64,000 nt of DNA from Candidatus Poseidonia sp. (GTDB lineage: Archaea > Thermoplasmatota > Poseidoniia > Poseidoniales > Poseidoniaceae): positions 1-64,000 of the forward strand of contig JADHPT010000010.1 in assembly GCA_016778305.1 (NCBI GenBank), given 5' to 3'. The notes below the pieces were generated by a model. That model ran no database searches and had not been told where the DNA came from. It was given only the letters and a program-made list of their open reading frames with translations. Of the stretch, positions 1 through 64,000 are shown piece by piece. A program made the position numbers and the translations under genes. Every line of letters starts with the position of its first letter. Within the stretch, counting starts at the first letter, position 1.

Positions 1-19
1 CGGAGAAGACGAGTAAAGG

Positions 20-94
20 TGGCGCCCACTCCGGGAATTGAACCCGGGTCGCAGGAATGACAATCCTGCATGATAACCTCTACACCAAGCGGGC
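20..94 (-). tRNA. tRNA-Asp (anticodon GTC)
   Basis: The reverse strand folds as a full cloverleaf. The acceptor stem pairs bases 88-94 with 24-30, the discriminator is G (complement of 23), and the CCA tail is encoded at 20-22. The anticodon arm has a five-base stem closing the loop TTGTCAT, so the anticodon is GTC (Asp). The T-arm contains the usual GGTTCAATTCC. No intron is present. It is transcribed leftward, away from the next gene. Confidence 0.95.
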
Positions 95-160
95 AGTTTC
101 AGTCCTTCGGGGACGCAACCGCTATTTAAGCCGCGCCATGTGGGTGAAATGGGTGCCACC

Positions 161-1564
161 ATGGCGAAACCAAAAACATCAGCTGAAATTGCACGTGAAG
201 AGGCAGAAAATGCACAGCTCGATAACATGCTTGGAGGCGCTTTTGGAGATATCGAAGTTCTAGAAAAGCCAACCGTAGAGGCCGAAGAAGTTCTAGAAAC
301 CGCAGAAGAAGCGCCCACTCCAGCAGATCCCATCGTCGAAGAAACAACGAAAGAACGTTCCCCAAAACCACCGTCTGGTCTACCGTCTGGTCCACCTTCA
401 GGACCTCCGTCCGGTCCACCTTCAGGACCTCCGTCCGGTCCACCTTCAGGACCTCCGTCCGGTCCGCCTTCAGGACCTCCGTCCGGTCCGCCTTCAGGAC
501 CTCCGTCCGGTCCGCCTTCAGGACCTCCGTCCGGTCCGCCAGAATCCGACATTTCCGAAGAAGTGACTGAAGAAGCCCCAAAGGACGACGATCCTACGCC
601 CATAGTTGAACCACCACCTGCGGTGGAAGAACTCGAGCCTTCCACCCCTGAAGCATTGGTAGAAGCAGAACCCTCTCCCCCTGTTGAGGTCGAACCAGCT
701 CCTGAACCAGTTCTCGAACCAACCTCTGAGTCGGAGCCAGTACCCCAAATCCCCGATGAGCCCGAGATCCCTTCACAGTCAGAGTCGGAAGACAGCTCTA
801 CCGACGGGCAACCATCAGGAATGGAACTCCTCGCTCAAAAGGAAGCGGAATTAGAACGCTTGCACATGGAAAACGCACGATTACGACAATCTGTTGTCGG
901 GGCGACAGAAGTTATTGAGCAAATGGAAGAGCCTCCAATGCCTCCAATGGTGGAAGAACATATCGTCGTCCCTCCCTATGTCGTTGGTGATTTTGTTCGA
1001 ATTGGCCGTCAATTGGACCGAGAGCATCTTGTCCGTGCTACCATGGGCAGTGTCGCCATGGTCCATCCTGAACAACCAGGCATCATTATTTCAAGCCGAC
1101 ACATGACTCCCCTCCCACGAATGAATGAACGCAGTCTGTGTGCAGGTCATTTCGGAGCAGCCTCTCCTCGCGGCGCACCCTCGGACTGGCACGTCCTCGA
1201 AGTCGTCCTTGCTTCGGTTGCCATGGTCACTGGTGGCCCTGCCGCAGCGATTCACATGCACGGCGTTCATACGACAGCAGCGAGTTGTGAAAAGGACCTC
1301 ATCGTCGTGACTCCGATTGATGAAATGGGCAAACAGCACATTGGAAAAATTATCATCGTCGACCCCGACATTGAACAACCCGAAGAGTACCTCCGGCACG
1401 TCGCTGAAGCACTCCAGCAGGGCGGTATGCGTTGCGTTGTTGTCCGTGGCAATGGCGCCTATGCGGTTGGAGCAGATTTCGATCAGGCTTGGGCCAACGC
1501 TGCCATGCTCGAACACAGCATGCATATCCACCTCTTAGCGCGTCAGGCAGATTTGAAAATTTGA
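161..1564 (+). CDS. Class II aldolase/adducin-like protein with proline-rich repeat N-terminus
   Basis: About 467 aa. The N-terminal 30 residues are charged. An acidic, Pro-rich region follows, with PPSG repeats at residues 78-125 and then long Glu/Pro stretches to about residue 215. A short coiled coil (about 222-255) comes next. The last 200 residues resemble the class II aldolase/adducin fold: the core contains IHMHGVHTT, and the end has VVVRGNGAYAVG followed by a helix like the family's final AELLEH segment. The usual metal-binding His-x-His is only partly recognisable, so enzyme activity is uncertain. I chose ATG 161; in-frame GTG 140 and ATG 149 are alternatives. The disordered N-terminus suggests a scaffold or anchoring role, but this is inference. 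Confidence 0.6.
   Translation: MAKPKTSAEIAREEAENAQLDNMLGGAFGDIEVLEKPTVEAEEVLETAEEAPTPADPIVEETTKERSPKPPSGLPSGPPSGPPSGPPSGPPSGPPSGPPSGPPSGPPSGPPSGPPSGPPSGPPSGPPESDISEEVTEEAPKDDDPTPIVEPPPAVEELEPSTPEALVEAEPSPPVEVEPAPEPVLEPTSESEPVPQIPDEPEIPSQSESEDSSTDGQPSGMELLAQKEAELERLHMENARLRQSVVGATEVIEQMEEPPMPPMVEEHIVVPPYVVGDFVRIGRQLDREHLVRATMGSVAMVHPEQPGIIISSRHMTPLPRMNERSLCAGHFGAASPRGAPSDWHVLEVVLASVAMVTGGPAAAIHMHGVHTTAASCEKDLIVVTPIDEMGKQHIGKIIIVDPDIEQPEEYLRHVAEALQQGGMRCVVVRGNGAYAVGADFDQAWANAAMLEHSMHIHLLARQADLKI
392..535 (+). repeat. Six tandem 24-bp units inside a coding region
   Basis: Six back-to-back 24-base units encode PPSGPPSG. The first three units begin ccacct and the last three ccgcct, a synonymous A-to-G change shared by a block of units. 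This suggests expansion by unit or block duplication. Shorter degenerate 12-base versions precede it from about 371. The length is a multiple of three, so copy-number change would keep the reading frame. Confidence 0.95.
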
Positions 1565-1710
1565 TTCTTTATATCTGCTCGCACCCTTCTCACTTTACCA
1601 AGGTGAGTGAGCCAATGCGGATGAACAACCCCCTCTTGAATCCAGTGGATTTGCAGACGATTGGATTGTTTATATGCCCTGAGCGCATAAGCCTTGCAGA
1701 AGTGAGTAAC

Positions 1711-2145
1711 ATGGAAAACAAAACGATGTTTAACGTAGAAGTAGCAGACCAATCTGGACATTCAATTGTCTTGATGAACCAAGAAGAAATTGCCAATAAG
1801 GCAGCCAGCGACAACAGCGCTTGGGTCTTCGTGAACGACCAACTTGTCAGCGCAGCTGATATTGCCGACATGGACCTCGAAGAGGGCAGCCGAATCCGCA
1901 TGATGCCAGGACTCGTTGGCGGCAACGACGCCCCGACCTTTGTCGTGCAAACCGCAGACAGCACCGGTCACAGCGAAGCGGTCATGACGCAAGCAGAAAT
2001 TGCCACCAAGGCAGCCAGCGACAACAGCGCTTGGGTCTTCGTGAACGACCAACTTGTCAGCGCAGCTGATATTGCCGACATGGACCTCGAAGAGGGCAGC
2101 CGAATCCGCATGATGCCAGGACTCGTTGGCGGCCAGTATTGCTAA
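1711..2145 (+). CDS. Tandem ubiquitin-like / ThiS-MoaD-like beta-grasp protein (two repeats)
   Basis: 144 aa made of two 70-residue repeats (about 2-71 and 72-141). Each has a short beta-grasp-like pattern: VEVADQSGH-type start, a helix (EIA.KAASDNS), WVFVNDQLVS, then DLEEGSRIRMMPGLVGG. The end of each repeat resembles the C-terminus of ThiS/MoaD/SAMP proteins and of ubiquitin, with Gly-Gly at 70-71 and 140-141. Only QYC follows the last Gly-Gly, like the short tail of ubiquitin precursors. I chose ATG 1711; a TATA-like gtttatatg sits at about 1668. The stop overlaps the next ATG (taatg). No E1-like, JAB or ThiF gene is in the window. Family membership is inferred from pattern, not proven. 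Confidence 0.6.
   Translation: MENKTMFNVEVADQSGHSIVLMNQEEIANKAASDNSAWVFVNDQLVSAADIADMDLEEGSRIRMMPGLVGGNDAPTFVVQTADSTGHSEAVMTQAEIATKAASDNSAWVFVNDQLVSAADIADMDLEEGSRIRMMPGLVGGQYC
1798..2133 (+). repeat. 126-base exact direct repeat (1798-1923 and 2008-2133)
   Basis: The two copies, spaced 210 bases apart, are identical over 126 bases, including all third codon positions. The first third of each 210-base unit (before gaaattgcca) is clearly diverged. This sharp boundary is what gene conversion or a recent partial replacement would leave. Confidence 0.95.
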
Positions 2146-2357
2146 TGCCACCCACGCCTTCGCATTGGACCCCTCAAGAAGAGGACGCGTTCATTACCAA
2201 TCTCGAGGCGGGTTACGTGCCTCAGGAATTAACGAAGGTCCACGAACGTACGGCGGACGAACTCACAATGAAGATCATCGATCTCTTTTCGAAAGGAGAA
2301 GTTGTCGTACTTTCAGCAGCGACCTTCGATGCCTTGTTGCGACGTTCTTCACAATGA
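2145..2357 (+). CDS. Small SANT/Myb-like helical protein
   Basis: 70 aa. ATG 2145 overlaps the stop of the preceding beta-grasp gene, so the two are probably translationally coupled. The N-terminal half reads WTPQEEDAFITNLEAGYVP then ELTKVHERTADEL, the spacing of a SANT/Myb-like or other helix-turn-helix unit (WTxEED...). The C-terminal part is hydrophobic (GEVVVLSAATFDALL). A TTG at 2139 is the other possible start. The family is not firmly recognised; DNA or protein binding is inference. Confidence 0.55.
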   Translation: MPPTPSHWTPQEEDAFITNLEAGYVPQELTKVHERTADELTMKIIDLFSKGEVVVLSAATFDALLRRSSQ

Positions 2358-2404
2358 ACAGGTTCAAAACGGGATGCACGGTCGCGAGGCACGGAGAGAT
2401 ACAT

Positions 2405-2554
2405 ATGGTTGAACTCGTTGATTACAAATGCGCTAACTGCGGCAGCCTTGAATCATTTCACCGTGAGCGAAACGGAATCAGCTGCAAGGGATGCGGATCA
2501 CGCATCTTCATGAAACTCCGTCGACACGGTACCAAGCGCCTCAACGCCGAGTGA
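2405..2554 (+). CDS. rpo12: DNA-directed RNA polymerase subunit Rpo12 (RpoP)
   Basis: 49 aa, the usual size of this zinc-ribbon subunit of archaeal RNA polymerase (eukaryotic Rpb12 homologue). The sequence has CANC at residues 9-12 and CKGC at 27-30, followed by GSRIFMKLRR and a basic KRLNAE end, close to the family pattern CGSRILxKxRP...K. I chose ATG 2405, with ggagag about 7 bases upstream. An in-frame ATG at 2354 overlaps the previous stop and would add 17 residues not typical of the family. Confidence 0.88.
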   Translation: MVELVDYKCANCGSLESFHRERNGISCKGCGSRIFMKLRRHGTKRLNAE

Positions 2555-2605
2555 TGATTCCATCACTTCGCAGAGTTCAAAGACCATGGTCTGTACTCAC
2601 TTGAT

Positions 2606-3751
2606 ATGACGATGTGGCTTGAGAAGCACAAGCCACTTTTGTTTGATGACTTGGTGACTTCTCCATCTGTGATTGCAGCCCTTCGTCAACTCTCGCTTCA
2701 ATCCAACCCACCCCATCTGCTCCTCTCGGGGCCAACCGGGTGTGGTAAAACCGCTGCCTATCAACTCGTTTGCCGTCAAGTACTCGGCCCTTCATGGCGA
2801 GCGACAACACATGTGCTACAGGCGCGTGACTTGGCTAAAACTGCCGGCGCGATGTCGAAATTCGAAGCCTTCCTTCGTCCAGAAGGAAGCGGTTCAGACG
2901 ACACGCTTGCTGGACGCACCAGTCTTGATGCCTTTGATCACAACATCAGTTCATCCGCTGACGATTCGCCTCCACCTGCCGGGGAGGAATCATCGAGCGG
3001 AGATGCTGGTAATTTCATTCCCGTGTCGAGAATCATCGTAATTGAGGACGCCGATTATCTCGGTCATGCACGCCAATCTTATCTCCGCAGAATGATGGAA
3101 GAAAGCAGCCGTAGTGCACGCTTTATTTTCACAACACACACCCCTTCCCGTATGATTGAAGCCATGAGGAGTCGAACGCAGCACATCCGCATGCCCACTC
3201 TTACACGGCTGATGATCGAACAACGATTGGAATTCATTCTCGAACGAGAAGGACAAGCCGCTACCCTCGGTATCGTGGGCGATGTCGCACACGTTGCGAA
3301 TGGTAATCTTAGAAAGGCGGTTTTTATGCTCCAACTGCTCGCCCAACGCAACCTCCTCAACGATCGACGCAATGTCCAGACGCTCATGTCCAACAGCAGC
3401 CTGCGAGAGGTCCAACTGGTCTTGGAGGAGGCTTTACGTGGGCGCGTACATGATTGGAAATGGGAGCGCCAAGGCGAGAAGAGCAGTCGCGTTCTCAAAG
3501 GAGCGATGGGGGCTCTTGACCAATTGATGACAACGCATGACTTGGATGCTCGAGGCGTCTTGGACCGAATGCACCAATTCCTCACGGCAGGACGTTCTCA
3601 CTACGGCGATGAACTCCTCGCCTCATTGTTGAATGCCCTCTCAACGTGCGATACCGCCCTTCAACGCTCCGCCCAGCAACGAATTCAATTGGAAGAATTA
3701 TTTCATCAAATTGCTGAAATCGGAGCAGCATCAAACGCTCGCCAATCGTAA
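2606..3751 (+). CDS. RFC-small-subunit-like AAA+ clamp-loader ATPase
   Basis: 381 aa. The start WLEKHKPLLFDDLV matches the WxEKYRP motif of replication factor C. Walker A is GPTGCGKT at about residues 43-50. An acidic, Ser/Pro-rich insertion (about 95-135) separates it from Walker B IIVIEDADYL. Sensor 1 lies in FIFTTHTPSRMIEAMRSRTQ, and the lid and C-terminal helical collar follow. The Walker B ends EDAD rather than the usual DEAD, and the typical SRC motif appears as SRT. It probably loads or unloads a sliding clamp as a divergent RfcS paralogue; whether this is the main RFC subunit cannot be judged here. Confidence 0.75.
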   Translation: MTMWLEKHKPLLFDDLVTSPSVIAALRQLSLQSNPPHLLLSGPTGCGKTAAYQLVCRQVLGPSWRATTHVLQARDLAKTAGAMSKFEAFLRPEGSGSDDTLAGRTSLDAFDHNISSSADDSPPPAGEESSSGDAGNFIPVSRIIVIEDADYLGHARQSYLRRMMEESSRSARFIFTTHTPSRMIEAMRSRTQHIRMPTLTRLMIEQRLEFILEREGQAATLGIVGDVAHVANGNLRKAVFMLQLLAQRNLLNDRRNVQTLMSNSSLREVQLVLEEALRGRVHDWKWERQGEKSSRVLKGAMGALDQLMTTHDLDARGVLDRMHQFLTAGRSHYGDELLASLLNALSTCDTALQRSAQQRIQLEELFHQIAEIGAASNARQS

Positions 3752-3783
3752 GCATCTTCACCAAGAGGCGAGCAGGCACCATT

Positions 3784-3860
3784 GGGCGTGTAGCACAGCT
3801 GGATAATGCACCGGCCTCCTAAGCCGGAGATCGCGGGTTCGAATCCTGCCGCGCCCGCCA
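3784..3860 (+). tRNA. tRNA-Arg (anticodon CCT)
   Basis: Full cloverleaf. Acceptor GGGCGTG (3784-3790) pairs with CGCGCCC (3850-3856), the discriminator is G, and CCA is encoded at 3858-3860. The anticodon stem CCGGC/GCCGG closes the loop CTCCTAA, giving anticodon CCT (Arg, AGG codons). The T-arm has GGTTCGAATCC. No intron is present. It lies between the clamp-loader gene and a membrane-protein gene on the same strand. Confidence 0.96.
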
Positions 3861-3913
3861 ATTTCTGGATAAGAGCCATATTGAAGGGCGCTCACGCACA
3901 AACGGGGCAAGCC

Positions 3914-5428
3914 ATGAGTTCGGAAGATGAAGTCGACGCTCTGAGTGCCTTACCCGATCCCTACGGGCACGGCTTTGCTCGTACTGAAGACCCGATTGAA
4001 CGTACGACTGAAAAATGGCTGCAACAAGAGCGCCTCCGCCTTCGTTTCGGAACCCTCGCAAGACATCCTATGTTGTTGGGTCTGCGCTTGTGTTTTGGTG
4101 GTATTGTTGCCGTAACCGCCCTCATTTCGGTATTGTTGCCCGATTACGCTCCACCAAACCCAGGATATGTTCTCCTGTTCGGAGGGTTGCCCTTCCTGCT
4201 CGCAACCGTGCCCGCCCTGATGGCTGGTGAAGCGATGTGGCAGTCCATCCAAGCGCGCATCTCTTTGAGAGAAATCGATGGGGAGTCAACCGCCGGTAAA
4301 CTATCCCTCCGCTCCCAGCCCGGCATGGACCGCATCCTCGAAGGCCTCACCGATGTACGCCGTCACAATTCGGTGAACACTCTTCTAGCCCTCAGTTCTG
4401 TTTCTCTGCTCGCACTTGGTACCATCATCACCGAGGAATCGATTGTATGGAGTCTGTCATTTCTGGTTTCAATGACGTTGGGTTTGGCCCATACCTTTCA
4501 CGCCTACTTCACCTATGATTCAGTACGCCAACAAGGCGATTTAATGCCCTGCTTGGTTCACCATGCACCAACACATCACCCCACACAATTGGGGTCCATT
4601 CTCGGCGAACTCATTGTCCTTCACCTTGACCCAGACTTGTATTTGGATTGGCTCGCTTGGTTGAACGATTTCCGAAACAGTATTCTTCCAGGTTACGATA
4701 AAGATCAGTCCTGGGAGCGAGTTCTGTACATTTTACACCTACACGCCAAGGGCGACTTGAGCGATTCAATCGCACACGGTGAATTAAGCGAATTTATTCG
4801 ACCTGATGCGATGGAAGACGTCCTCTTAGATCCTGAAGCGAAATTCAATTGGCGCTCCCTCCAACGGCTTCTCGCCCACGCGCGAGTGTGGCAACCGAGT
4901 GCATTCCGCCTCCTTGAACGTCTTCAATTGGATTTGCTTTCCGGTTCACCGATGATGATTCGTGAGCCATGGCGAATGGATGTGGCTCTTGACCCGCAAT
5001 GTGACGAGGGGACAGGACATCTTTTCATTGCCCTCAACAATCAGACCTTTGAGCAAACCATCGCCCGAATCGAGGTTGTTTGCCCGGGCGGCGAACCCTT
5101 CGCCCGAGATCATCGCTTTGAACTCAAAGCCTGCCCTCCTCCTCGACAAGCCGTGGAGCTTTACTCCGCAGGAGAAGACGACGCCCTTGATTGGGTCCCT
5201 CGATACTTGCAACAAGGTGTTGTCCTGTGGCTTGGCGTGGCATGGCCCGAAAAAGAACAAGGTGATCGATACGTGCAAGTTATTCTCCGTGACGAGGAAG
5301 GCGTTGTCATCGAATCTCGCGTTCTAAGGACGACCGTCACACGACGAAATAGCAGTCACTATCGAAAGAAGAACAAGCGATTGGAAGGAGCAAGAAAGTG
5401 GGCAGTTCGCCCCCTTCCTGAATTCTGA
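3914..5428 (+). CDS. Membrane protein of unknown function
   Basis: 504 aa. Two hydrophobic hairpins give about four transmembrane segments (about residues 54-76, 87-108, 160-180 and 185-205). The rest is a long, soluble, likely cytoplasmic region that includes a beta-rich C-terminal domain ending in a very basic tail (HYRKKNKRLEGARKW). The upstream in-frame start at 3806 lies inside tRNA-Arg, so ATG 3914 is preferred. I do not recognise a family. A conserved aromatic/His pattern around residues 185-225 (AHTFHAYFTYDS) may face the membrane. Confidence 0.75.
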   Translation: MSSEDEVDALSALPDPYGHGFARTEDPIERTTEKWLQQERLRLRFGTLARHPMLLGLRLCFGGIVAVTALISVLLPDYAPPNPGYVLLFGGLPFLLATVPALMAGEAMWQSIQARISLREIDGESTAGKLSLRSQPGMDRILEGLTDVRRHNSVNTLLALSSVSLLALGTIITEESIVWSLSFLVSMTLGLAHTFHAYFTYDSVRQQGDLMPCLVHHAPTHHPTQLGSILGELIVLHLDPDLYLDWLAWLNDFRNSILPGYDKDQSWERVLYILHLHAKGDLSDSIAHGELSEFIRPDAMEDVLLDPEAKFNWRSLQRLLAHARVWQPSAFRLLERLQLDLLSGSPMMIREPWRMDVALDPQCDEGTGHLFIALNNQTFEQTIARIEVVCPGGEPFARDHRFELKACPPPRQAVELYSAGEDDALDWVPRYLQQGVVLWLGVAWPEKEQGDRYVQVILRDEEGVVIESRVLRTTVTRRNSSHYRKKNKRLEGARKWAVRPLPEF

Positions 5429-5527
5429 GAACCTCCGCGAAGCCAAACAATTCACCCTGAGCCTGAGGCGGCTCAAGCGCGCACCTTATGTCAGTCCGCC
5501 ACTTCGCCAGCCTTGAGGGGATTCAAG

Positions 5528-7147
5528 ATGGAAGCATGGGATGTTATTGTTCTCGGAGATGGCCCTGCTGCCATGAATGCTGCAGCCGAAGCCGCACGCG
5601 ATGGAGCAAGCACCTTGATGATTTCATCCACAGCCCTCGGCCAACCCGGTATGGCACCTCTCGAAGGCCTGTCGGCCTCACTTCAAGAAACAAATAACCG
5701 CAGCCATCGTGAGGACACCATTCGAACCGGCGCCTTCCTCAACGACCAGGATGTTGTTGCGCAAACAACGGCCAATGCAAACCGCCATGTTGATCTTCTC
5801 GAGCGCCGGGGCATTAACTTCCGCAGGGACTCTCAAGGCATCCCTATGGTCCGAAAAGCCATCGGACACGCCCAACCTCGTACGGTCGATGCTGGAAGCG
5901 CAACATCCCGTCAAATCCAACAAATCGGTGAAGAGCAATGCATGCGTCACGGCGTCATCCGCCGCGGCGATCACGTCCCCCTCACCCTGGTTCACTCTGA
6001 CCAATCCGTTGACGGACTTGTGGCCTTGGATATGATGAATGGCCGTGTTGTTGGCTTACAATGCAAAGCCCTCATCATTGCAGACGAAGGCTTTGAAGGT
6101 GCTTTTTCCTCAGGCGTCGTTGGACTGGGCATGGACATGGCGTTCCGCGCTGGAATCGCCTTGCGAGACATGGAATTCATGACTCACCATCCACTGACAA
6201 TCAAGGGCACCAATCTCTTTTTGCCCACGGGTCTTCTCAACGACGGTGCGAAGTTGCACGAAGGCTCAGGCGCTGCAATTGAAGTAGCCGACCTCAGCCC
6301 AACAGAGATGGCTCAAGCCATTCAATCAGCGGTGCAACCCGTGCTTGACGCACGTAATATGGGCGAATCCGCAACGTGGTGGTCTTCCTTGTTCCGCTTG
6401 GTACAGCAACGAACGGGCATTGATATGAATCGCCAAACTGTCCCGTTGGATTCGGTCGTAGGCCACACTATTGGCGGCCTACCAGTTGACGGGCACGGAC
6501 GATGTGTTATCGGCGCATGGTCGCGCTGGTTCACCAGCCTCTACGCCGCAGGCGATGCTGCTTGCACCGGCCTTCACGGAGCGGCAACACTCCCTGGAAA
6601 CCGTCTTCTCGACGCGCTCGAATCTGGTTCAAATGCAGGCAAGCATGCCGCAGGTTGGGTGACCGGCCGCAACTTTAGCACTCCAGATTCCATCCAAACG
6701 GCGGTAGAGGAGGCCGAAGCCGACCTTTCTGCAATGATGGGAGACAGTGAAGACACCCACGTTGTTCGCTGCGGTACCGTGATGGCTTCTGTACAATCAG
6801 CCCTCGCATCAACCCCCACTTTCTCCGCATCATCGATGGCCTCGCTACTGAATAAACTTGAGACAGCGAGCCATTCTGCTGAATCACTGCACTTGGATCA
6901 GCGATCCTTGATTGCCAACACGAATCTCCTCGAAGTCCTGCGAACCCAAGCCGCAGTGCGCCTCCTCACCGCTTCGGTACAGAGCGGTCTTGCCCGTGAA
7001 GAATCTCGTGGTTCCTTCACGCGAGAAGATTTCCCAGAGACCAGCGAAGATTTCCTCCACCATATCACCGTCGATCACGAAGGAGTCACTGGCACCCTTG
7101 CCATCAAGAAAGGAGCAGGCGGCCATTGGGTTCTCGCTCCACAATGA
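5528..7147 (+). CDS. SdhA/FrdA/NadB-family FAD-dependent oxidoreductase
   Basis: 539 aa. The N-terminal dinucleotide fold is DVIVLGDGPAAMNAAAEAA (GxGxxA). Near the end of the FAD domain is the family signature GHTIGGLPVD...LYAAGDAACTGLHGAATLPGN, matching succinate dehydrogenase/fumarate reductase flavoproteins and L-aspartate oxidase. The HPT..G..L..EG segment is only weakly kept (HHPLTIKG...LNDGAKLHEG), so the substrate is uncertain. No iron-sulfur or membrane-anchor subunit is adjacent, which argues against respiratory complex II. ATG 5528 has gagggg 7 bases upstream; TTG 5513 is less likely. Confidence 0.75.
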   Translation: MEAWDVIVLGDGPAAMNAAAEAARDGASTLMISSTALGQPGMAPLEGLSASLQETNNRSHREDTIRTGAFLNDQDVVAQTTANANRHVDLLERRGINFRRDSQGIPMVRKAIGHAQPRTVDAGSATSRQIQQIGEEQCMRHGVIRRGDHVPLTLVHSDQSVDGLVALDMMNGRVVGLQCKALIIADEGFEGAFSSGVVGLGMDMAFRAGIALRDMEFMTHHPLTIKGTNLFLPTGLLNDGAKLHEGSGAAIEVADLSPTEMAQAIQSAVQPVLDARNMGESATWWSSLFRLVQQRTGIDMNRQTVPLDSVVGHTIGGLPVDGHGRCVIGAWSRWFTSLYAAGDAACTGLHGAATLPGNRLLDALESGSNAGKHAAGWVTGRNFSTPDSIQTAVEEAEADLSAMMGDSEDTHVVRCGTVMASVQSALASTPTFSASSMASLLNKLETASHSAESLHLDQRSLIANTNLLEVLRTQAAVRLLTASVQSGLAREESRGSFTREDFPETSEDFLHHITVDHEGVTGTLAIKKGAGGHWVLAPQ

Positions 7148-7177
7148 AGAAAGGCGTGAACGGCTTCGAAGTCAATC

Positions 7178-7603
7178 ATGGGGACCTTATTCGAAAGCAT
7201 CCTTTCGGGCCATATCCCCTCCCATTGTGTAGCCCAAGGCGAATCATGGTACGCCTTTTTGGATATTTTTCCACGTAGAGAAGGGCATACGCTCGTCATT
7301 CCAAAAAGGGCAGTTCAACGCCTTGCCGAACTTAACTCGGAAGAATTAACCGGCTTGATGGAAGGCGTCACTGCAGTTCAACAACGTCTCGGGACTCATT
7401 TTTCTACGACCGACTTCACAGTCTGTCTCCACGACGGCCCTCTTGCAGGGCAAGAAGTTCCTCACGTCCACGTTCACGTTATCCCTCGCACTCAAGGGGA
7501 CGGCGGTGGTACCTTGATGTCGATGTGGCCCGACAGCATCAACGCCGAGCCCGACCACGAATCCCTGGCTTCGCTGGCAGCATCATTACAGGTCGTGAAT
7601 TAA
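7178..7603 (+). CDS. HIT-family nucleotide hydrolase/transferase
   Basis: 141 aa, normal for the histidine-triad family. The catalytic triad motif is HVHVHVIPR (about residues 97-105), preceded by the family's FLDIFPRREGHTLVIPK and the NxG-like LHDGPLAGQ. Members hydrolyse adenylated or dinucleotide phosphates. It starts 30 bases after the flavoprotein gene, and its stop overlaps the acyltransferase ATG (taatg), so the three are probably co-transcribed. Confidence 0.92.
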   Translation: MGTLFESILSGHIPSHCVAQGESWYAFLDIFPRREGHTLVIPKRAVQRLAELNSEELTGLMEGVTAVQQRLGTHFSTTDFTVCLHDGPLAGQEVPHVHVHVIPRTQGDGGGTLMSMWPDSINAEPDHESLASLAASLQVVN

Positions 7604-9189
7604 TGACTGCAACCGTTCCTGAAGATGAGGCAGTGCACAATGGAGAGGTATTGCCAATTCTCTCCGCTTCCGCGAAAAAAATGCGCATTGACAAACTTCT
7701 TGCAACCCCCCTCCCCACCTATACGAGTTCAATTCCAGGCTCGTATCTCTGGACAAAAATAGCCTTTTGGATGTGCCGCAGAGTTGCAAGTGTTCAATTC
7801 CGAACGACCAGTACAACTCGTGCAGCTCCCCTCTCACAATCAGGCGGTGGAGCCATGTGTTGCGGTTGGCATACCAACGGCCTCATGGACCCGCTCGGTA
7901 TCTTTCTTCAACACCCCAAAGAATTCGTCGTTGGAGCACGCCACGATCTCGTTACCCGCCCGTTGTTGGGTTGGTGGACTCGCCGTCTTGCAGTTCAACC
8001 GGTTGTTAGGAAGGCAGAACTTCTGCGAGGTGGATGCACGGAAGAAGAAGCCCTGCACCTCAACGGGCGCTCCCTTCTCGCTCTCGCCAACGGCGTTGCG
8101 CATGGTTTTGGCTGCGTGCTTTTTCCAGAAGGGACCAGCCATAGCGAATCCCACATGATTCGTTTCAAAACAGGCCCATTTCGCACAGTTCTCGCCTCAG
8201 CAGCACTGGCGAAGGCCAGTGATTTGGAACTCCCTCACCTGCTTCCAGTGGGTTTACATTTCCGCTGCAGAGAAGATTTCAGAACAGACCAATACATTGA
8301 GTTTGGTGAACCAATTCAAGTGACAAAGGATCTAATTCCCGATGAAATGGTAGACGCCGTCAAACAAGGCGGATGGGTTGAACCACCTGCAGAGGCCGTA
8401 CACGCTCTGCGGGACCGCTTGCAAACCCGCCTCCCCTTCCAAACGCCGAATACAGCGACCTGGGAAGAGCACCGAGCACTGCATTTGGTTGCACACCTTC
8501 ACGCGCGCAGAGAGGGGCGACAATTGCCACGGTGGCAGGATGAAGTGCATGCCGCTCGAAACGTTCGTGAGGCATGGTCAACCGAACCGGACACCTTCCC
8601 TCCAAAACCGATCGCCGATGAACGGATGGCGCACGCCATTGAAGCTGCAGAAATCCTTGAGATGAACCAACTCGATGGACGCGCACTCAATGCTTCTGCA
8701 ACTGGGTTGAAGACGGGACGACTTACGAAGGCACCGATGAACGTAGTCGCACTTCTCGCCTTCCTGCTCCTTCTTCCTCTCTCTCTCAGTTCTCTGGGTC
8801 TTCAAGTACTCCTCGGACGGCTTCTTGGAGATTCAACCGATGAAGGCCTTGACGCAAGGACGAGTTATCAATTCCTTGCAGCCTTTTTCGGATCATTACT
8901 CATTTGGCCCATCATCGCTCTGCTTTGGACGGGCGCATTTTGGATCAATGCTGACGCGGTGTTTGACGCTCTCCACTCCACTCTGCCCGCTTGGGGAAGC
9001 CTGACCGCAGGTCAACAAATACTGGCTGCAATCACAACCTACCTCCTGATGTTCCCCCTCTTTTGGTTGAGTGGTAAATCATTCGCCAGAGCGTGGGACG
9101 CGTGGGTTGACCTTCGAAGTGTTTTGAGGCGACGCACCATGGACAGGGATCAAAAAGAACGCCTTTTCTATCTCCTGAAGCAAATATAG
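7603..9189 (+). CDS. Glycerolipid-type (PlsC/GPAT-like) acyltransferase, membrane protein
   Basis: 528 aa. The acyltransferase core contains GWHTNGLMDPLGIF (HxxxxxD block, the spacing of the GPT2/SCT1 type rather than HxxxxD) near residue 95, then FPEGTSHSE (FPEGxS block) near residue 182. A soluble stretch follows, and then two or three membrane helices (about residues 388-410, 430-455 and 480-500). Such enzymes acylate glycerol phosphate or lysolipids in Bacteria and Eukarya. Archaea have ether lipids, so the acceptor here is unknown. ATG 7603 overlaps the HIT stop. Confidence 0.78.
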   Translation: MTATVPEDEAVHNGEVLPILSASAKKMRIDKLLATPLPTYTSSIPGSYLWTKIAFWMCRRVASVQFRTTSTTRAAPLSQSGGGAMCCGWHTNGLMDPLGIFLQHPKEFVVGARHDLVTRPLLGWWTRRLAVQPVVRKAELLRGGCTEEEALHLNGRSLLALANGVAHGFGCVLFPEGTSHSESHMIRFKTGPFRTVLASAALAKASDLELPHLLPVGLHFRCREDFRTDQYIEFGEPIQVTKDLIPDEMVDAVKQGGWVEPPAEAVHALRDRLQTRLPFQTPNTATWEEHRALHLVAHLHARREGRQLPRWQDEVHAARNVREAWSTEPDTFPPKPIADERMAHAIEAAEILEMNQLDGRALNASATGLKTGRLTKAPMNVVALLAFLLLLPLSLSSLGLQVLLGRLLGDSTDEGLDARTSYQFLAAFFGSLLIWPIIALLWTGAFWINADAVFDALHSTLPAWGSLTAGQQILAAITTYLLMFPLFWLSGKSFARAWDAWVDLRSVLRRRTMDRDQKERLFYLLKQI

Positions 9190-9235
9190 TCGGCAAAAGA
9201 GTGTGTTTCAAACGGGATGAGCGTTTGGGTGAACC

Positions 9236-9871
9236 ATGACGCCCGATGAAGTGGTTGATTTACTCAAGCAGTGGCTTACCGAAGAACGCCTTACTGTGAA
9301 ATCTCAACAAGACCCTCGAGCTCACGCTCATTTTCTCGTAAGGTATCCAGGTGGCAAACAAGGGCACATGTTTGCCATTGTCGTTCCCAAAGGGCGCGAC
9401 CTCGTTGCCTTATCCAGTATGACACGTGTTGACGAAGGCCAACAAAAAGAGATGAAATCTCACATGGATGATGAAGACAGCGATTGGGCCGAATGGGTTC
9501 ATGAGAGTCGATTGCACCTCATCCGCACGGGCGTTGACTGGGCCATTCACATGGGGCACGAGGGCGACAAAAAGCCAGGACCGCTCCAAGCATTCAACGT
9601 CAGCCTTCCCATTTGGTTTGACGGATTGAACAAGCATGAATTCATGAACAATCTCCGCCGACTGTGGTTGGCAAAACTCGCCCTTATCCACGAAATCAAA
9701 TATTCCTACGGACCGGGAGTCGGGAAGTCGGGGCCGGTTGATGATTGGCCTAAATCGAAGGCAAACCCCGACGGCACACAAGCCTCCCAAAGCGATGGAA
9801 CTGCTCCTCGGGTTGAATTTGATGAAAAGATGTCATTTGGGAGCGGTTTTGACCCGAGCGAATGGGCCTAA
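9236..9871 (+). CDS. DUF2299-like archaeal protein
   Basis: 211 aa, soluble. The first 160 residues (VDLLKQWLTEERLTVKSQQDP...HFLVRYPG...FAIVVPKGRDLVALSSM, then RLWLAKLALIHEI) fit the pattern I associate with archaeal DUF2299 proteins, which may bind a ligand or nucleic acid. The C-terminal 50 residues are low-complexity. It begins 46 bases after the acyltransferase gene on the same strand. The family is recalled, not checked; function is unknown. Confidence 0.6.
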   Translation: MTPDEVVDLLKQWLTEERLTVKSQQDPRAHAHFLVRYPGGKQGHMFAIVVPKGRDLVALSSMTRVDEGQQKEMKSHMDDEDSDWAEWVHESRLHLIRTGVDWAIHMGHEGDKKPGPLQAFNVSLPIWFDGLNKHEFMNNLRRLWLAKLALIHEIKYSYGPGVGKSGPVDDWPKSKANPDGTQASQSDGTAPRVEFDEKMSFGSGFDPSEWA

Positions 9872-9964
9872 ACCCTACAGCATTGGCGACGGGATAAGCG
9901 GCGTCTAGCGCCACACCTGAACGTGGTTTCCCAGACCGAAAGCCAGCGCGGTTAAGTATGATAA

Positions 9965-10001
9965 GAATCTCGTATAACTGTTAAACCTCTGAGGTGACTC
10001 C
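9965..10001 (+). promoter_or_regulatory. Promoter/leader of the giant surface protein
   Basis: The 130-base gap after 9871 contains the AT-rich stretch ataagaatctcgtataact (about 9960-9980), which could be a TATA element. A strong ribosome-binding site GAGGTGA at 9991-9997 lies four bases before ATG 10002. Confidence 0.4.
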
Positions 10002-13000
10002 ATGAGCCAAAAAATGAAATCAATCAGCCTAGCCTCCATTATGGTGCTTTCAGTCATGTCCTCGCTCCTTCTAGCGAGCGTCACAGTGAGTGCCAGTACC
10101 GTTGTTATTACCGAAGCCGTCCAGATTGTAGACGGCGGTACTGCCTCAGATGCACAAGCTGCAGTTGGCTCCGATAGTTCAGGCAACGTCCACGTTGTTT
10201 GGACCCGTAATAACCTCCATCTCTACTACTCAATGATTTCACCACGTGGCGAGACACTCATTGACGCCACACAAATCACGAACTCTGGACTCCACAAGAT
10301 TTGGCACCCTGATCTCGAAGTTGATGAATTCGACCGCGTGCACGTCGTATGGGCCGATAAAGCAGGCCAGCACGCTATCATGTACACTGCTTTGCAACCA
10401 TTTTCTGCCCCCATGGACGGCATGGCTTCTGACGATGGAACACTCTCGGCTATTGATGACTCCATCATTTCCCGCCGCTCACAAAACCGTGATTGGCCAG
10501 CCTTGGACATCGACAGCCAGAACAACGTCCACATCGTCTGGCAAGATAATTACGACGAACTTGGCCGTTTCTTCAACCAGCCACAAATCTACTACTCCAT
10601 GATCCAACCCGACATCAGTTCAGGGACCCTCATCACTCTCTTTGACGACACCCTCCTCACGCCAATCATCGGCCATAAGGGGCACCCAGATGTTGTCGTT
10701 GATGCGAACGACTACGTTCAAATTGCATGGGACGACACCCGTGGTGGCAAGGTTGAATTGGCCTTTATCGTGGACACTTCAGGTTCAATGTACACAGAAT
10801 GGGCAGATATCTGCACGGTTGTTTACGGCGGCAACTTCGCTTCTGGAAGCTATTTCCAAGGCATCAAGCCAATGCTCGAGGTCGCTAACATGACCGTGTA
10901 CGAGACCATTTACGGACTGGGCAACACCCTACCAGGTGCTGCAAGTTCAGGCAACTGCCAAGGTTACAACCAGAATACAGGGCCCCGAACAACACCACTC
11001 GGACAAACGCCCGGAGACGACTCCGGAGGTATCCGCAAGTTACCCGGAACCATCTACAACGGCAATACATATTCCGGCTATTCTGGCGAAGACTGGGGAC
11101 CAGGTTCCAACTGGGCCTGCCTTTCATGGAAGGATGCTTCAGGCAACGTCCCAGGCAACCCCCCAACTCAATCCGACCATCGCTGGAACCCCAATGCAAC
11201 CAAGATTGTGATTCCAGTTTCAGATGAAGGACCCAAGGACGGTGACCCATCTCAGCAAGCCGACGATAAGGCAGCCATTCAGGAAGCTCACGACAACTGC
11301 ATCCTTTCTGGCGTGATTCCTGTCGGACTCTACGGTCAAGGATACGGTGGTGCAGGTAATATCCAATCCCACTTCATGGATCTCGTACAATGCCCCAACG
11401 GCATCGTCTCAACACAGACTCGAAATTGCCCGGGTAACACGCTTGCTAACACCGATGCTGGTGGACAAGCCTACGAGTTCCCGTCAGGATCCGGTACCAA
11501 CCAAATGGCCCTCCTCGTAGAAGCCATGGTTTACATCTCTACCAACAACTCTCGTGAAATCTACATGTCTATCTTGGACCCCTATGCCAAGATGAACAAC
11601 GACCCATCCTTCACCCCAGGTTCACCGGGCCACTGGGTTCAAGGCGGCACTTACTACGAAGACACAGGCGCAGGGGCTGACGGCCACCTTGTCGTTGTCA
11701 ACGACACTCGTGTCACCATCGATGACGCCTACTCCTTCCACCCCTCTATTGGCGTGGACATGCAAGGCAACACCCACATTGCTTGGATGGATGGACGGGA
11801 TTATGGTTTCGAGAAGGACGTTAATTACGAAGTCTACTACACCAAACTTCGTTTGCAAGGCGCAGGAGCTTGGGACGGTGCTGATGAAGGGCTCTCCACC
11901 TACGCCATCAAGAAGATTGAGGACACCCCTATCTCCCACGTTGAGGGCAACGGTGGATTGCCACCTGCTTCACCTTATGCAGGAAACTCCGTCTTCCCCT
12001 CACTCTTGACCGACGACCAAAACAACGTGCACATCGCTTGGGTTGATTCAGGAAATACCTCGGCCAATGAAGAAGTGCTCTACGCCCGCCTCAACCAAAC
12101 CGACCTAACAGGCGATGGCCTAACGGCCTTAGACCCCTGGGAAGCCGTATCGGTGACGTCATGGAATTCGAACAAACTTGGCCCCAATAACGGTCGGCAA
12201 CCGAGTATCGGTATGCCACCCGCCTTCTCAAATGACTTGGGCAGCGGAGCCCACATTGCTTGGTCTGATACGAACAAGTGCGGTGACGAAGGAAATAACA
12301 ATCGATTCACAATCTGTTACTCCCACGTTCTTACAGGACAAGTCGATCTTGAGTTTGATGAGGGAGAGACCTTCTATCACGTGATTGAACCAGGTCAGCA
12401 AACCATCTACAACTTGACCATGAACAATTCAACACCCGGTCCGAAAGATCTCGTTGCTGACACCTACGGGCTGAACATCTCCGGAGTGCCCATGAATTGG
12501 ACGGCGAACCTCTACTTTGCAAGCAACCACTCCAGCATCTTCCCCGACACACCTATCTTCCTCGAGGGCGGTGAAGATGTTCGCTTCTACATGCGAGTAC
12601 AAGCCCCGTCCATCTACCAGGCGAATGGGGATGAGTTAGCCGAAATTCGCATAACAGCCCAGTCCTACAAGGACCCAGCAATCCAAAACGACATCGTCAC
12701 CCTCACGCTGATGGACGTCGTTCACGGTATCGATCTGGACACATCGCACAGTATGGCAGATATTGAGCAGGGGCAGACGGCTCTGTTTTCAATTACCATC
12801 ACCAACACAGGCAACGTCAATGACGCGTTCGTGTTCTGGGACCCCAACAGTTTGGAAGGTCAGCAAGAATGGCTCCTACCCTTCGGCTGGCAAATCAACT
12901 TCCCAACCCGCGTTGAACTAGATCCCGGTCAATCTGTGACGAAGAACCTTGAAGTGAGTGTTCCGACTTCAGAAGACCCGGGCGCCTTTGTCATCTATGT

Positions 13001-15032
13001 GAAGGGTTGGTCAGAAGGTGAACCGATTAAGTCCGTCGAAAAAGGAACGTACGACATCCTTGAACTGGGCGTCTTCGTTTCAATTCGTTCAACCGGAAAC
13101 ATCGAATTCAGCATACTAGATCGTACCGAGCAAGTCTTGCCCGGTGACTGCGCTGAATACGATATTGACGTAACCAAGAACTTCGATTCAGGAGAACTCG
13201 TCTTCGTCACACCAGGAGCTCCAGACGTGAAGCCTGATGGCATCTCGATGGACGCATGGCGTCAAGAGAACTGGATGGTCAATGTCGACTTCTCCAACGC
13301 TGCTGGCTCGGCAGACGCTGGCGACGGTCTGGGCGATCCAATTGCATGGACCATACAAGGCAATGACAATTCAGTCACGAAGACCGTGAGCGTTTCCGTA
13401 TGCGCACCAACCAATGCATCTTCAGGTCTCGGACCTGCTGTGACACTCAAGGCCTACCTTGACGGATATCCACGAATTTCAGACTCAGTGATCCTCTCAA
13501 CCAATGTGGTCCACGTCTATGAATTGGATGCAGGCATCGACCCTGATGTCGGGACATCACTCGAAGTTAATCCAGGTGAGCAACTCACGTTGCCGCTTAC
13601 GGTAAGCAACGATGGAAACGGACCCGACCGCTTTGACTTCCGCCTCGCACGCGTCACTGACGCCTTTGGAGTGGACGTTATTTGGGACATTGACATTCCC
13701 CGAGAAAACCTCATGGAGCTCTCACCAGGGACATACCAAGCCTTCGATGTTCTCATGAACGTGCCCAACCGTGTTGAAGCAGGTGAATACACCATCGTTC
13801 TGCAAGCCTTCTCTGAAGAAGCATATCCGGACGATAGCGGCCGAGAAACTCGTCTTCGTGACACCATCACCCTCGCTGTGACGGTCAAGGAATTCCACGA
13901 CATGCAAATCTCGATGGACTCCAGTGTTGACAATGCAGTCAAGACCTCCGCTCCGGGTAAAATCGTTCGATTCACCTTCAACGTCACGAATAATGGAAAC
14001 GTTGCGGATGTTCCAACTCTGAACAACCACACCGCACAAAAGGACGGCGACGAACTGCTTTGGAGCGAATCTCCAGGCATGAACGCGTTGGATGGCTGGA
14101 GCGTTGAATGGTACGTGATGAAACAACTCAGCGCAGATGTTGTGGTTGAGGAAGCATGTATTGAAGAAGTATCTACCGCTTCTTCCTACCCCGAAGACAG
14201 TTGTGTCTATCTTACTGATTTGAACGAATTCCGTCTTCCAGAAATGGCACCTTACGAAACCATCACTACGGTCGCTGCAGTGTCCATTGGCATCAACGCA
14301 AAACTTGACACCCGTCAACTTGGTTTGAAGGTCGTCTCGATGCACGGTGACATGGATAACGACGGAGATCACGATGATTCCCCAGAATGGGACGGTGAGA
14401 ACTTTGATACCAACGAATTCATTGTGACACTCCGTCTTCGCGCACCGAACCTTGCAATCAAGGAGATTATTCTTCCACCATCACTCAACGGTGAGGTTGA
14501 CTCGACCATCCCTATCGGCATCATCCTGCAAAACACAGGTAACGTGCATGCAACGAACATCGAAATTGTTCTTTGTGAGTACGATGATGCAAATGACCTT
14601 GATCTCATGGATGAAATCCGCAAAAACGGTTGCGATGAAGAACGCGTCGTCATGCGGCAGGTCGTTGGAGCCCTTCTTGCGCCAGACGATACCGACGACG
14701 GCAGCAAGGAGATTGAATTGTATCTACTCTACCCGGTTACTGCGGGCAGTAAGGGCGTCTATGTCGTCGTCGACCCGATGAACGAGATTGTAGAATCCGA
14801 TGAGCGCGACAACGTCATGGCCATCCCAGAAGCTCTCGAATCAGAGAATCCGATTCTAGACTTGGCTCAGGAAGTCGTTGGTAAGACGGCACTACCGTTT
14901 GCAGTGATTCTGCTCACCATCGCGCTGCTTGGCGTGGTCTACCTTGTTGGCAAGGGTCGACGTGATGATGTCAACAAGCGACTGGCTGAACAGTCCTCAC
15001 TCGTGACGGTCCTTTCGGAAGAAAACCTGTGA
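10002..15032 (+). CDS. Giant secreted/surface protein with vWA domain and repeated Ig-like domains
   Basis: 1676 aa. A Sec signal peptide (about 1-28) is followed by propeller-like repeats with the recurring motif VHVVWTR / VHIVWQDN / VQIAWDD / HIAWMDG. A von Willebrand A domain with the MIDAS-type DTSGSM (about 258-263) lies between two groups of these repeats. After about residue 800 come several NEW3/CARDB-like beta-sandwich repeats (GQTALFSITITNTGNVND and relatives). One C-terminal transmembrane helix (about 1627-1648) has a basic GKGRRDD stop-transfer and a short tail. It is probably cell-wall-anchored, for adhesion or polymer binding. It is a single intact frame. Confidence 0.85.
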   Translation: MSQKMKSISLASIMVLSVMSSLLLASVTVSASTVVITEAVQIVDGGTASDAQAAVGSDSSGNVHVVWTRNNLHLYYSMISPRGETLIDATQITNSGLHKIWHPDLEVDEFDRVHVVWADKAGQHAIMYTALQPFSAPMDGMASDDGTLSAIDDSIISRRSQNRDWPALDIDSQNNVHIVWQDNYDELGRFFNQPQIYYSMIQPDISSGTLITLFDDTLLTPIIGHKGHPDVVVDANDYVQIAWDDTRGGKVELAFIVDTSGSMYTEWADICTVVYGGNFASGSYFQGIKPMLEVANMTVYETIYGLGNTLPGAASSGNCQGYNQNTGPRTTPLGQTPGDDSGGIRKLPGTIYNGNTYSGYSGEDWGPGSNWACLSWKDASGNVPGNPPTQSDHRWNPNATKIVIPVSDEGPKDGDPSQQADDKAAIQEAHDNCILSGVIPVGLYGQGYGGAGNIQSHFMDLVQCPNGIVSTQTRNCPGNTLANTDAGGQAYEFPSGSGTNQMALLVEAMVYISTNNSREIYMSILDPYAKMNNDPSFTPGSPGHWVQGGTYYEDTGAGADGHLVVVNDTRVTIDDAYSFHPSIGVDMQGNTHIAWMDGRDYGFEKDVNYEVYYTKLRLQGAGAWDGADEGLSTYAIKKIEDTPISHVEGNGGLPPASPYAGNSVFPSLLTDDQNNVHIAWVDSGNTSANEEVLYARLNQTDLTGDGLTALDPWEAVSVTSWNSNKLGPNNGRQPSIGMPPAFSNDLGSGAHIAWSDTNKCGDEGNNNRFTICYSHVLTGQVDLEFDEGETFYHVIEPGQQTIYNLTMNNSTPGPKDLVADTYGLNISGVPMNWTANLYFASNHSSIFPDTPIFLEGGEDVRFYMRVQAPSIYQANGDELAEIRITAQSYKDPAIQNDIVTLTLMDVVHGIDLDTSHSMADIEQGQTALFSITITNTGNVNDAFVFWDPNSLEGQQEWLLPFGWQINFPTRVELDPGQSVTKNLEVSVPTSEDPGAFVIYVKGWSEGEPIKSVEKGTYDILELGVFVSIRSTGNIEFSILDRTEQVLPGDCAEYDIDVTKNFDSGELVFVTPGAPDVKPDGISMDAWRQENWMVNVDFSNAAGSADAGDGLGDPIAWTIQGNDNSVTKTVSVSVCAPTNASSGLGPAVTLKAYLDGYPRISDSVILSTNVVHVYELDAGIDPDVGTSLEVNPGEQLTLPLTVSNDGNGPDRFDFRLARVTDAFGVDVIWDIDIPRENLMELSPGTYQAFDVLMNVPNRVEAGEYTIVLQAFSEEAYPDDSGRETRLRDTITLAVTVKEFHDMQISMDSSVDNAVKTSAPGKIVRFTFNVTNNGNVADVPTLNNHTAQKDGDELLWSESPGMNALDGWSVEWYVMKQLSADVVVEEACIEEVSTASSYPEDSCVYLTDLNEFRLPEMAPYETITTVAAVSIGINAKLDTRQLGLKVVSMHGDMDNDGDHDDSPEWDGENFDTNEFIVTLRLRAPNLAIKEIILPPSLNGEVDSTIPIGIILQNTGNVHATNIEIVLCEYDDANDLDLMDEIRKNGCDEERVVMRQVVGALLAPDDTDDGSKEIELYLLYPVTAGSKGVYVVVDPMNEIVESDERDNVMAIPEALESENPILDLAQEVVGKTALPFAVILLTIALLGVVYLVGKGRRDDVNKRLAEQSSLVTVLSEENL

Positions 15033-15038
15033 TGTTGT

Positions 15039-15785
15039 TCACTTGGACTTCGGTCCAAGGTACCAGCGTAGTTCAGTGTTGAGCGGAGCGGCGATGATTT
15101 GTCCTGAACGCTGTGCGATTTGACGTTCAAGTTGATTTCGTAGCGTCTCAATGAGTTCTGTTACGTTAGTGTCGCCAATCAATTCCCGTTGGATAAGCGA
15201 CGCGAGGTCTAAACGCTCACCGTTTGATTCAACAATCGACTGGATGATACTTCGCTCTTCATAGAGTTCAAAGTCAGACCCTACTCCCGCAGACACGCGC
15301 TGTCGAACGTGCTGGTGAAGGGCGATGACGGCGTCTCGTTGTGCATCCAGGTCATCGAGCACCTCACTCAATGAGCGAAGGTGAGACAATCCTTCGGCTA
15401 CGGCTATTTTCTTTCGACCGCCCAATGCTTCTGCGATGGGGATGGAGGCTGATGGTAATTGGGTTGAGAGCCGCATCGGGCCCCCTGCTGGGAGTTTTCT
15501 CTGTTCGCAACGGAAGAGGTCCGGGCCAAGGTCGATCTGGATTGAGAAGGCCTTTTCTACCGAATAGATGGTTCGGGGGGGGCCGCCTTTTTCGGAAGGA
15601 ACTTTCGATTTAGAAACCATACCGCCATCTTCGAGTTCCTTGAGGTGCTTGACAATCGCTGGTTGACTTGCACCGATGATTTGGGAGAGCTGCATGGCAT
15701 AATGAGGCTCCCGAATCAAGCGTTCAAGGATTTGACGACGCATCTTGTTTTGAAGTAAATAGAGGGCGTTGTCCAGGTCATTCAT
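15039..15785 (-). CDS. ArsR-like winged-helix transcriptional regulator
   Basis: 248 aa. The N-terminal winged helix-turn-helix reads MRRQILERLIREPHYAMQLSQIIGASQPAIVKHLKELEDGGMV, a clear ArsR/HTH pattern with recognition helix around residues 38-50. A wing (GGPPRTIYSV) and a long helical C-terminal half follow, probably for dimerisation or sensing. No ligand-binding cysteines are evident. It is the last gene of the leftward topoisomerase VI group and converges with the surface-protein gene 6 bases away. Confidence 0.82.
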   Translation of the reverse strand: MNDLDNALYLLQNKMRRQILERLIREPHYAMQLSQIIGASQPAIVKHLKELEDGGMVSKSKVPSEKGGPPRTIYSVEKAFSIQIDLGPDLFRCEQRKLPAGGPMRLSTQLPSASIPIAEALGGRKKIAVAEGLSHLRSLSEVLDDLDAQRDAVIALHQHVRQRVSAGVGSDFELYEERSIIQSIVESNGERLDLASLIQRELIGDTNVTELIETLRNQLERQIAQRSGQIIAAPLNTELRWYLGPKSK

Positions 15786-15839
15786 CTTCTCAACTCGAAG
15801 TTGGGTAGTCCACCCCCCTCTTTGAACTCATCGTTTGCT

Positions 15840-16889
15840 TCAAAGTTCTTCCCATTCTTTCCAAGATTGGTCACTTACAGTCGGCGACGTATCTCGAAGA
15901 GGTTTGGGATTTTGCCGTTGATTGGGCGTTGGTTCGTTCACTGGTTTGGCCAGAGAGACCCCTTCATCCCAAGACGCGATTGCCGCAACGTTGGCAGCCT
16001 CTTCGATAGCATCCTCCGCCGACGTACCTTGATAACGGCCCGAGCGAGCATGCTCCTGTGCAGCCTCAACATCGCCTTTCATCAAGGCGTACACCTGCTC
16101 GGTTGTCAGCAGATTTCCTGACGCAACGTCGGGCAGACCGTCCACGAACTCTTCGGGTTGATTCTGCTCGGCAGTGTCGGCAAAGGGCGGGGCAACGCTT
16201 GGACTTTGTTCGGGACGTATTTGTTCCTGTGGCTGGCCAAATAGCACTGGATTGTCCGGATTGAGGTCGGTGATAGGGATCAACCGCCCGTCTTCCCCTA
16301 CCATCATGACGCGTGGGGTCTTACTGGGTTTGGAAGCGAGGTAAATGATGAGTGCAATCGGGGTAGTGAAGACACCAAAACAGCAAATGGTGGCGCCAAA
16401 GAGGAGCGTGGTTGACTCGAATAATTTATTTTGGAAGGCATCGATGGAAGAGAACCAACCCTGAACGCCTTCACAGGAGGTCGCACAGGTGATGGTGACT
16501 GCGTACTCGCTTGATTCATTCAATTTCCATGAAGCCCGTTCAACGAGAACATCTCCTTCCTCAGTCATGGGTTGGAAGTCAAGTTTGCAGGAGGCTTCGT
16601 CAATTGCTTCGCCCGAGATGGAGGACCCTTCAACTCGAAAGAGTTCGACACTCATCTCTGGGTCGTCTTTGAGCTGATAAAAGCGATAACAAGTATCGTC
16701 TAATTGCCCCGTGACTTCACTTCCGGGACCAACATAGGTTTGGTGGTAGTTTTCACGCGGGTCCATCGCCTCGCTAATCCTACTGGATTGGCTACTCACG
16801 AGAACAATCCCAACGACGACCATAATGGCGCCTGCGATGGCCAAACGCATGGCCCAAGGAGACCGCTTAGCAGGTTCACCGGCTTGCAT
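15840..16889 (-). CDS. Two-helix membrane protein with extracytoplasmic domain
   Basis: 349 aa from ATG 16889 (an upstream in-frame start at 16949 would add 20 residues). A basic N-terminus leads to a membrane helix (about 15-35), then about 140 residues outside the membrane with four cysteines that could form disulfides (DTCYRF, ASCKLDF, ITCATSCEG). A second helix (about 172-197) and a Pro/Gln-rich cytoplasmic tail follow. No family recognised. It lies 46 bases after top6A and may be in the same transcript. Confidence 0.7.
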   Translation of the reverse strand: MQAGEPAKRSPWAMRLAIAGAIMVVVGIVLVSSQSSRISEAMDPRENYHQTYVGPGSEVTGQLDDTCYRFYQLKDDPEMSVELFRVEGSSISGEAIDEASCKLDFQPMTEEGDVLVERASWKLNESSEYAVTITCATSCEGVQGWFSSIDAFQNKLFESTTLLFGATICCFGVFTTPIALIIYLASKPSKTPRVMMVGEDGRLIPITDLNPDNPVLFGQPQEQIRPEQSPSVAPPFADTAEQNQPEEFVDGLPDVASGNLLTTEQVYALMKGDVEAAQEHARSGRYQGTSAEDAIEEAANVAAIASWDEGVSLAKPVNEPTPNQRQNPKPLRDTSPTVSDQSWKEWEEL

Positions 16890-16935
16890 CGTTATTCCCC
16901 AAACCCTCTTCCTCCATAAGGCTCGCTCATGGAGC

Positions 16936-18036
16936 TCAGGCCAAGCCAAGGTCGGCTAATTTCTCAGGAAGATAGGTATCAGTTACGAAATCAAGGCCGT
17001 ATTTTGCAAGGGATTGTTGCTCAGCCTTCTTCCCTAATTCCAACATCATGTTGATTTGTTCCTGCCACCAAGGATCAGCGAATCGAGGATCGGAAAGCTC
17101 TGCCTTCAGAGCGTCGACATCTCGTGTTGACAAGTCATCGCTCGGCAGGTCGTAGGCTTCGATATCATCTGCCGTGATGCCGAGATAGGTTGCAGAGGGC
17201 GTCGCCAAGTATTCCGAAATGTGAGCAGTTTTAATCGCACCATAGGCGATAGAGGCGAAGATTCGGAAGGACCAGGGGTCGCCGTCAAGGAAGACGACAA
17301 CGGGGAGATCCCATTCTTCGCTCATGCGCTTCATGATTCGGCGCGTTGAGCGTGCTGGTTGGCCTTTGAGATGCAACAAACCACACTTGTAATCTTCATC
17401 AAATCCATTTTCAATCAAACGGTCAAACATACCACCAGTCTCAATGGCCATGATGAAATTGATATCGTGCTCAAGAAGTTCAATTTTCTCCTCTTCTACA
17501 TTGTAGGGTACACCGTATCCAGAATCCCCAACATCGTCGCGAGCATTGATACGCATCCATTCACCACGCCGGTTTCGTTCACGAAGAGTGAGGTTACCAA
17601 TCATTCGAGCGCCGTCTTCTTCCGGTCTCAATTTGAAATCTTCTCGCATGCATTTGGTGACAACCTCAAGATCTTCAGCAAGATTATTTGATTCATTTTG
17701 CGATGAGAATTTCCCAAGACCCCAAGCCTCAGAAATGTAATACATCTCTCTGAGGGTAGAGGATTTTCCTGCATCGATCATCTCTTCAATGAATTCAACC
17801 ACGTGCAATGCACGAAGTAATTGCTTGGCTGAACCCAAACTTGTAGCATCCCGAGTAGACCGCTTCTTACCGTATTTGTAGACGCCAAGTTTACTGTCAA
17901 AGCCGATATTATTCTTGGTTCGAACGGGCAAGGTCATCGTGGGGGGTTCACCTTTGACGATTTTATCGTACATTTCTGCCACAACAGCATGCAGCGCGGT
18001 CTTTGTTTCTTCACTCGTGTGCATGGCTGACATCAT
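16936..18036 (-). CDS. top6A: DNA topoisomerase VI subunit A
   Basis: 366 aa. This is the Spo11-like DNA-cleaving subunit of the type IIB topoisomerase. The catalytic tyrosine lies in STLREMYYISE (about residue 98-99). The Toprim domain is seen as FIMAIETGGMFDRL (acidic E) and VVFLDGDPWSF (DxD). The end LADLG is typical. Its start overlaps the stop of top6B by four bases (ATGA), so translation is coupled and subunit balance is likely. Two Met codons open the frame; ATG 18024 is another option. Confidence 0.95.
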   Translation of the reverse strand: MMSAMHTSEETKTALHAVVAEMYDKIVKGEPPTMTLPVRTKNNIGFDSKLGVYKYGKKRSTRDATSLGSAKQLLRALHVVEFIEEMIDAGKSSTLREMYYISEAWGLGKFSSQNESNNLAEDLEVVTKCMREDFKLRPEEDGARMIGNLTLRERNRRGEWMRINARDDVGDSGYGVPYNVEEEKIELLEHDINFIMAIETGGMFDRLIENGFDEDYKCGLLHLKGQPARSTRRIMKRMSEEWDLPVVVFLDGDPWSFRIFASIAYGAIKTAHISEYLATPSATYLGITADDIEAYDLPSDDLSTRDVDALKAELSDPRFADPWWQEQINMMLELGKKAEQQSLAKYGLDFVTDTYLPEKLADLGLA

Positions 18037-20108
18037 TCATCACCTCCGAAACCCATCAGGGTCTGTTGACCTGTTTTTGCAGGCCCGTCTGCAACGGTTG
18101 GTGCAACAGGTTTCGTTGTTGGCTCAGAGGCCTCTTCATCATCTTCAGAACCATCCTCACCGTTCGCTATCGCCTCTTGACGACGGATTTCCTCGAGGAG
18201 TTTTTCATCCATCTTTGAAGCACCAATCACTTCCTGGCTACCTCGATAGAAGAGGTCGGTATCGGTCCAATCTCCTCGTTCCAAGCCTGTGAGAGAATAG
18301 GTGAATGTGAGGGTTTGCCCTGGCTCCAGGGTGTCAAGTTTCCAAGCCCATACCCCGCTTGCCTCCTTGCGTCCACCTTGTTCATTGTTGACCATGGTCG
18401 CACCCTCTCGCTCGGGCCAGGAGGCCAACAGCGTGTAGGAACGAGCCCGCGTCGTATAGTTGAACAGCGTGATAGAAATGTCGGTCTGTTTGGTTTCTTT
18501 ATTCCATGAAGTTGTAGCTTCTGAAATGACAGCACCCATGATTCGGGTGATGGACCCCGACAGGTTTGGAACCGGGCGGTCGAGTATCGCAGCTGCCTTT
18601 TCTGCAATGGCTGGAATAATGTCGTTGACCAACTCAAACTTATCCTGAGTTTTGGCCATTTTCTTCTTCTTCTCAAGATGCTTACGCAGTCCTCGTCCCA
18701 TTTCGAGCAACGCCTTTCGCACCTCATCAATAACCTCGGCATTATCGGCGAGTGCTTCTTTTGCTTCGGACGTAAATTGCACGTTGGTACTGGCAAGGTG
18801 AACGAGAATCGCAGCAGGACCTTTGGGGACACCACGTCCGCCTGCTTGATCCAATCCATATTGCCTCCAATCAACGGATTCAATGGCTTTGGTTAGCAAA
18901 CATCCACCTTGCTGGTACATCAAGGGAACTCGGTTTGCGAAGCGGAGCACTTCAACCGGCTTGTCGGCGGCCATACCGTCTCCAAAAATGAGCCCTACCT
19001 CAACCTGGTAGGGATTGCCCTGTGTGACGGTAGGAGCCCGCGTCATTGTCGTAACGTACCGTGAATCAATGGTTTTCGAAAGACCTTTCTTGATCAGTAA
19101 TTCCTTGATTGGAGAAAGACAATTGGTTGGTGGATTCAACAATTTAACTGGTTTATCTTTGAGCATCCGCTCGCCCTGAAAAGCTTCCAGGAGGGCACGG
19201 TAGTGATCCGCGTTGAGTAATTTTGGCTTTGCCTTTTCCTCAATCTCTGCCGCAGCAAGCAATTCTTTCGCCGCACGAGAGGACACTCCCGAAAAATTAT
19301 TGCGCAAAAACACCGTCATTCGAGAATCGGTTGATTCGGTGCACATTCGCTGCAAGGTGCCCAAATGGATGCCGTGGGGATGTGGCTTGATGCTCTCCAC
19401 CTTCCGCGGCAGACGTTCGGTCACACGGGGCCAGTGATGCGTTTCCCCATCAGGGTCAATGAAGGTGATATCAGCGTGAGGATTGACGATGCTAGTCATT
19501 CGCAGGTATTGATACACGCTTTGCCGACCGCGTTGGTATTTGGCTTTCATTCGGGCTGTGATTTCCAATCCGTGTTCCTTGAGAGTACCGTCAGGTAACT
19601 CCCATAATTCTCGGCCTTCTCCACTCTTCGTTGCTTTGTTTTTCCGAGTATCAAGCCCGATATCCACAAAGGCTGCGGAAGTTTCTGTTGCAATCTTTGA
19701 GCGCACGTGAGTCTTGCGCCCCGTTGTCAATTGACAATACATGACAACGCCGGTAATACCGATTCCTTGTTGTCCACGGGACTGACGAATGGCGTGGAAA
19801 CGGGAACCGAAGAGCAATTGCCCAAACACTTTCTCAATGCTTTTTTTGGGAATACCCGGGCCGTTGTCCTCGCTCTTCAGTTCAATAATGTCCTTTTTCC
19901 CATCCAATCTCGTGATTTGAATTTTGATCTCAGGCAGAATTCGAGCTTCCTCGCAAGCATCAAGGGAGTTGTCAACTGCTTCTTTGACGGCCGTGATGAG
20001 GGAGCGGGGCAATGAGTCAAAGCCGAGAAAGTGTTTGTTCTTTTCAAAAAATTCAGAAATCGCTACTTGCTTCTGATTGCTTGCCATTCGTTCTGCAGTT
20101 CCTACCAT
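18033..20108 (-). CDS. top6B: DNA topoisomerase VI subunit B
   Basis: 691 aa. GHKL ATPase motifs are present: AVKEAVDNSLDACEE (N box), SEDNGPGIP (G1), FGSRFHAIRQSRGQQGIGITG (lid/G2). A helix-two-turn-helix and transducer region (PTNCLSPIKE...) follows. The C-terminal third includes an Ig-like segment and an acidic tail. It uses ATP to drive strand passage with subunit A. I chose ATG 20108 because a TATA-like box lies at 20183-20190; the frame stays open to 20195, but that would place the start upstream of the promoter. Confidence 0.95.
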   Translation of the reverse strand: MVGTAERMASNQKQVAISEFFEKNKHFLGFDSLPRSLITAVKEAVDNSLDACEEARILPEIKIQITRLDGKKDIIELKSEDNGPGIPKKSIEKVFGQLLFGSRFHAIRQSRGQQGIGITGVVMYCQLTTGRKTHVRSKIATETSAAFVDIGLDTRKNKATKSGEGRELWELPDGTLKEHGLEITARMKAKYQRGRQSVYQYLRMTSIVNPHADITFIDPDGETHHWPRVTERLPRKVESIKPHPHGIHLGTLQRMCTESTDSRMTVFLRNNFSGVSSRAAKELLAAAEIEEKAKPKLLNADHYRALLEAFQGERMLKDKPVKLLNPPTNCLSPIKELLIKKGLSKTIDSRYVTTMTRAPTVTQGNPYQVEVGLIFGDGMAADKPVEVLRFANRVPLMYQQGGCLLTKAIESVDWRQYGLDQAGGRGVPKGPAAILVHLASTNVQFTSEAKEALADNAEVIDEVRKALLEMGRGLRKHLEKKKKMAKTQDKFELVNDIIPAIAEKAAAILDRPVPNLSGSITRIMGAVISEATTSWNKETKQTDISITLFNYTTRARSYTLLASWPEREGATMVNNEQGGRKEASGVWAWKLDTLEPGQTLTFTYSLTGLERGDWTDTDLFYRGSQEVIGASKMDEKLLEEIRRQEAIANGEDGSEDDEEASEPTTKPVAPTVADGPAKTGQQTLMGFGGDE

Positions 20109-20182
20109 GGTATCCACTCCCTCGGTCCTCCTCCGTCTTGACAACGTCGGGCCGACAGATAGCATAGCCCCGGCTTTGAGGG

Positions 20183-20190
20183 TAAATATA
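20183..20190 (-). promoter_or_regulatory. TATA-like box for the top6B-top6A group
   Basis: On the minus strand gtgtatatttacc contains TATATTTA at 20190-20183. Transcription would start near 20160 and give a leader of about 50 bases before ATG 20108. The position supports the shorter top6B start. Confidence 0.45.
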
Positions 20191-20248
20191 CACAACAGTC
20201 AACCCGGGATGAAACGGGCCGAAATTTGACCGCAGAGGCGCATGTCAA

Positions 20249-22237
20249 TCAAGCGAAGAGTTCGCTATTCCAGGCAGAAATGGTTCCCGTGAAGGCGGAG
20301 GCTGCTACGGTGAGGGGGCTGGCGAGGTACAATTTACCCGGCCCAGAGCGACCTTGGAAATTCCGATTGATCGCTGAAACAGTTACTTGCTCGGGAGTGA
20401 TTGAGACGCCCGGGCCAGCTCCTATACAGGCCCCGCAACCAGGGTCGATGAGTTTCACGCCCACTTCGAGAAAGAGGGCGTGCCAACCTTTTCGTTCTGC
20501 AAGGGCCTTTACTTGGCCTGAGCCGTATTGGATGTAGAAGTCAACACCCTCCTTCACGGCGAGGCCTGCGTCTTTGGCCGCTTGGCAAACTTCTGCGTAG
20601 TACGCGATATCGTCTTCCTTCCCTGCGGTACATGAGCCTCCGTAGGCGATATCAACCTGCACTGCCCCAATATCGCTGATGTTGGCTCCGTTGGTTGGGT
20701 CGCTGGGTATTCCTTCGTCGGGGTCGCCTGGATGGGCTACCATCGGTACGATGGATGAGAGGTCAATGGTGTGTACTCCACCGTGATAGTGGGCGCCTTC
20801 ATCTGGTTTGACCATGCGAGCACGCTGTTCGACCTCATCGAGGTTGGATTGGGAATTGAGCATCCACTCCATCAAGGCATCATCAGCCTCACAAATCCCA
20901 GTTCGGCCAGAGCATTCTGTAGCCATGTTGCACAGCGTAGCGCGTTCGTCAACGGAGAGTGATGTGAGACCAGGGCCGCCAAATTCCATGCTTCGGTTGA
21001 GTGTCAACTCCTTTCGGGCGTGGTCGGCTAAAATAGCCAGTATGACGTCTTTTGCAGTGCACCCGTGATTCAACTCACCCACCAGTTCGAACCGAATTGA
21101 TTCGGGGACTTTGACAAAGGTAAATCCAGCGCTCACAAGATTCGCATATTCCGTTGCTCCAACACCCCATGTCAAGGCATTGGAGGCTCCACCCATGCAG
21201 GTGTGAGAATCAGTTGCTTGGATGAAATCTCCAATCTCAATGAATTCTTCTCGAGCCACTTGGTGACAAATACCTGGAGAGACACCGTCAACCGCCGAAT
21301 AATCACGCACGCCTGCATGCTGCTGGAAGGCCACTTGCAGGTCGCGAAGTGTTTGCACTTTGTGCATGAATGGGACAAATTTTGGATTGTGCTGGGCGTA
21401 GAGCAAGTGATCTTCGAACACAGCGAACTTGCTCGGGTTGGGCAGTGCGTAATCAGCGCCATACTCTTCCTGGAGGAAGGTGTGAACTTGAGCGGTCGTG
21501 AATTCGTGAGAATACCCCCCTTGTACTTCAGCGATGACAGGGTCTTCTGGTTTGACGCATTGACCGTCAGGTTGCCCCACAAGGTTACGACTGATGATTC
21601 GCTCAGCCATGGTCATCGGGCGCGTAGGTGTATCCAATGGGGGTAAATCCAGACTACCTGCCTTGAGCGCTTTTGCGAAGGGGAAGAGGCCACCACGCTC
21701 CAAGATGAGTTGGGTTACAGGGTCGTATCTGCCAGTAAATTCGGACAGGGCGATTTCTTCTCCATCCTGGAGGCGTTCAAGCATGGCATGGTCACCCATC
21801 AATTGGCCGAGATTGATGTTATTGCGTTCGTGAATGGGCGCAAAGGACGCAGCAATGACGATGTTGATGCCTGCCCATCGTTCACATTGAGCAGCAGTTT
21901 CACGACTTGAACCCGTTCCTTTGCGTTGCCCGGAAACAATGACTTCAAAATTCCCATCTTTCAATGCTTTTTCACGGAATACACGCAGACCATTATGCAT
22001 GAGTCCAGCGTACGCATTCTTTGCGATTTCTGAGGGTTCGTGGTCAAAACAAACCCATGCGGGCGTCATGACATCGGTATTGATATCGTCGAGGAGGTCC
22101 TCAACAGAAAGGTCCTCCATTCTAAGATTCAAACCATCGTAGAGTTGTTGCTTGATGAGGCCCAGATCCTTGGTGAGAAAGAGCACGCGCTTTCCCGGAG
22201 TTAAGGCGATTTTTTCCGGTGGCCAGTTGTCCCGCAT
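20249..22237 (-). CDS. Aconitase-family hydro-lyase with swivel domain fused before the catalytic domain (LeuD-LeuC order)
   Basis: 662 aa. The first 205 residues form the swivelling small-subunit domain (VIVSGQRKGTGSSRETA). The rest starts like a LeuC protein (MTMAERIISRNLVG) and has the three cysteine sites for the 4Fe-4S cluster: ATDSHTCMGG, GGSCTAGKEDD and DPGCGACIG. Known relatives are 3-isopropylmalate dehydratase, homoaconitase and aconitase. The order small-then-large is like AcnB but without its HEAT domain. Substrate cannot be fixed; the decarboxylating dehydrogenase at 52.5 kb could act in the same type of pathway. Confidence 0.85.
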   Translation of the reverse strand: MRDNWPPEKIALTPGKRVLFLTKDLGLIKQQLYDGLNLRMEDLSVEDLLDDINTDVMTPAWVCFDHEPSEIAKNAYAGLMHNGLRVFREKALKDGNFEVIVSGQRKGTGSSRETAAQCERWAGINIVIAASFAPIHERNNINLGQLMGDHAMLERLQDGEEIALSEFTGRYDPVTQLILERGGLFPFAKALKAGSLDLPPLDTPTRPMTMAERIISRNLVGQPDGQCVKPEDPVIAEVQGGYSHEFTTAQVHTFLQEEYGADYALPNPSKFAVFEDHLLYAQHNPKFVPFMHKVQTLRDLQVAFQQHAGVRDYSAVDGVSPGICHQVAREEFIEIGDFIQATDSHTCMGGASNALTWGVGATEYANLVSAGFTFVKVPESIRFELVGELNHGCTAKDVILAILADHARKELTLNRSMEFGGPGLTSLSVDERATLCNMATECSGRTGICEADDALMEWMLNSQSNLDEVEQRARMVKPDEGAHYHGGVHTIDLSSIVPMVAHPGDPDEGIPSDPTNGANISDIGAVQVDIAYGGSCTAGKEDDIAYYAEVCQAAKDAGLAVKEGVDFYIQYGSGQVKALAERKGWHALFLEVGVKLIDPGCGACIGAGPGVSITPEQVTVSAINRNFQGRSGPGKLYLASPLTVAASAFTGTISAWNSELFA

Positions 22238-22373
22238 CGCTCCCCCTCATTCTGCTTCACGAGCCAAGTGTTCATAATCGGTTCGGGAGAACTCGCTGAA
22301 AGAAAGGCCTGCCCTTGTGGCGCGAGAAGCGTTCTGTATGAATCGTGATAAAGGGGAGTAGCAACCCCCTTCC

Positions 22374-22616
22374 ATGGTCCTACTCAATCTCTGGTCTCTC
22401 GGCCATTTCCTTCAATGGACGGCAGTAGGGCGCTTTTTGCTCAAGAATTGGCCAGTGTTCTTTCTGCTCTCCATTGGATGGGAAGTGCTTGAATTATACC
22501 TGCCCTTTGAATTCGTCAGTGAAACATGGGACAACAAAATATCTGACCTTGTTGTCAATACCATTGGATTTGGATTGGGTTTGCGATTGCGTTCCAATCC
22601 GTTGCCGCTCAAATAA
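22374..22616 (+). CDS. Small two-helix membrane protein
   Basis: 80 aa with two hydrophobic stretches (about 21-36 and 60-70) around a conserved-looking WEVLELYLPFEFVSETWDNKISDLVVNTIG. The aromatic/acidic loop and DxxxNxxG pattern recall VanZ-like or other small integral membrane proteins, but I cannot assign a family. It ends four bases before the SelO gene on the opposite strand. aaggggag lies upstream (22351-22358), rather far for a ribosome site. Confidence 0.6.
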   Translation: MVLLNLWSLGHFLQWTAVGRFLLKNWPVFFLLSIGWEVLELYLPFEFVSETWDNKISDLVVNTIGFGLGLRLRSNPLPLK

Positions 22617-22620
22617 TGCC

Positions 22621-24150
22621 TTAACTTGAGCATGAAAGCATCGAGCATCCGACTTTATTTTTGGCCCATTCAGGCCGCCTTTTGAACCACTCATCTTCAA
22701 ATTCGGGCTGTTCGCCGTAAGGTTGCTTGAGCAATTCATACAGGTCCTCAGCCACCGAATAATCATCGTTCTCTGCTGCCTCAATCGCTAACTGAGCCAT
22801 CCAATTCCGAAGAACATATTTGGGGTTTGCAAGGCGCATCGCATCGCGCTTTGGCTCCCCATCAACTCGCTGCCACCACCGCATTAACCATCCATTCCAT
22901 TCGTCCTCAGGACATTGAGATACATCGTAAAAGGCAGGTTGTAAGTGCTCGACCTTTGGCTCTTGAATGGATGAAAGAAGACGGAAAAAGATGGTCATGT
23001 CTGTCTCAACTTTTTGGAGCAAGGCAATGAGGTCTTCCAATAACGGAGCATCGGATTCATTGAATTCATCCAATCCAAGTTTTCCGGCCCACATGCTGAT
23101 GTTGTGTTTTTCGTAAGCAGCATAGTAGGAGTCCAGCACTTCATGCAACCGTTCAGGGTCTTCCATCAAGGGGCCGATGGATTCCAAGAGACGGGCAATG
23201 TTCCAGGCTCCAATATGAGCTTGTTGCCCGTACCTGTACCTTCGGCGAGAGGCATCAGTAGTGTTGGGCGTCCAATTCGGATTGTAATCTTCCAGCCAGC
23301 CATAGGGGCCGTAATCAATGGTTAAGCCGTGGATGGACATGTTGTCCGTATTCATGACGCCGTGAACAAAACCAACTCGATTCCAATGAGCAATCATCAC
23401 GGCGGTATCTTCAGCGATACGTTCAAGCCATGCGATTCGACCGTCATCGTCTTTGACCTGGTGGTCAGGAAAATGGTGCTTGACCGTGTGCTTTACGAGA
23501 GTCGCCAATGTTTCACGATCTCCCGTTGCGGCATGAATTTGGAAACTACCAAAGCGAAGAAAACTTGGAGCAACTCTGCAAACAACGGCGCCGGGCTCTG
23601 GGGCAGGATGGCCGTTGTACAAGACGTCACGAACGACGGCTTCTCCAGTTGTGACCAGGGACAAGGCTCGGGTAGTAGGGACACCGAGATGGTGCATTGC
23701 TTCACTGCAGAGAAATTCCCTGATGGATGAACGCAAGACTGCCTTTCCATCAGCTGTTCTCGAATAGGGCGTGGCCCCCGCCCCTTTCAATTGCAATTCT
23801 AAAATGCCACGGTCTGTCTTCACTTCCCCTAATGTAATGGCTCGCCCGTCACCTAACTGCCCAGCCCAATGGCCGAATTGGTGGCCGCCATAACGTTGGG
23901 CGTAGGAATCCATTCCCTTGACGCGATCAGAACCACTCAAGATATCTTCGTGCCCAGCCTCTAGACCCAACGCCTGACCCATTTCCAAGGACCAAAGTCG
24001 TAGGGTAGGATGAGGGGCGGGGGCAGGGGCTACTCGCGACCAGCAAACCTTGGGGACTTGTCGTGGTCTGCCCCCCACCTCTTGATCACCGGGGGTCTCG
24101 TCTAGAAAACGACGCGACCAGTGAAGCGATTCAAATGAAGCCGTGCTCAC
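22621..24150 (-). CDS. selO: Protein adenylyltransferase SelO (YdiU/UPF0061)
   Basis: 509 aa from GTG 24150, which has ggag six bases upstream; TTG 24162 is an alternative. SelO is a pseudokinase-fold enzyme that transfers AMP to proteins. Motifs seen: YAQRYGGHQFGHWAGQLGDGRA, ELQLKGAGATPYSRTADG, HGVMNTDNMSI followed by TIDYGPYGW (metal-binding N and D). The C-terminus ends SCSS; in eukaryotic and some bacterial homologues the Cys position three from the end is Cys or selenocysteine, and here it is a TGC cysteine codon. The gene stands alone on this strand and was probably acquired from Bacteria (inference). Confidence 0.92.
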   Translation of the reverse strand: MSTASFESLHWSRRFLDETPGDQEVGGRPRQVPKVCWSRVAPAPAPHPTLRLWSLEMGQALGLEAGHEDILSGSDRVKGMDSYAQRYGGHQFGHWAGQLGDGRAITLGEVKTDRGILELQLKGAGATPYSRTADGKAVLRSSIREFLCSEAMHHLGVPTTRALSLVTTGEAVVRDVLYNGHPAPEPGAVVCRVAPSFLRFGSFQIHAATGDRETLATLVKHTVKHHFPDHQVKDDDGRIAWLERIAEDTAVMIAHWNRVGFVHGVMNTDNMSIHGLTIDYGPYGWLEDYNPNWTPNTTDASRRRYRYGQQAHIGAWNIARLLESIGPLMEDPERLHEVLDSYYAAYEKHNISMWAGKLGLDEFNESDAPLLEDLIALLQKVETDMTIFFRLLSSIQEPKVEHLQPAFYDVSQCPEDEWNGWLMRWWQRVDGEPKRDAMRLANPKYVLRNWMAQLAIEAAENDDYSVAEDLYELLKQPYGEQPEFEDEWFKRRPEWAKNKVGCSMLSCSS

Positions 24151-24306
24151 ATGTGTCTCCAAGCAGGCGAACTATTCAACCTCATGGGCTCACAAATACC
24201 CCGCGCTCAAATCTTGGGGCCGATGAAGCACGTTACGCTGGTTTCGGACCCACCGCGAACGGTCAGAACTCATAATGAGGGTCTACGGTTCTTGATCACC
24301 GTGCGA

Positions 24307-25308
24307 TTATTGTTCATAAGTTTTCAACCAGCCTCGACGCCAAAAGAAGGTCAGCATGCATCCTGCAAACAAGAACATCAGCCCGATTATTCCCCAGAAA
24401 CCACCGATCTGCGTGATTGGTAAACCCTCACTGTTCATACCAAAAATTCCAGCAATCAAAGTTAACGGAAGCATGATTGCACCAATGATGGTTAATGTTG
24501 TCATGACTTCTGTGAGTTGAGCATTTGATTCAGCGAGTTGCATGCTAATGTTACTGAGATATGAATCACGAGCGGATGTGGCACCCGATGAGTAGTTGTT
24601 GGCTCGTTTGACCAGTGCGACTGAAAGCTGATGTAAATCCGAGAAATAACGTTCAACACCGGACCCTATCAGTCGCTCGTTGGGTTTGAGTAAGCGCATT
24701 GTGACCGTATTCAAAGATTCAATTGATTTGCTTGCCTCGCGAATATAGCGTTTCAAGTCGTGGATACTTTCGAGGATACTGTCGTATTTTTTACCCGGGT
24801 CAAACACCTGAAATTCCAATTGGTCCAGTTGCCGTGAATAGGAATTTAAAATCGGCGTCCAGTCATCTGCAATTGCATCGAGCAATTCATAGAGGAGGAA
24901 ATCAATTCCAAGGGCAAGGTCTTCATCATCAGCCTTTTTGAATCGAATTCGGAACTTCTTCAATGCAGGGATGTTGTAATGGGTCGTGGTTATGATGAGA
25001 TTTTCCTTGATGAAGATCGCCACGGGCTCAGTATCCAATTGGTTGTCTGCATCACGGGCATTGATGACAATAAAGCGGTGATTTTTGAATTTCTGAGCGG
25101 TTGTATCGGCGGGTCCAAATACGTCTTCCACTGCAAGTTCATCAAACTCCATCTGTTCAAGTAAAAATTTGCGTACATCATCATCAGGGCGCAGAATGTC
25201 GAGCCATGCCAACCCCTCTTCTTGAATAGCCTCTTGAACCGTATTGAGGTCATATGATTCTCGTGCGATGAAGCCCGATTTTGCAGTCTGTAATCGCAAC
25301 TCGGCCAT
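24307..25308 (-). CDS. corA: CorA-family magnesium/divalent cation transporter
   Basis: 333 aa. A large N-terminal cytoplasmic domain and long helix precede two C-terminal transmembrane segments. The pore signature GMN is present in LTLIAGIFGMNSEGLP (about residue 291), followed by the second helix and a basic WRRGWLK end. These features and the length match CorA. It lies downstream of the PhoU-like regulator, in the same direction. Confidence 0.92.
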   Translation of the reverse strand: MAELRLQTAKSGFIARESYDLNTVQEAIQEEGLAWLDILRPDDDVRKFLLEQMEFDELAVEDVFGPADTTAQKFKNHRFIVINARDADNQLDTEPVAIFIKENLIITTTHYNIPALKKFRIRFKKADDEDLALGIDFLLYELLDAIADDWTPILNSYSRQLDQLEFQVFDPGKKYDSILESIHDLKRYIREASKSIESLNTVTMRLLKPNERLIGSGVERYFSDLHQLSVALVKRANNYSSGATSARDSYLSNISMQLAESNAQLTEVMTTLTIIGAIMLPLTLIAGIFGMNSEGLPITQIGGFWGIIGLMFLFAGCMLTFFWRRGWLKTYEQ

Positions 25309-25341
25309 AACTCTCTGTACTCCTTACCGTTGTTGATGTTT

Positions 25342-25479
25342 TCACTCATCTTCTGCAGCGAGAGGCAGGTTTGTTCGGTCCAGTTTGCTTTGCCGAATTT
25401 CAAATGTTCGACCGTTGTCCACCCAACCAACAAGAGACGGCGGAAATTGTTCTCGAAACGTCCGACTAAACCCGTTCAA
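25342..25479 (-). CDS. Possible small protein between phoU-like and corA genes
   Basis: A 45-codon frame starting with TTG 25479 overlaps the end of the PhoU-like gene by 14 bases and ends 33 bases before the corA ATG. It reads FSRTFREQFPPSLVGWVDNG then a basic/acidic end (LPLAAEDE). It fills an otherwise empty gap within an apparent operon, which is the main argument for it. No family is recognised. Confidence 0.3.
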   Translation of the reverse strand: MNGFSRTFREQFPPSLVGWVDNGRTFEIRQSKLDRTNLPLAAEDE

Positions 25480-26488
25480 GTCGTTGATACATAAGCATGT
25501 TAAGGAGAATTTCAGCGAAGTTAACGCTGTAAGCGCACAGCCTTCTCACCGATTCTGAAATTCTAAATTCGCTCAGGAGGCGCTCGGCTGAACCTCGCCC
25601 TGTCCACAACTCGCTTTCAGCTGCCTCTACATCATTGCCAAGTCGAGCCAGGGCGGTTTTGGCTGAATGAATGAGTTCGACATCGCGTGTGTACATATTG
25701 TGAACGATTGTCTTGAGGTGGTTTGACCACAATGGTACGGCCGACAAAGGCATATCGTTGGTTTTGATCTTGACAACATCTGAGTGTTCATTGACCAAGT
25801 GAGCGAGGCGCGTTGCGTGATCGCCCATTCGCTCCAAGACTCGAGCAATGTTGGCGTGTTCCATGGCCGAGAACCGGTCGACGCCAAGTTTTCGCTCAAC
25901 GGATGGTTGTTGTAAAGATGCAGACACTTGACGTTCGAGCAAAAGGCGTCGAGCGTCGATCTGGCGCTCTCTGTCGTCGATGTCAGAAAGCAATTCTACG
26001 GATTCTCCCGAGAGAACATCAAAAGCATCATTGACGAGGCTTGAGATAAGGATGTACATTCGATTGATCGACACCTGGAGTCGCAATTCTGACGGGTTAA
26101 GAATCGACACAATACGAATCTCTTTCTCGTCATCGACTTCAATTTCCATTCCTCGTGTGTCTCTCAAAAACGCTCGAACACCGGCTCGAGTTTTTCTGCT
26201 TATTGGGGATGAACATGTGAGTTTGATGACGTCTGCTCCTGCGATGTACCCGCCAATCATGAGATCGACTAAACCATCTCCGATTGCGCAACAATCAAGC
26301 TCAATTTCCCGTTTCGTTATGTTATCTTGCAGTGGGGAAAGACATAAATCTCCTGAAGCTAATTCTTCAATATTGACCAGATCGCCCTTGCCGAGATTAT
26401 TGCTCTTGACCCATTCTTTTGGTAGAGAAACAATAACGGTGGAGCCACCAGTTAACTGCAATTTGCGAAAGGCTCCTCGTTGTTCCAA
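25466..26488 (-). CDS. AbrB-PhoU phosphate-uptake regulator
   Basis: 340 aa. The N-terminus is an AbrB/SpoVT-type DNA-binding unit (FRKLQLTGGSTVIVSLPKEWV...LGKGDLVNIEEL). It is followed by PhoU-like helical repeats with acidic/His pairs (SAMEHANIARVLERMGDHATRLA). In Archaea this fusion regulates phosphate transport genes. TTG 26488 is the start, with ggggag five bases upstream. It diverges from a decayed pstS gene, its expected target. Confidence 0.85.
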   Translation of the reverse strand: MEQRGAFRKLQLTGGSTVIVSLPKEWVKSNNLGKGDLVNIEELASGDLCLSPLQDNITKREIELDCCAIGDGLVDLMIGGYIAGADVIKLTCSSPISRKTRAGVRAFLRDTRGMEIEVDDEKEIRIVSILNPSELRLQVSINRMYILISSLVNDAFDVLSGESVELLSDIDDRERQIDARRLLLERQVSASLQQPSVERKLGVDRFSAMEHANIARVLERMGDHATRLAHLVNEHSDVVKIKTNDMPLSAVPLWSNHLKTIVHNMYTRDVELIHSAKTALARLGNDVEAAESELWTGRGSAERLLSEFRISESVRRLCAYSVNFAEILLNMLMYQRLERV

Positions 26489-26505
26489 CTTTCTCCCCTA
26501 ATTTG

Positions 26506-26572
26506 TATGTGGAGTAAAGAGATACAGAGTAAACCAATGTACTCTATATATTGCTATATATTTATAAATAGC
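26506..26572. promoter_or_regulatory. Divergent promoter/operator between phoU-like and pstS remnant
   Basis: This AT-rich stretch has several overlapping TATA-like sequences (tatatattgctatatatttataaatag, about 26545-26570). It also has the inverted repeat agagta-N8-tactct at 26526-26545, and gagtaaa occurs twice (26512 and 26527). The layout suits divergent transcription with an operator recognised by the AbrB-type regulator. Confidence 0.45.
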
Positions 26573-26627
26573 ATCTGCTGTCGATTCCTATGGCCAAAGC
26601 AATTCAGCAAAGAACAACGGGGAACCG

Positions 26628-27207
26628 ATGATGATAATGAACAAAAATGGAATGGCGTAGACAAATGTTCTCACTCTACTGATGGCCAGTTTAGCAGGCT
26701 GTTTGGGTGGAGATGCAGATGTTGATACAGAACAATAGAATATTGGTTCCATGTCTCAAGCGCCAGAGTCAAGCCTACTGCGCTGCGAATTCGGATTACA
26801 CAGTCACTTTAGCATGCGGAGGATCATGTGCTGGCGCATCGAAAGTATGCAGCACTGACACAGACTCCGTCCACATTGGTGACAAGAACGCAATCGGATA
26901 CTTCGGATAGGCGTACTACGAAGAGAATGCAAATTCATTGAGTGTTGCCGCTATTGCAAACGATGACTACCAGGGTGTCCAAGACGCTGGTGGAGCTGTA
27001 ACTCCTGGAGCAAGCACTGTTGCCAACGGCAGCTACGCACCTCTATCCCGATACATCTACATGAACGTCAACAACGACGACTGGGACCTCGTGCGTGGAT
27101 TCATTGCATACGGATACTCCGATGATGGCATGGACCACGTCATGGACGTGGGCTATGTTGCGCTCCCTGAAGCAATGATTGAAGAGATGATTGCTCGAAT
27201 GGGCTGA
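26628..27207 (+). pseudogene. Decayed phosphate-binding lipoprotein gene (pstS remnant)
   Basis: ATG 26628 opens a frame with in-frame TAG at 26658. The same frame then encodes a lipoprotein signal ending MASLAGCLGGDADVD and stops at TAG 26736. After a frameshift, the frame beginning at 26707 gives AANSDYTVTLACGGSCAGAS, then SVHIGD joined directly to NAIGYFG, TAG at 26908 and AYYEENANSL...PLSRYIYMNVNND up to 27207. These pieces match the start and end of PstS. About half the protein is missing between SVHIGD and NAIGYFG. Three stops, a frameshift and a deletion make function very unlikely. Confidence 0.8.
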
Positions 27208-27245
27208 TGAGAAGATAGCCGAAACGAACTTAGGAAGCATCGGGT

Positions 27246-27273
27246 GTAACGGGGCACGCAGTGCCATCGTTAC
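27246..27273. repeat. Hairpin element, copy A
   Basis: An imperfect inverted repeat: gtaacg pairs with cgttac, then ggcac pairs with gtgcc around the loop gca, with a one-by-two internal bulge. It follows the pstS remnant. The same 28 bases recur exactly at 35264-35291, while flanks differ by about one base in five. It could be a terminator-like or mobile palindrome. Confidence 0.75.
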
Positions 27274-27417
27274 CTCGGTGTGGAACAGGGGACTGTTGAA
27301 TGCCTACATTACAGGCATGGTGTGCTTGGTTTAGGGGCTTGCAGTGAGACTTTTTCGTCAAACAATACGAATGTATCAATAATAAGTGCCATAATCGGCA
27401 ACCACACGAGGGTTTTG

Positions 27418-28176
27418 ATGGCTGAATTCAAACGTAAAATTCCTGGCGAGAAAGGATTGCTCATCGCCGTTGAAGGCATGGACGGAAGCGGCAAGTCTAC
27501 GCAAGCAATGCTCCTGGTCAACTGGATTCGAGCGTTAGGTTTGCCGGTTCATCATACAGAATGGAACTCCAGCCCCATTGTTGCTCAAGCAACCAAACAT
27601 GGGAAGGACACGATGCGCCTCAAACCGTTGACGTTCCACATGATTCACGCTGCCGACTTCGCAGATCGATGGAGCAAGCAGATTGAACCGACTTTGGAGG
27701 TCGGTGGCATTGTCATTTGCGACCGCTACAAATTCACCGCCATGGCGCGTGATGGGGCCCGAGGCGTTGGCCAAGCAACCATCGAGGGAACTTACTCGTT
27801 CGCTAGGGAACCCGACATCACCTTATACTTCGATATCCCTCCTGAAATAGGGTATGATCGAATCGTTACGGGTCGCCCAACGCTGAAATTCTATGAAGCT
27901 GGCCTTGATATGGGTTGGACGATGGATCCATTTGAATCCTACAAGATTCTTCAAGGCAAAATTAAGTTGATTTACGATGGTTTAGTCGATCAACAACGAA
28001 TTCTTCGCGTAGATGCGATGGGTTCGGTGGCCGAAGTGCAATCGCGGGTCCGCCAATTGATTGGAAACCACATCGATCTCGACAACATTCAACCCATCGA
28101 TGAAAATGATCGAATGGCGGAAATGACTCGAATGTCCACGTTCGACTGGGCCGCTCTGGAGGCTGAAAATTCATGA
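27418..28176 (+). CDS. tmk: Thymidylate-kinase-like nucleotide kinase (P-loop intact)
   Basis: 252 aa from ATG 27418 (the frame is open from 27280 but lacks support). The P-loop is GMDGSGKS at residues 20-27, and the DR(Y/F) substrate motif is VICDRYKFTAM. ITLYFDIPPEIGYDRI and GRPTLKFYEAG follow, as in dTMP kinases. The C-terminus is about 40 residues longer than the bacterial norm. Its stop overlaps the start of a second kinase-like gene (ATGA), implying coupled synthesis. Confidence 0.8.
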   Translation: MAEFKRKIPGEKGLLIAVEGMDGSGKSTQAMLLVNWIRALGLPVHHTEWNSSPIVAQATKHGKDTMRLKPLTFHMIHAADFADRWSKQIEPTLEVGGIVICDRYKFTAMARDGARGVGQATIEGTYSFAREPDITLYFDIPPEIGYDRIVTGRPTLKFYEAGLDMGWTMDPFESYKILQGKIKLIYDGLVDQQRILRVDAMGSVAEVQSRVRQLIGNHIDLDNIQPIDENDRMAEMTRMSTFDWAALEAENS

Positions 28177-28838
28177 CGGTTAAAGGGAAGTTAATTGTCA
28201 TCGAGGGGCCGGACCATGTTGGTCGCTCCTTACACGCTCGACTACTAAGTGAGCGTTTGAAGGCGTACGGCGTGGCGGTGTCTATCGTCGGTTTGGCCCG
28301 ATCAAATCTTCTTGGGACTCACATCAAAAACACCTCCATAGGGCTTCACCAGTTGAGTTGGCGGACGAGAGCATTGCTCTACGCTACGGACTTGCACGAT
28401 CAATACATACATGATATTGCCCCGCTTCTTTCTGCAGGCTTTGTCGTCATAGCTGACCGATTCACATTGACACCATTGATTCGAGAAAGCATCCGGGGCG
28501 GCGATACAGAATGGATTCAAAATCTTTACAATAACATTCCCGAACCCGACATGACTATCATTCTGCAGGCCGGAGGGCGCCGCCTACTCAATCGGATGAT
28601 GCACAACGATTCGTTGACGCAATTGAATCACTATGAAGCTGGAGCCGATTTGGGCCTCTCACCGTCCATAACCCGTTCGTTCTTGGAATACCAAAAATTG
28701 CTCAAGAAGGCGTTTATGGAGCACGCAACACGTGGACAACATCCCGTAATTCACACGCGTGACACCGTTTCAGACGTCCACAAGAATGTGTGGAAGCACG
28801 TCAAGCCGTGTATCTCACACATGCTTCAGAGCATTTAG
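28173..28838 (+). CDS. Thymidylate-kinase-like paralogue with altered P-loop
   Basis: 221 aa. It aligns by eye with the preceding gene: IVIEGPDHVGRS replaces AVEGMDGSGKS, VIADRF matches VICDRY, and YEAGADLG matches YEAGLDMG. The lysine of Walker A is arginine (GPDHVGRS, residues 12-19) and the preceding Ser-Gly is gone, so ATP hydrolysis may be lost or reduced. Translational coupling suggests a partner subunit or a regulator of the first kinase (inference). Its last 38 bases overlap a convergent gene. Confidence 0.7.
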   Translation: MTVKGKLIVIEGPDHVGRSLHARLLSERLKAYGVAVSIVGLARSNLLGTHIKNTSIGLHQLSWRTRALLYATDLHDQYIHDIAPLLSAGFVVIADRFTLTPLIRESIRGGDTEWIQNLYNNIPEPDMTIILQAGGRRLLNRMMHNDSLTQLNHYEAGADLGLSPSITRSFLEYQKLLKKAFMEHATRGQHPVIHTRDTVSDVHKNVWKHVKPCISHMLQSI

Positions 28839-29241
28839 AAGCCATAGAGCGCAATTTTGAAAGGGGCACTTGAAGTTGTGGCATGGCCGTAGAAATCGCG
28901 TGCCGACTGCTTTTCGGAGGCATCAATTTAGAGCCTATAGCAGCAGCCAATACATCTTGTTTTGACACTGAGTGGCGCTTTTGGGGGTGCCATGCTTCAA
29001 CAGAAATCGACTCGTCTTCAAGATAATCAACGACGATTGCGGGCACCGAGGTAAGGCCGAGGCGAAGGCTTGCATTGTAGCGGTGGTGGCCGTCGAGAAT
29101 CGTCATCGTGGGACGGTCAACGAGGAGTGGTTTGTGAAAATAGTTGTTCGTGTAAATTTTTTGATACATTTCCTCCACACGCTGAGGTCTGATGTGTTCG
29201 TGCGGGCGGAGGTGCGCGATTTCAACCAACTCCCAAGCCAT
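28801..29241 (-). CDS. ParB/Srx-fold protein, SerK-like (possible ADP-dependent serine kinase)
   Basis: 146 aa. The ParB-like N-terminal pattern LRPHEHIRPQRVEEMYQKI is followed by PLLVDRPTMTILDGHHRYNASLRLG. The DGHHR motif is the one seen in archaeal SerK and in SbnI, which phosphorylate free serine. The protein is shorter than Thermococcus SerK (about 240 aa), with a low-complexity basic C-terminus. A nucleic-acid-binding ParB role cannot be excluded. It converges with and overlaps the kinase-like gene by 38 bases. Confidence 0.6.
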   Translation of the reverse strand: MAWELVEIAHLRPHEHIRPQRVEEMYQKIYTNNYFHKPLLVDRPTMTILDGHHRYNASLRLGLTSVPAIVVDYLEDESISVEAWHPQKRHSVSKQDVLAAAIGSKLMPPKSSRHAISTAMPQLQVPLSKLRSMASKCSEACVRYTA

Positions 29242-29264
29242 GAATAATCGATTCTAACGGCCGT

Positions 29265-30416
29265 TCATATTACTTGGGTTGTGCTGAGTTGCTCTCCCAC
29301 CGAGGGATTGTTCTTCGCATTCGCTTGGGAAACATTCGATTGATGTACTGATTCGAGATTGTTCAAAAATTCATGAACCAGTTTGACGGCTTGCGATGTG
29401 CCATTGACGATCTCAGGCCCTCGCTGTCCCGAGCGAGCGCGTTGCAAGGCATCATCGAGATCATCTTCGCTAACCTTCCGGGGATGTATGACCTTGATGT
29501 TGGAGAAGGTTTTCATGGCCAAGACCCCGTTAATTTCCTGTTCTACCTGGCCTGGCTCAGGGAAGCAGAGTGATGGAATTCCAATGCAGCCTACCTCGCC
29601 AAGCAATTGAGTGCCTGCGGTTTGAACCACCCAATCTGCTGCAAGGAGGTCTCGAATGAAACCGTCGTTTGAAATGGGTTGAGGTTCAACATTGTCTGGA
29701 ATTTGCTTTGGGTGATGGCCATACAGTTTCAGTACCAAACCGTGATGTTTTGCATGCGCCGCGAGCGTCGGCAGGTGGTGAAGAACGCTCGTGCGTAGGT
29801 AAGCAATCGCATGCGAGCCTGCTGGAATCCATGCGTCTGGCGTAAATGCTGGCCGAAGCATGGGGCCGAGCAAGTGAGCTGTGGCCTTATTTGCTTCGAG
29901 GTTGAAGCCCTTGGAGACCAAACTCAAATCGGGTCGAGGTGCAAAGATACGGCTGAGAATACGAATGGGAACCAGTTTCAACCGTTGACGTCGGTTTAGA
30001 AGGTGGTTCAACTTCGCATCGACCGAGAATCGTTGAGAGTTGAAGGAAATCAGGGGGACATTTAATCGCCGGGCTACCCTTGCAAATGTTGGCTCAAAAT
30101 CGGTGATCAAAATATCAGGTTTCCATGATTTCAGGTGTCGAATCACGCGCTTCTGTTGTCGCGGGTACGCCAAAATAAACCTCAATGTGGCAAAGCCTGT
30201 CCGTACATATGAAATTCGTTTCCTAACCACCACAAAGCGTGGTGTTTCAAGTTGATGAACATGTTCCATTCCAAACTCTTGTTGGAGAAGTTCAAGCGCG
30301 TCTCCGCATGTAAAAAAGGCGATTTCATGACCGTGCTCTACAAGTCCCTTTGCCAATGTCAACGCACGGGTTGTGTGGCCTCTTCCTTCACCAGCCAGAG
30401 CATAGGCAATCCTCAC
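29265..30416 (-). CDS. GT-B fold glycosyltransferase (MurG/UGT-like)
   Basis: 383 aa. The start RIAYALAGEGRGHTTRALTLAKGLVEHGHEIAF is the Gly-rich loop of GT-B enzymes. The C-terminal half has the nucleotide-sugar region DWVVQTAGTQLLGEVGCIGIPSLCFPEPGQVEQEINGV (the DNGG/HGGxG-like zone with PxxxQxxN). GTG 30416 overlaps the stop of the metallophosphoesterase gene (GTGA). It probably transfers a sugar to a lipid or surface acceptor; acceptor unknown. Confidence 0.78.
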   Translation of the reverse strand: MRIAYALAGEGRGHTTRALTLAKGLVEHGHEIAFFTCGDALELLQQEFGMEHVHQLETPRFVVVRKRISYVRTGFATLRFILAYPRQQKRVIRHLKSWKPDILITDFEPTFARVARRLNVPLISFNSQRFSVDAKLNHLLNRRQRLKLVPIRILSRIFAPRPDLSLVSKGFNLEANKATAHLLGPMLRPAFTPDAWIPAGSHAIAYLRTSVLHHLPTLAAHAKHHGLVLKLYGHHPKQIPDNVEPQPISNDGFIRDLLAADWVVQTAGTQLLGEVGCIGIPSLCFPEPGQVEQEINGVLAMKTFSNIKVIHPRKVSEDDLDDALQRARSGQRGPEIVNGTSQAVKLVHEFLNNLESVHQSNVSQANAKNNPSVGEQLSTTQVI

Positions 30417-31267
30417 TGTGACGCCCCCGAGAAAAGAGCTGGCGTGATCGTAGGGATCCCCAGGCTCTCTTGGCCTTCATAGCGAACGGAAGCCCGTTGT
30501 CGCAACCATTCGATGGTTGTGTTAGGAGGGGCGTAGTGAATCGTGGCCATTGTCCCGTCCATAGCCTCAGAAGTAGCCGTACAAGATTCAACCCAGTCTC
30601 CATCGTTCCAATATTCAATGCCATCAACAAGTTTGAATTCAGCGCGATGTATATGGCCGCACACGACCCCGTCATATCCAAGTCGACGTGCTTCCTCAGT
30701 AACTGTTTTCGAAAATTGGCGGTAAGTTTTGGTGCTGTTCTGCAGCGCTCTACGGGCTGCGGCCGCCAATGACCATGGCTTCATTTTCAACCGTCTACGG
30801 AACCAAGCCACGGGACGATTGAACTTCATGAGCAATTGACAGCCGAGGTGTCCTAAGTGGCACAGAAATTTCGTGTTTCGCATGAACAAATCAAATTCAT
30901 CACCATGAATGACCCAAAGCCGTCGACCGTCGGCGGTGATGTGAACTGCTTGACGTTGGATTGAAATGCCGTTGATTGAAGCATTCGCCCAACTGCGAAA
31001 AGAATCGTCATGGTTTCCAGGAATGTACACGATTTTGGTGCCCCGTTCCGTTTTTTGCAATAGGTTGCGTAGGATGTTGTCACAGTCTTCGTTCCAGGCC
31101 CACTTTCGCCCCAAGACCCATTGATCGATGATATCGCCGACCAAATATATTGTCTCGGCTTCATGAGTTTCCAAAAAAGCAAGGAGTTCTGCAGACTTTA
31201 TTCCACTCAATCCCAAATGCCAATCAGAGAGAAAAAGAGTGCGATAATGTGTTTTCTCTACGTCCAC
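30413..31267 (-). CDS. LpxH-like metallophosphoesterase
   Basis: 284 aa. All calcineurin-type motifs are visible: FLSDWHLG (D-x-H), YLVGDIIDQW (GDxxD), YIPGNHDD (GNHD), VIHGDEFD (GD), and VCGHIHRAEF (GHxH). WNDGDWVES follows, as in UDP-2,3-diacylglucosamine hydrolases. Archaea lack lipid A, so the substrate may be another phospholipid or sugar nucleotide. GTG 31267 has ggggag four bases upstream. It is coupled to the glycosyltransferase. Confidence 0.85.
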   Translation of the reverse strand: MDVEKTHYRTLFLSDWHLGLSGIKSAELLAFLETHEAETIYLVGDIIDQWVLGRKWAWNEDCDNILRNLLQKTERGTKIVYIPGNHDDSFRSWANASINGISIQRQAVHITADGRRLWVIHGDEFDLFMRNTKFLCHLGHLGCQLLMKFNRPVAWFRRRLKMKPWSLAAAARRALQNSTKTYRQFSKTVTEEARRLGYDGVVCGHIHRAEFKLVDGIEYWNDGDWVESCTATSEAMDGTMATIHYAPPNTTIEWLRQRASVRYEGQESLGIPTITPALFSGASQ

Positions 31268-31447
31268 TATCTCCCCTCATGCTATAGAGGCCCCTGAACA
31301 TGTTAGGTTATTGGTGAGGAGTCTTTAGAACCATATAGAGAAGTATTGATTTGACTCAATCATTCAAAACATAACGTTTGACACGGTAAGGGAGCACCTG
31401 CTAGCCCATTCGAACAGAGGGTGGCCTCTGATTGTTCTCGTTGCTGC

Positions 31448-34400
31448 TCAAACCAAGGGTTGGAGGATGGCTACGGTTCCCGAGACCTCGTGAGCCACGA
31501 CGAGCATGGCTGCACCGTTGGGGCTGTCTGCCGCCGAGATGAAGTCCAAGCCCTCAGGGCTTACGTGGTCGGGGAGGTAGATGTACTGGTCGAACACGGG
31601 TGCGGTTGGATCGCTCACATCGTACACGAGGATGCCACCGGCTCGCTCGAGACCCACAAAGGCGTAGGTCTTGCCAAAGGCTTCACCGACAACCACGCCT
31701 TCGGGCTCTGCACCCTTGTCATCGTTTCGACTCTGCGTATACCCGTTGATGTATTCGCCATGGGAGACCATCAGCGCACTGATGCTATCTCCGCTGTCCC
31801 ACACCAAGGCGCCGTTGCTGTCCCAGATGCTGAAGGAACGGGTGCCGTAGGAACAGATGAAGTCCAAGTCGCCATCACCATCGGTGTCGCCGCAGGTGGT
31901 GGTGGTCTTCAGTCGTCCAAGGTTCTCGTCGAGGAGAAGGTCGGCTTCGTTGGGGAAGACGGTGTCATCAAGGTCCAAATCGTCCAGGCGGACTTCTTCA
32001 GAGTAGCCGTCGTAGTCTCGTGCATCACCTTCGTTGGCAGTCACATAGTATGTCTGCCCACCAACTGTGTAGCTGGAGATGGCGTCGGGCATGGGCATGC
32101 CGAAGATGTTGTTGTAACTCTGGAGGTTAACACCATCGTCTCTGTCGGAGAAGTCATACATGCCGAGGCTGTAATCCTTCATTCCCATGGAAACAATGCT
32201 GGTGACGGACAAAGAAGACAGGTCAACCTTCGCAAAGGCGTTGTTTTCTTGAAGCACCACCATGGCATGAGTTCCATCAGGGCTCATGGCAATGTATTCA
32301 GGTTCCAAGTCCTCACTGAGGTTGGCATTGGGACCGAAGATTCGAACACCGCTTTGGGTCAACGTCGTCAACTGAGATTCGAAGGCGTTGAAGTTGATTT
32401 GGGTCACATTTGCCTGGGAGAGCGCAGCGGCATCCCCGCCGGACAGGTCCACGTAGGTCAAGGTACCTTCTGGGTCGATCGTGTAATCGTCGTTGGGTTC
32501 TCCTTCGTTGGCAACCAAAACGCCAGCGCCATCAGGCGTGAAGGTCAACATGTCCGGTAGAGCTCCAGCAATCACGGTGGAAACCATGTTTCCGTCGGTG
32601 TCAAAGAACATCACGTGTCCAGCGTCCTGTTTACTCATGCCTGAGCCTTCCTCGCCAACGCCTGCGACGGCTACAGCGACCAATCCATTGTGGACGTCAA
32701 CGCTGTTGGGCTCGCCGTTGGTGATGCTAAGACGGTGCAAGAGGTACGGGTCAGTTGGGTTGGACATGTCAAGAATGTCAATGGAGCCGGTCACGGCATT
32801 CACAACGAAACTGCGGTGGCTTCCCGCATCGTAAGCGGAAATCTCACTCGCGCCTTCACCAAGTCCGCTGTCGTACTGGCCAACAAGCGTCCAGTGAACG
32901 TCAGAGTCGCCCATCACGTTGAGTTGGTTGCCGCAATCGACGGCGAGGTGTGCACCGGTGTCTGATGCTAGACAGGGTTGGTCGTCGCCGGGTGCGTGAG
33001 AAGGTACGCTTTGGTGGACCGGGCTGATGATGGCAATGGTCCCTGACACTTCGTTGGCGACCAACAACAACGGTTGGTTGGTGGGGCTGTCGGAAGCGTC
33101 AACGAAGGTCAATCCTTCTGGACTCACGTGGTTCGGGAAGGTGATGTACTGGTCAAACATGGCGCGGGATGGGTTGGTCAGGTCGTACACCATCACACCT
33201 CCGGCTCGCTCAAGACCGAGGAAGGCATAATCCGTGCCATCGTAGGAACCCGTCGTGACGCCTTCGGGCTCTGCACCCTTGTCGTCGTTGCGGGAAGCAG
33301 TGTATCCGTTGATGTATTCGCCATAGGTTTGGGTCAGGTGGGAGATTTGGTCTCCAGTGTCAAACACCAATTCGCCATTAGCATCCCAAATGGTCATGGA
33401 GCGGGCACCGTAGCCAACGATCTCCTCGTGCTCACCATCACCGTCATGGTCGCCATCGGCGATGCTGACTTTGAGGCGGCCAAGGTTCTCGTCGAGGAGG
33501 AGTTCGGTTTGAGCTGCAGCATCGTAGCCGCGCTCGGACCAGTAGGTGGCGTTGAGGGTCAAATCATTTCCGCGAACTTCGTCGGTGTAGCCTGGCTCGC
33601 CTTCGTACTCTCGTCCATCGCCTTCGTTGGCGGTCACGATGTAGTCGTTTCCACCGGAGTTGAACAGAGCAATGGCATCAGGCATGTACATCGACGACAC
33701 AGGTTGTCCACAGGTGAACTCAACGCCGCCATCACGGTCGCTCAAGTCGTAGCAACCCTGTGAGTAATCTTTGGTACCGAGGGCAACAATCGAGTCCAAT
33801 TCCATGTCTTCCAAATCAAAAATACCGAAGGCGTTGTTTTCTTGGAAGGCGATGTAAGCGGTCGAGTCGTCGGTTGAAACAGCGATGTACTCGGGTTCAA
33901 GGTCTTGAGCCACTGTTGAGCTGCCGGGGTTGGCGTATAAGCGCACACCGGCGTCGATCAAGGCCGCTCGCTGGTCGTTGAATGACGTAAAGTTGACTTG
34001 AGTGACGGTCCCTGTGGCAACTTCGACGACGGTCATCGACCCTTCTGGGTCAACGTCATAGTCGTCATTGGGCTGGCCTTCGTTAGCGGACAGGATGTAG
34101 TCGCCGCTGTGTGTGAAGGTGACCATGTCTGGAAGGACACCCGCTTCGAACGCATTCAGGAAGACACCTGCTGTAGAGTAGGTCAAGATGTGGCCGTTGG
34201 CCATGTCGTCGGACCCGTTGGCCACCGCCATAGCAACGACACCGTTGCTGATGGCGATGCTGTTTGGCTCACCGTAGGAAGACACATCGATGGTTTGGAT
34301 GTGCGATGGTGCGTGGGGATCGTCGAGGGAAATCATGTCCACGGAAGAATCAACGGCGTTCACGTAGAAGGCTGTGTTGGAAGCGGCATCGTAGGTGACG

Positions 34401-35005
34401 ATTTCAGCGTAGCCTTCACATTCGTCCTCGCCCATGTCGCATCCCTCAGGGGACGCTTGGAAACTGCCGATCTCAACCCAGGTGAGCATCGACGAGTCGT
34501 GATGGCGGAACGTCAGCGACGAACCACAATCAACGACGGTGGAGTACTGGGAATCGTGCAAGGCTCGGTCTGCACAGCCGGTTGCGTCAGCACCATCAGC
34601 GCCGTCAACACCATTGGAACCATCAGCACCGTCTGCACCATTGGAACCATCAGCACCGTCGGAACCATCAGCACCGTCTGCACCATTGGAACCATCAGCA
34701 CCGTCGGAACCATCAGCTCCGTCTGCACCGCTCGATCCATCAGCTCCTGCAGCACCGTCGCACACTGCTTGTGTGAAGGTGATTTCAGAGGTGGAGAGGG
34801 TTCCGTCGCCGTCGGCGTCCAGGCCGGAGTGAATCAGGGTCCCGCCGTTCGCACAGTCGGAGGTACTTGCGCCTTCGAGAGACACAAGGGTGGTTTGAAC
34901 CACGCTGGTTTGATCGTTATTGTCTTCGCTGCCCTCCAAACACCCAGCAAGAGTGGTAGAGGTAATCAGTAGGGCTATCAACAAGAGAGCAAGGCTTCTT
35001 CGCAT
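31448..35005 (-). CDS. Lipoprotein with collagen-like linker and two choice-of-anchor-I-type propellers
   Basis: 1185 aa. A signal peptide ends in lipobox TLAGC (Cys about 21), followed by a Thr/Ser region and a Gly-Ala-Asp / Gly-Ser-Asp/Asn linker (about 86-140). Two homologous halves follow (about 155-665 and 690-1185). Each has ITNGEPNSVDVHNGLVA-type strands, VANEGEPNDDY, LEPEYIA, QENNAF, YVTANEGD.R(D/E)Y, RNDDKGAEPEGV and a VSPEGL...HEVSGT end. This is the choice-of-anchor-I / esterase-like propeller family. EPND and NEGD loops may bind calcium. It is a surface-anchored protein, perhaps a phosphatase or adhesin; function unproven. Confidence 0.8.
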   Translation of the reverse strand: MRRSLALLLIALLITSTTLAGCLEGSEDNNDQTSVVQTTLVSLEGASTSDCANGGTLIHSGLDADGDGTLSTSEITFTQAVCDGAAGADGSSGADGADGSDGADGSNGADGADGSDGADGSNGADGADGSNGVDGADGADATGCADRALHDSQYSTVVDCGSSLTFRHHDSSMLTWVEIGSFQASPEGCDMGEDECEGYAEIVTYDAASNTAFYVNAVDSSVDMISLDDPHAPSHIQTIDVSSYGEPNSIAISNGVVAMAVANGSDDMANGHILTYSTAGVFLNAFEAGVLPDMVTFTHSGDYILSANEGQPNDDYDVDPEGSMTVVEVATGTVTQVNFTSFNDQRAALIDAGVRLYANPGSSTVAQDLEPEYIAVSTDDSTAYIAFQENNAFGIFDLEDMELDSIVALGTKDYSQGCYDLSDRDGGVEFTCGQPVSSMYMPDAIALFNSGGNDYIVTANEGDGREYEGEPGYTDEVRGNDLTLNATYWSERGYDAAAQTELLLDENLGRLKVSIADGDHDGDGEHEEIVGYGARSMTIWDANGELVFDTGDQISHLTQTYGEYINGYTASRNDDKGAEPEGVTTGSYDGTDYAFLGLERAGGVMVYDLTNPSRAMFDQYITFPNHVSPEGLTFVDASDSPTNQPLLLVANEVSGTIAIISPVHQSVPSHAPGDDQPCLASDTGAHLAVDCGNQLNVMGDSDVHWTLVGQYDSGLGEGASEISAYDAGSHRSFVVNAVTGSIDILDMSNPTDPYLLHRLSITNGEPNSVDVHNGLVAVAVAGVGEEGSGMSKQDAGHVMFFDTDGNMVSTVIAGALPDMLTFTPDGAGVLVANEGEPNDDYTIDPEGTLTYVDLSGGDAAALSQANVTQINFNAFESQLTTLTQSGVRIFGPNANLSEDLEPEYIAMSPDGTHAMVVLQENNAFAKVDLSSLSVTSIVSMGMKDYSLGMYDFSDRDDGVNLQSYNNIFGMPMPDAISSYTVGGQTYYVTANEGDARDYDGYSEEVRLDDLDLDDTVFPNEADLLLDENLGRLKTTTTCGDTDGDGDLDFICSYGTRSFSIWDSNGALVWDSGDSISALMVSHGEYINGYTQSRNDDKGAEPEGVVVGEAFGKTYAFVGLERAGGILVYDVSDPTAPVFDQYIYLPDHVSPEGLDFISAADSPNGAAMLVVAHEVSGTVAILQPLV
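34591..34755 (-). repeat. 45-bp tandem repeats encoding a collagen-like linker
   Basis: About three and a half copies of a 45-base unit, each made of 9-base Gly-x-Asp/Ser triplets, encode GADGSDGADGSNGAD blocks. All differences keep the frame and the Gly periodicity. It lies between the lipobox region and the first propeller. Confidence 0.85.
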
Positions 35006-35125
35006 GATTTTTCATTTCTTACGATAACCATGATTCTTCTATACGAATTCTATTGGAGACGATATTACCCTCAATAGTACTATTTTGATTAAGTCTCAAG
35101 CGTCCGTTGGCAAAACAAGAACGAC

Positions 35126-35305
35126 TCCTGGCGAGAAAGGTTTGCTCATCGCGGTTTAAGGCCCGGACGGAAGTGGCAAGTCTACGCAAGCAATGATCGA
35201 CGAGATGGTTGCTCGAATGGGTTGATGAGAAGATACCTGAAGCGAACTTATGATGCATTGGGTGTAACGGGGCACGCAGTGCCATCGTTACCCCAGTGTA
35301 ATAGG
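35126..35305. pseudogene. Scrambled, non-coding copy of tmk 5' end joined to pstS 3' end
   Basis: Bases 35126-35195 match 27441-27510 (start of the intact thymidylate-kinase-like gene, from tcctggcgagaaagg through aagcaatg) but carry an in-frame TAA in gcggtttaag. From there the sequence switches to match 27172-27290 (the last codons of the pstS remnant and what follows, including the hairpin). The switch occurs at aagcaatg, present in both parent sites. In the 27-kb locus the order is pstS then tmk, so this copy is circularly permuted. Confidence 0.85.
35264..35291. repeat. Hairpin element, copy B
   Basis: Identical over 28 bases to 27246-27273, with the same paired arms gtaacg/cgttac and ggcac/gtgcc. 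Surrounding bases (for example gaagatacctgaagcgaactt against gaagatagccgaaacgaactt) show several changes. The rest of 35006-35366 holds an AT-rich region next to the lipoprotein start and no convincing gene. Confidence 0.75.
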
Positions 35306-35366
35306 ATAGGGGGCTTCAAAGCCCATGTAAACAACAAATCGATTCGCATGGGTATTCGGATAGGAT

Positions 35367-35993
35367 CTATTCATTCACCCATCCTGCTGCTGCAAAGATA
35401 ATCAACGCTATTCCTCCAATAAGCAAAGCGGGCCAACCAAAGGAGATTACTCCAATGAATGCTATTCCTGCTACAATACCAACCCTTACTTTCACAACAG
35501 GATCATGAATCTCTTGGCCAGAACGGAACCATGACCAAGGCTTCGCCAAAGCAATCAGGCCACATGGGAAAAGCAAGAATGAAGTCCACATGCTGAATTT
35601 AGCAGAAGAACCCAAAGCTTCACACGTTTCGTCACAGGTACCACCTGATCCCCCCAAACCGGAACCCATTCCAGAAAGAATCCAGATAAATCCCAAGAAG
35701 ATCATGAGTATAAACATCACAACACTACCGGCAATAATGTAGAAACCAACCATTTGCGCTGTATCACCTTCAGATTTGGCGATGATGATTTTCTCTCGTA
35801 CGTATGATACAGGACCTCCACCAATCGTAGACGGGACGATCGTACTCTGCGAATCACTTGCAAGAGGAACTGAGGTATCTTGGAAATTAGTAGGGTCTTC
35901 CGTTAAGAAAACCGTTTTTTGCGTCTTCGTTCCTAATGCAAATGCAAACCAAACGATCGAACTCAAGCACGTTAATATTGAGATTAAACCCAT
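35367..35993 (-). CDS. Membrane protein of unknown function
   Basis: 208 aa with about four hydrophobic segments: an N-terminal one that could be a signal anchor (about 2-20), then about 85-108, 130-150 and 168-203. A Gly-rich loop with two cysteines (GGTCDETCEAL, about 117-127) lies between helices. Base composition is AT-richer than most of the window. It starts inside the end of a small membrane-protein gene on the same strand (10-base overlap). No family recognised. Confidence 0.65.
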   Translation of the reverse strand: MGLISILTCLSSIVWFAFALGTKTQKTVFLTEDPTNFQDTSVPLASDSQSTIVPSTIGGGPVSYVREKIIIAKSEGDTAQMVGFYIIAGSVVMFILMIFLGFIWILSGMGSGLGGSGGTCDETCEALGSSAKFSMWTSFLLFPCGLIALAKPWSWFRSGQEIHDPVVKVRVGIVAGIAFIGVISFGWPALLIGGIALIIFAAAGWVNE

Positions 35994-36133
35994 GCATAAA
36001 AAATCGGAGTAACACCAGAATCAACCGTATCTCCATCATCATACATCATACCGCCAAGAACATTTACTGCCATCCAAATGAGAATGGCGATGCCAGCGAG
36101 AATTGCGGGTCCAGAGAACTTCTTCCAGTCCAT
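35984..36133 (-). CDS. Very small single-helix membrane protein
   Basis: 49 aa from ATG 36133: MDWKKFSGPAILAGIAILIW begins a single membrane helix, followed by an acidic tail. The frame is open upstream to 36220, but that part looks non-coding. It overlaps the next gene by 10 bases, suggesting an operon of two membrane proteins. Confidence 0.5.
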   Translation of the reverse strand: MDWKKFSGPAILAGIAILIWMAVNVLGGMMYDDGDTVDSGVTPIFYAWV

Positions 36134-36355
36134 TCTCCCTAGGTTTACTGCACAACACTTCAATGATGCCCCTGCAATTGTTCCAAGGGTAGCGTTAGCA
36201 TTGACCCACTGAAAGCCCATCGTATTGCATAAGAAATGCAGTGGGGTTTAGGATACGCCCTTTGCTTACCCAAACTCGATAATATGATAGAATTACAATA
36301 CATACCTCCATACATACGCAACCACGCTTAATTATCATTCGCTAATGGGGCAATC

Positions 36356-37171
36356 ATGAGCAATAAAGTGAACAAGACGATTTCTATTGATGCAAGACTG
36401 AATGGTATAGCCAAAGAAATGCCGAACTTTTCTGGTTTCGTTCAACATTGTATCGTGACTTATACAGAAGGAAATATCGAAATTGATTGGAATCAAATCA
36501 ACACTCAATCAAAGAACGGCAATGATGATGGTGAAAGCAAAAAAAAGAAAACAATTTCTATTGACGAAAAACTCAATGAAGTCACCAAAGAGATGCCTAA
36601 TTTTTCAGGTTTCGTTCAACATTGTATCGTCGATTATACAGAAGGGAATATTGAAATCGATTGGGAGGAAATCAACACTCAATCAAATGAAGAAAAGAAA
36701 AGGACGCAATTTGGCGTTAATGAATTCGGATATGCAAATAAAATGGTGTACAATGGAGTTGGAGGTTCTCGAGAAGAGAGAGGGCGTTTTGCAGGATTTA
36801 TACCACGAACCTGTGCTCTTTTGATCGATTTGTTGCTGATTAGTGTCCCAGGTATACTCTTGAGTCTCGTTGGGATTTCTTCCGGTGTATTGTTCCTAAT
36901 TGTTGGTCTAGTTTATCCTGTTCTCTTCAATGCCTCATCATGGCAAGCAACACCAGGAAAACGCCTCTTCGGGTTGGTTGTTACAGACTATGACGGAAAC
37001 AGAATCTCAAGGAAGAAAGCACTCAAACGACATGCTTTGATTATTTTGATAATAATTACGTTTGGATTCGGATATTTAGCACAACTTTGGACTGATCACA
37101 AGCAAACAAACCAAGATCTGATAGCTCGAACCTTAGTTGTGAAGAAAGGCATGGACAACTGGGCTCAATGA
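36356..37171 (+). CDS. RDD-family membrane protein with duplicated N-terminal segment
   Basis: 271 aa. Residues 8-48 and 66-106 are a near repeat (KTISID.(R/K)LN...KEMPNFSGFVQHCIV.YTEGNIEIDW), also visible at DNA level. The C-terminal half (about 142-265) is an RDD domain: GFIPRTCALLIDLLLI, a second helix pair, then ATPGKRLFGLVV and RKKALKRHALI. The conserved Arg/Asp positions of RDD are present. RDD proteins are transporters or membrane adaptors of mostly unknown substrate. The repeat may be a protein-binding module. Confidence 0.75.
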   Translation: MSNKVNKTISIDARLNGIAKEMPNFSGFVQHCIVTYTEGNIEIDWNQINTQSKNGNDDGESKKKKTISIDEKLNEVTKEMPNFSGFVQHCIVDYTEGNIEIDWEEINTQSNEEKKRTQFGVNEFGYANKMVYNGVGGSREERGRFAGFIPRTCALLIDLLLISVPGILLSLVGISSGVLFLIVGLVYPVLFNASSWQATPGKRLFGLVVTDYDGNRISRKKALKRHALIILIIITFGFGYLAQLWTDHKQTNQDLIARTLVVKKGMDNWAQ

Positions 37172-37213
37172 TTTTTCAAATGGAACCGATGCCAAGGGGA
37201 CCCCACTGATTAG

Positions 37214-37618
37214 ATGGATGAGCAAAGGGTAATCTTTGCGTACCCGTCCATGCGAAGGGATTTCAAAGGGGTGGAATTAGCAGAGAGTGTGAAGAATGCT
37301 TCGTTCTTATCGTTGTGGGATACAATCTCTACGGTTGTAAGAGATTGTGCTAAAGGACTTGAAATAGCAGTCGATGAGCCTGGTGATCTCTTTGTAAAGA
37401 CAGAACATGGACGGCCCTTTGCCAGGGTGAGGATTCAGAAACAACACGTAGGAATTTATCTTTTGCCATTGTACTATTTTCCAGAAGTTTTGCCCGAGGC
37501 TTTATTGAAAAAGAAATCCGGAAAGAGCACTCTAAAATTCCAACATGGCGATGTCGATATACTCCATGAACTGTCCACGCTTCTTGAGAACTGTTTGGCA
37601 TTTATTGAATATTACTGA
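37214..37618 (+). CDS. DUF1801-like small protein
   Basis: 134 aa, soluble. The segment VGIYLLPLYYFPEVLPEALLKKKSGKSTLKF resembles proteins in which a beta-hairpin and GKS.(F/L)(N/K)F motif precede a helical end (DUF1801-like). The GKS is not a P-loop. No ribosome-binding site is obvious at ATG 37214. It lies in the AT-richer accessory stretch before TFB. Function unknown. Confidence 0.5.
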   Translation: MDEQRVIFAYPSMRRDFKGVELAESVKNASFLSLWDTISTVVRDCAKGLEIAVDEPGDLFVKTEHGRPFARVRIQKQHVGIYLLPLYYFPEVLPEALLKKKSGKSTLKFQHGDVDILHELSTLLENCLAFIEYY

Positions 37619-37767
37619 AAAAAATATTCGTATGATTGTTTTCAGTGGGCCGATAAAGGCACTTCCGCAGTATTGTAAAAATCCGATTCAATTATTCATA
37701 AAAAGGAGATCCAGTAGGGTAGTACGAAGGCAAGGGGGAGCAAAAACTCCTCCTGAATGAATGAAAC

Positions 37768-37826
37768 GGAAATGTATAAATACAAATTCCAAAAGCCCTT
37801 AAATAGATTCACATATTTGTGTGAAT
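37768..37826 (+). promoter_or_regulatory. TFB promoter with inverted repeat at the transcription start
   Basis: A BRE/TATA-like ggaaatgtataaata at 37768-37782 is followed, about 25 bases on, by a perfect inverted repeat attcaca-N6-tgtgaat (37807-37826). The repeat directly precedes the ribosome site ggagag and ATG 37834. A second TATA-like cttaaatag is at 37798. The palindrome could be an operator or a leader hairpin; autoregulation is inference. The rest of 37619-37767 shows no gene. Confidence 0.55.
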
Positions 37827-37833
37827 TGGAGAG

Positions 37834-38766
37834 ATGAATATGGATGACCAACAAGTGGAAGATATTGTGAAATGCAGCGACTGTGGAAGTCGCTCTCTAT
37901 CAAGAGATGAGACCCGTGGTGAAGTCGTATGTGACGACTGTGGCCTGGTCTTGGAAGACAACGTTATCGATCAGGGCGCAGAATGGCGTGTCTTTTCCCC
38001 CGAACAAGGCGATCAACGAGCACGAACCGGTGCGCCCATGACCGTGATGCTTCACGACAAAGGATTGTCGACGGATATCGATTGGCAAAACAAGGATTAC
38101 TCTGGAAAGACCATCAATTCTAGGTATCGATCCCAATTTTACCGCATGCGTAAGTGGCAGAAGCGAAGCCGTGTGAGCAATGCCACAGAACGCAATCTCG
38201 CCATGGCTCTGGCTGAACTTGACCGTATGGCGAGCAGATTGGAACTTCCAAAATCCGTTCGTGAAGCTGCCGCTGTCAACTACAAAAAAGCCGTTGACAA
38301 GCGCTTGATTCGTGGACGATCGATTGAGGGTGTTGCTGCAGCATCCCTCTACGCCGCTTGCCGTCAGTGCGGTGTTCCACGAACACTGGATGAAATTGGC
38401 CAAGCCTCCAGAACCGGACGCAAAGAGATCGGAAGAACGTACCGATTCATGGTTCGTGAACTCAAAATGAAGATCATGCCAACCGGTCCAGAAGATTACA
38501 TTTCTCGATTCTGCTCAGGCCTCGGTTTGGATGCAGATGTTGAAGCCAAAGCCTACGAACTCATCAAGGCCGCACAAGAGAAGGAATTGACCAGCGGCCG
38601 AGGGCCAACCGGTATCGCCGCCTCTATCATCTACATTGCATCAGTTCTGTGTGGCAAGCGCCGTACACAGCGTGAAGTAGCAGAAGTTGCAGGGGTAACC
38701 GAAGTGACCATTCGCAACCGATACAAGGAATTGATTCAAAACCTCAACATTGAGTTGGACATTTGA
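37834..38766 (+). CDS. tfb: Transcription initiation factor B
   Basis: 310 aa, typical for TFB. An N-terminal zinc ribbon KCSDCGSR...[10 protein letters not shown] (about residues 12-33) is followed by the B-finger region ([11 protein letters not shown]) and two cyclin-fold repeats (about 115-205 and 210-305). The first holds [25 protein letters not shown] and the second [17 protein letters not shown]...[20 protein letters not shown], the DNA-binding helix-turn-helix. It recruits RNA polymerase at TBP-bound promoters. Confidence 0.96.
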
Positions 38767-38809
38767 GAAAACGTTCGGATCGCAAGCGTCTGCAGGTACG
38801 GTGAAGAGC

Positions 38810-40276
38810 GTGAGCAAAAGCCGAATCAAAATATCCGACGCCGCCTTTGAGCGAGTAGCCACCGGGTTGGTAGAAGCCTTGGAACGTGGAACCGAAGCCT
38901 GGCCTCTTCCAGAACCTCCGATGAGCGACCCGGATTTCCCTCCGATTGCACCTACATCGCCACACACATTATTCGAGCAAGGTCTCGGCATCCTCAGCAT
39001 CGACCGAGGCATGTTTGACCGTCACCTCAATACGGTGGTCGACCTCATTGTTCCCCACCGAATGAACCTAAGTGATGACCCCTTTGAAGTCCATCAAAAA
39101 TGGCTTTCACGACGGATGGATGAAGTTGCTCACAGGCTTCTTTTCCTTATTGCAACCGACTGGCTTGCCCAAGCCTTTGACCCTCATGCTCCTAATACCG
39201 ATCGATGGTGGCTCAGCATTGCTCTGGTGAATGGTTTGGCCACCGTCCCATACGGCCAACCCGTCCATCAAGGCTACCATTTGGTAGAATCCATTGCCTT
39301 AGCCGAGCGACCTGGGACCTGGCATACGCAACCCGATGCAGGACCACAGCACATTGACTGGAACCCTCATGCCGTCGTGCCCAGGATGTCAACCGCAGTG
39401 ATTGCTCACGAACAGGGAGTTGAGGCTGCTCGCTGGCTACTTGAACGTCTTGAGAACGGATCTCTTGACCGTCGCCTCCTTCTCATGGAATGGATACGCC
39501 TGCTGCTTGAGCGGAAAAGTCTCATCGATCCGCTCGGTCTCAAAGAAATCCTCCTGCGTCGAGCCCTTGATAGCGAAGGCGAGGTTGCCAACAAAGTTAC
39601 GTTGTGCCTGGCAAAGTCCATTGAGGCAGACCGCGATTTTGGTTACCAATTGGCTCAGCGCCTCCACGGGAGGGACGAGACCTTGGTTCAACGGGCCATG
39701 GCCGATGTCCTCACGCGTTTATTCCGTCGCTTGGGATGGGACGCACTCCCATTCCTCGATGACATGCTCACCTCCCCTGACGAAGGCGTTCTCGCAGCAG
39801 CGAGTGCCACGGTTGGTGACGTCAAATACCTCGACAAAGGTCAGTGGGCTGACCGATTGAAGCAGTTGGTTGACCACCCACTCCCTATCGTCCGTCGCAA
39901 CCTCGTCCCCAACCTGCGCGAGTACATTGACTACGACCCCGCCGATGAACGTGGAATTCTCATCGCACTTTGGCGAGATGGTGATGAGGTTGTTCGGACA
40001 CGCCTCCGTGAATTATTACTCCGAATGGAAGAAGTGTCGTCAGACCATTTCGCTCGCCAAGTCAAAGCACTGCACGGCCTCGAAGCAGATCTTGAACCGC
40101 TTTGGGGCCCTCTTGAAATTCGTCGCGCCGGTCGTGCGGAAGCCTGGAAAGCATGGCTTGCAGGCGATGGCGAGCAGCCGACCTCATCGGCTCGTAGTGT
40201 TCACCAATCCACGAAAGAAGCACCACGAGAATTGCCAAATCTGGATGACGCCCTCAACACACTGGATGAAGATTAG
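38810..40276 (+). CDS. HEAT-like helical repeat protein of unknown function
   Basis: About 488 aa. The frame opens at TTG 38750 inside tfb. I prefer GTG 38810 because GGTGA sits six bases before it; GTG 38801 is also possible. The protein is soluble and mostly helical. From about residue 200 it has repeats of the type LLLMEWIRLLLE...ALDSEGEVANKVTLCLAKSI and LPIVRRNLVPNLREYI, HEAT-like in spacing. Its position right behind tfb hints at a housekeeping role, but no family is recognised. Confidence 0.7.
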   Translation: MSKSRIKISDAAFERVATGLVEALERGTEAWPLPEPPMSDPDFPPIAPTSPHTLFEQGLGILSIDRGMFDRHLNTVVDLIVPHRMNLSDDPFEVHQKWLSRRMDEVAHRLLFLIATDWLAQAFDPHAPNTDRWWLSIALVNGLATVPYGQPVHQGYHLVESIALAERPGTWHTQPDAGPQHIDWNPHAVVPRMSTAVIAHEQGVEAARWLLERLENGSLDRRLLLMEWIRLLLERKSLIDPLGLKEILLRRALDSEGEVANKVTLCLAKSIEADRDFGYQLAQRLHGRDETLVQRAMADVLTRLFRRLGWDALPFLDDMLTSPDEGVLAAASATVGDVKYLDKGQWADRLKQLVDHPLPIVRRNLVPNLREYIDYDPADERGILIALWRDGDEVVRTRLRELLLRMEEVSSDHFARQVKALHGLEADLEPLWGPLEIRRAGRAEAWKAWLAGDGEQPTSSARSVHQSTKEAPRELPNLDDALNTLDED

Positions 40277-40278
40277 TG

Positions 40279-40692
40279 TCATTCTTCCTCAAGAAGTGGG
40301 CCCTTTGTGATGGCCCAAACATACAATCCGTTCATGAGGGCCAAAGTCCCAATAAGTGAAAGTACCAACCCAGAAGGCACTGGAAAGATATTGTCAGTAT
40401 CAAAGAGAACGATGAGGCGGGTCGCCACCAAGCACGTCAATCCGAAGATCACAACATTGAGCCATGAAGTTTCTGGATGCTTCCAAAGATTCACCGTCGG
40501 TGCGACTCCGAGTTTTCCAAAGGTTAACGAAAACCAACACAAATACAAGCACACGAAGCCAGCTAACCCCAAAACACCTCGAGAAAATGATTCTGAGGCC
40601 CACGGTCCCGCTGGTGCAAGGCCAGTAAAGGTCTGACCGACCAAGAGGGCACCCGCTACCGCGAGCACAAGGGGAGTGGATTTCCCTTCCAT
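40279..40692 (-). CDS. Four-helix small membrane protein
   Basis: 137 aa from ATG 40692; the longer frame to 40953 lies over the divergent GalU-like gene and looks non-coding. Four hydrophobic stretches (about 8-28, 37-57, 76-95 and 103-125) and an acidic end (LLEEE). It converges two bases from the helical-repeat gene. Unknown function. Confidence 0.65.
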   Translation of the reverse strand: MEGKSTPLVLAVAGALLVGQTFTGLAPAGPWASESFSRGVLGLAGFVCLYLCWFSLTFGKLGVAPTVNLWKHPETSWLNVVIFGLTCLVATRLIVLFDTDNIFPVPSGLVLSLIGTLALMNGLYVWAITKGPLLEEE

Positions 40693-40743
40693 GGCCTCCC
40701 GTAGATGGCCACGCTTGAAAGCCTGTGCCTCCTCAGACCAACC

Positions 40744-41607
40744 ATGGAGCAGGTTCGTGACGCCATCCTGGTTGCGGCTGGATTGGGTACCCGTATGTTT
40801 CCTGTGAGTGCCCTCCAACCGAAAGAAACTCTTCCGCTCGTAGACGTCCCCCTTCTCACTCACTTGGTCATGGAAGCGAAAGCAGCCAACATAGAGCGTC
40901 TTCATCTCGTTCTCTCGCCAATCAAATCCTTGGATGGTTTTTTTGCTGACCAATCTGCTCTTGCAACCTATCGCAAAGACATCGATGCAACACTTTTCAA
41001 CATCGCAGAGGGATTAGAACTCCACACCCATATCCAACTCGAACCCAAAGGCGTAGGAAATGCCATTGAAGCGGCCCTTGACAACATCAACGGACCCATG
41101 CTGATCATGCTTGGTGACAATCTACTGATGGACGTTCACGCTCCAACAACTGCCTATCAAGCATCAAATGCTTCTCGCTCCTTGGTTGAAGCTTACCAAA
41201 ACAGCGGTGAGCCAACGGTGGCTTTGATGGAAGTAGCGCCCGAGGAAGTCGTCCATTACGGCATCGTTGATTTGGACGGGACTCGCATTTCGAGTATTGT
41301 CGAGAAACCAACGCTCGCCCGGGCGCCCAGCCGGTTTGCTTTGTGCGGCCGGTACGTTTTTCCAGCAACAACTCAACGTCTCCTGCAAACCTACTCATAC
41401 GCCCTTCACGGTGACCTACAAACCATTGCGCTTCAGGAACATTGGATGAACGAAGGCATACTTCACGGGTTGGTCCTTCAAGAAACGCAGTGGTACGACT
41501 CAGGCTCACCGCTTTTGTGGTTGCAGGCACAAGTTGACCATGCTCTTCGTCGACCGGATTTGTCACCATCAATGCGAGCGTGGTTGAAGCGACGTCTCAA
41601 CGATTAG
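40744..41607 (+). CDS. galU: GalU-like UTP--glucose-1-phosphate uridylyltransferase
   Basis: 287 aa from ATG 40744 (ATG/GTG-like starts upstream to 40705 would nearly touch the divergent gene). The nucleotide-binding loop is ILVAAGLGTRMFPVSALQPKETLPLVD, with the lysine of QPKE. EPKGVGNAIEAALDNI and LIMLGDNLL (metal Asp) follow, then VVHYGIVDLDGTRISSIVEKP. Activated glucose for glycan synthesis is the expected product, used by the sugar genes at 48-50 kb and 29-30 kb. Confidence 0.85.
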   Translation: MEQVRDAILVAAGLGTRMFPVSALQPKETLPLVDVPLLTHLVMEAKAANIERLHLVLSPIKSLDGFFADQSALATYRKDIDATLFNIAEGLELHTHIQLEPKGVGNAIEAALDNINGPMLIMLGDNLLMDVHAPTTAYQASNASRSLVEAYQNSGEPTVALMEVAPEEVVHYGIVDLDGTRISSIVEKPTLARAPSRFALCGRYVFPATTQRLLQTYSYALHGDLQTIALQEHWMNEGILHGLVLQETQWYDSGSPLLWLQAQVDHALRRPDLSPSMRAWLKRRLND

Positions 41608-42152
41608 CGTTGACCCGGCTTCCAAAACGAAAGTGGCTCGGGCAATTCACCCTGAGCACATCGAAGTGCAATATGGTCAGCACGCTCGTTCCAACGATGT
41701 CCACGGTGCGCCTTGATATGTGACCAAGTTAACGGTCGTAAGGCGGACACTTCGGTCCAAAGTTCCTGTACGTGTGCGACAAGGGCCCGGTTGGCTTTGG
41801 CATTCCACAAACCGCTCGCAAGGTTACCGGCATACGTGGAATCTGCGCGGATTACCGCGGAATCAACACCTCCTTCAATGAGTAGCCAACGAAGTGCTGC
41901 GGCAAAACCGCTCAATTCCGCCGTATTGTTTGAACCGACCTCGGCTCCAATAAAACCGGGTTCAGTAGGTGATGTGATGACCATACCAGTTTGTTCATGG
42001 TGGAGTTCGCCAGAACCTTTGCCGAGGCCAGAATCACCGGTAATAACGACCAGGCCCCACGCTGCAGGCGTGTGTTCATCCACGTTTTGATTCCCTAAGC
42101 AGGACCCGTCAACATAGAGGCTCCAATGTGGAGATGGAGCCAATACGCTCAC
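41604..42152 (-). CDS. Ribonuclease HI-family protein
   Basis: 182 aa from GTG 42152, overlapping the gcvH stop (GTGA). RNase H core acidic residues are visible: LYVDGSC (D), NNTAELSGFAAAL (E), VIRADSTYA (D) and HRGHRWNERADHIA (final D), with the HxGxxxNxxAD pattern typical of type 1 enzymes. It would cleave RNA in RNA-DNA hybrids. The insertion after GS (ELHHEQTG...) is somewhat longer than in E. coli RnhA. Confidence 0.9.
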   Translation of the reverse strand: MSVLAPSPHWSLYVDGSCLGNQNVDEHTPAAWGLVVITGDSGLGKGSGELHHEQTGMVITSPTEPGFIGAEVGSNNTAELSGFAAALRWLLIEGGVDSAVIRADSTYAGNLASGLWNAKANRALVAHVQELWTEVSALRPLTWSHIKAHRGHRWNERADHIALRCAQGELPEPLSFWKPGQR

Positions 42153-42532
42153 TCGCCAATCTCTGATTTGTAAGCGGCTGCATCCATCAAGGCGGACACA
42201 GCCTCGGGATTATCCAAGGTCATTTTGACGATCCAACCTTCGCCATAAGGAGAGGTGTTCATGAGTTCAGGAGCGTCTTCGAGGTCCACGTTCACACCCG
42301 TAATGGTCCCGCTAAGGGGTGCAAAAATAGGCGAAGCAGATTTGACAGATTCAACCACTGCGAACTCGCCCATGTCGCCGACAACATCGCCTTCTTCTGG
42401 CAGTTCGATGTAGACGATGTCGGTCAGCATTTCTTGTGCGTGATCGGTGATGCCGATGGTGACAGTGTCGCCCTCAACTCGCATCCATTCGTGCTCTTTC
42501 GTGTAATACAATCCATCGGGGACTTCGCTCAT
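42149..42532 (-). CDS. gcvH: Glycine cleavage system H protein
   Basis: 127 aa, the standard length. It opens with DGLYYTKEHEWMRVEGDTVTIGITDHAQ. The lipoylated lysine lies in VVESVKSASPIFAPLSG (about residue 64), and GEGWIVKMTL closes the fold. It carries the aminomethyl group on lipoate between GcvP and GcvT. No gcvP, gcvT or lipoate gene is nearby, so partners must be elsewhere. Confidence 0.96.
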   Translation of the reverse strand: MSEVPDGLYYTKEHEWMRVEGDTVTIGITDHAQEMLTDIVYIELPEEGDVVGDMGEFAVVESVKSASPIFAPLSGTITGVNVDLEDAPELMNTSPYGEGWIVKMTLDNPEAVSALMDAAAYKSEIGE

Positions 42533-42588
42533 GACCTCGCCTCAAAAGTTTGGAGGTACAGGACGCTCATGAATCCACCGATTCCTTC

Positions 42589-43104
42589 TCAAAGAGGAGA
42601 TGTACAAAACGGGCAGGTACTCCAATCTGCTTGGACGCTTTGCCCACAACGCTTGCATTGAGATTTATGACCTCGATCTTCATCAATCATCACCACTGAA
42701 TCTTGAATGATGGTGTCGCCAACACTGCCGATGTAAACGGTGGTAGAAGGATCGATTTCCATTTGCAATTTACCCGCTCGTGCGGCTTCAGGAAACATGC
42801 CGAGGTCGTAGTAGGCTTTTGCTGCCTCAGCGTATTCATTCGCTTTCTCAAGTTGGCGTGCTTTGTTGATTCTTGCTTCCATTGAATCAGGGGCCGGTCC
42901 TGAAACTGGCTCGTTTTCTAGAGGTACACGTAGCGTTGGCGCCTTTGTTTGGGTCCGCATGGCAATCGGGAGGATAAGGAACATCCCACAACTGCACATG
43001 AAAGCTGCATTGATTCCGTTGCTTGGATTCTCTGAACCGGCAAGAAGAATCATTCCAAGAGAGACAGCCCAGAGTTTGAGCCACCAATCGGCGATTCGAT
43101 TCAT
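42589..43104 (-). CDS. Membrane-anchored zinc-ribbon/TPR-like protein
   Basis: 171 aa. Two N-terminal hydrophobic segments (about 10-24 and 31-49) precede a helical hairpin (EARINKARQLEKANEYAEAAKAYYDLGMFPEAARA, TPR-like). The C-terminus is a zinc ribbon, CKRCG...CPFC. ATG 43104 overlaps the stop of the upstream gene (ATGA). Such fusions are often adaptors for protein complexes at the membrane; function not known. Confidence 0.7.
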   Translation of the reverse strand: MNRIADWWLKLWAVSLGMILLAGSENPSNGINAAFMCSCGMFLILPIAMRTQTKAPTLRVPLENEPVSGPAPDSMEARINKARQLEKANEYAEAAKAYYDLGMFPEAARAGKLQMEIDPSTTVYIGSVGDTIIQDSVVMIDEDRGHKSQCKRCGQSVQADWSTCPFCTSPL

Positions 43105-43448
43105 TCTTCCTCGCCTCTGATGACTTCAGAGGTCAACACCTTTGCCTCGAGGTGGGCCCATTTTGCATTGACATCTTCAGAGCGTTGGAGTTCCTCAACC
43201 TCTTCTTTCACTCGCTTGGCCATGGCATCATCCGATTCGCTGGAGAAGTACCGAGCCAGGGGCCCTTTGCCACGGGAAAGCAACCATCCAGAGGCAAAGC
43301 AGAGACCTGCTAGAATTGAAAAGCCGTGAGCGAGTGAAGGTTCAGCAAGACTCACTCGCTCGGCCTGAAGTGCGAAGCCCAGCCCCAAGACCAGCCCGGT
43401 AGCGGTTCCATACAACAGGCGAGTCATCGCTATTGCTGGAGGGTGCAT
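43101..43448 (-). CDS. Small membrane protein with charged C-terminus
   Basis: 115 aa. Two hydrophobic stretches (about 10-27 and 36-55) and then a helical, acidic tail with a possible coiled coil (AKRVKEEVEELQRSEDVNAKWAHLEAK). It is coupled to the zinc-ribbon gene by an ATGA overlap, so the two products may work together. No family recognised. Confidence 0.65.
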   Translation of the reverse strand: MHPPAIAMTRLLYGTATGLVLGLGFALQAERVSLAEPSLAHGFSILAGLCFASGWLLSRGKGPLARYFSSESDDAMAKRVKEEVEELQRSEDVNAKWAHLEAKVLTSEVIRGEEE

Positions 43449-43499
43449 GGCTAGGGCACCTCGTCTTCACGGATGAAATAACCGATGGAGCAACTCCTC

Positions 43500-44090
43500 T
43501 CAGTAAGTTTCACGCATCAGCTTGTGAATTTTATATGGCAACAACGCTCTGTTCACCGGAGTGACTTCCAAAATGCGACCGTCGTCCCTTCGGCGAATGT
43601 CTTGGAGGAGCGGATGGCGACTCTTTTTGTGCAAGGTCAACAAGGTTGGCATGTCCACTTCTAAAGCGCTACGCACTGCGTTGACAAAGGCTTCCGACTC
43701 AACGGAAAATTTACCAATTTCGTCGATGACGAGAACCTCACAATTATGCTGTGCGTAATCAATGGCAGGAATAGCAACCCGGTTCAATTCCTCAGTGTTG
43801 AGGCCATAGCCGAGAACACGAAGTCGTGAATCAATGCTCTTGTGAGCGATGACACCTTCTTCGCCTGAAACCAAATCGATCACCTTGTAACCCATTCGCT
43901 CTCCATGTTCAAGGAGAGGTTCGGTTCGTAGACCGCCGAGGATGGGGTTCTCTGTAGATCCGCCGCGAAGCGTGATTTCACGCGTCCGCTCATCGGACAA
44001 CATGTCAAGAACCTTTTCCATAACAGCGGATTTACCACTTCGGGGGAGGCCTGTAATACCTATTTTTGGATGAATGCCCATTTTTTTCAT
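43500..44090 (-). CDS. THEP1-like nucleoside-triphosphatase
   Basis: 196 aa. P-loop GLPRSGKS at residues 14-21, Walker B VLVIDEIGKF, and the following LTLHKKSRHPLLQDI match the THEP1/NTPase family found in Archaea and in eukaryotic cancer-related NTPase. Members hydrolyse NTPs with broad specificity. The start is ATG 44090. Confidence 0.85.
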   Translation of the reverse strand: MKKMGIHPKIGITGLPRSGKSAVMEKVLDMLSDERTREITLRGGSTENPILGGLRTEPLLEHGERMGYKVIDLVSGEEGVIAHKSIDSRLRVLGYGLNTEELNRVAIPAIDYAQHNCEVLVIDEIGKFSVESEAFVNAVRSALEVDMPTLLTLHKKSRHPLLQDIRRRDDGRILEVTPVNRALLPYKIHKLMRETY

Positions 44091-44191
44091 GCCCTCCGAA
44101 GAGCCCTACGAGCCAATCTATGCAGATGCCCGATATAAAATATCGGTAGACTAATCCCTATTTCGGGAAAAATTTGCCTCAAATTACCTGT

Positions 44192-46186
44192 TCAGCGGGC
44201 GAGAGTACTGAAATTCGGAAAGGAAGGGGGCAATTCAACAGGAAGCATCTCCAATTCGTAGTTGTTGACGTTGTTATTCGCTGCCCAAGCGCGAGCCCAC
44301 TCATCCAAATCTTGATTGTTGAGGAAGGAACAAAGCCAAGCCAAACCTTCTTCGAAGCTTTCGTGTTCTTCAACAAGTCGTGTTTGGATGTCTTGGTGGA
44401 GTTCTATGTGGTTCACGCTGTTACCAAGCACACTTCCTTCGGGAATGACGGCCCAGCGAAGACGTCGTTCTTGGTGTGCGTTAACGATCGCCTGACATGC
44501 AAGGCGCGGGCCGAATTTTGGTTGATGATCGCCCGTCCACATTGCAAGTTGGCGTTCACTGGCTCGAGAAGGGATGTCGGTGCGGAATGCAGGGTGTCGG
44601 ATGAAGACATTCCCTTCTTCATTTTCAGAGAAATGCACGCCGCGAATGAAGGGGCGACTTCGCTTCCCTTTGACCCACGTTTCGATGTAATTTGCGTGGG
44701 CAGTTTGGTCGATTTCACCAACACGAACCCGCACTTGTCGGTTATTCGTTGTCAAGGGGTGCTGTTCATCGCTCAAACGAGGCAAGCTTGCTAGTCGGTC
44801 GAGAACTTCAAGCGTGTATTTCCGTTCCATTCGGTCTCTTGGGAGTCTCGGAATTGCCCAGGTATCTCGGCTCCATCCGACCCAACGGTCTTCTTTGAGC
44901 TCAAATACGGGTACTCGACTGGACAAACCACCGCCGTCACGGCGTAGATCCGATCGTGTGATCGGACCGTGGATGTTGAGTGGTACACGTTCGCCGTTGG
45001 CAGTGATGCCGAGAACAACAACGCCTTGAGTCATGCCCGGGAAGAGAAGGTTTGCTTCCTCAATGGCCCAGACTTGAGTCCATCCGTGCTGCTTGACCAA
45101 GAGTTCACGCAGCGGGTGTGAGGATTGTTCTCTCAGCAAACTATCAGGGGCTACCAAACGGAGGCGGCCGCCGGGCGAAAGGATTTGCAAACTTCGTTCA
45201 ATGAATAAGCGGTAGAGATTGACGTTCCCTCTCATGGTCGAAAACCTCGGAGTGTCACCGTCCATGATCCCTCGCAAGGTTTCGCCGAGTTCTTTGCGCA
45301 AGCTACTTCCATCATCCATGCCGCGGAATCGATCTTTGATTCGCAACCACGGAGGGTTGGTAAGGACGAGTTGCGGGGCTTGTTCCCAAGGCCACAGGCC
45401 TTGGAGAGCATCACCCTGCAAGACGCCGAGTCCAAGAAGAGATTCCATCTCTTTGCGAGAAATCTTTCCGGGAGTTTCGGGACCAAAACTCACCAGTTCA
45501 TGGCGGATGGATTCGAGCAAAAGTCGGACCTTGGTACTCTCGACAACGAGTTGGTTGATGTCGAGCAATTGAATGTTGGAAAACAATCGTCGCGTGTCTT
45601 CTTTCTTCATTTCGGGATCTGCTTCCTCGTGCGCATCAGCGTGACGGCGAATAAGGCGAGCGTGGAAGAGGCCACCGCCAGCGGCGGTGTCAGCAACTGG
45701 AAGCGGAATGCCGCTCAGAGTTCGCAGCCCCTTTTCGACAGCCGCTTGTTCGGCTTGATCATCGACTTCATTGTCTTGACTTGCCTTAGGGAGATTGAGT
45801 TGCTCAACATGTTGGCGGAAGCCCGGTGGAAGGTTACTCATCAGGAAATTCGCTTGTTGAACGGGCTTCTTTGGGTTGACCAATGTTTCCTTCAGTTCAG
45901 AGGCGATGACGGCGTCAGCAAGGCGAGGGGGTGTTGGATGAGCGCCGCGAGGAGAGCGGCCATCGGATTCGGCATCGTGCCGAGCGAGAAGATGGTCCAG
46001 GACATGGCCCGGATCGGTGAGGAGATTTGCAGGAAGGGTGGGCCAATCTTCTGGGAGAAGGGCCGCAATAGGTTGGAATGATTTGAGGGACTGCTCCCAT
46101 GTTTGGAGCCAGATGTCGATCTGTTGTTCGCGGTCAGCAAGACAGCGGTCTAAGCGTGCATACCATCCACTAACTCCGTTTTGCAT
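44192..46186 (-). CDS. Solo N6-adenine-type DNA methyltransferase (possible type IIG-like)
   Basis: 664 aa from ATG 46186, preceded by ggtgggg. The N-terminal region is helical. HPTPPRLADAVI and PVADTAAGGGLFHARLI form the SAM-binding entrance (motif I), and QLVLTNPPWLRI is the catalytic NPPW (motif IV). GNVNLYRLFIERSLQILSPGGRLRLVAPDSLL follows, as in Eco57I/type IIG enzymes. A target-recognition-like C-terminal half completes it. I see no PD-ExK nuclease motif or separate restriction gene. It may act in epigenetic marking, or in an unrecognised defence set with the TerB-like pair upstream. Confidence 0.82.
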   Translation of the reverse strand: MQNGVSGWYARLDRCLADREQQIDIWLQTWEQSLKSFQPIAALLPEDWPTLPANLLTDPGHVLDHLLARHDAESDGRSPRGAHPTPPRLADAVIASELKETLVNPKKPVQQANFLMSNLPPGFRQHVEQLNLPKASQDNEVDDQAEQAAVEKGLRTLSGIPLPVADTAAGGGLFHARLIRRHADAHEEADPEMKKEDTRRLFSNIQLLDINQLVVESTKVRLLLESIRHELVSFGPETPGKISRKEMESLLGLGVLQGDALQGLWPWEQAPQLVLTNPPWLRIKDRFRGMDDGSSLRKELGETLRGIMDGDTPRFSTMRGNVNLYRLFIERSLQILSPGGRLRLVAPDSLLREQSSHPLRELLVKQHGWTQVWAIEEANLLFPGMTQGVVVLGITANGERVPLNIHGPITRSDLRRDGGGLSSRVPVFELKEDRWVGWSRDTWAIPRLPRDRMERKYTLEVLDRLASLPRLSDEQHPLTTNNRQVRVRVGEIDQTAHANYIETWVKGKRSRPFIRGVHFSENEEGNVFIRHPAFRTDIPSRASERQLAMWTGDHQPKFGPRLACQAIVNAHQERRLRWAVIPEGSVLGNSVNHIELHQDIQTRLVEEHESFEEGLAWLCSFLNNQDLDEWARAWAANNNVNNYELEMLPVELPPSFPNFSTLAR

Positions 46187-46263
46187 AATCCCCACCAAAC
46201 CGTCGGGACGGCTTTCTATCTTTGAATGTGACTCTTGGAGCGAGGCTCCTTTGAAGGCGTTTT

Positions 46264-46683
46264 TCAGTCTAAAATCTCACGTTGGGCGGAGTACCATTTC
46301 CAACCTTCACCTACCCAATCGAGCAATTCTGTAAGTTGTTTGGTTGAGACGCCACCAGCCTTAGCGATGGTTTTGAGTGCGCGTATTTCCTTCTTATCGT
46401 AACTCCCATCAATGGCAGCGACCAAGGCCGCATCCCGCAAAATGTAGCGGACTAGTTCTTGATCCAAATCGGCAAGAGATTGTTCGAGCGCGATCGGTTG
46501 TTCGAAACCTGCGCGGATGGTGACCCGGGAAGCTGGGTGAATCATGCATCGCCCCATCATGCCTTCTATCACAGCGATTTCTTCTCGGACGAGTTCTCCA
46601 TCGGCCGCTGCGATATTGACCAAGATCTCTGCGTAGCGTAGCAATTCTTGAGGAGAGCGATGGCCCAGACCATCGGGGAACAT
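46264..46683 (-). CDS. TerB-like helical protein 1
   Basis: 139 aa, all-helical. RYAEILVNIAAADGELVREEIAVIEGMM and AALVAAIDGSYDKKEIRALKTIA carry two DG.(L/Y)..(E/K)E motifs, the metal-binding pattern of TerB/DjlA-N domains. It begins three bases after the stop of a second TerB-like gene. The C-terminal WVGEGWKWYSAQREILD matches the end of its neighbour, showing a gene duplication. Confidence 0.75.
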   Translation of the reverse strand: MFPDGLGHRSPQELLRYAEILVNIAAADGELVREEIAVIEGMMGRCMIHPASRVTIRAGFEQPIALEQSLADLDQELVRYILRDAALVAAIDGSYDKKEIRALKTIAKAGGVSTKQLTELLDWVGEGWKWYSAQREILD

Positions 46684-46686
46684 GAC

Positions 46687-47118
46687 TCATTCCTCTAGAT
46701 TGTCAAGGAGGTCATATCCTTCTTTCATCCACCGGTAACCTTTCACAGTCCACTGCAACAATTGGTCCACTGCATCTTCACGTAGACCGAGGTGCTCTGA
46801 AATATCTTCAAGGGCGTCACGCTCATCTTCGTCAACATTCCCGTCTGCCGCCGCCATCATGACGGCGTCCCTGAGGGCTAACCTTCCCGCTTCACCCGAA
46901 AGTTCTGCGAGGCAGTCCTCTAAAGTTGGTGGATTTCTCAACGCACCTCGAATGAGTTCGCGTTGATCCGGGGAGAGCAAGGCAGTTCCGAGTCGCTGCT
47001 CAAACATGGCCATCTCATCGATGGTCAATTCATTGTCAATCCGGGCCATGTAGGCTAAAAGTCGGGCATAGGCAAAGCGTTCCTCTCGGGGCAGTTTGTG
47101 AACCGTATCTGGCAGCAT
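46687..47118 (-). CDS. TerB-like helical protein 2
   Basis: 143 aa from ATG 47118 (the long upstream frame to 47442 lies over the glutaredoxin gene and is not supported). Same layout as the next gene: YMARIDNELTIDEMAMFEQRL, AVMMAAADGNVDEDERDALEDIS and WTVKGYRWMKEGYDLLDNLEE. The two are paralogues in tandem. TerB domains are found in stress and phage-resistance contexts and in general metal- or membrane-linked roles. Confidence 0.75.
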   Translation of the reverse strand: MLPDTVHKLPREERFAYARLLAYMARIDNELTIDEMAMFEQRLGTALLSPDQRELIRGALRNPPTLEDCLAELSGEAGRLALRDAVMMAAADGNVDEDERDALEDISEHLGLREDAVDQLLQWTVKGYRWMKEGYDLLDNLEE

Positions 47119-47211
47119 GGAAAGCCGGTTGCACTTCTTCCCAATGAACCCAACGGCTTGAAGTCCCGTCGAGACCCCAATATTGAAACCCACGGGCGAG
47201 AGCCGAAGGAC

Positions 47212-47544
47212 GTGGATAAAACTTCGAATCCTGAGATTCTCATTTGGACCAATCGGGGATGTTCCGCTTGTGTTCAGGCCAAGCAGTTCTTCGAACGCGA
47301 GCGCCTTCCTTACACCGAGCGCCGATTGAAAGCAGACGGAAAGGGGCACAGGGCGTTTGCCAAGGCTACTGGCGGAGCAAAGACAGTTCCTCAAATCTTC
47401 ATCGGAGATCAGCATGTTGGCGGATATGACGACCTCATTCAAGCGGCCAAAACCGGAGACCTGGACGTCATGCTCGGGCGAACCGAGGCGAAATCAACAA
47501 AAGGGTTTCTCGCTCGCATATCGTCTCGTTTTCAACGAGGATAA
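47212..47544 (+). CDS. Glutaredoxin-like thiol protein
   Basis: About 110 aa from GTG 47212; the frame is open from 47098. The thioredoxin-fold core is ILIWTNRGCSACVQAKQFFERERLPYTERRL with a C-S-A-C active site (about residues 16-19). The cis-Pro is in KTVPQIFIGDQHVGGYDDL, as in glutaredoxins. The C-terminal 30 residues are basic. It diverges from the TerB pair. Confidence 0.85.
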   Translation: MDKTSNPEILIWTNRGCSACVQAKQFFERERLPYTERRLKADGKGHRAFAKATGGAKTVPQIFIGDQHVGGYDDLIQAAKTGDLDVMLGRTEAKSTKGFLARISSRFQRG

Positions 47545-47589
47545 TCCTTCAAACAAGCCTTGATATTCATAAAGCCGCACACATCCGAT

Positions 47590-47952
47590 ATGAAGGAAAG
47601 CACCAATGTCCTTGGTACACCGCTTCAGACCTGCTCCACGGACCCTGTGACGGGTTGGTTTAGGGATGGATGCTGCAATACAGACGACCAGGACCGAGGC
47701 TCACATACTGTTTGTGGTGTGATGAACGAAGCCTTCCTTAATTTTGCTCGGCAGCAAGGCAACGACCTCATTACCCCGATGCCACAATATGACTTTCCCG
47801 GATTAAAGCCCGGTGACTCGTGGTGCATTTGCGCTAGGACCTGGTTGCAGGCGGTAAACGTCGGGGAAGCATGTCCAGTTGACCTGGAAGCGACTCATCG
47901 ACGCGCCTTGGATATCATTCCACTTGCCCTTCTAGAGACACATGCGATGTAG
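47590..47952 (+). CDS. DUF2237-family protein
   Basis: 120 aa from ATG 47590. The pattern NVLGTPLQTCSTDPVTGWFRDGCCNTD...SHTVCGVMNEAFL...GNDLITP and PGDSWCICARTWLQA is the conserved DUF2237 signature, with many cysteines. The family's function is unknown; its members are about this size. Its last 38 bases overlap the convergent GtrA-like gene. Confidence 0.85.
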   Translation: MKESTNVLGTPLQTCSTDPVTGWFRDGCCNTDDQDRGSHTVCGVMNEAFLNFARQQGNDLITPMPQYDFPGLKPGDSWCICARTWLQAVNVGEACPVDLEATHRRALDIIPLALLETHAM

Positions 47953-48379
47953 ATTCGCTTTGGAATTGAAACACGAACACTCGCATCGCCAACCAAATCA
48001 GCAAACCCCATGCCAAGAGATTCGCCAATCCCAGCCAACGGATGTTGTCTGGAAAGGCTTCGCTCAGTATTCCAATGGTCATGCTGGAGCCAACCAGACT
48101 CGCCCCGTAGACAGGAACGGCGGTCGGCAAGGTCCAACGTACGGATTTACGGGCATTAAAGGTGAAGTGGCGATGAACAAAGTGGGCCATCACACCGGTC
48201 ACGCCCCATGAAAACCCCCAAATGTAGCGAATATCGATATCAGTGGACAGGGCCATGAGAAGCTCCCACAAAAGAAAGAAGGCTCCACTGTTGAATCCCC
48301 CAGCAATTCCAAATCGCTGCAAACTTCCCCGAGGGGCCAATCGTGCGAACCAGTTGGTGCTGTTGGCATCAGTCGTCAT
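47915..48379 (-). CDS. GtrA-like membrane protein
   Basis: 154 aa with four membrane helices. [19 protein letters not shown], the first GtrA segment, is followed by [14 protein letters not shown], the family's conserved basic/aromatic loop (RxxTF). GtrA proteins carry lipid-linked sugars across the membrane. ATG 48379 overlaps the stop of the dehydrogenase gene by 11 bases, linking it to the sugar cassette. Confidence 0.85.
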
Positions 48380-49193
48380 TGGTTACCACATCGCTTGGTT
48401 TGCCAGTCAATATTTCACGCAAGCGCTGGTTATCATTTTGCAGGGCGTCCATAAACTCATACTTGACGCCGAGGTCCTCAGCAAGTGAACCCAAAGCAAG
48501 ACTGTCCTTGGGCAAGCATTTACCGCCAAAACCGCGCCTCAAACCAAAAATTGGGTCGAGGTGAGACGGGCCAATGGGTTGGGCTTGCTCAGCCGTGATA
48601 ATGTTGCGAATGGTGTACCAGTCCTCATCAAGTGCTTGACAGATATCATAGAGTTGATTGGCAAATGTGACCTTCATCGCATAGAAGGTATTCTTCGTAT
48701 ATTTTACCAATTCAGCCTGCGTTGGCGTAACGCGAAACACCTGCTCGGTTCGAAGTACGCCCGCTTCTCGGTGCTGTTGGAAGACGAGCTCAGCAACATC
48801 ATCATGATGCGTTCCGACAACGAGGATGTCCTGATTGGCAAAATCTTCCAATCGCCTTCGCTCAACGAGAAATTCAGGCGAATATGCAATTTTTAAGTGA
48901 GGGTATTGCTCGTGATAGTGCTGTGTTGTACCAGGGGCAACAGTGCTTTTGATTACTGCAATAAACCCTTCAGGCAGGTCGTTGAGAACGCCTTCAACAA
49001 TGCTGGTGTCGCATGCTCCTGATTCGGGGTGAGGAGGTGTGGGGACGGCAATGTATGCGAAGTCTACCTTGCTGGTCACATCGGTGAGTTGTGTGCCGCG
49101 TGCAGGATCATGAACAAAGAGCTCGTGAACGTCCTTGAAGCAATGCTCAATTGCACCGCCAACCATACCTGCTCCAATGATGCCAATCTTCAT
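48369..49193 (-). CDS. Short UDP-glucose/GDP-mannose dehydrogenase-like protein
   Basis: 274 aa, where full enzymes are about 430. The Rossmann loop is [43 protein letters not shown] and [24 protein letters not shown] are the family motifs, and the catalytic Cys is in [10 protein letters not shown] (about residue 224). The C-terminal UDP-sugar-binding domain is absent, and the frame ends shortly after the middle domain. It could act with a partner or on a different substrate. Confidence 0.8.
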
Positions 49194-49205
49194 CTCATAT
49201 TCACC

Positions 49206-49955
49206 TCAGTTTCGGTAGGGTGTGGGATCCAATTTCCCATCCTTTGCCATGATTGCTGCCTGCAAGAGTGCGTCCGGCGTACCGCAATCCACCCACGTTT
49301 CACTTCCGATTGAAATGAGTCTTGCATGACCGCTTTGAACGTACATGCGATTAACATCTGAAATCGAAAAATCGCTGCCATGCTGCTTTTCCGCTTCGGT
49401 CATAAGAGACCAAAAACGCTCGTCGTAAAGGTAAATACCACCAATGGCAAGATTTGACGGAGGATTATCTGGCTTTTCAACGATATCAACAAGCCTTTGC
49501 TGTTCATCAAGAACTCCAACACCAAAGGATTCGGGGTGTTCTTCTTCGCGGGCGATCAACACGCACCCAGGGGGGTCTTGGCTGCCCGAGAACTCTTCAA
49601 CGGTTTCCTTGAGTTCGAGGGTCGTGATGTTGTCAGAGAAATAGACCAACAGGCGCGTGTTTTCGTTGTAGGGTTTTGCGAGGCGGAGCGCGTTACCAAT
49701 ACCTTTCGGCTCCTCTTCAATCACATAGTGAATCCGTTCTCCTGGCAGTCCTTGGCCAACATGCCGACTAATTTGTCCGATAAATTGGTTTGAGATGATG
49801 GTGATGTCTTTGATACCTGCTCTGCGCAATGTGCCCAACGCATAGTCGATGACAGGACGTTCATGCAAGGGCAACATCGTTTTTTGAAGGTAGGCTGTAA
49901 AGGGGTGAAGTCGGGAGCCGTGACCTCCTGCCACGAGGATTGCTTTGACTTCCAT
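49206..49955 (-). CDS. Sugar-1-phosphate nucleotidyltransferase (RmlA-like)
   Basis: 249 aa from ATG 49955. The signature loop AILVAGGHGSRLHPFTAYLQKTMLPLHERPVIDY is followed by EPKGIGNALR and LVYFSDNIT (metal Asp), then FGVGVLDEQQRLVDIVEKPDNPPSNLAIGGIYLYD. This is the glucose-1-phosphate thymidylyltransferase-type family. ATG 49994 and 50012 are other possible starts. With the dehydrogenase and GtrA genes it forms a nucleotide-sugar cassette. Confidence 0.88.
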   Translation of the reverse strand: MEVKAILVAGGHGSRLHPFTAYLQKTMLPLHERPVIDYALGTLRRAGIKDITIISNQFIGQISRHVGQGLPGERIHYVIEEEPKGIGNALRLAKPYNENTRLLVYFSDNITTLELKETVEEFSGSQDPPGCVLIAREEEHPESFGVGVLDEQQRLVDIVEKPDNPPSNLAIGGIYLYDERFWSLMTEAEKQHGSDFSISDVNRMYVQSGHARLISIGSETWVDCGTPDALLQAAIMAKDGKLDPTPYRN

Positions 49956-49998
49956 AACACAGGCAGGCTGGGATTCAATCTTGAAACTGTCCATATAG

Positions 49999-50721
49999 TT
50001 ACTTGAGTTCATCCCCTTCCAACAAATCCTCAACAGCGCCATCCTTGGCGTTCTTCCCGAACCAATCTGTTTTGACCAAATCCCCCAAGCGACCAACACC
50101 GGCCTCAATCAAGTCCATATCGGCTTTTTCAGAAGCATCCCAGCGTTCTTGTGCTCGGGCAGCATAGGATTGATTAGCCTCTTCAACAAGGGATTCAGCA
50201 GCCCCCAACGGCCCTTCTATCCCGTCATAATCATGTTCGTGAGTCGCAGGATCTCGGCGTTTTGAGGATGGCTCAAAGGCGCTCTTTTCGTCTCCAAATG
50301 CGGGCCCCTTCTCGTCTGTCCCTCGGGTTCGACGATAGTTTGCGTTGGCGAGTCCTCCTGAGGCGGTTTTGTTCGCAAATGCATCGAGAATAAGGCCCCG
50401 CCGCTCTTCAGTCAAATCCAACCCCCCCACATCCTCCCACGAGAGTTCCATGTTGTCAAGGAGTGCATTCAAGCGTGTTTCCATGGATTGCTGACTTCGC
50501 AGTGAGCCAACGAGAACGAAGTACAAGAGAATCAGTGCCCCAAGAAGTACTGGCCACAACAAGGAGAGCATCGCCTCGATATCTTGGGTTTGAAGATACG
50601 CAGCAAGCATGAGGACATCAACGACGATGATGAAGGTCCATATGACCAATAAATTGCGTTTCCGCCGAGAATCTTCTGCTGAGAAGAAGTGCTGAATCAA
50701 CTCGCGTTCGGCCCCGGCCAC
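49999..50721 (-). CDS. Membrane protein with long soluble C-terminal region
   Basis: 240 aa from GTG 50721 (ggtgag upstream). Two membrane helices (about 23-42 and 52-70) follow a basic patch (SRRKRN). The remaining 165 residues are polar, acidic and probably partly disordered. No family recognised. It is one of four consecutive leftward genes (to 52376), three of them membrane proteins. Confidence 0.6.
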   Translation of the reverse strand: MAGAERELIQHFFSAEDSRRKRNLLVIWTFIIVVDVLMLAAYLQTQDIEAMLSLLWPVLLGALILLYFVLVGSLRSQQSMETRLNALLDNMELSWEDVGGLDLTEERRGLILDAFANKTASGGLANANYRRTRGTDEKGPAFGDEKSAFEPSSKRRDPATHEHDYDGIEGPLGAAESLVEEANQSYAARAQERWDASEKADMDLIEAGVGRLGDLVKTDWFGKNAKDGAVEDLLEGDELK

Positions 50722-50729
50722 AATCTCAC

Positions 50730-51047
50730 CTAGCCTTGACTGATCCGACGTATTTTTTCCATGGCCTCATCGGTGAGTTCCGTTTCAATGTCCCATCCGA
50801 GATCCTTGAGTCCATTGGCTCGACTTGCATCAATAATGACCCCCATGCGTTCGGCAGCAAATTGCAACAAAAGTCCGAAGATCAAAAGGGCAGCAAGCCC
50901 AAATTCCCACCGAGTCAGGTAGAAGATGGCGCCAGCCAAGAGAAGCGCAACAACCCCCCCGATGATCATGCGCTGCGGGATCAGTGCTGCTGTCTGTTCA
51001 GCATCAAGAACTCGTTGTGCAGCCTCTCGCTTCGTCACACTCGCCAT
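50730..51047 (-). CDS. Small two-helix membrane protein
   Basis: 105 aa with hydrophobic segments at about 29-45 and 48-65, then a soluble C-terminal helix (GWDIETELTDEAMEKIRRISQG). It ends 8 bases before the next membrane-protein gene, so they are probably co-translated. Unknown function. Confidence 0.6.
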   Translation of the reverse strand: MASVTKREAAQRVLDAEQTAALIPQRMIIGGVVALLLAGAIFYLTRWEFGLAALLIFGLLLQFAAERMGVIIDASRANGLKDLGWDIETELTDEAMEKIRRISQG

Positions 51048-51066
51048 GATGCTCTGAAAGGCTTCA

Positions 51067-51675
51067 CTATGGTGAAGATGCCGCTTGACGGGTTAACCAT
51101 TCATTGAGTTCTCGGAATTGTTCGCGATCTTGGTGGGCTGCTGTATTGTTCTCTTGCACCATGACGCTGTCAGTCATGGTCACGTTGGAACGTGGTTGCT
51201 GGACCATCTGTTGAAGAAGATCACTCATTGCTTGTTGCATTTTGGCGGTTTGATTGACTTGAACATCGAGCATTCGTTCCATGCTGCTGAGCACGACATC
51301 ACTGCGTTCATGGCGTGCTTCAAGTGCCCTTGAAGCAGCAGTCATTGCCTCTTCTTGGCGTTTAAGTAACTCTCTTGCAGCTGGGCTACCAACGGCATCG
51401 CGGCGATGGATTTCTTCAATCGCGTTGTTCAATTCAATGTGGCGACGCGTAAGGGCGCGTTGTAATTCTTCAATGTGGCTATTGGCTTCTCGAAGGTGGA
51501 GCGTTACCTCTCTACCATGTCGTTGCATTTGAGTTAATTCTGAGCTATGTTGTGCCGATTCCGAGAGAAAAGCGACCACGACAGCAATGGCGAGGGCCAT
51601 TTCTGGATGGACCATGAATGCCGTGGCCGTGAACCAAGCTAAACTTCCCGTGACGATGGATCTGAGTATTCCCAT
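51067..51675 (-). CDS. Membrane-anchored coiled-coil protein
   Basis: 202 aa. One N-terminal hydrophobic region (about 2-38) is followed by a long coiled coil (about 45-165; heptads such as LHLREANSHIEELQRALTRR and AARELLKRQEEAMTAASRAL). A Gln-rich end comes last. It could organise a membrane-linked complex; no family recognised. Confidence 0.6.
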   Translation of the reverse strand: MGILRSIVTGSLAWFTATAFMVHPEMALAIAVVVAFLSESAQHSSELTQMQRHGREVTLHLREANSHIEELQRALTRRHIELNNAIEEIHRRDAVGSPAARELLKRQEEAMTAASRALEARHERSDVVLSSMERMLDVQVNQTAKMQQAMSDLLQQMVQQPRSNVTMTDSVMVQENNTAAHQDREQFRELNEWLTRQAASSP

Positions 51676-51734
51676 GTCTCATTATTACAACGCCGTTATG
51701 TAAAGAAGGTCTGCGGGACTTCTGTGGGACCCCA

Positions 51735-52376
51735 TCAAGAGGGCAGTAAAATGAAGCAATCATCATCGATTTCAAGCAGGACGCCGGTGCTGAGCAAGTG
51801 ATCCAGTGCTTCATCGGTTTCACCGTCTTCAATGTTTGATTCGCGGGTTGCATCAAAAATCGATGCCAGGCTGGCCACAGGCTCACCCTTGCCCATTTCG
51901 TTTTCAACCGCCATGATGACCGATTGGCACGCTATGGCTAAGAGAGGGTCGTCTGAATTGTCATTCGGAAGCAAATCCAAGAAAATGTTTGACGGGTGGC
52001 GTTCGTCGGTTTCGTTGCTTGGTTGCGGCGCAACGGCGCGTTCGCCTAAACCGCGAAGCGGATGCTCCTCGTTCAAGTCAAAGCAATCAAACAGATTCCG
52101 CTGATGAGGGTCCTCAGCATTCACTTCGGATTCACTGACATCCAAACGCCGGCCGAGGTCGTCCAGTCGGCGAAGCCGTTGTTCAATTTTCATTTTTTCT
52201 CGCAAGAGGTCGACGGCGAGCAGGTCCATCGACATGTTGGCTTGTTCAATCAACCAATCTTGGATGTTCCAGTTTGGGTTGACGCCCATCATCGTATCGG
52301 CGAGCTGTCTTACCTCAGGGGGCAGGTCTTCAAGGCTGAAGCGACTTTCATGCTCGTTTTGATGCTCGTCTGCCAT
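51735..52376 (-). CDS. Acidic soluble protein of unknown function
   Basis: 213 aa, strongly acidic, mainly helical. It contains VRQLADTMMGVNPNWNIQDWL and later an ALDHLLSTGVLLEIDDDCFILL end that could be a winged-helix-like or dimerisation piece. It is the first gene of the leftward run to 49999 and lies 59 bases upstream of the coiled-coil gene. Not recognised. Confidence 0.6.
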   Translation of the reverse strand: MADEHQNEHESRFSLEDLPPEVRQLADTMMGVNPNWNIQDWLIEQANMSMDLLAVDLLREKMKIEQRLRRLDDLGRRLDVSESEVNAEDPHQRNLFDCFDLNEEHPLRGLGERAVAPQPSNETDERHPSNIFLDLLPNDNSDDPLLAIACQSVIMAVENEMGKGEPVASLASIFDATRESNIEDGETDEALDHLLSTGVLLEIDDDCFILLPS

Positions 52377-52548
52377 GCTTCTCTTTGTGGATTGACAGCC
52401 TATGAAACATCCCCCTTAGAGCCCACTCATTTCGGAGATTCATCACCAATGTGAGGACCTTCATGTTTGAACTGAGAGCCCCGTATCACTGGATGGATTC
52501 TTTCATGAGCGGGGTTTTGTTCATGTAGAGGTGGCCTGTACGAGAAGC

Positions 52549-53730
52549 ATGGGTGACCACAGAATCACGGTATTGCCTGGTGATGGAACGGGTCGAGAAG
52601 TCGCGCTTGAAGCGCAGCGAATTCTCGATACCATTCAGGCTCATACCAATCACGGTTTTGAGCAAACTGTGATCCCTTGCGGCGCCCAACACTACATGGC
52701 TACTGGGGAAGAATGGGCCGAAGGCTCGTTTGACTTTTGCAAGAATGAAACCGATGCCATCTTCCTCGGAGCCATTGGCTACCCCGGTGCACGATTGCCT
52801 AACGGCGATTTGGCTGGCGGGTCCGTAATTCTGGGTCTTCGCAGTGGACTGGACCTCTACGCCAACGTTCGACCGATCAAACTCTACGAAGGCGTACCTC
52901 ACAAAATCCACGGAGGCTTCCGACAGATTTGGGAGCCTGGTATGGTCGACATGACCATTCTGCGTGAAAACACCGAGGGCCTCTATCACGCCCTTCTGCG
53001 TCGTAGTGCTGACCGTGCTCAAGGGCGCCCAGAGTACGAACCAGAGCCCATGACCTTCCCAGGCCTTGAAGGCGAAGTTGCTTACGACCCTCGTCCAATT
53101 TCAAAAGCGGGATCTGAACGCCTCATTCGTATGGGCTTTGAAGTCGCAGAGACACGAAACGGCGCACCGTTGGACGGAGTCCGCCGAGTTTCCTGCATCG
53201 ACAAATCCAACGTCACACGGGGCTGCCAATTATTCCGCAAAACCTTCCAAGATATCGCATCACACCACCCCGGAACAGAAGCTGATTACGGATACATTGA
53301 CGCATTCATGCAGTGGATGACGCGTTCACCAGAACAATACGATGTTGTCGTAACGTCAAACATGTTCGGCGATATCTCCACCGACCTGGGTGCTGTACTT
53401 CAGGGCGGAATGGGTATGGCGGCATCAGGCAATGTAGGCGACGATCACGCCTTCTTCGAGCCCGTTCATGGTTCATCCCCAAAGCATGCAGGTTTGAACA
53501 AAGTCAACCCCATTGCATCCATCAATTCCATTCAGATGATGATGGATTACCTCGGTCGTAAAAACGGCGATGACGACCTCATCGCAATTGCACGAATGAT
53601 CGACGAAAGCGTTGCAGAACACCTCAAAGATGGACGCTCCCTCACCTACGATATTGGTGGAACTGCGTCATGCTCTGAGGTGGGAATTGGCATCGCCAAC
53701 CGCCTTGGTGACAAATTGAAAGAACGTTAA
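52549..53730 (+). CDS. Isocitrate/isopropylmalate-family dehydrogenase
   Basis: 393 aa from ATG 52549. ITVLPGDGTGREVALEAQRIL is the usual opening. LRSGLDLYANVRPIKLYEGV holds the arginines that bind the malate part, LRENTEGLYH the substrate loop, and VVTSNMFGDISTDLGAVLQGG the metal Asp residues. GSSPKHAGLNKVNPIASI completes the coenzyme region. The RENTEGLY form of the loop is nearer isocitrate/homoisocitrate enzymes than classical LeuB. Substrate undecided. Confidence 0.85.
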   Translation: MGDHRITVLPGDGTGREVALEAQRILDTIQAHTNHGFEQTVIPCGAQHYMATGEEWAEGSFDFCKNETDAIFLGAIGYPGARLPNGDLAGGSVILGLRSGLDLYANVRPIKLYEGVPHKIHGGFRQIWEPGMVDMTILRENTEGLYHALLRRSADRAQGRPEYEPEPMTFPGLEGEVAYDPRPISKAGSERLIRMGFEVAETRNGAPLDGVRRVSCIDKSNVTRGCQLFRKTFQDIASHHPGTEADYGYIDAFMQWMTRSPEQYDVVVTSNMFGDISTDLGAVLQGGMGMAASGNVGDDHAFFEPVHGSSPKHAGLNKVNPIASINSIQMMMDYLGRKNGDDDLIAIARMIDESVAEHLKDGRSLTYDIGGTASCSEVGIGIANRLGDKLKER

Positions 53731-54476
53731 TCCTCTTCGAGGGCGTTCAACATTTCTTGAAGGGCTGCATTCAGCACAGCGTGATGGTCATAACTCGGAT
53801 CAATCCTTAGGCGCTTGACCGTTTCACTTGCCTCCAGCATTGTGTCAAGTGCTCGAGATAATTCATCGACAATGGTCACCGAAGCGAGTTTGGCTGAGCG
53901 AGAAAGTGGATTGAGATCAATGACGACGACCGTTTTCCCCATGTTGACAAGTGCTTCACAACGATCGCCGTCTTCAAGTGGGACAAGAATGACATCACTG
54001 GCCAAGATTCCGTCGCTGTGGCATGCAGCGCGCGGTCCTTTCAGACCGGGAATGGTAGCGTCAGGCGCGTGACCGAGAATCTCGACATCCAAACCGAGAA
54101 CGGCTTTCCGTTCATCGAGAAAGCTCAAGATGGCCTCCATTCGTTCAGGTGTACGATAGAAAATATTGACCTCGAGCGGGCAGGATAAGAATGCAGCCAA
54201 GCGCAGCATTGCATCACTGGCCAAGGCTGCTACATTTCCGTTCACACTCAATACAGGGCGTGTGGCATGATGCAAGCAGGCGAGCGCTTGGAGGGATGCC
54301 AAGCGAGCACTCTCAGTGGTTCGCTCACCCAGTAAGTAGTCGAACGCCTCCCCACGCCCGTGAGCGATCATGGCACTTCCAGCGAGCATGCCCCGTTCTG
54401 CAGCCACCTCAAGGCGATGTCGCATGAGCAAGGAGGCATAGCGTGGATGACTTGGGTCGGCCGCGATGTCATCCAT
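53727..54476 (-). CDS. 4-phosphopantoate--beta-alanine ligase (archaeal PPS)
   Basis: 249 aa from ATG 54476, with gaggtg upstream. It starts IAADPSHPRYASLLMRHRLEVAAERGM...GSAMIAHGRGEAFDYLLGERT, the conserved opening of archaeal phosphopantothenate synthetase (DUF137). NGNVAAL...LRLAAFL, then VVVIDLNPLSRSA, complete the signature. It condenses phosphopantoate and beta-alanine in archaeal CoA synthesis. It starts 10 bases after nadC, so the two are one transcript. The stop overlaps the convergent dehydrogenase end. Confidence 0.92.
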   Translation of the reverse strand: MDDIAADPSHPRYASLLMRHRLEVAAERGMLAGSAMIAHGRGEAFDYLLGERTTESARLASLQALACLHHATRPVLSVNGNVAALASDAMLRLAAFLSCPLEVNIFYRTPERMEAILSFLDERKAVLGLDVEILGHAPDATIPGLKGPRAACHSDGILASDVILVPLEDGDRCEALVNMGKTVVVIDLNPLSRSAKLASVTIVDELSRALDTMLEASETVKRLRIDPSYDHHAVLNAALQEMLNALEED

Positions 54477-54486
54477 GATGTACACC

Positions 54487-55431
54487 TCACAAACCTTTGA
54501 TGAGCATGCTTAGGTCCAAGGGTTTGACGCCACGGTTGACGGAGCTTGTTGAAATCACATCGAGACCACACTCGTGCCACGACTTGAGATCGTCAAAGGT
54601 GATGCCTCCACTGGCTTCGAGCACAACATGCTCACGAATGCCTTGTTCGATCATTTGGTCACATACTTCCTTGCAGGCTTCGGGTGAAAAATTGTCAAGC
54701 ATGACGACCAGACGGTCAACATCGCCAGCTTGTCGTCGCTGCGACCATGCCATTGCTGCCATCATGGCCTCCTTATCGGTACGAACTTCGACCTCAAGGA
54801 ATGCCCCGGTTTGGGCCATATCGACCTCACTGAGGAAGGTCACCAACCGCTGTTCATGGGAATCCATTTCTTCGTGCATGCTGGCTAGATCGTTTTCTTT
54901 CACCATCATGGCGTCTTGTTTGGTGAGGCGATGTGTCAATCCGCCTCCCATGTGAACGGCCCATTTGTCGAGCAGTCCCCAGATTGTTTTTCGCGTGCAA
55001 GCGATTTGTCGCGGGGCGATGGCAGACCACTGTTTCATGTGGGTAGCGATTCCTGAGAGTTGCCCAAGAACATTCAACATTGAACGTTCAATGGTCAAAA
55101 CGCTGTCTTTGTCCCCGGTCAATACGGCAATTTCATCACCCGAAGAGACGCGTTTCCCATCTCCGGCAAACCATGTAACCCGAACCGAAGGGGCCCAAAT
55201 TTGAATCATGTAGTCGACAACGGCACAGCCAACAATCAATCCGTCTTCTCGGGCGAGAACGGTTGCCTCAACGGAAGACGAATCGCTTGAGAGAGGCATA
55301 TCGATGCCGTCATCTCCGACGATTGCGCTGACCCACCGGTCAATACTCGCCATCAATTTTCGACTTGCTCCGTCTTCCAATGTCCACAATTCGTGGCCAC
55401 GGTCGTGCGGCACCTTCGGGTCATCGCCCAT
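54487..55431 (-). CDS. nadC: Nicotinate-nucleotide pyrophosphorylase (carboxylating)
   Basis: 314 aa from ATG 55431. TGDKDSVLTIERSMLNVLGQLSGIATHM, CTRKTIWGLLDKWAVHMGGGLTHR (quinolinate-binding Arg/Lys/His) and EVDMAQTGAFLEVEVRT match NadC. VVLEASGGITFDDLKSWHECGLDVISTSS is the phosphate-binding end. It converts quinolinate and PRPP to nicotinate mononucleotide. It lies upstream of the CoA gene in one operon. The first 40 residues before the domain are weakly conserved; ATG 55473 is an alternative. Confidence 0.93.
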   Translation of the reverse strand: MGDDPKVPHDRGHELWTLEDGASRKLMASIDRWVSAIVGDDGIDMPLSSDSSSVEATVLAREDGLIVGCAVVDYMIQIWAPSVRVTWFAGDGKRVSSGDEIAVLTGDKDSVLTIERSMLNVLGQLSGIATHMKQWSAIAPRQIACTRKTIWGLLDKWAVHMGGGLTHRLTKQDAMMVKENDLASMHEEMDSHEQRLVTFLSEVDMAQTGAFLEVEVRTDKEAMMAAMAWSQRRQAGDVDRLVVMLDNFSPEACKEVCDQMIEQGIREHVVLEASGGITFDDLKSWHECGLDVISTSSVNRGVKPLDLSMLIKGL

Positions 55432-55506
55432 GGAGAGGGGAATGCGGGCTACCTCTTGAAAGCACCCCTCCATTCATCTTTTGATGGGATGCCCCGTGTC
55501 CTCACC

Positions 55507-56607
55507 ATGGCTCGTGTCACGGTCGTAGGGGCTGGAATCGCTGGCCTCACGGCAGCACTGTACGCCACAACAGCCGGGCATCACGTGGTCGTATTGGACC
55601 GAACCGACCGCCTCGGCGGCCGAGGCACCTCACAAACCATTGACGGCATTCCTTTTGGATACGGCCCCCACCTTTTAGACCGTAAAGGTCCGCTGGCTCA
55701 AGTCACCAAAAAAGTGAGTCGCCTGAAGATGGCCCTCGCCTCTCCACGCCTCGATCGTCTTTTTGTAACGGGAGTCGGACCCCTTCGCCCCCGTAACGAT
55801 GTCAAACAAGCCGCTCAACTGCGCCGGGAACTCAAACACCACCAGCCCGAATCAGAGGCCGTGAAGGGCGCCAACCTCTTGGCGAGTATGGGCCATAGCC
55901 CCCCCTCATCTTATCGATTGAAAGCGTTGACATCCTCCAAACTTTCGCTGGTCGGAGAGGGCTGGGCTGGTATCGTAGGCCGAATGGCGGCGGCTTTGGA
56001 TGAAGTAGGGGTTTTGATTGAACCAAACTGCAACGTCACTGCCGTGCACGAGGGCCAAGTAAGTCTCGAGGACGGGCGCTCATTCCAAAGCGACGTCGTC
56101 ATCCTTGCATGCGGGGCCCACACCGCCCGCCACCTCCTCAACGAAGTGAGCCCCGCCTTGCTTGACAGCATCAAACCACTCAAAGCCAGTACCCTTGACA
56201 TTCTTCTCGATTCCAAACCACTGAGCACGAAGCACGGCGTGATGGATGCAAGTGAGGGGGCGGTTCTTCTTGAGTTAAGCAATATTCAATCGAGGTTTAA
56301 CGTACAGGGCAGTCTGCTTTCTGCAGCTCTCTTTGCTCGAGATGGCGAGGGCCATGAAGCTCGAGAGGAGCGCTTGTTAGCGTTCGTTGATCAACACGCC
56401 ACGGGATGGCAGCATCACGTTATCCACGAGCGCCGTCAACGCAACATCACCGTTCAGACGCAAGGGGACAAACCTCCTTTTGATGCGCTTAAAGAAGATG
56501 GAATCTTGCTGGCGGGAGAATGGGTCAAAAGCGAGTCCATGCTTTCTGATGCAGCAGCAGAAACGGGCCGCAAGGCGGGACAGAACATTTCATCGGCTCT
56601 GTCTTGA
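55507..56607 (+). CDS. FAD-dependent amine-oxidase/phytoene-desaturase-like oxidoreductase
   Basis: 366 aa from ATG 55507. The dinucleotide-binding start VVGAGIAGLTAALYATTAGHHVVVLDRTDRLGGRG is textbook for this superfamily, and the FAD end DGILLAGEWVKSESMLSDAAAETGRKAG closes it. It is shorter than carotenoid desaturases (about 490-500). Candidate roles are a carotenoid- or isoprenoid-type reaction or protoporphyrinogen-like oxidation. It shares a 75-base divergent gap with nadC. Confidence 0.8.
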   Translation: MARVTVVGAGIAGLTAALYATTAGHHVVVLDRTDRLGGRGTSQTIDGIPFGYGPHLLDRKGPLAQVTKKVSRLKMALASPRLDRLFVTGVGPLRPRNDVKQAAQLRRELKHHQPESEAVKGANLLASMGHSPPSSYRLKALTSSKLSLVGEGWAGIVGRMAAALDEVGVLIEPNCNVTAVHEGQVSLEDGRSFQSDVVILACGAHTARHLLNEVSPALLDSIKPLKASTLDILLDSKPLSTKHGVMDASEGAVLLELSNIQSRFNVQGSLLSAALFARDGEGHEAREERLLAFVDQHATGWQHHVIHERRQRNITVQTQGDKPPFDALKEDGILLAGEWVKSESMLSDAAAETGRKAGQNISSALS

Positions 56608-56640
56608 AGCCTTATTCACCGTCACCAATCACGACAGAGC

Positions 56641-57417
56641 ATGCGTTTGGTTTCATGGAACGTCAACGGCTTGAGAGCGGCCATTCGAAAAGGCATTGAC
56701 GGATGGATTGAGACCTTGGATGCAGACGTATTGATGCTCCAAGAAACGCGTGTCCTCGAGGAACAATTGCCCAAGGGTTGGACGTGGCCTGAAGGTCATG
56801 CAGTCCACCTTCATGCCGCGCAAAAGAAAGGCTATGCGGGGGTTGCAACGCTGGCGAAAGGTGACCAAACGGTCCTCCCTGGATTTGCTTGGGGCGAAGA
56901 CCCCGACGATATTGAAGGAAGAGTTCTGGTCACTCAACACGGCTCTCTGCTCTGCGTGAATACCTACTTGCCCAATGGTGGAGGCAGTCCCGAGCGTCAA
57001 GCCTTCAAAGAACGATGGATGGACGCATGGCGAGCATGGCTTGCCCCTTGGCTTGAAGCCGACCATCCGGTAGTGGTTGTTGGTGACCTGAATATTGCCC
57101 ACACCGAAGATGATATTTGGAATCCGACTGGAAACAAAAAAACCAGCGGTTTCTTGCCTCATGAACGGGCATGGTTCACTGAATTACTGGACGATGGATG
57201 GGTTGACAGCTTTCGTCATGTAAAAGGCGAAGGAGAAAAAATCTACTCGTGGTGGTCGAACCGCGGCAATGCTCGCGCTGACGACAAAGGCTGGCGCATT
57301 GACTATCTCTTGTGTAATCCTGCTGCAGCTGCCTGTATCAAGAGCGTTGACATCATCCGTCAGGCTGGCCTTGAGGTGAGCGATCACGCACCAGCAATAT
57401 TGGACCTCGACCTCTAA
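56641..57417 (+). CDS. xth: Exodeoxyribonuclease III (ExoA/Xth-type AP endonuclease)
   Basis: 258 aa, standard length. LVSWNVNGLRAA, MLQETRV (catalytic Glu), VNTYLPNGG, VVVGDLNIAHTEDD (Asp and Asn), GWRIDYLLCNP and SDHAPAILDL are all present. The enzyme cuts DNA at abasic sites in base-excision repair. It overlaps the stop of the convergent DCC gene by four bases. Confidence 0.96.
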   Translation: MRLVSWNVNGLRAAIRKGIDGWIETLDADVLMLQETRVLEEQLPKGWTWPEGHAVHLHAAQKKGYAGVATLAKGDQTVLPGFAWGEDPDDIEGRVLVTQHGSLLCVNTYLPNGGGSPERQAFKERWMDAWRAWLAPWLEADHPVVVVGDLNIAHTEDDIWNPTGNKKTSGFLPHERAWFTELLDDGWVDSFRHVKGEGEKIYSWWSNRGNARADDKGWRIDYLLCNPAAAACIKSVDIIRQAGLEVSDHAPAILDLDL

Positions 57418-57773
57418 GGTTCTCGGCGACCAAAGCGATGTCGGATTTTCGAGACAAACCAATAGCCAGCGTCACGCACAGGAAGCGGAATGAGCCAGGC
57501 CAACGGATACCACATGGCGTAGTACCACCTCATGGTAAGCAAGAGACGAATCGATGCCGCAGAGCGCACATAGACGCGATCGTTTCGTATGACATAGACG
57601 GAATCGATGGCTTGGAGACGGGGAGGGAAATCAGCGATCAAGGCCTGCCCTTCATCAGATTGAATTCCGTGGATTTTGAGTTCGGTGCCTGAAGCGACAC
57701 GTTTGGTGAGGAAATGGGCAAGACCGTTGCACATCACACAATGAGCGTCAATCAGAAGTGTAGTCTGAACCAA
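57414..57773 (-). CDS. DCC-family thiol-disulfide oxidoreductase (DUF393)
   Basis: 119 aa from TTG 57773, with GAGGTGA six bases upstream. The name motif DxxCxxC is IDAHCVMCN near residue 9, and SVYVIRNDRVYVRSAASIRLL and PVRDAGYWFVSKIRHRFGRR follow the family pattern. Thiol redox activity is likely. Confidence 0.88.
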   Translation of the reverse strand: MVQTTLLIDAHCVMCNGLAHFLTKRVASGTELKIHGIQSDEGQALIADFPPRLQAIDSVYVIRNDRVYVRSAASIRLLLTMRWYYAMWYPLAWLIPLPVRDAGYWFVSKIRHRFGRREP

Positions 57774-57782
57774 ATCATCACC

Positions 57783-58007
57783 TCAGGAAAGCGAATCCTC
57801 AACGGTTGTAAAAGCTAACAGGAGTGCATCAACGCTATCCCTCAATGCTTGAAGATCGTTGGAAGTCATTGAGAACTCCAAGTGGATTTCATTCCCTTCT
57901 ATTTCTTCGGTAACGGTGGCGCCGTGCTCAGTTGCTACCTTGAGAAAATCACCCGCCTGTGTGGCAGACCCCGACCAGCGCAGGACCATCACGTGCTCTT
58001 CCGCCAT
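57783..58007 (-). CDS. Pcc1-like subunit of KEOPS complex
   Basis: 74 aa, the size of archaeal Pcc1. The small alpha/beta pattern (HVMVLRWSGSATQAGDFL..., GNEIHLEFSMTSNDLQALRDSVDALLLAFTTVEDSL) follows the family, ending in the helix that mediates dimerisation. KEOPS makes the t6A modification on tRNA. It is divergently transcribed from hflX with only 24 bases between starts. Confidence 0.7.
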   Translation of the reverse strand: MAEEHVMVLRWSGSATQAGDFLKVATEHGATVTEEIEGNEIHLEFSMTSNDLQALRDSVDALLLAFTTVEDSLS

Positions 58008-58031
58008 GATGTTGTCTTGAGGTGGGCTGAT

Positions 58032-59435
58032 ATGAGGCTAACCTTTGGCCAAACCATGGCAAAGCCACCCGAGGCCCCCTTTGTCGTTGCGGGCAGCGGC
58101 GGGGTTGTAGTGGGTGAAGCTCGAACCAACCACGAGGGCAGACGAGCCCTTCTCCTTGTTCGAGGCGATGATGACACCTCCGAATTGAAAGCGCTTGTTG
58201 CAACAATGGGCATTCAAATCGTGGAAGTCCTTTCTCAAAACGGACGCATTGACCCACGTACGTATTTTGGCAAAGGCCGTTTGGAAGATATCGCAGAAGA
58301 GCGGAAACATGCCACAGTGCCACATCCATGGGCAAAGGTCGATCTTGTCATCATGCACACCAACGCCACGCCGCGGCAACTTGTGGGGGTGGGGGAAATC
58401 CTCGGCCTCGAATTGTGGGACCGCGTACGCCTTTTGCTCGCTCTTTTCACGGCCCATGCCTCTTCTGTGGAAGCCAGAACACAGGTTCGAATTGCACAAT
58501 TACAGTCTGATCGTACCATCCTCAGAGAACTTGCTGCACGCCAAACAACGGGTGAACGAGCCGGTTACGGAGGAGGCGGTGTAACCGCTCTCCAAAACGT
58601 GCTTTCGAACATTGCAAGAGAGTTGACCAACCTTCGACGGCGACAGAGAAAACAAGCCAATGCACAACGGGAACATCGCCGTCAGCGTGTCCGCAGTGGC
58701 GCATTGACGGTTGGTTTTATTGGTTATACAAATGCAGGAAAGTCCTCATTATTCCATTATTTATCGGGCAAGGAGGTCCTTGTTGAGGACCAATTATTTT
58801 CCACTCTTGAGACCACAGTAGGTCGAATGGAAGACAGTCCGCGCGTTTTGTTGGCAGATACAATCGGATTTATTGATAATATACCAAATGCAACCTTAGC
58901 GGCATTTAAAGCAACTATTGCTGAAGCGCTAGACGCTGATTTGAGGGTGGTGTTGGTCGATGCCTCTGACCCCATTGAGGAATTGGGCCGCAAATTGGAA
59001 ACCACGCGCCGAGAAATTCTGGAGCGGCAAGAGGAGGAGGCTACAGCCTTTCAAGAAACGACCAACCTCATGGTCGTCCTGACCAAACTCGATGTTCTTG
59101 ACCAACCACACATCAAGGCAGCACAAGAAGCCGTGGAGTCCTTTGGCTATCCAACACCTCTGGGTGTGTCGAGCATGGACGGGCGCGGCATGGAGGAACT
59201 GAAATTCGCCATTCGAACCCACCTCTTTGAGCGACCACGAACCGTCACGATCACGCCTGCTCAACATGCCGATGACGAAGCATTGGAGCGTATCGCATCC
59301 GATGTGTACGATAACGCCATGGTCGAAGGGGACGAACGTGATGCTGGGCAGGGTGCAATGATGCGCGCCTGGATGACCAAAGTTGCTGCTGAGAAACTCA
59401 AATCGCGTTGGAAGCAACGCATTGACATCAAGTAG
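58032..59435 (+). CDS. hflX: GTPase HflX
   Basis: 467 aa from ATG 58032, preceded by ggtggg; ATG 58056 is the other option. The N-terminal domain has the Gly-rich RTYFGKGRLEDI and later ERAGYGGGGV. The G domain has GYTNAGKSS (G1), DTIGFIDNIP (G3) and TKLD (G4), with a C-terminal extension. HflX binds and splits ribosomes under stress. It ends with TAG, which is a normal stop in this genome. Confidence 0.95.
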   Translation: MRLTFGQTMAKPPEAPFVVAGSGGVVVGEARTNHEGRRALLLVRGDDDTSELKALVATMGIQIVEVLSQNGRIDPRTYFGKGRLEDIAEERKHATVPHPWAKVDLVIMHTNATPRQLVGVGEILGLELWDRVRLLLALFTAHASSVEARTQVRIAQLQSDRTILRELAARQTTGERAGYGGGGVTALQNVLSNIARELTNLRRRQRKQANAQREHRRQRVRSGALTVGFIGYTNAGKSSLFHYLSGKEVLVEDQLFSTLETTVGRMEDSPRVLLADTIGFIDNIPNATLAAFKATIAEALDADLRVVLVDASDPIEELGRKLETTRREILERQEEEATAFQETTNLMVVLTKLDVLDQPHIKAAQEAVESFGYPTPLGVSSMDGRGMEELKFAIRTHLFERPRTVTITPAQHADDEALERIASDVYDNAMVEGDERDAGQGAMMRAWMTKVAAEKLKSRWKQRIDIK

Positions 59436-59456
59436 GTTGGCCTTTTACTCACTTCT

Positions 59457-60344
59457 ATGGCGGAGTCCGTTCCAGACCCGGATGACTACCTCGAAGAGGT
59501 TGTTGAAGAAACCCCGCTTCTTTTTGCCTCCTCAGGGGCAATTTTGACCATTGAAGACCCGAACCTTCACCCGATTGGTCGCGCCATCGCCATCTTCCTT
59601 ATTTTTGTCAGCATGCTTGGTTTTCTCAACGGATTGGACTACGCTTCACCCGATGACGGGCTGGTCCGTCCTGATGAATTCGTGTACCGTTTGGCACAGA
59701 CCGCCCCGGAGGAAAGTGCTACCTTCAGAGGGACGATCTACGACCACGATGGAGCAGGTCTCGCCAACGCTACGGTGTACATCTCATGGTTGAATACAAC
59801 CTCGAACATGTGGCTTTCAACCGAAAATCTGACCGAAACCGACGGGAGCTTCGAATTTCAGCGGTTGAATCCAGGCCTCGTCCGAGTTGACATCATCGCT
59901 GAACGAGACGAATACCGTGATGTCTTTTCCAACCGGGTATTGCTCTCACCTCCTGCTCTCATTGAGCCGATCGGATTCACGACACTGGACTTCACACTCC
60001 CCCCTCCAGCCGAATTCGCAGCCCAACCTTGTGATTCAAACGACAGCACTGATTGTGAAATTCGAACTATTGATATGACTTCCAGCCAAATGGACCATCC
60101 GCTCATGGACCCCAGTGCAGCCACGACCTACGTCTTGGTTGGATTTGGTTTCATGGGATTGGCCCTCATCTCTGCAGGCTTTGCGGTCTGGACATTGAAG
60201 AACGGATCCATCATGCTGCTTCGAACATCTTCTGTTCTGTCGATGTTTACGATGGGCCATTATTACTCGGCATGCATCTTTGGCCTCCTCGCTTTTGTAC
60301 TCACCTTTGCGGTTCCACGGCGACGCATACCGCTGACCGATTGA
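59457..60344 (+). CDS. Membrane protein with carboxypeptidase-regulatory-like beta domain
   Basis: 295 aa. An N-terminal acidic cytoplasmic part leads to one helix (about 44-62), then an extracytoplasmic beta-sandwich: TFRGTIYDHDGAGLANATVYIS...DGSFEFQRLNPGLVRVDIIAE, the pattern of carboxypeptidase-regulatory-like folds. Two or three C-terminal helices (about 222-243, 252-270 and 275-287) follow. It begins 21 bases after hflX. No specific function known. Confidence 0.7.
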   Translation: MAESVPDPDDYLEEVVEETPLLFASSGAILTIEDPNLHPIGRAIAIFLIFVSMLGFLNGLDYASPDDGLVRPDEFVYRLAQTAPEESATFRGTIYDHDGAGLANATVYISWLNTTSNMWLSTENLTETDGSFEFQRLNPGLVRVDIIAERDEYRDVFSNRVLLSPPALIEPIGFTTLDFTLPPPAEFAAQPCDSNDSTDCEIRTIDMTSSQMDHPLMDPSAATTYVLVGFGFMGLALISAGFAVWTLKNGSIMLLRTSSVLSMFTMGHYYSACIFGLLAFVLTFAVPRRRIPLTD

Positions 60345-60347
60345 CGC

Positions 60348-60854
60348 TCAACAAACCCAGGTGACCGTGCCGGTGTCGACATCATAGCGTGCGCCCCGAA
60401 CCTGCACGCCTTCTTTGAGCAAGGCATTGGCCTTGAGGCTGGCAACATCTGCTCGTAATTTTCCTTCCCAATCATCGATCATTCGGGGCTCGAATGAGGA
60501 AAAATCCATCCCACTCAGGTCGGTTAATTTCGTTCGTACTTCCGTTAAACTCAAGCTTGCCATCGCACACTTTGTGTGAGGCATGATGACGATATTGTGG
60601 CAGTCAAGCAGGTGGCTGGCCAGAACGATGTCACGCTCAACTTCACTGTTCATCTGACCTCCAGCATTTCTTAGGACCTTCATGTCCCCTTCCTTAAGCC
60701 CAAAGATTGCATGAGGTACAATTCGCGAATCCATGCATGTAAGGAGCAAGAGGTGCGTCCCGGCACGGCCAGGTACACCCTCAGCCGTGAACGACTCTAC
60801 ATAAGCGGCATTGGAAGCATCGAGGGAATCGGTGAATGACGGCATGCGGCTCAT
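60348..60854 (-). CDS. Beta-type carbonic anhydrase-like protein
   Basis: 168 aa from ATG 60854 (the frame is open to 60932 from TTG; I see no support for it). LLTCMDSRIVPHAIFGL (Cys and Asp-Arg), VLRNAGGQ and VIMPHTKCAMAS (His and Cys) are the zinc and active-site motifs of beta-carbonic anhydrases. The reaction is CO2 hydration. The protein is short for the class but holds all core motifs. Confidence 0.9.
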   Translation of the reverse strand: MSRMPSFTDSLDASNAAYVESFTAEGVPGRAGTHLLLLTCMDSRIVPHAIFGLKEGDMKVLRNAGGQMNSEVERDIVLASHLLDCHNIVIMPHTKCAMASLSLTEVRTKLTDLSGMDFSSFEPRMIDDWEGKLRADVASLKANALLKEGVQVRGARYDVDTGTVTWVC

Positions 60855-60973
60855 GGTCTCATGCACAAAGGTAGCATTTTGTTCTTGCTCGTTCTGTGAT
60901 GGTACGCGCAAGAACCCCGTTGAACCAATCAAAGAAGCGACCTCCTTATGTTGGAGGACATCAACCTGCGGGC

Positions 60974-62050
60974 ATGGACCTCAAGGGTGCCACGTGGATG
61001 CAACGCTCCTTGAGCGAAAGTGTGTCCCTCGTTCACCTGATGGAGAACGGTGATGTATTCGCAGGTGGCTGGGACGGGCGCCTCATTCGTTGGAACGAAG
61101 AAGGCACGACACTATGGTCGTCCCAAACCAATGACCGAATCAGCGCCTTGGCTATCAACGACGACCTTGTTGTCATTACCAGCGGTTTGCACCTCGTTGC
61201 CCTCTCTCTCGATTCGGGAGAGGAGCGATGGTCCGTTGCGCTTGAAGGGAGTGCAGACGATGTACGCTGGTGGAACGGGCACATCATAGCGGTCTCTTCG
61301 GTCTACGATATCGAACACAATGATTTCATTGAGTCTGCAATTTGGATGTTTTCTGACCGAGGAGAACAGCAATGGGTGGAACGGATGGATGAGCGCCCTT
61401 GGGCCTTGGTTGAATCCGACGGGCACCTTCTTGCCGGCTTGGGACGCCCTCGTTGTGGATGGCTCGATATTAGCAACGCCCCGCCGTTTTTGCACACAAA
61501 ACCACCCACTTCCTTCCCCATTACATGCGGTGTTTCGGGGCGTGAACGTCTTCTGTTCGGTCAGACCGACGGTTCGGTTGTCACGCATTCAGGCGATGTT
61601 CTCGGGACAGAATCTGGGAGCGTAGAGGCCTTGACGTGTCTGCCAACGGGCTATGCAGCATCGACCGATGAGGGGCACCTCACGGTACGAACAGCCCAGG
61701 GGGACCTCACTTGGGAATCAAAAGGCGAATCGATCTCCGCCCATTGTGAGGCATTTGAGGATAACGACAGCACGCATTTGTGGGTGGCCCGAACCCGCGG
61801 CTTGAGCGGGGAACTATCGGTATTTGCAGCTGCTACCGGCGCACGTGTTGCAACCGGCCATTTTGATCGTATTCGTTGTATTCAAGGAACAGCAAACCGT
61901 TGTGTTATCGGTTGTGAAAACGGGGACGTCTTGGTATGGGACCGGGAATTATTCATGCGTCGCCTGAATCAGGGCGAACCACAACATGAGCAGCCCATAG
62001 ACGAGCGGAAATCTGCTCTTCAGGCAAAGCTCCGAGCCCTACGTCAATAA
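60974..62050 (+). CDS. PQQ/WD-like beta-propeller protein
   Basis: 358 aa from ATG 60974. About seven repeats of a propeller blade are visible, for example SVSLVHLMENGDVFAGGWDGRLIRWN, ALAINDDLVVITSGLHLVALSLDSGEERW, and finally IRCIQGTANRCVIGCENGDVLVWDREL. No signal peptide is seen, so it is probably cytoplasmic. It may be a scaffold. It shares a 119-base divergent gap with the carbonic anhydrase. Confidence 0.8.
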   Translation: MDLKGATWMQRSLSESVSLVHLMENGDVFAGGWDGRLIRWNEEGTTLWSSQTNDRISALAINDDLVVITSGLHLVALSLDSGEERWSVALEGSADDVRWWNGHIIAVSSVYDIEHNDFIESAIWMFSDRGEQQWVERMDERPWALVESDGHLLAGLGRPRCGWLDISNAPPFLHTKPPTSFPITCGVSGRERLLFGQTDGSVVTHSGDVLGTESGSVEALTCLPTGYAASTDEGHLTVRTAQGDLTWESKGESISAHCEAFEDNDSTHLWVARTRGLSGELSVFAAATGARVATGHFDRIRCIQGTANRCVIGCENGDVLVWDRELFMRRLNQGEPQHEQPIDERKSALQAKLRALRQ

Positions 62051-62085
62051 GGGTGTGAGGGCGAATTCGCGCCGTTAGAACCTTC

Positions 62086-63036
62086 ATGCTCAGCCTTGTG
62101 CGTTGGATGATGATACAAGCACGGAAGAAGGCAGAACCTTCCCGTGACCGTTCTTGGCTTTCCTATACATTGACGCTGAGCATTCTCATTTTGTCTGTGA
62201 TCTCCTATGTTTTCCTTCACGACGGTACTTCCTACGATGCCGGCCAAATGCACGGGCAAGGGATGCTTTCCACCCTTGCACTGACGCTCTTTCGTTTTGG
62301 CTGTGCCTATCTCGTCATTCACAGTGCTGTCGTATGGATGGTTCGAAATCCAACTCCTGGAATTATGTCGCCTTTATTCCGGGCTGATCGTGAAATCAGA
62401 ATGCATCAATCAACAGGCTTTGAACGGCTGGTCCCTTTTAGTTCATGGACGATGCTTGTGTTTGGCGTTGCCATGCTTTGCAACGGGCTGGGTTCGCTAT
62501 GGTATCTCCTTGTGGGCGAGCCGTCGAGTTTGGTCCTGCACCTTGGAACGGCTCTTTTTGCAACCGCTTAGAGCAGCGCAGCGCTGACTTCAATCATCGT
62601 TCGCTACGTGATTCTCCCGGCACAAATGAAGGAGGGAGAGGACATCTATCACATGTTTTTACCACACGAACAAGTCATGCACAATTGGGCATTGATCCTC
62701 CTCTCGTGCGAATTGGTATTCGGCACGCTTTCCATTCGTCTTCCGATGATGATGCTAGGGTTGACCTATGGGGCGGTATATCTGATGTTTGCAGAAGCAT
62801 GGGCTCGATACGGTGGTGGGTATTACGTATACGATTTCATTGACCCTCGTCCCAAAGAAGGTCCCGTCTACCTGGTGGCGTTGATGCTCATTTGTTCCGT
62901 AGCATTTCTACTCGGTTTTGGCATTTCAGAGGTCAGAGAGTCCTATCCATTGCTGGCATTCGGCCTCATCATAGCCTTCGTGGGGCTATCGACGCGCTTT
63001 GGCCCGCCTGCGGGATACGAACCGAGAGCAGAATGA
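62086..63036 (+). pseudogene. Multi-helix membrane protein gene interrupted by one in-frame TAG (62569-62571)
   Basis: The reading frame from ATG 62086 runs 161 codons to TAG, then continues in the same frame for 155 codons to 63036. Six or seven membrane helices are spread over both halves. The codons around the stop (LFATA, TAG, then SSAALTSIIVRYVILP) read as a continuous helix. A GTG at 62608 could restart translation of the second half. The overall sequence loosely recalls AIG1/FAR-17a-like membrane proteins (weak). It is either a recent pseudogene, a sequencing error, or two products. Confidence 0.7.
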
Positions 63037-63038
63037 AA

Positions 63039-64000
63039 TCAGGAGGGCCCCGTCATGTCTTCAGGGCGAACCCAGGCATCGAATTCATCGTTGGTCAAAT
63101 AGCCCAACTCAAGTGCGGATTCACGCAGGGTCGTTCCCTTTTCATGTGCATTCTTTGCAATCTTGGCTGACTTGTCGTAGCCAATGTGATTGTTGAGGGC
63201 CGTCACCAGCATCAAGGAGTTCTCAAGATGGGATTGGATGTTGCTTTCCACCGCTTCCAGACCTTCTACACAGCGTGTACGGAAGGTCCTGCAGGCATCG
63301 GTGAGGAGGTCCACAGAGTGCAAGAGATTGTGAATCATCATCGGTTTGTACACGTTGAGTTCGAAATTTCCCTGACTGCCGCCAACGGTGATGGCGGTAT
63401 GGTTCCCCATGACCTGGCAGCACACCATCGTCATCGCCTCAGCTTGGGTAGGGTTCACTTTACCGGGCATGATGGAGGACCCCGGCTCGTTGGCGGGCAG
63501 GGCTAACTCGCCGAGACCACAACGTGGTCCAGAGCCCAACCAACGAATGTCGTTGGCGATTTTCATCAAGGACACTGCAAGTGTGTTCAGGGCCCCCGAT
63601 GCAGCGACGACGGCATCATGAGCTGCCAATTGTGCAAATTTATTCTCTGCGGAACAAAAGGTCAGGCCGGTGATGTTCGCAATCTCATCGGCCACCATTT
63701 GGGCAAAGAGCGGATGGGCGTTGAGTCCTGTTCCAACTGCGGTACCGCCCAGAGCCAATTCGAACAGGTCATCGAGTGCAAAATCAAGGCGCCGAAGATC
63801 AGCGTCCAATTGCGCAACCCACCCCGATGCCTCTTGGCCAAGAGTGAGTGGGACGGCGTCCATAAGGTGCGTACGGCCAATTTTCACAACGTCTCTCCAC
63901 TCTTCGCTTTTCGAAGCAAGTGCCTGGCGTAGCGCACGCACACTCGGGAGCAATCTGTGCGTGAAGGCTTCAGCAGCCGCGATGTGCATGGCCGTAGGAA
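63039..64000 (-). CDS. fumC: Fumarate hydratase, class II (partial at right edge)
   Basis: Visible part 316+ aa; the start lies beyond 64000. [35 protein letters not shown] and the class signature [17 protein letters not shown] are followed by VVGGSQG-like [11 protein letters not shown] and a C-terminal domain ([26 protein letters not shown]). It hydrates fumarate to malate. All catalytic-domain motifs are intact. Confidence 0.95.

Follow-up and report, generated by a model that had tools for sequence, protein, structure and literature searches.

A probable polyubiquitin-like precursor and its partner genes in Poseidoniales archaea and in apparent viruses of this order

A gene encoding two ubiquitin-like (UBL) repeats in tandem was identified in a genome of Poseidoniales (Marine Group II), within the window analysed here, a stretch of 64,000 nucleotides that forms the first part of a contig in an archaeal genome of approximately 1.9 Mb. 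The gene (polyUBL; 1711–2145, + strand) occurs as a single copy in this genome and encodes a protein of 144 amino acids, comprising two repeats and a QYC tail. Our results favour the overall reading that its product is a polyubiquitin-like precursor, which is probably processed by a JAMM protease, activated by an E1 enzyme and conjugated to proteins. What was observed here comprises the repeats with their Gly motifs and tails, the homogenisation, the gene sets and gene fusions, the catalytic residues, the co-occurrence and the predicted folds; from these we infer that the product is cleaved, activated and joined to protein targets, with a candidate E2 taking part.

The translation of 1711–2145 agreed with the initial annotation, which had described two repeats each ending in PGLVGG and three residues (QYC) after the last Gly-Gly. 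Repeat 1 (1729–1923, +; profile match E 4.9e-27) ends in the internal Gly-Gly (1918–1923), after which cleavage would occur, and is followed by the five-residue linker NDAPT (1924–1938, +). Repeat 2 (1939–2133, +; E 1.7e-26) ends in the terminal Gly-Gly (2128–2133) and is followed by the QYC tail (2134–2142, +), as in ubiquitin-type precursors. The two 65-residue domains were 83% identical in alignment, and the DNA contained a 150-nt repeat (1774–1923 and 1984–2133; spacing 210) with 97% identity. This similarity was unevenly distributed. The last 39 codons (1807–1923 and 2017–2133, both +) did not differ at a single base, all 18 of the fourfold sites included, whereas the first 26 codons were only 63% identical between the two repeats. 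The same 26 codons showed 87%–92% identity to the same-position repeat in sister species, indicating that the repeat duplication predates these species. Judging from these comparisons, the C-terminal part of the repeats is undergoing homogenisation, as by gene conversion, so that the repeats evolve in concert. A plausible explanation is that the homogenised part is what a common E1 and protease would read.

An AlphaFold2 model of repeat 2 (residues 72–144 of the window protein; 26 sequences; pLDDT 72.6) showed a ubiquitin-type topology with a disordered Gly-Gly tail. Its elements (E5–12, E15–22, H23–32, E37–40, E43–45, H47–50 and E60–64) follow the order beta-beta-alpha-beta-beta-(alpha)-beta, a prediction of moderate confidence. 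The PDB matches of the model were mostly ubiquitin-like proteins (lowest E-value 0.008; TM scores mostly 0.4–0.6, with a top value of about 0.61), including Caldiarchaeum ubiquitin, UFM1 and a bacterial Ubl (8tyx). Thus, the beta-grasp fold anticipated from the sequence was recovered in the predicted topology and in most PDB matches, with modest confidence. A profile built from 42 repeats aligned in register with ubiquitin up to the Gly-Gly, with single-chain E-values of about 0.04–0.8. The predicted fold and the C-terminal Gly motif place the UBL among ubiquitin-like (beta-grasp) modifiers in the broad sense. The likening of the repeats to ThiS, MoaD and SAMP did not hold at the level of family membership, as all scores were below the NCBIfam cut-offs (moaD_arch: 16.9 vs. 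49.5 bits; SAMP1: 15.5 vs. 60; thiS: 14.8 vs. 37.45). Pfam Multiubiquitin was also absent from the matches of the window protein at E 1.

Two ThiF proteins scored above the cut-off in the same genome. The first was a MoeB/UbaA protein with a rhodanese domain (L038). The second, encoded on another contig (C17:5286–5921; locus L122), was a minimal E1 of 211 amino acids lacking a rhodanese domain, and its score against PF00899 (66.5 bits; cut-off 28.1) assigned it to the ThiF/E1 family. GxGG, D, N, K, D, R and Cys146 were invariant among its homologues, and Cys146 aligned with the cysteine of SCAEAGV in the MoeB/UbaA protein of the same genome. The cysteine of this motif is the catalytic residue in MoeB-type E1s. 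Membership in the PRTRC family was rejected (TIGR03736: 53.2 bits vs. cut-off 144.75). The E1 gene overlaps a gene for a JAMM protein (about 5.9–6.5 kb of C17, in the open frame L122:5825–6466; motif HTHPRFDAYWSGTD), in whose family E18, H56, H58, S66 and D69 were invariant, i.e., the glutamate plus HxHPx(n)SxxD signature of JAMM/MPN+ proteases. The own-genome protein had no Pfam match at E 0.1. A structure model built on a viral homologue (pLDDT 92.9) matched the Caldiarchaeum Rpn11 homologue and PfJAMM1 (E about 0.001). A 78-aa protein (SM; L122:6463–6699) is encoded after JAMM; proteins of this kind (about 78–99 aa) follow JAMM in many cellular operons and had no convincing match in viral loci.

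These genes are also physically linked to the UBL in relatives. In a sister family, a single-repeat UBL, E1, JAB and SM form one operon; some genomes encode an E1-JAMM fusion, and a UBL-UBL-E1 fusion was found in three genomes (L071, L075 and L076). Since these operons and fusions tie the C17 pair to the UBL, the MoeB/UbaA protein and a second JAB-like protein (L041:777–1568 on contig C2 of the same genome; HTHPNAPAIPSGPDAD; below the Pfam cut-off) were set aside as partners. The E1 (ThiF/MoeB) and JAB genes that the initial annotation had proposed to search for were both present in the same genome and co-occurred with the UBL across the order. Profile searches of 244 Poseidoniales genomes detected the UBL in 108, E1 in 111 and JAMM in 115; 99 genomes had all three, 122 had none, and E1 and JAMM were found together in 109. 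Fisher tests for co-occurrence gave p < 1e-42, values that overstate the case because the counts were uncorrected for relatedness, or for genome incompleteness (many genomes are incomplete). Even so, the joint absence of the three genes from many genomes is hard to explain otherwise. Among 390 genomes of the phylum, E1 was found at the search threshold in 64, all of them Poseidoniales, and no match was obtained outside this order.

A further family tracked the same genomes. A protein designated X is encoded between UBL and E1 at five loci (L086, L098, L104, L105 and L107) and belongs to a wider XC domain family with an invariant cysteine within an ICID-like motif, after which a GD is conserved. 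XC was present in 117 of the 122 genomes having any of UBL, E1 or JAMM and missing from 113 of the 122 genomes lacking all three. One copy, with its cysteine in the residues CIH, is encoded in the genome of the window (L220:5143–5937), and the gene immediately after JAMM at L225 also encodes an XC protein. Additionally, a UBL ending in GGG is fused to an X/XC protein at L113:2162–3241 (−), resembling a natural ubiquitin fusion. Proteins of about 800 aa with a central XC domain are encoded at L221:2213–4624 and L223:3565–5958, and many UBL-bearing genomes contain comparably long open frames that match XC. No canonical E2 (PF00179) was found in the genome of the window. In an HHalign comparison with eight E2 sequences as a yardstick, the XC cysteine was aligned onto the E2 cysteine (score 24.0, against at most 17.1 for 60 column-shuffled controls; P 0.003; probability 10%); XC matched the E2 structure 5v0r weakly (E 1.0) and had no match among the Pfam E2 families. 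XC may be a divergent E2 family, for which this weak sequence resemblance is a lead and not proof of membership.

The genomic position of the polyUBL gene differed among lineages. Its stop codon overlaps the start of a 70-aa gene (2145–2357, +; TAATG, with ATG at 2145), followed by a gene for the RNA polymerase subunit Rpo12/RpoP zinc ribbon (2405–2554, +; PF03604 over the cut-off), a conserved neighbour of multi-repeat UBL genes, and one for an RFC-like AAA protein (2606–3751, +), also a conserved neighbour. The region is flanked by tRNA-Asp (gtc; 20–94, −) and tRNA-Arg (cct; 3784–3860, +). The 70-aa gene had been labelled SANT-like, but no Pfam or NCBIfam match supported this; it was seen only at loci close to that of the window and thus lies outside the core system. 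Upstream, at 140–1564, a class II aldolase-domain protein has PSGPPSGPPSG repeats in an unusual run at its N-terminal end (about 370–540). A scan for sigma-70-type promoters around the polyUBL gene gave no match, although such a bacterial-type scan is uninformative for an archaeon. In most members of one family, the UBL lies ahead of Rpo12 and the RFC-like gene, and this stable location points to a housekeeping role there. The information-processing setting proposed initially is therefore real as a neighbourhood but specific to one lineage, as the UBL adjoins E1 and JAMM elsewhere. Four loci (L100, L102, L112 and L118, in genomes G217, G131, G227 and G177) contained an operon-type UBL-E1-JAMM set with XC genes upstream, in a genus that otherwise keeps the multi-repeat UBL beside Rpo12. 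The UBLs of these sets have an extension of 8–19 residues past the Gly-Gly. G131 and G217 possess both kinds of UBL, which suggests mobility of the operon-type set.

Related sets were also found in marine viral contigs. A search with the E1 profile yielded 266 candidate stretches with relatives, of which the best 80 were kept. Among these best 80 of 266, JAMM was located near E1 in 76 loci, the UBL lay inside the retrieved stretch in 17, UBL, E1 and JAMM were all present in 16, and an XC protein was present in most. Five of 13 distinct viral UBLs ended exactly at Gly-Gly, and three of the 13 precursors had cysteine as the last residue. The viral E1s formed one group separate from cellular E1s (95/91) in a sample picked by similarity. 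The contigs bear genes for a TFIIB-type zinc ribbon and Cpn60, as do Magrovirales (PMC10768690). An annotated phage collection contained no match to the UBL or the viral JAMM and only distant ThiF matches, in crAss-like and jumbo phages; consequently, the identification of the contigs as viruses rests on their gene content. By that content, the contigs with UBL, XC, E1 and JAMM apparently derive from magrovirus-like viruses with Poseidoniales as their presumed hosts. At L105, the genes UBL-JAMM-X-E1 occur together in a bin assigned to a cell (genome G101), and their JAMM looks viral in type (AYFSDTDWNTI); this set is possibly a provirus or a viral contig placed in a cellular bin. An earlier study reported that predicted genomes of archaeal viruses commonly carry ThiF/MoeB genes and suggested a link to ubiquitination (RaFAH; PMC8276007). 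Unlike the present set, the passage of that report names no UBL, JAMM, XC partner or host system. The magrovirus papers examined made no mention of ubiquitin or JAB.

The complete or near-complete sets in viral contigs raise the possibility, which we regard as rather doubtful, that this is primarily a virus–host conflict system, used for defence by the cell and for counter-defence or host takeover by the virus, with a logic like that of CBASS Cap2/Cap3 or Bil. A second operon copy in some genomes (L100 and L102) and weak, partial matches of E1 to PADLOC E1-E2 models are consistent with this idea. However, the stable Rpo12-RFC neighbourhood in the lineage of the window has a housekeeping look, and the UBL and JAMM had no PADLOC match. 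This alternative is about purpose and can hold alongside the mechanism proposed here.

An alternative function is sulfur carriage of the ThiS/MoaD/Urm1 sort, in which a thiocarboxylate on the Gly-Gly would serve tRNA or cofactor thiolation and JAMM would merely trim the precursor. Beta-grasp Gly-Gly proteins and ThiF-type E1s are common to sulfur-carrier systems, the best weak NCBIfam matches with a plausible link were moaD_arch, SAMP1 and ThiS, and a dual role is described for Urm1 in Archaea (PMC11354881). Nevertheless, the genome of the window already encodes a separate MoeB/UbaA E1 with a rhodanese domain, which the UBL-linked E1 lacks, and a separate MoaD-like protein, making sulfur carriage less likely for the UBL set. 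JAMM is conserved as strictly as E1, even in viruses, in which 5 of 13 UBLs would need no trimming, and sulfur carriage leaves the tandem precursors and the XC proteins unaccounted for. We therefore consider it unlikely, and conjugation with reversal by JAMM fits best as the function.

The wider family bears on the precursor itself. Among more than 100 retrieved loci, UBL genes contained one to four repeats. All 83 internal junctions in 62 distinct multi-repeat proteins carried the same motif as the terminus of their own protein (69 GG/GG, 14 AG/AG and no mixed cases). These matching motifs and the occurrence of homologues in 108 of 244 genomes indicated that the repeat structure is not a product of chance. 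The terminal motif of 111 distinct proteins was GG in 92, AG in 18 and FG in one; the terminal Gly, whose conservation was a key prediction of the initial annotation, was thus present in every homologue seen, with GG in most. A tail of 1–6 residues, variable in sequence, extended past the last Gly in 99 of 100 distinct complete homologues, and the single-repeat UBLs of E1-JAMM operons had tails as well. Cysteine was the last residue in 25 of 100 distinct cellular precursors (2140–2142 in the window), compared with a background frequency of 1.4%. Short variable tails and matching junction motifs give these proteins the look of a precursor in need of a protease. The family combines the head-to-tail repeats, processing-site motifs and tail of polyubiquitin-type precursors, in which cleavage itself is predicted. 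That the two-repeat protein instead stays whole as a linear di-UBL, with only the terminal Gly-Gly activated and the internal one a relic, is quite improbable: the linkers of 3–11 residues, the position-specific differences kept across species in the first 26 codons and the two-domain UBLs ISG15 and BilA (PMC11354881) would accord with it, but not the joint switch of internal and terminal motifs from GG to AG, the varying repeat number or the tails of single-repeat relatives.

In the precursor reading, the gene product would be a linear polyubiquitin-like precursor that the dedicated JAMM metalloprotease (C17) cuts past each Gly-Gly, at residues 71 and 141, releasing two free UBLs and removing the QYC tail. 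The dedicated minimal E1 would adenylate the exposed Gly and then take the UBL onto its conserved SCQ cysteine. The UBL would be joined to proteins, probably through XC with its invariant cysteine, and JAMM would remove it from them again. A more ambitious proposal, which we put forward tentatively, is that Poseidoniales possess a full ubiquitin-type cascade, in which the precursor and a minimal E1 are joined by a JAMM deconjugase and by XC as an overlooked family of E2s, frequently with several members in one genome, and that their viruses carry copies of their own to tag or untag proteins in infection.

Eukaryotic polyubiquitin genes (UBB/UBC type) consist of Gly-Gly-ended head-to-tail repeats with a short tail, variable number and within-gene homogenisation. 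The archaeal gene shares all of these features; it differs in its archaeal and viral carriers, its linkers, homogenisation of the C-terminal 60% alone and only marginal identity to ubiquitin. Precursors of this kind, with concerted evolution and a variable number of repeats, typify eukaryotes; the bacterial polyUbls offer a loose parallel. In the bacterial polyUbl operons, a JAB-E1 protein accompanies two or three UBLs in tandem, together with an E2-like domain that is inactive (Iyer et al. 2006, row 6e; PMC1779556). Tandem UBLs together with JAB and E1 are common to both, but the bacterial partner is a multidomain JAB-E1 protein rather than a 211-aa E1, the present UBL did not match Multiubiquitin, and its carriers are Poseidoniales and marine viral contigs. 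The Haloferax SAMP system comprises a Gly-Gly UBL, the ThiF-type E1 UbaA and the JAMM deconjugase HvJAMM1, without need of a canonical E2 (PMC4895103, PMC4443979). The Poseidoniales set is similarly composed, with no canonical E2 found in the genome of the window; in contrast, polyUBL falls well short of the cut-off for SAMP1, a UbaA-like E1 is encoded separately in the genome, and tandem repeats and XC are additional. Caldiarchaeum subterraneum has an archaeal ubiquitin, E1, canonical E2, Rpn11-like JAMM and small RING E3 (PMC5654768). UBL, E1 and JAMM are shared with that system, whose structures were among the best fold matches, but no canonical E2 (PF00179) was found in the genome of the window. 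Bil (BilABCD) and CBASS Cap2/Cap3 are likewise compact clusters of UBL-type conjugation genes with E1 and JAB, and BilA has two UBL domains as in the window protein; the E1 architecture differs, and neither the UBL nor JAMM of the present set had a PADLOC match. No report of a polyubiquitin-like precursor in Archaea was found in the mainly open-access literature searched, and its apparent novelty is provisional.

Poseidoniales are among the most abundant archaeal groups of the surface ocean. Our results point to a polyubiquitin-like precursor, with its own E1, JAMM and candidate new E2 family, in this abundant group. Because the proteins are small, the key steps are directly checkable. With the UBL set present in apparent viruses of these archaea, a contest between virus and host over the tagging of proteins becomes open to study outside eukaryotes.
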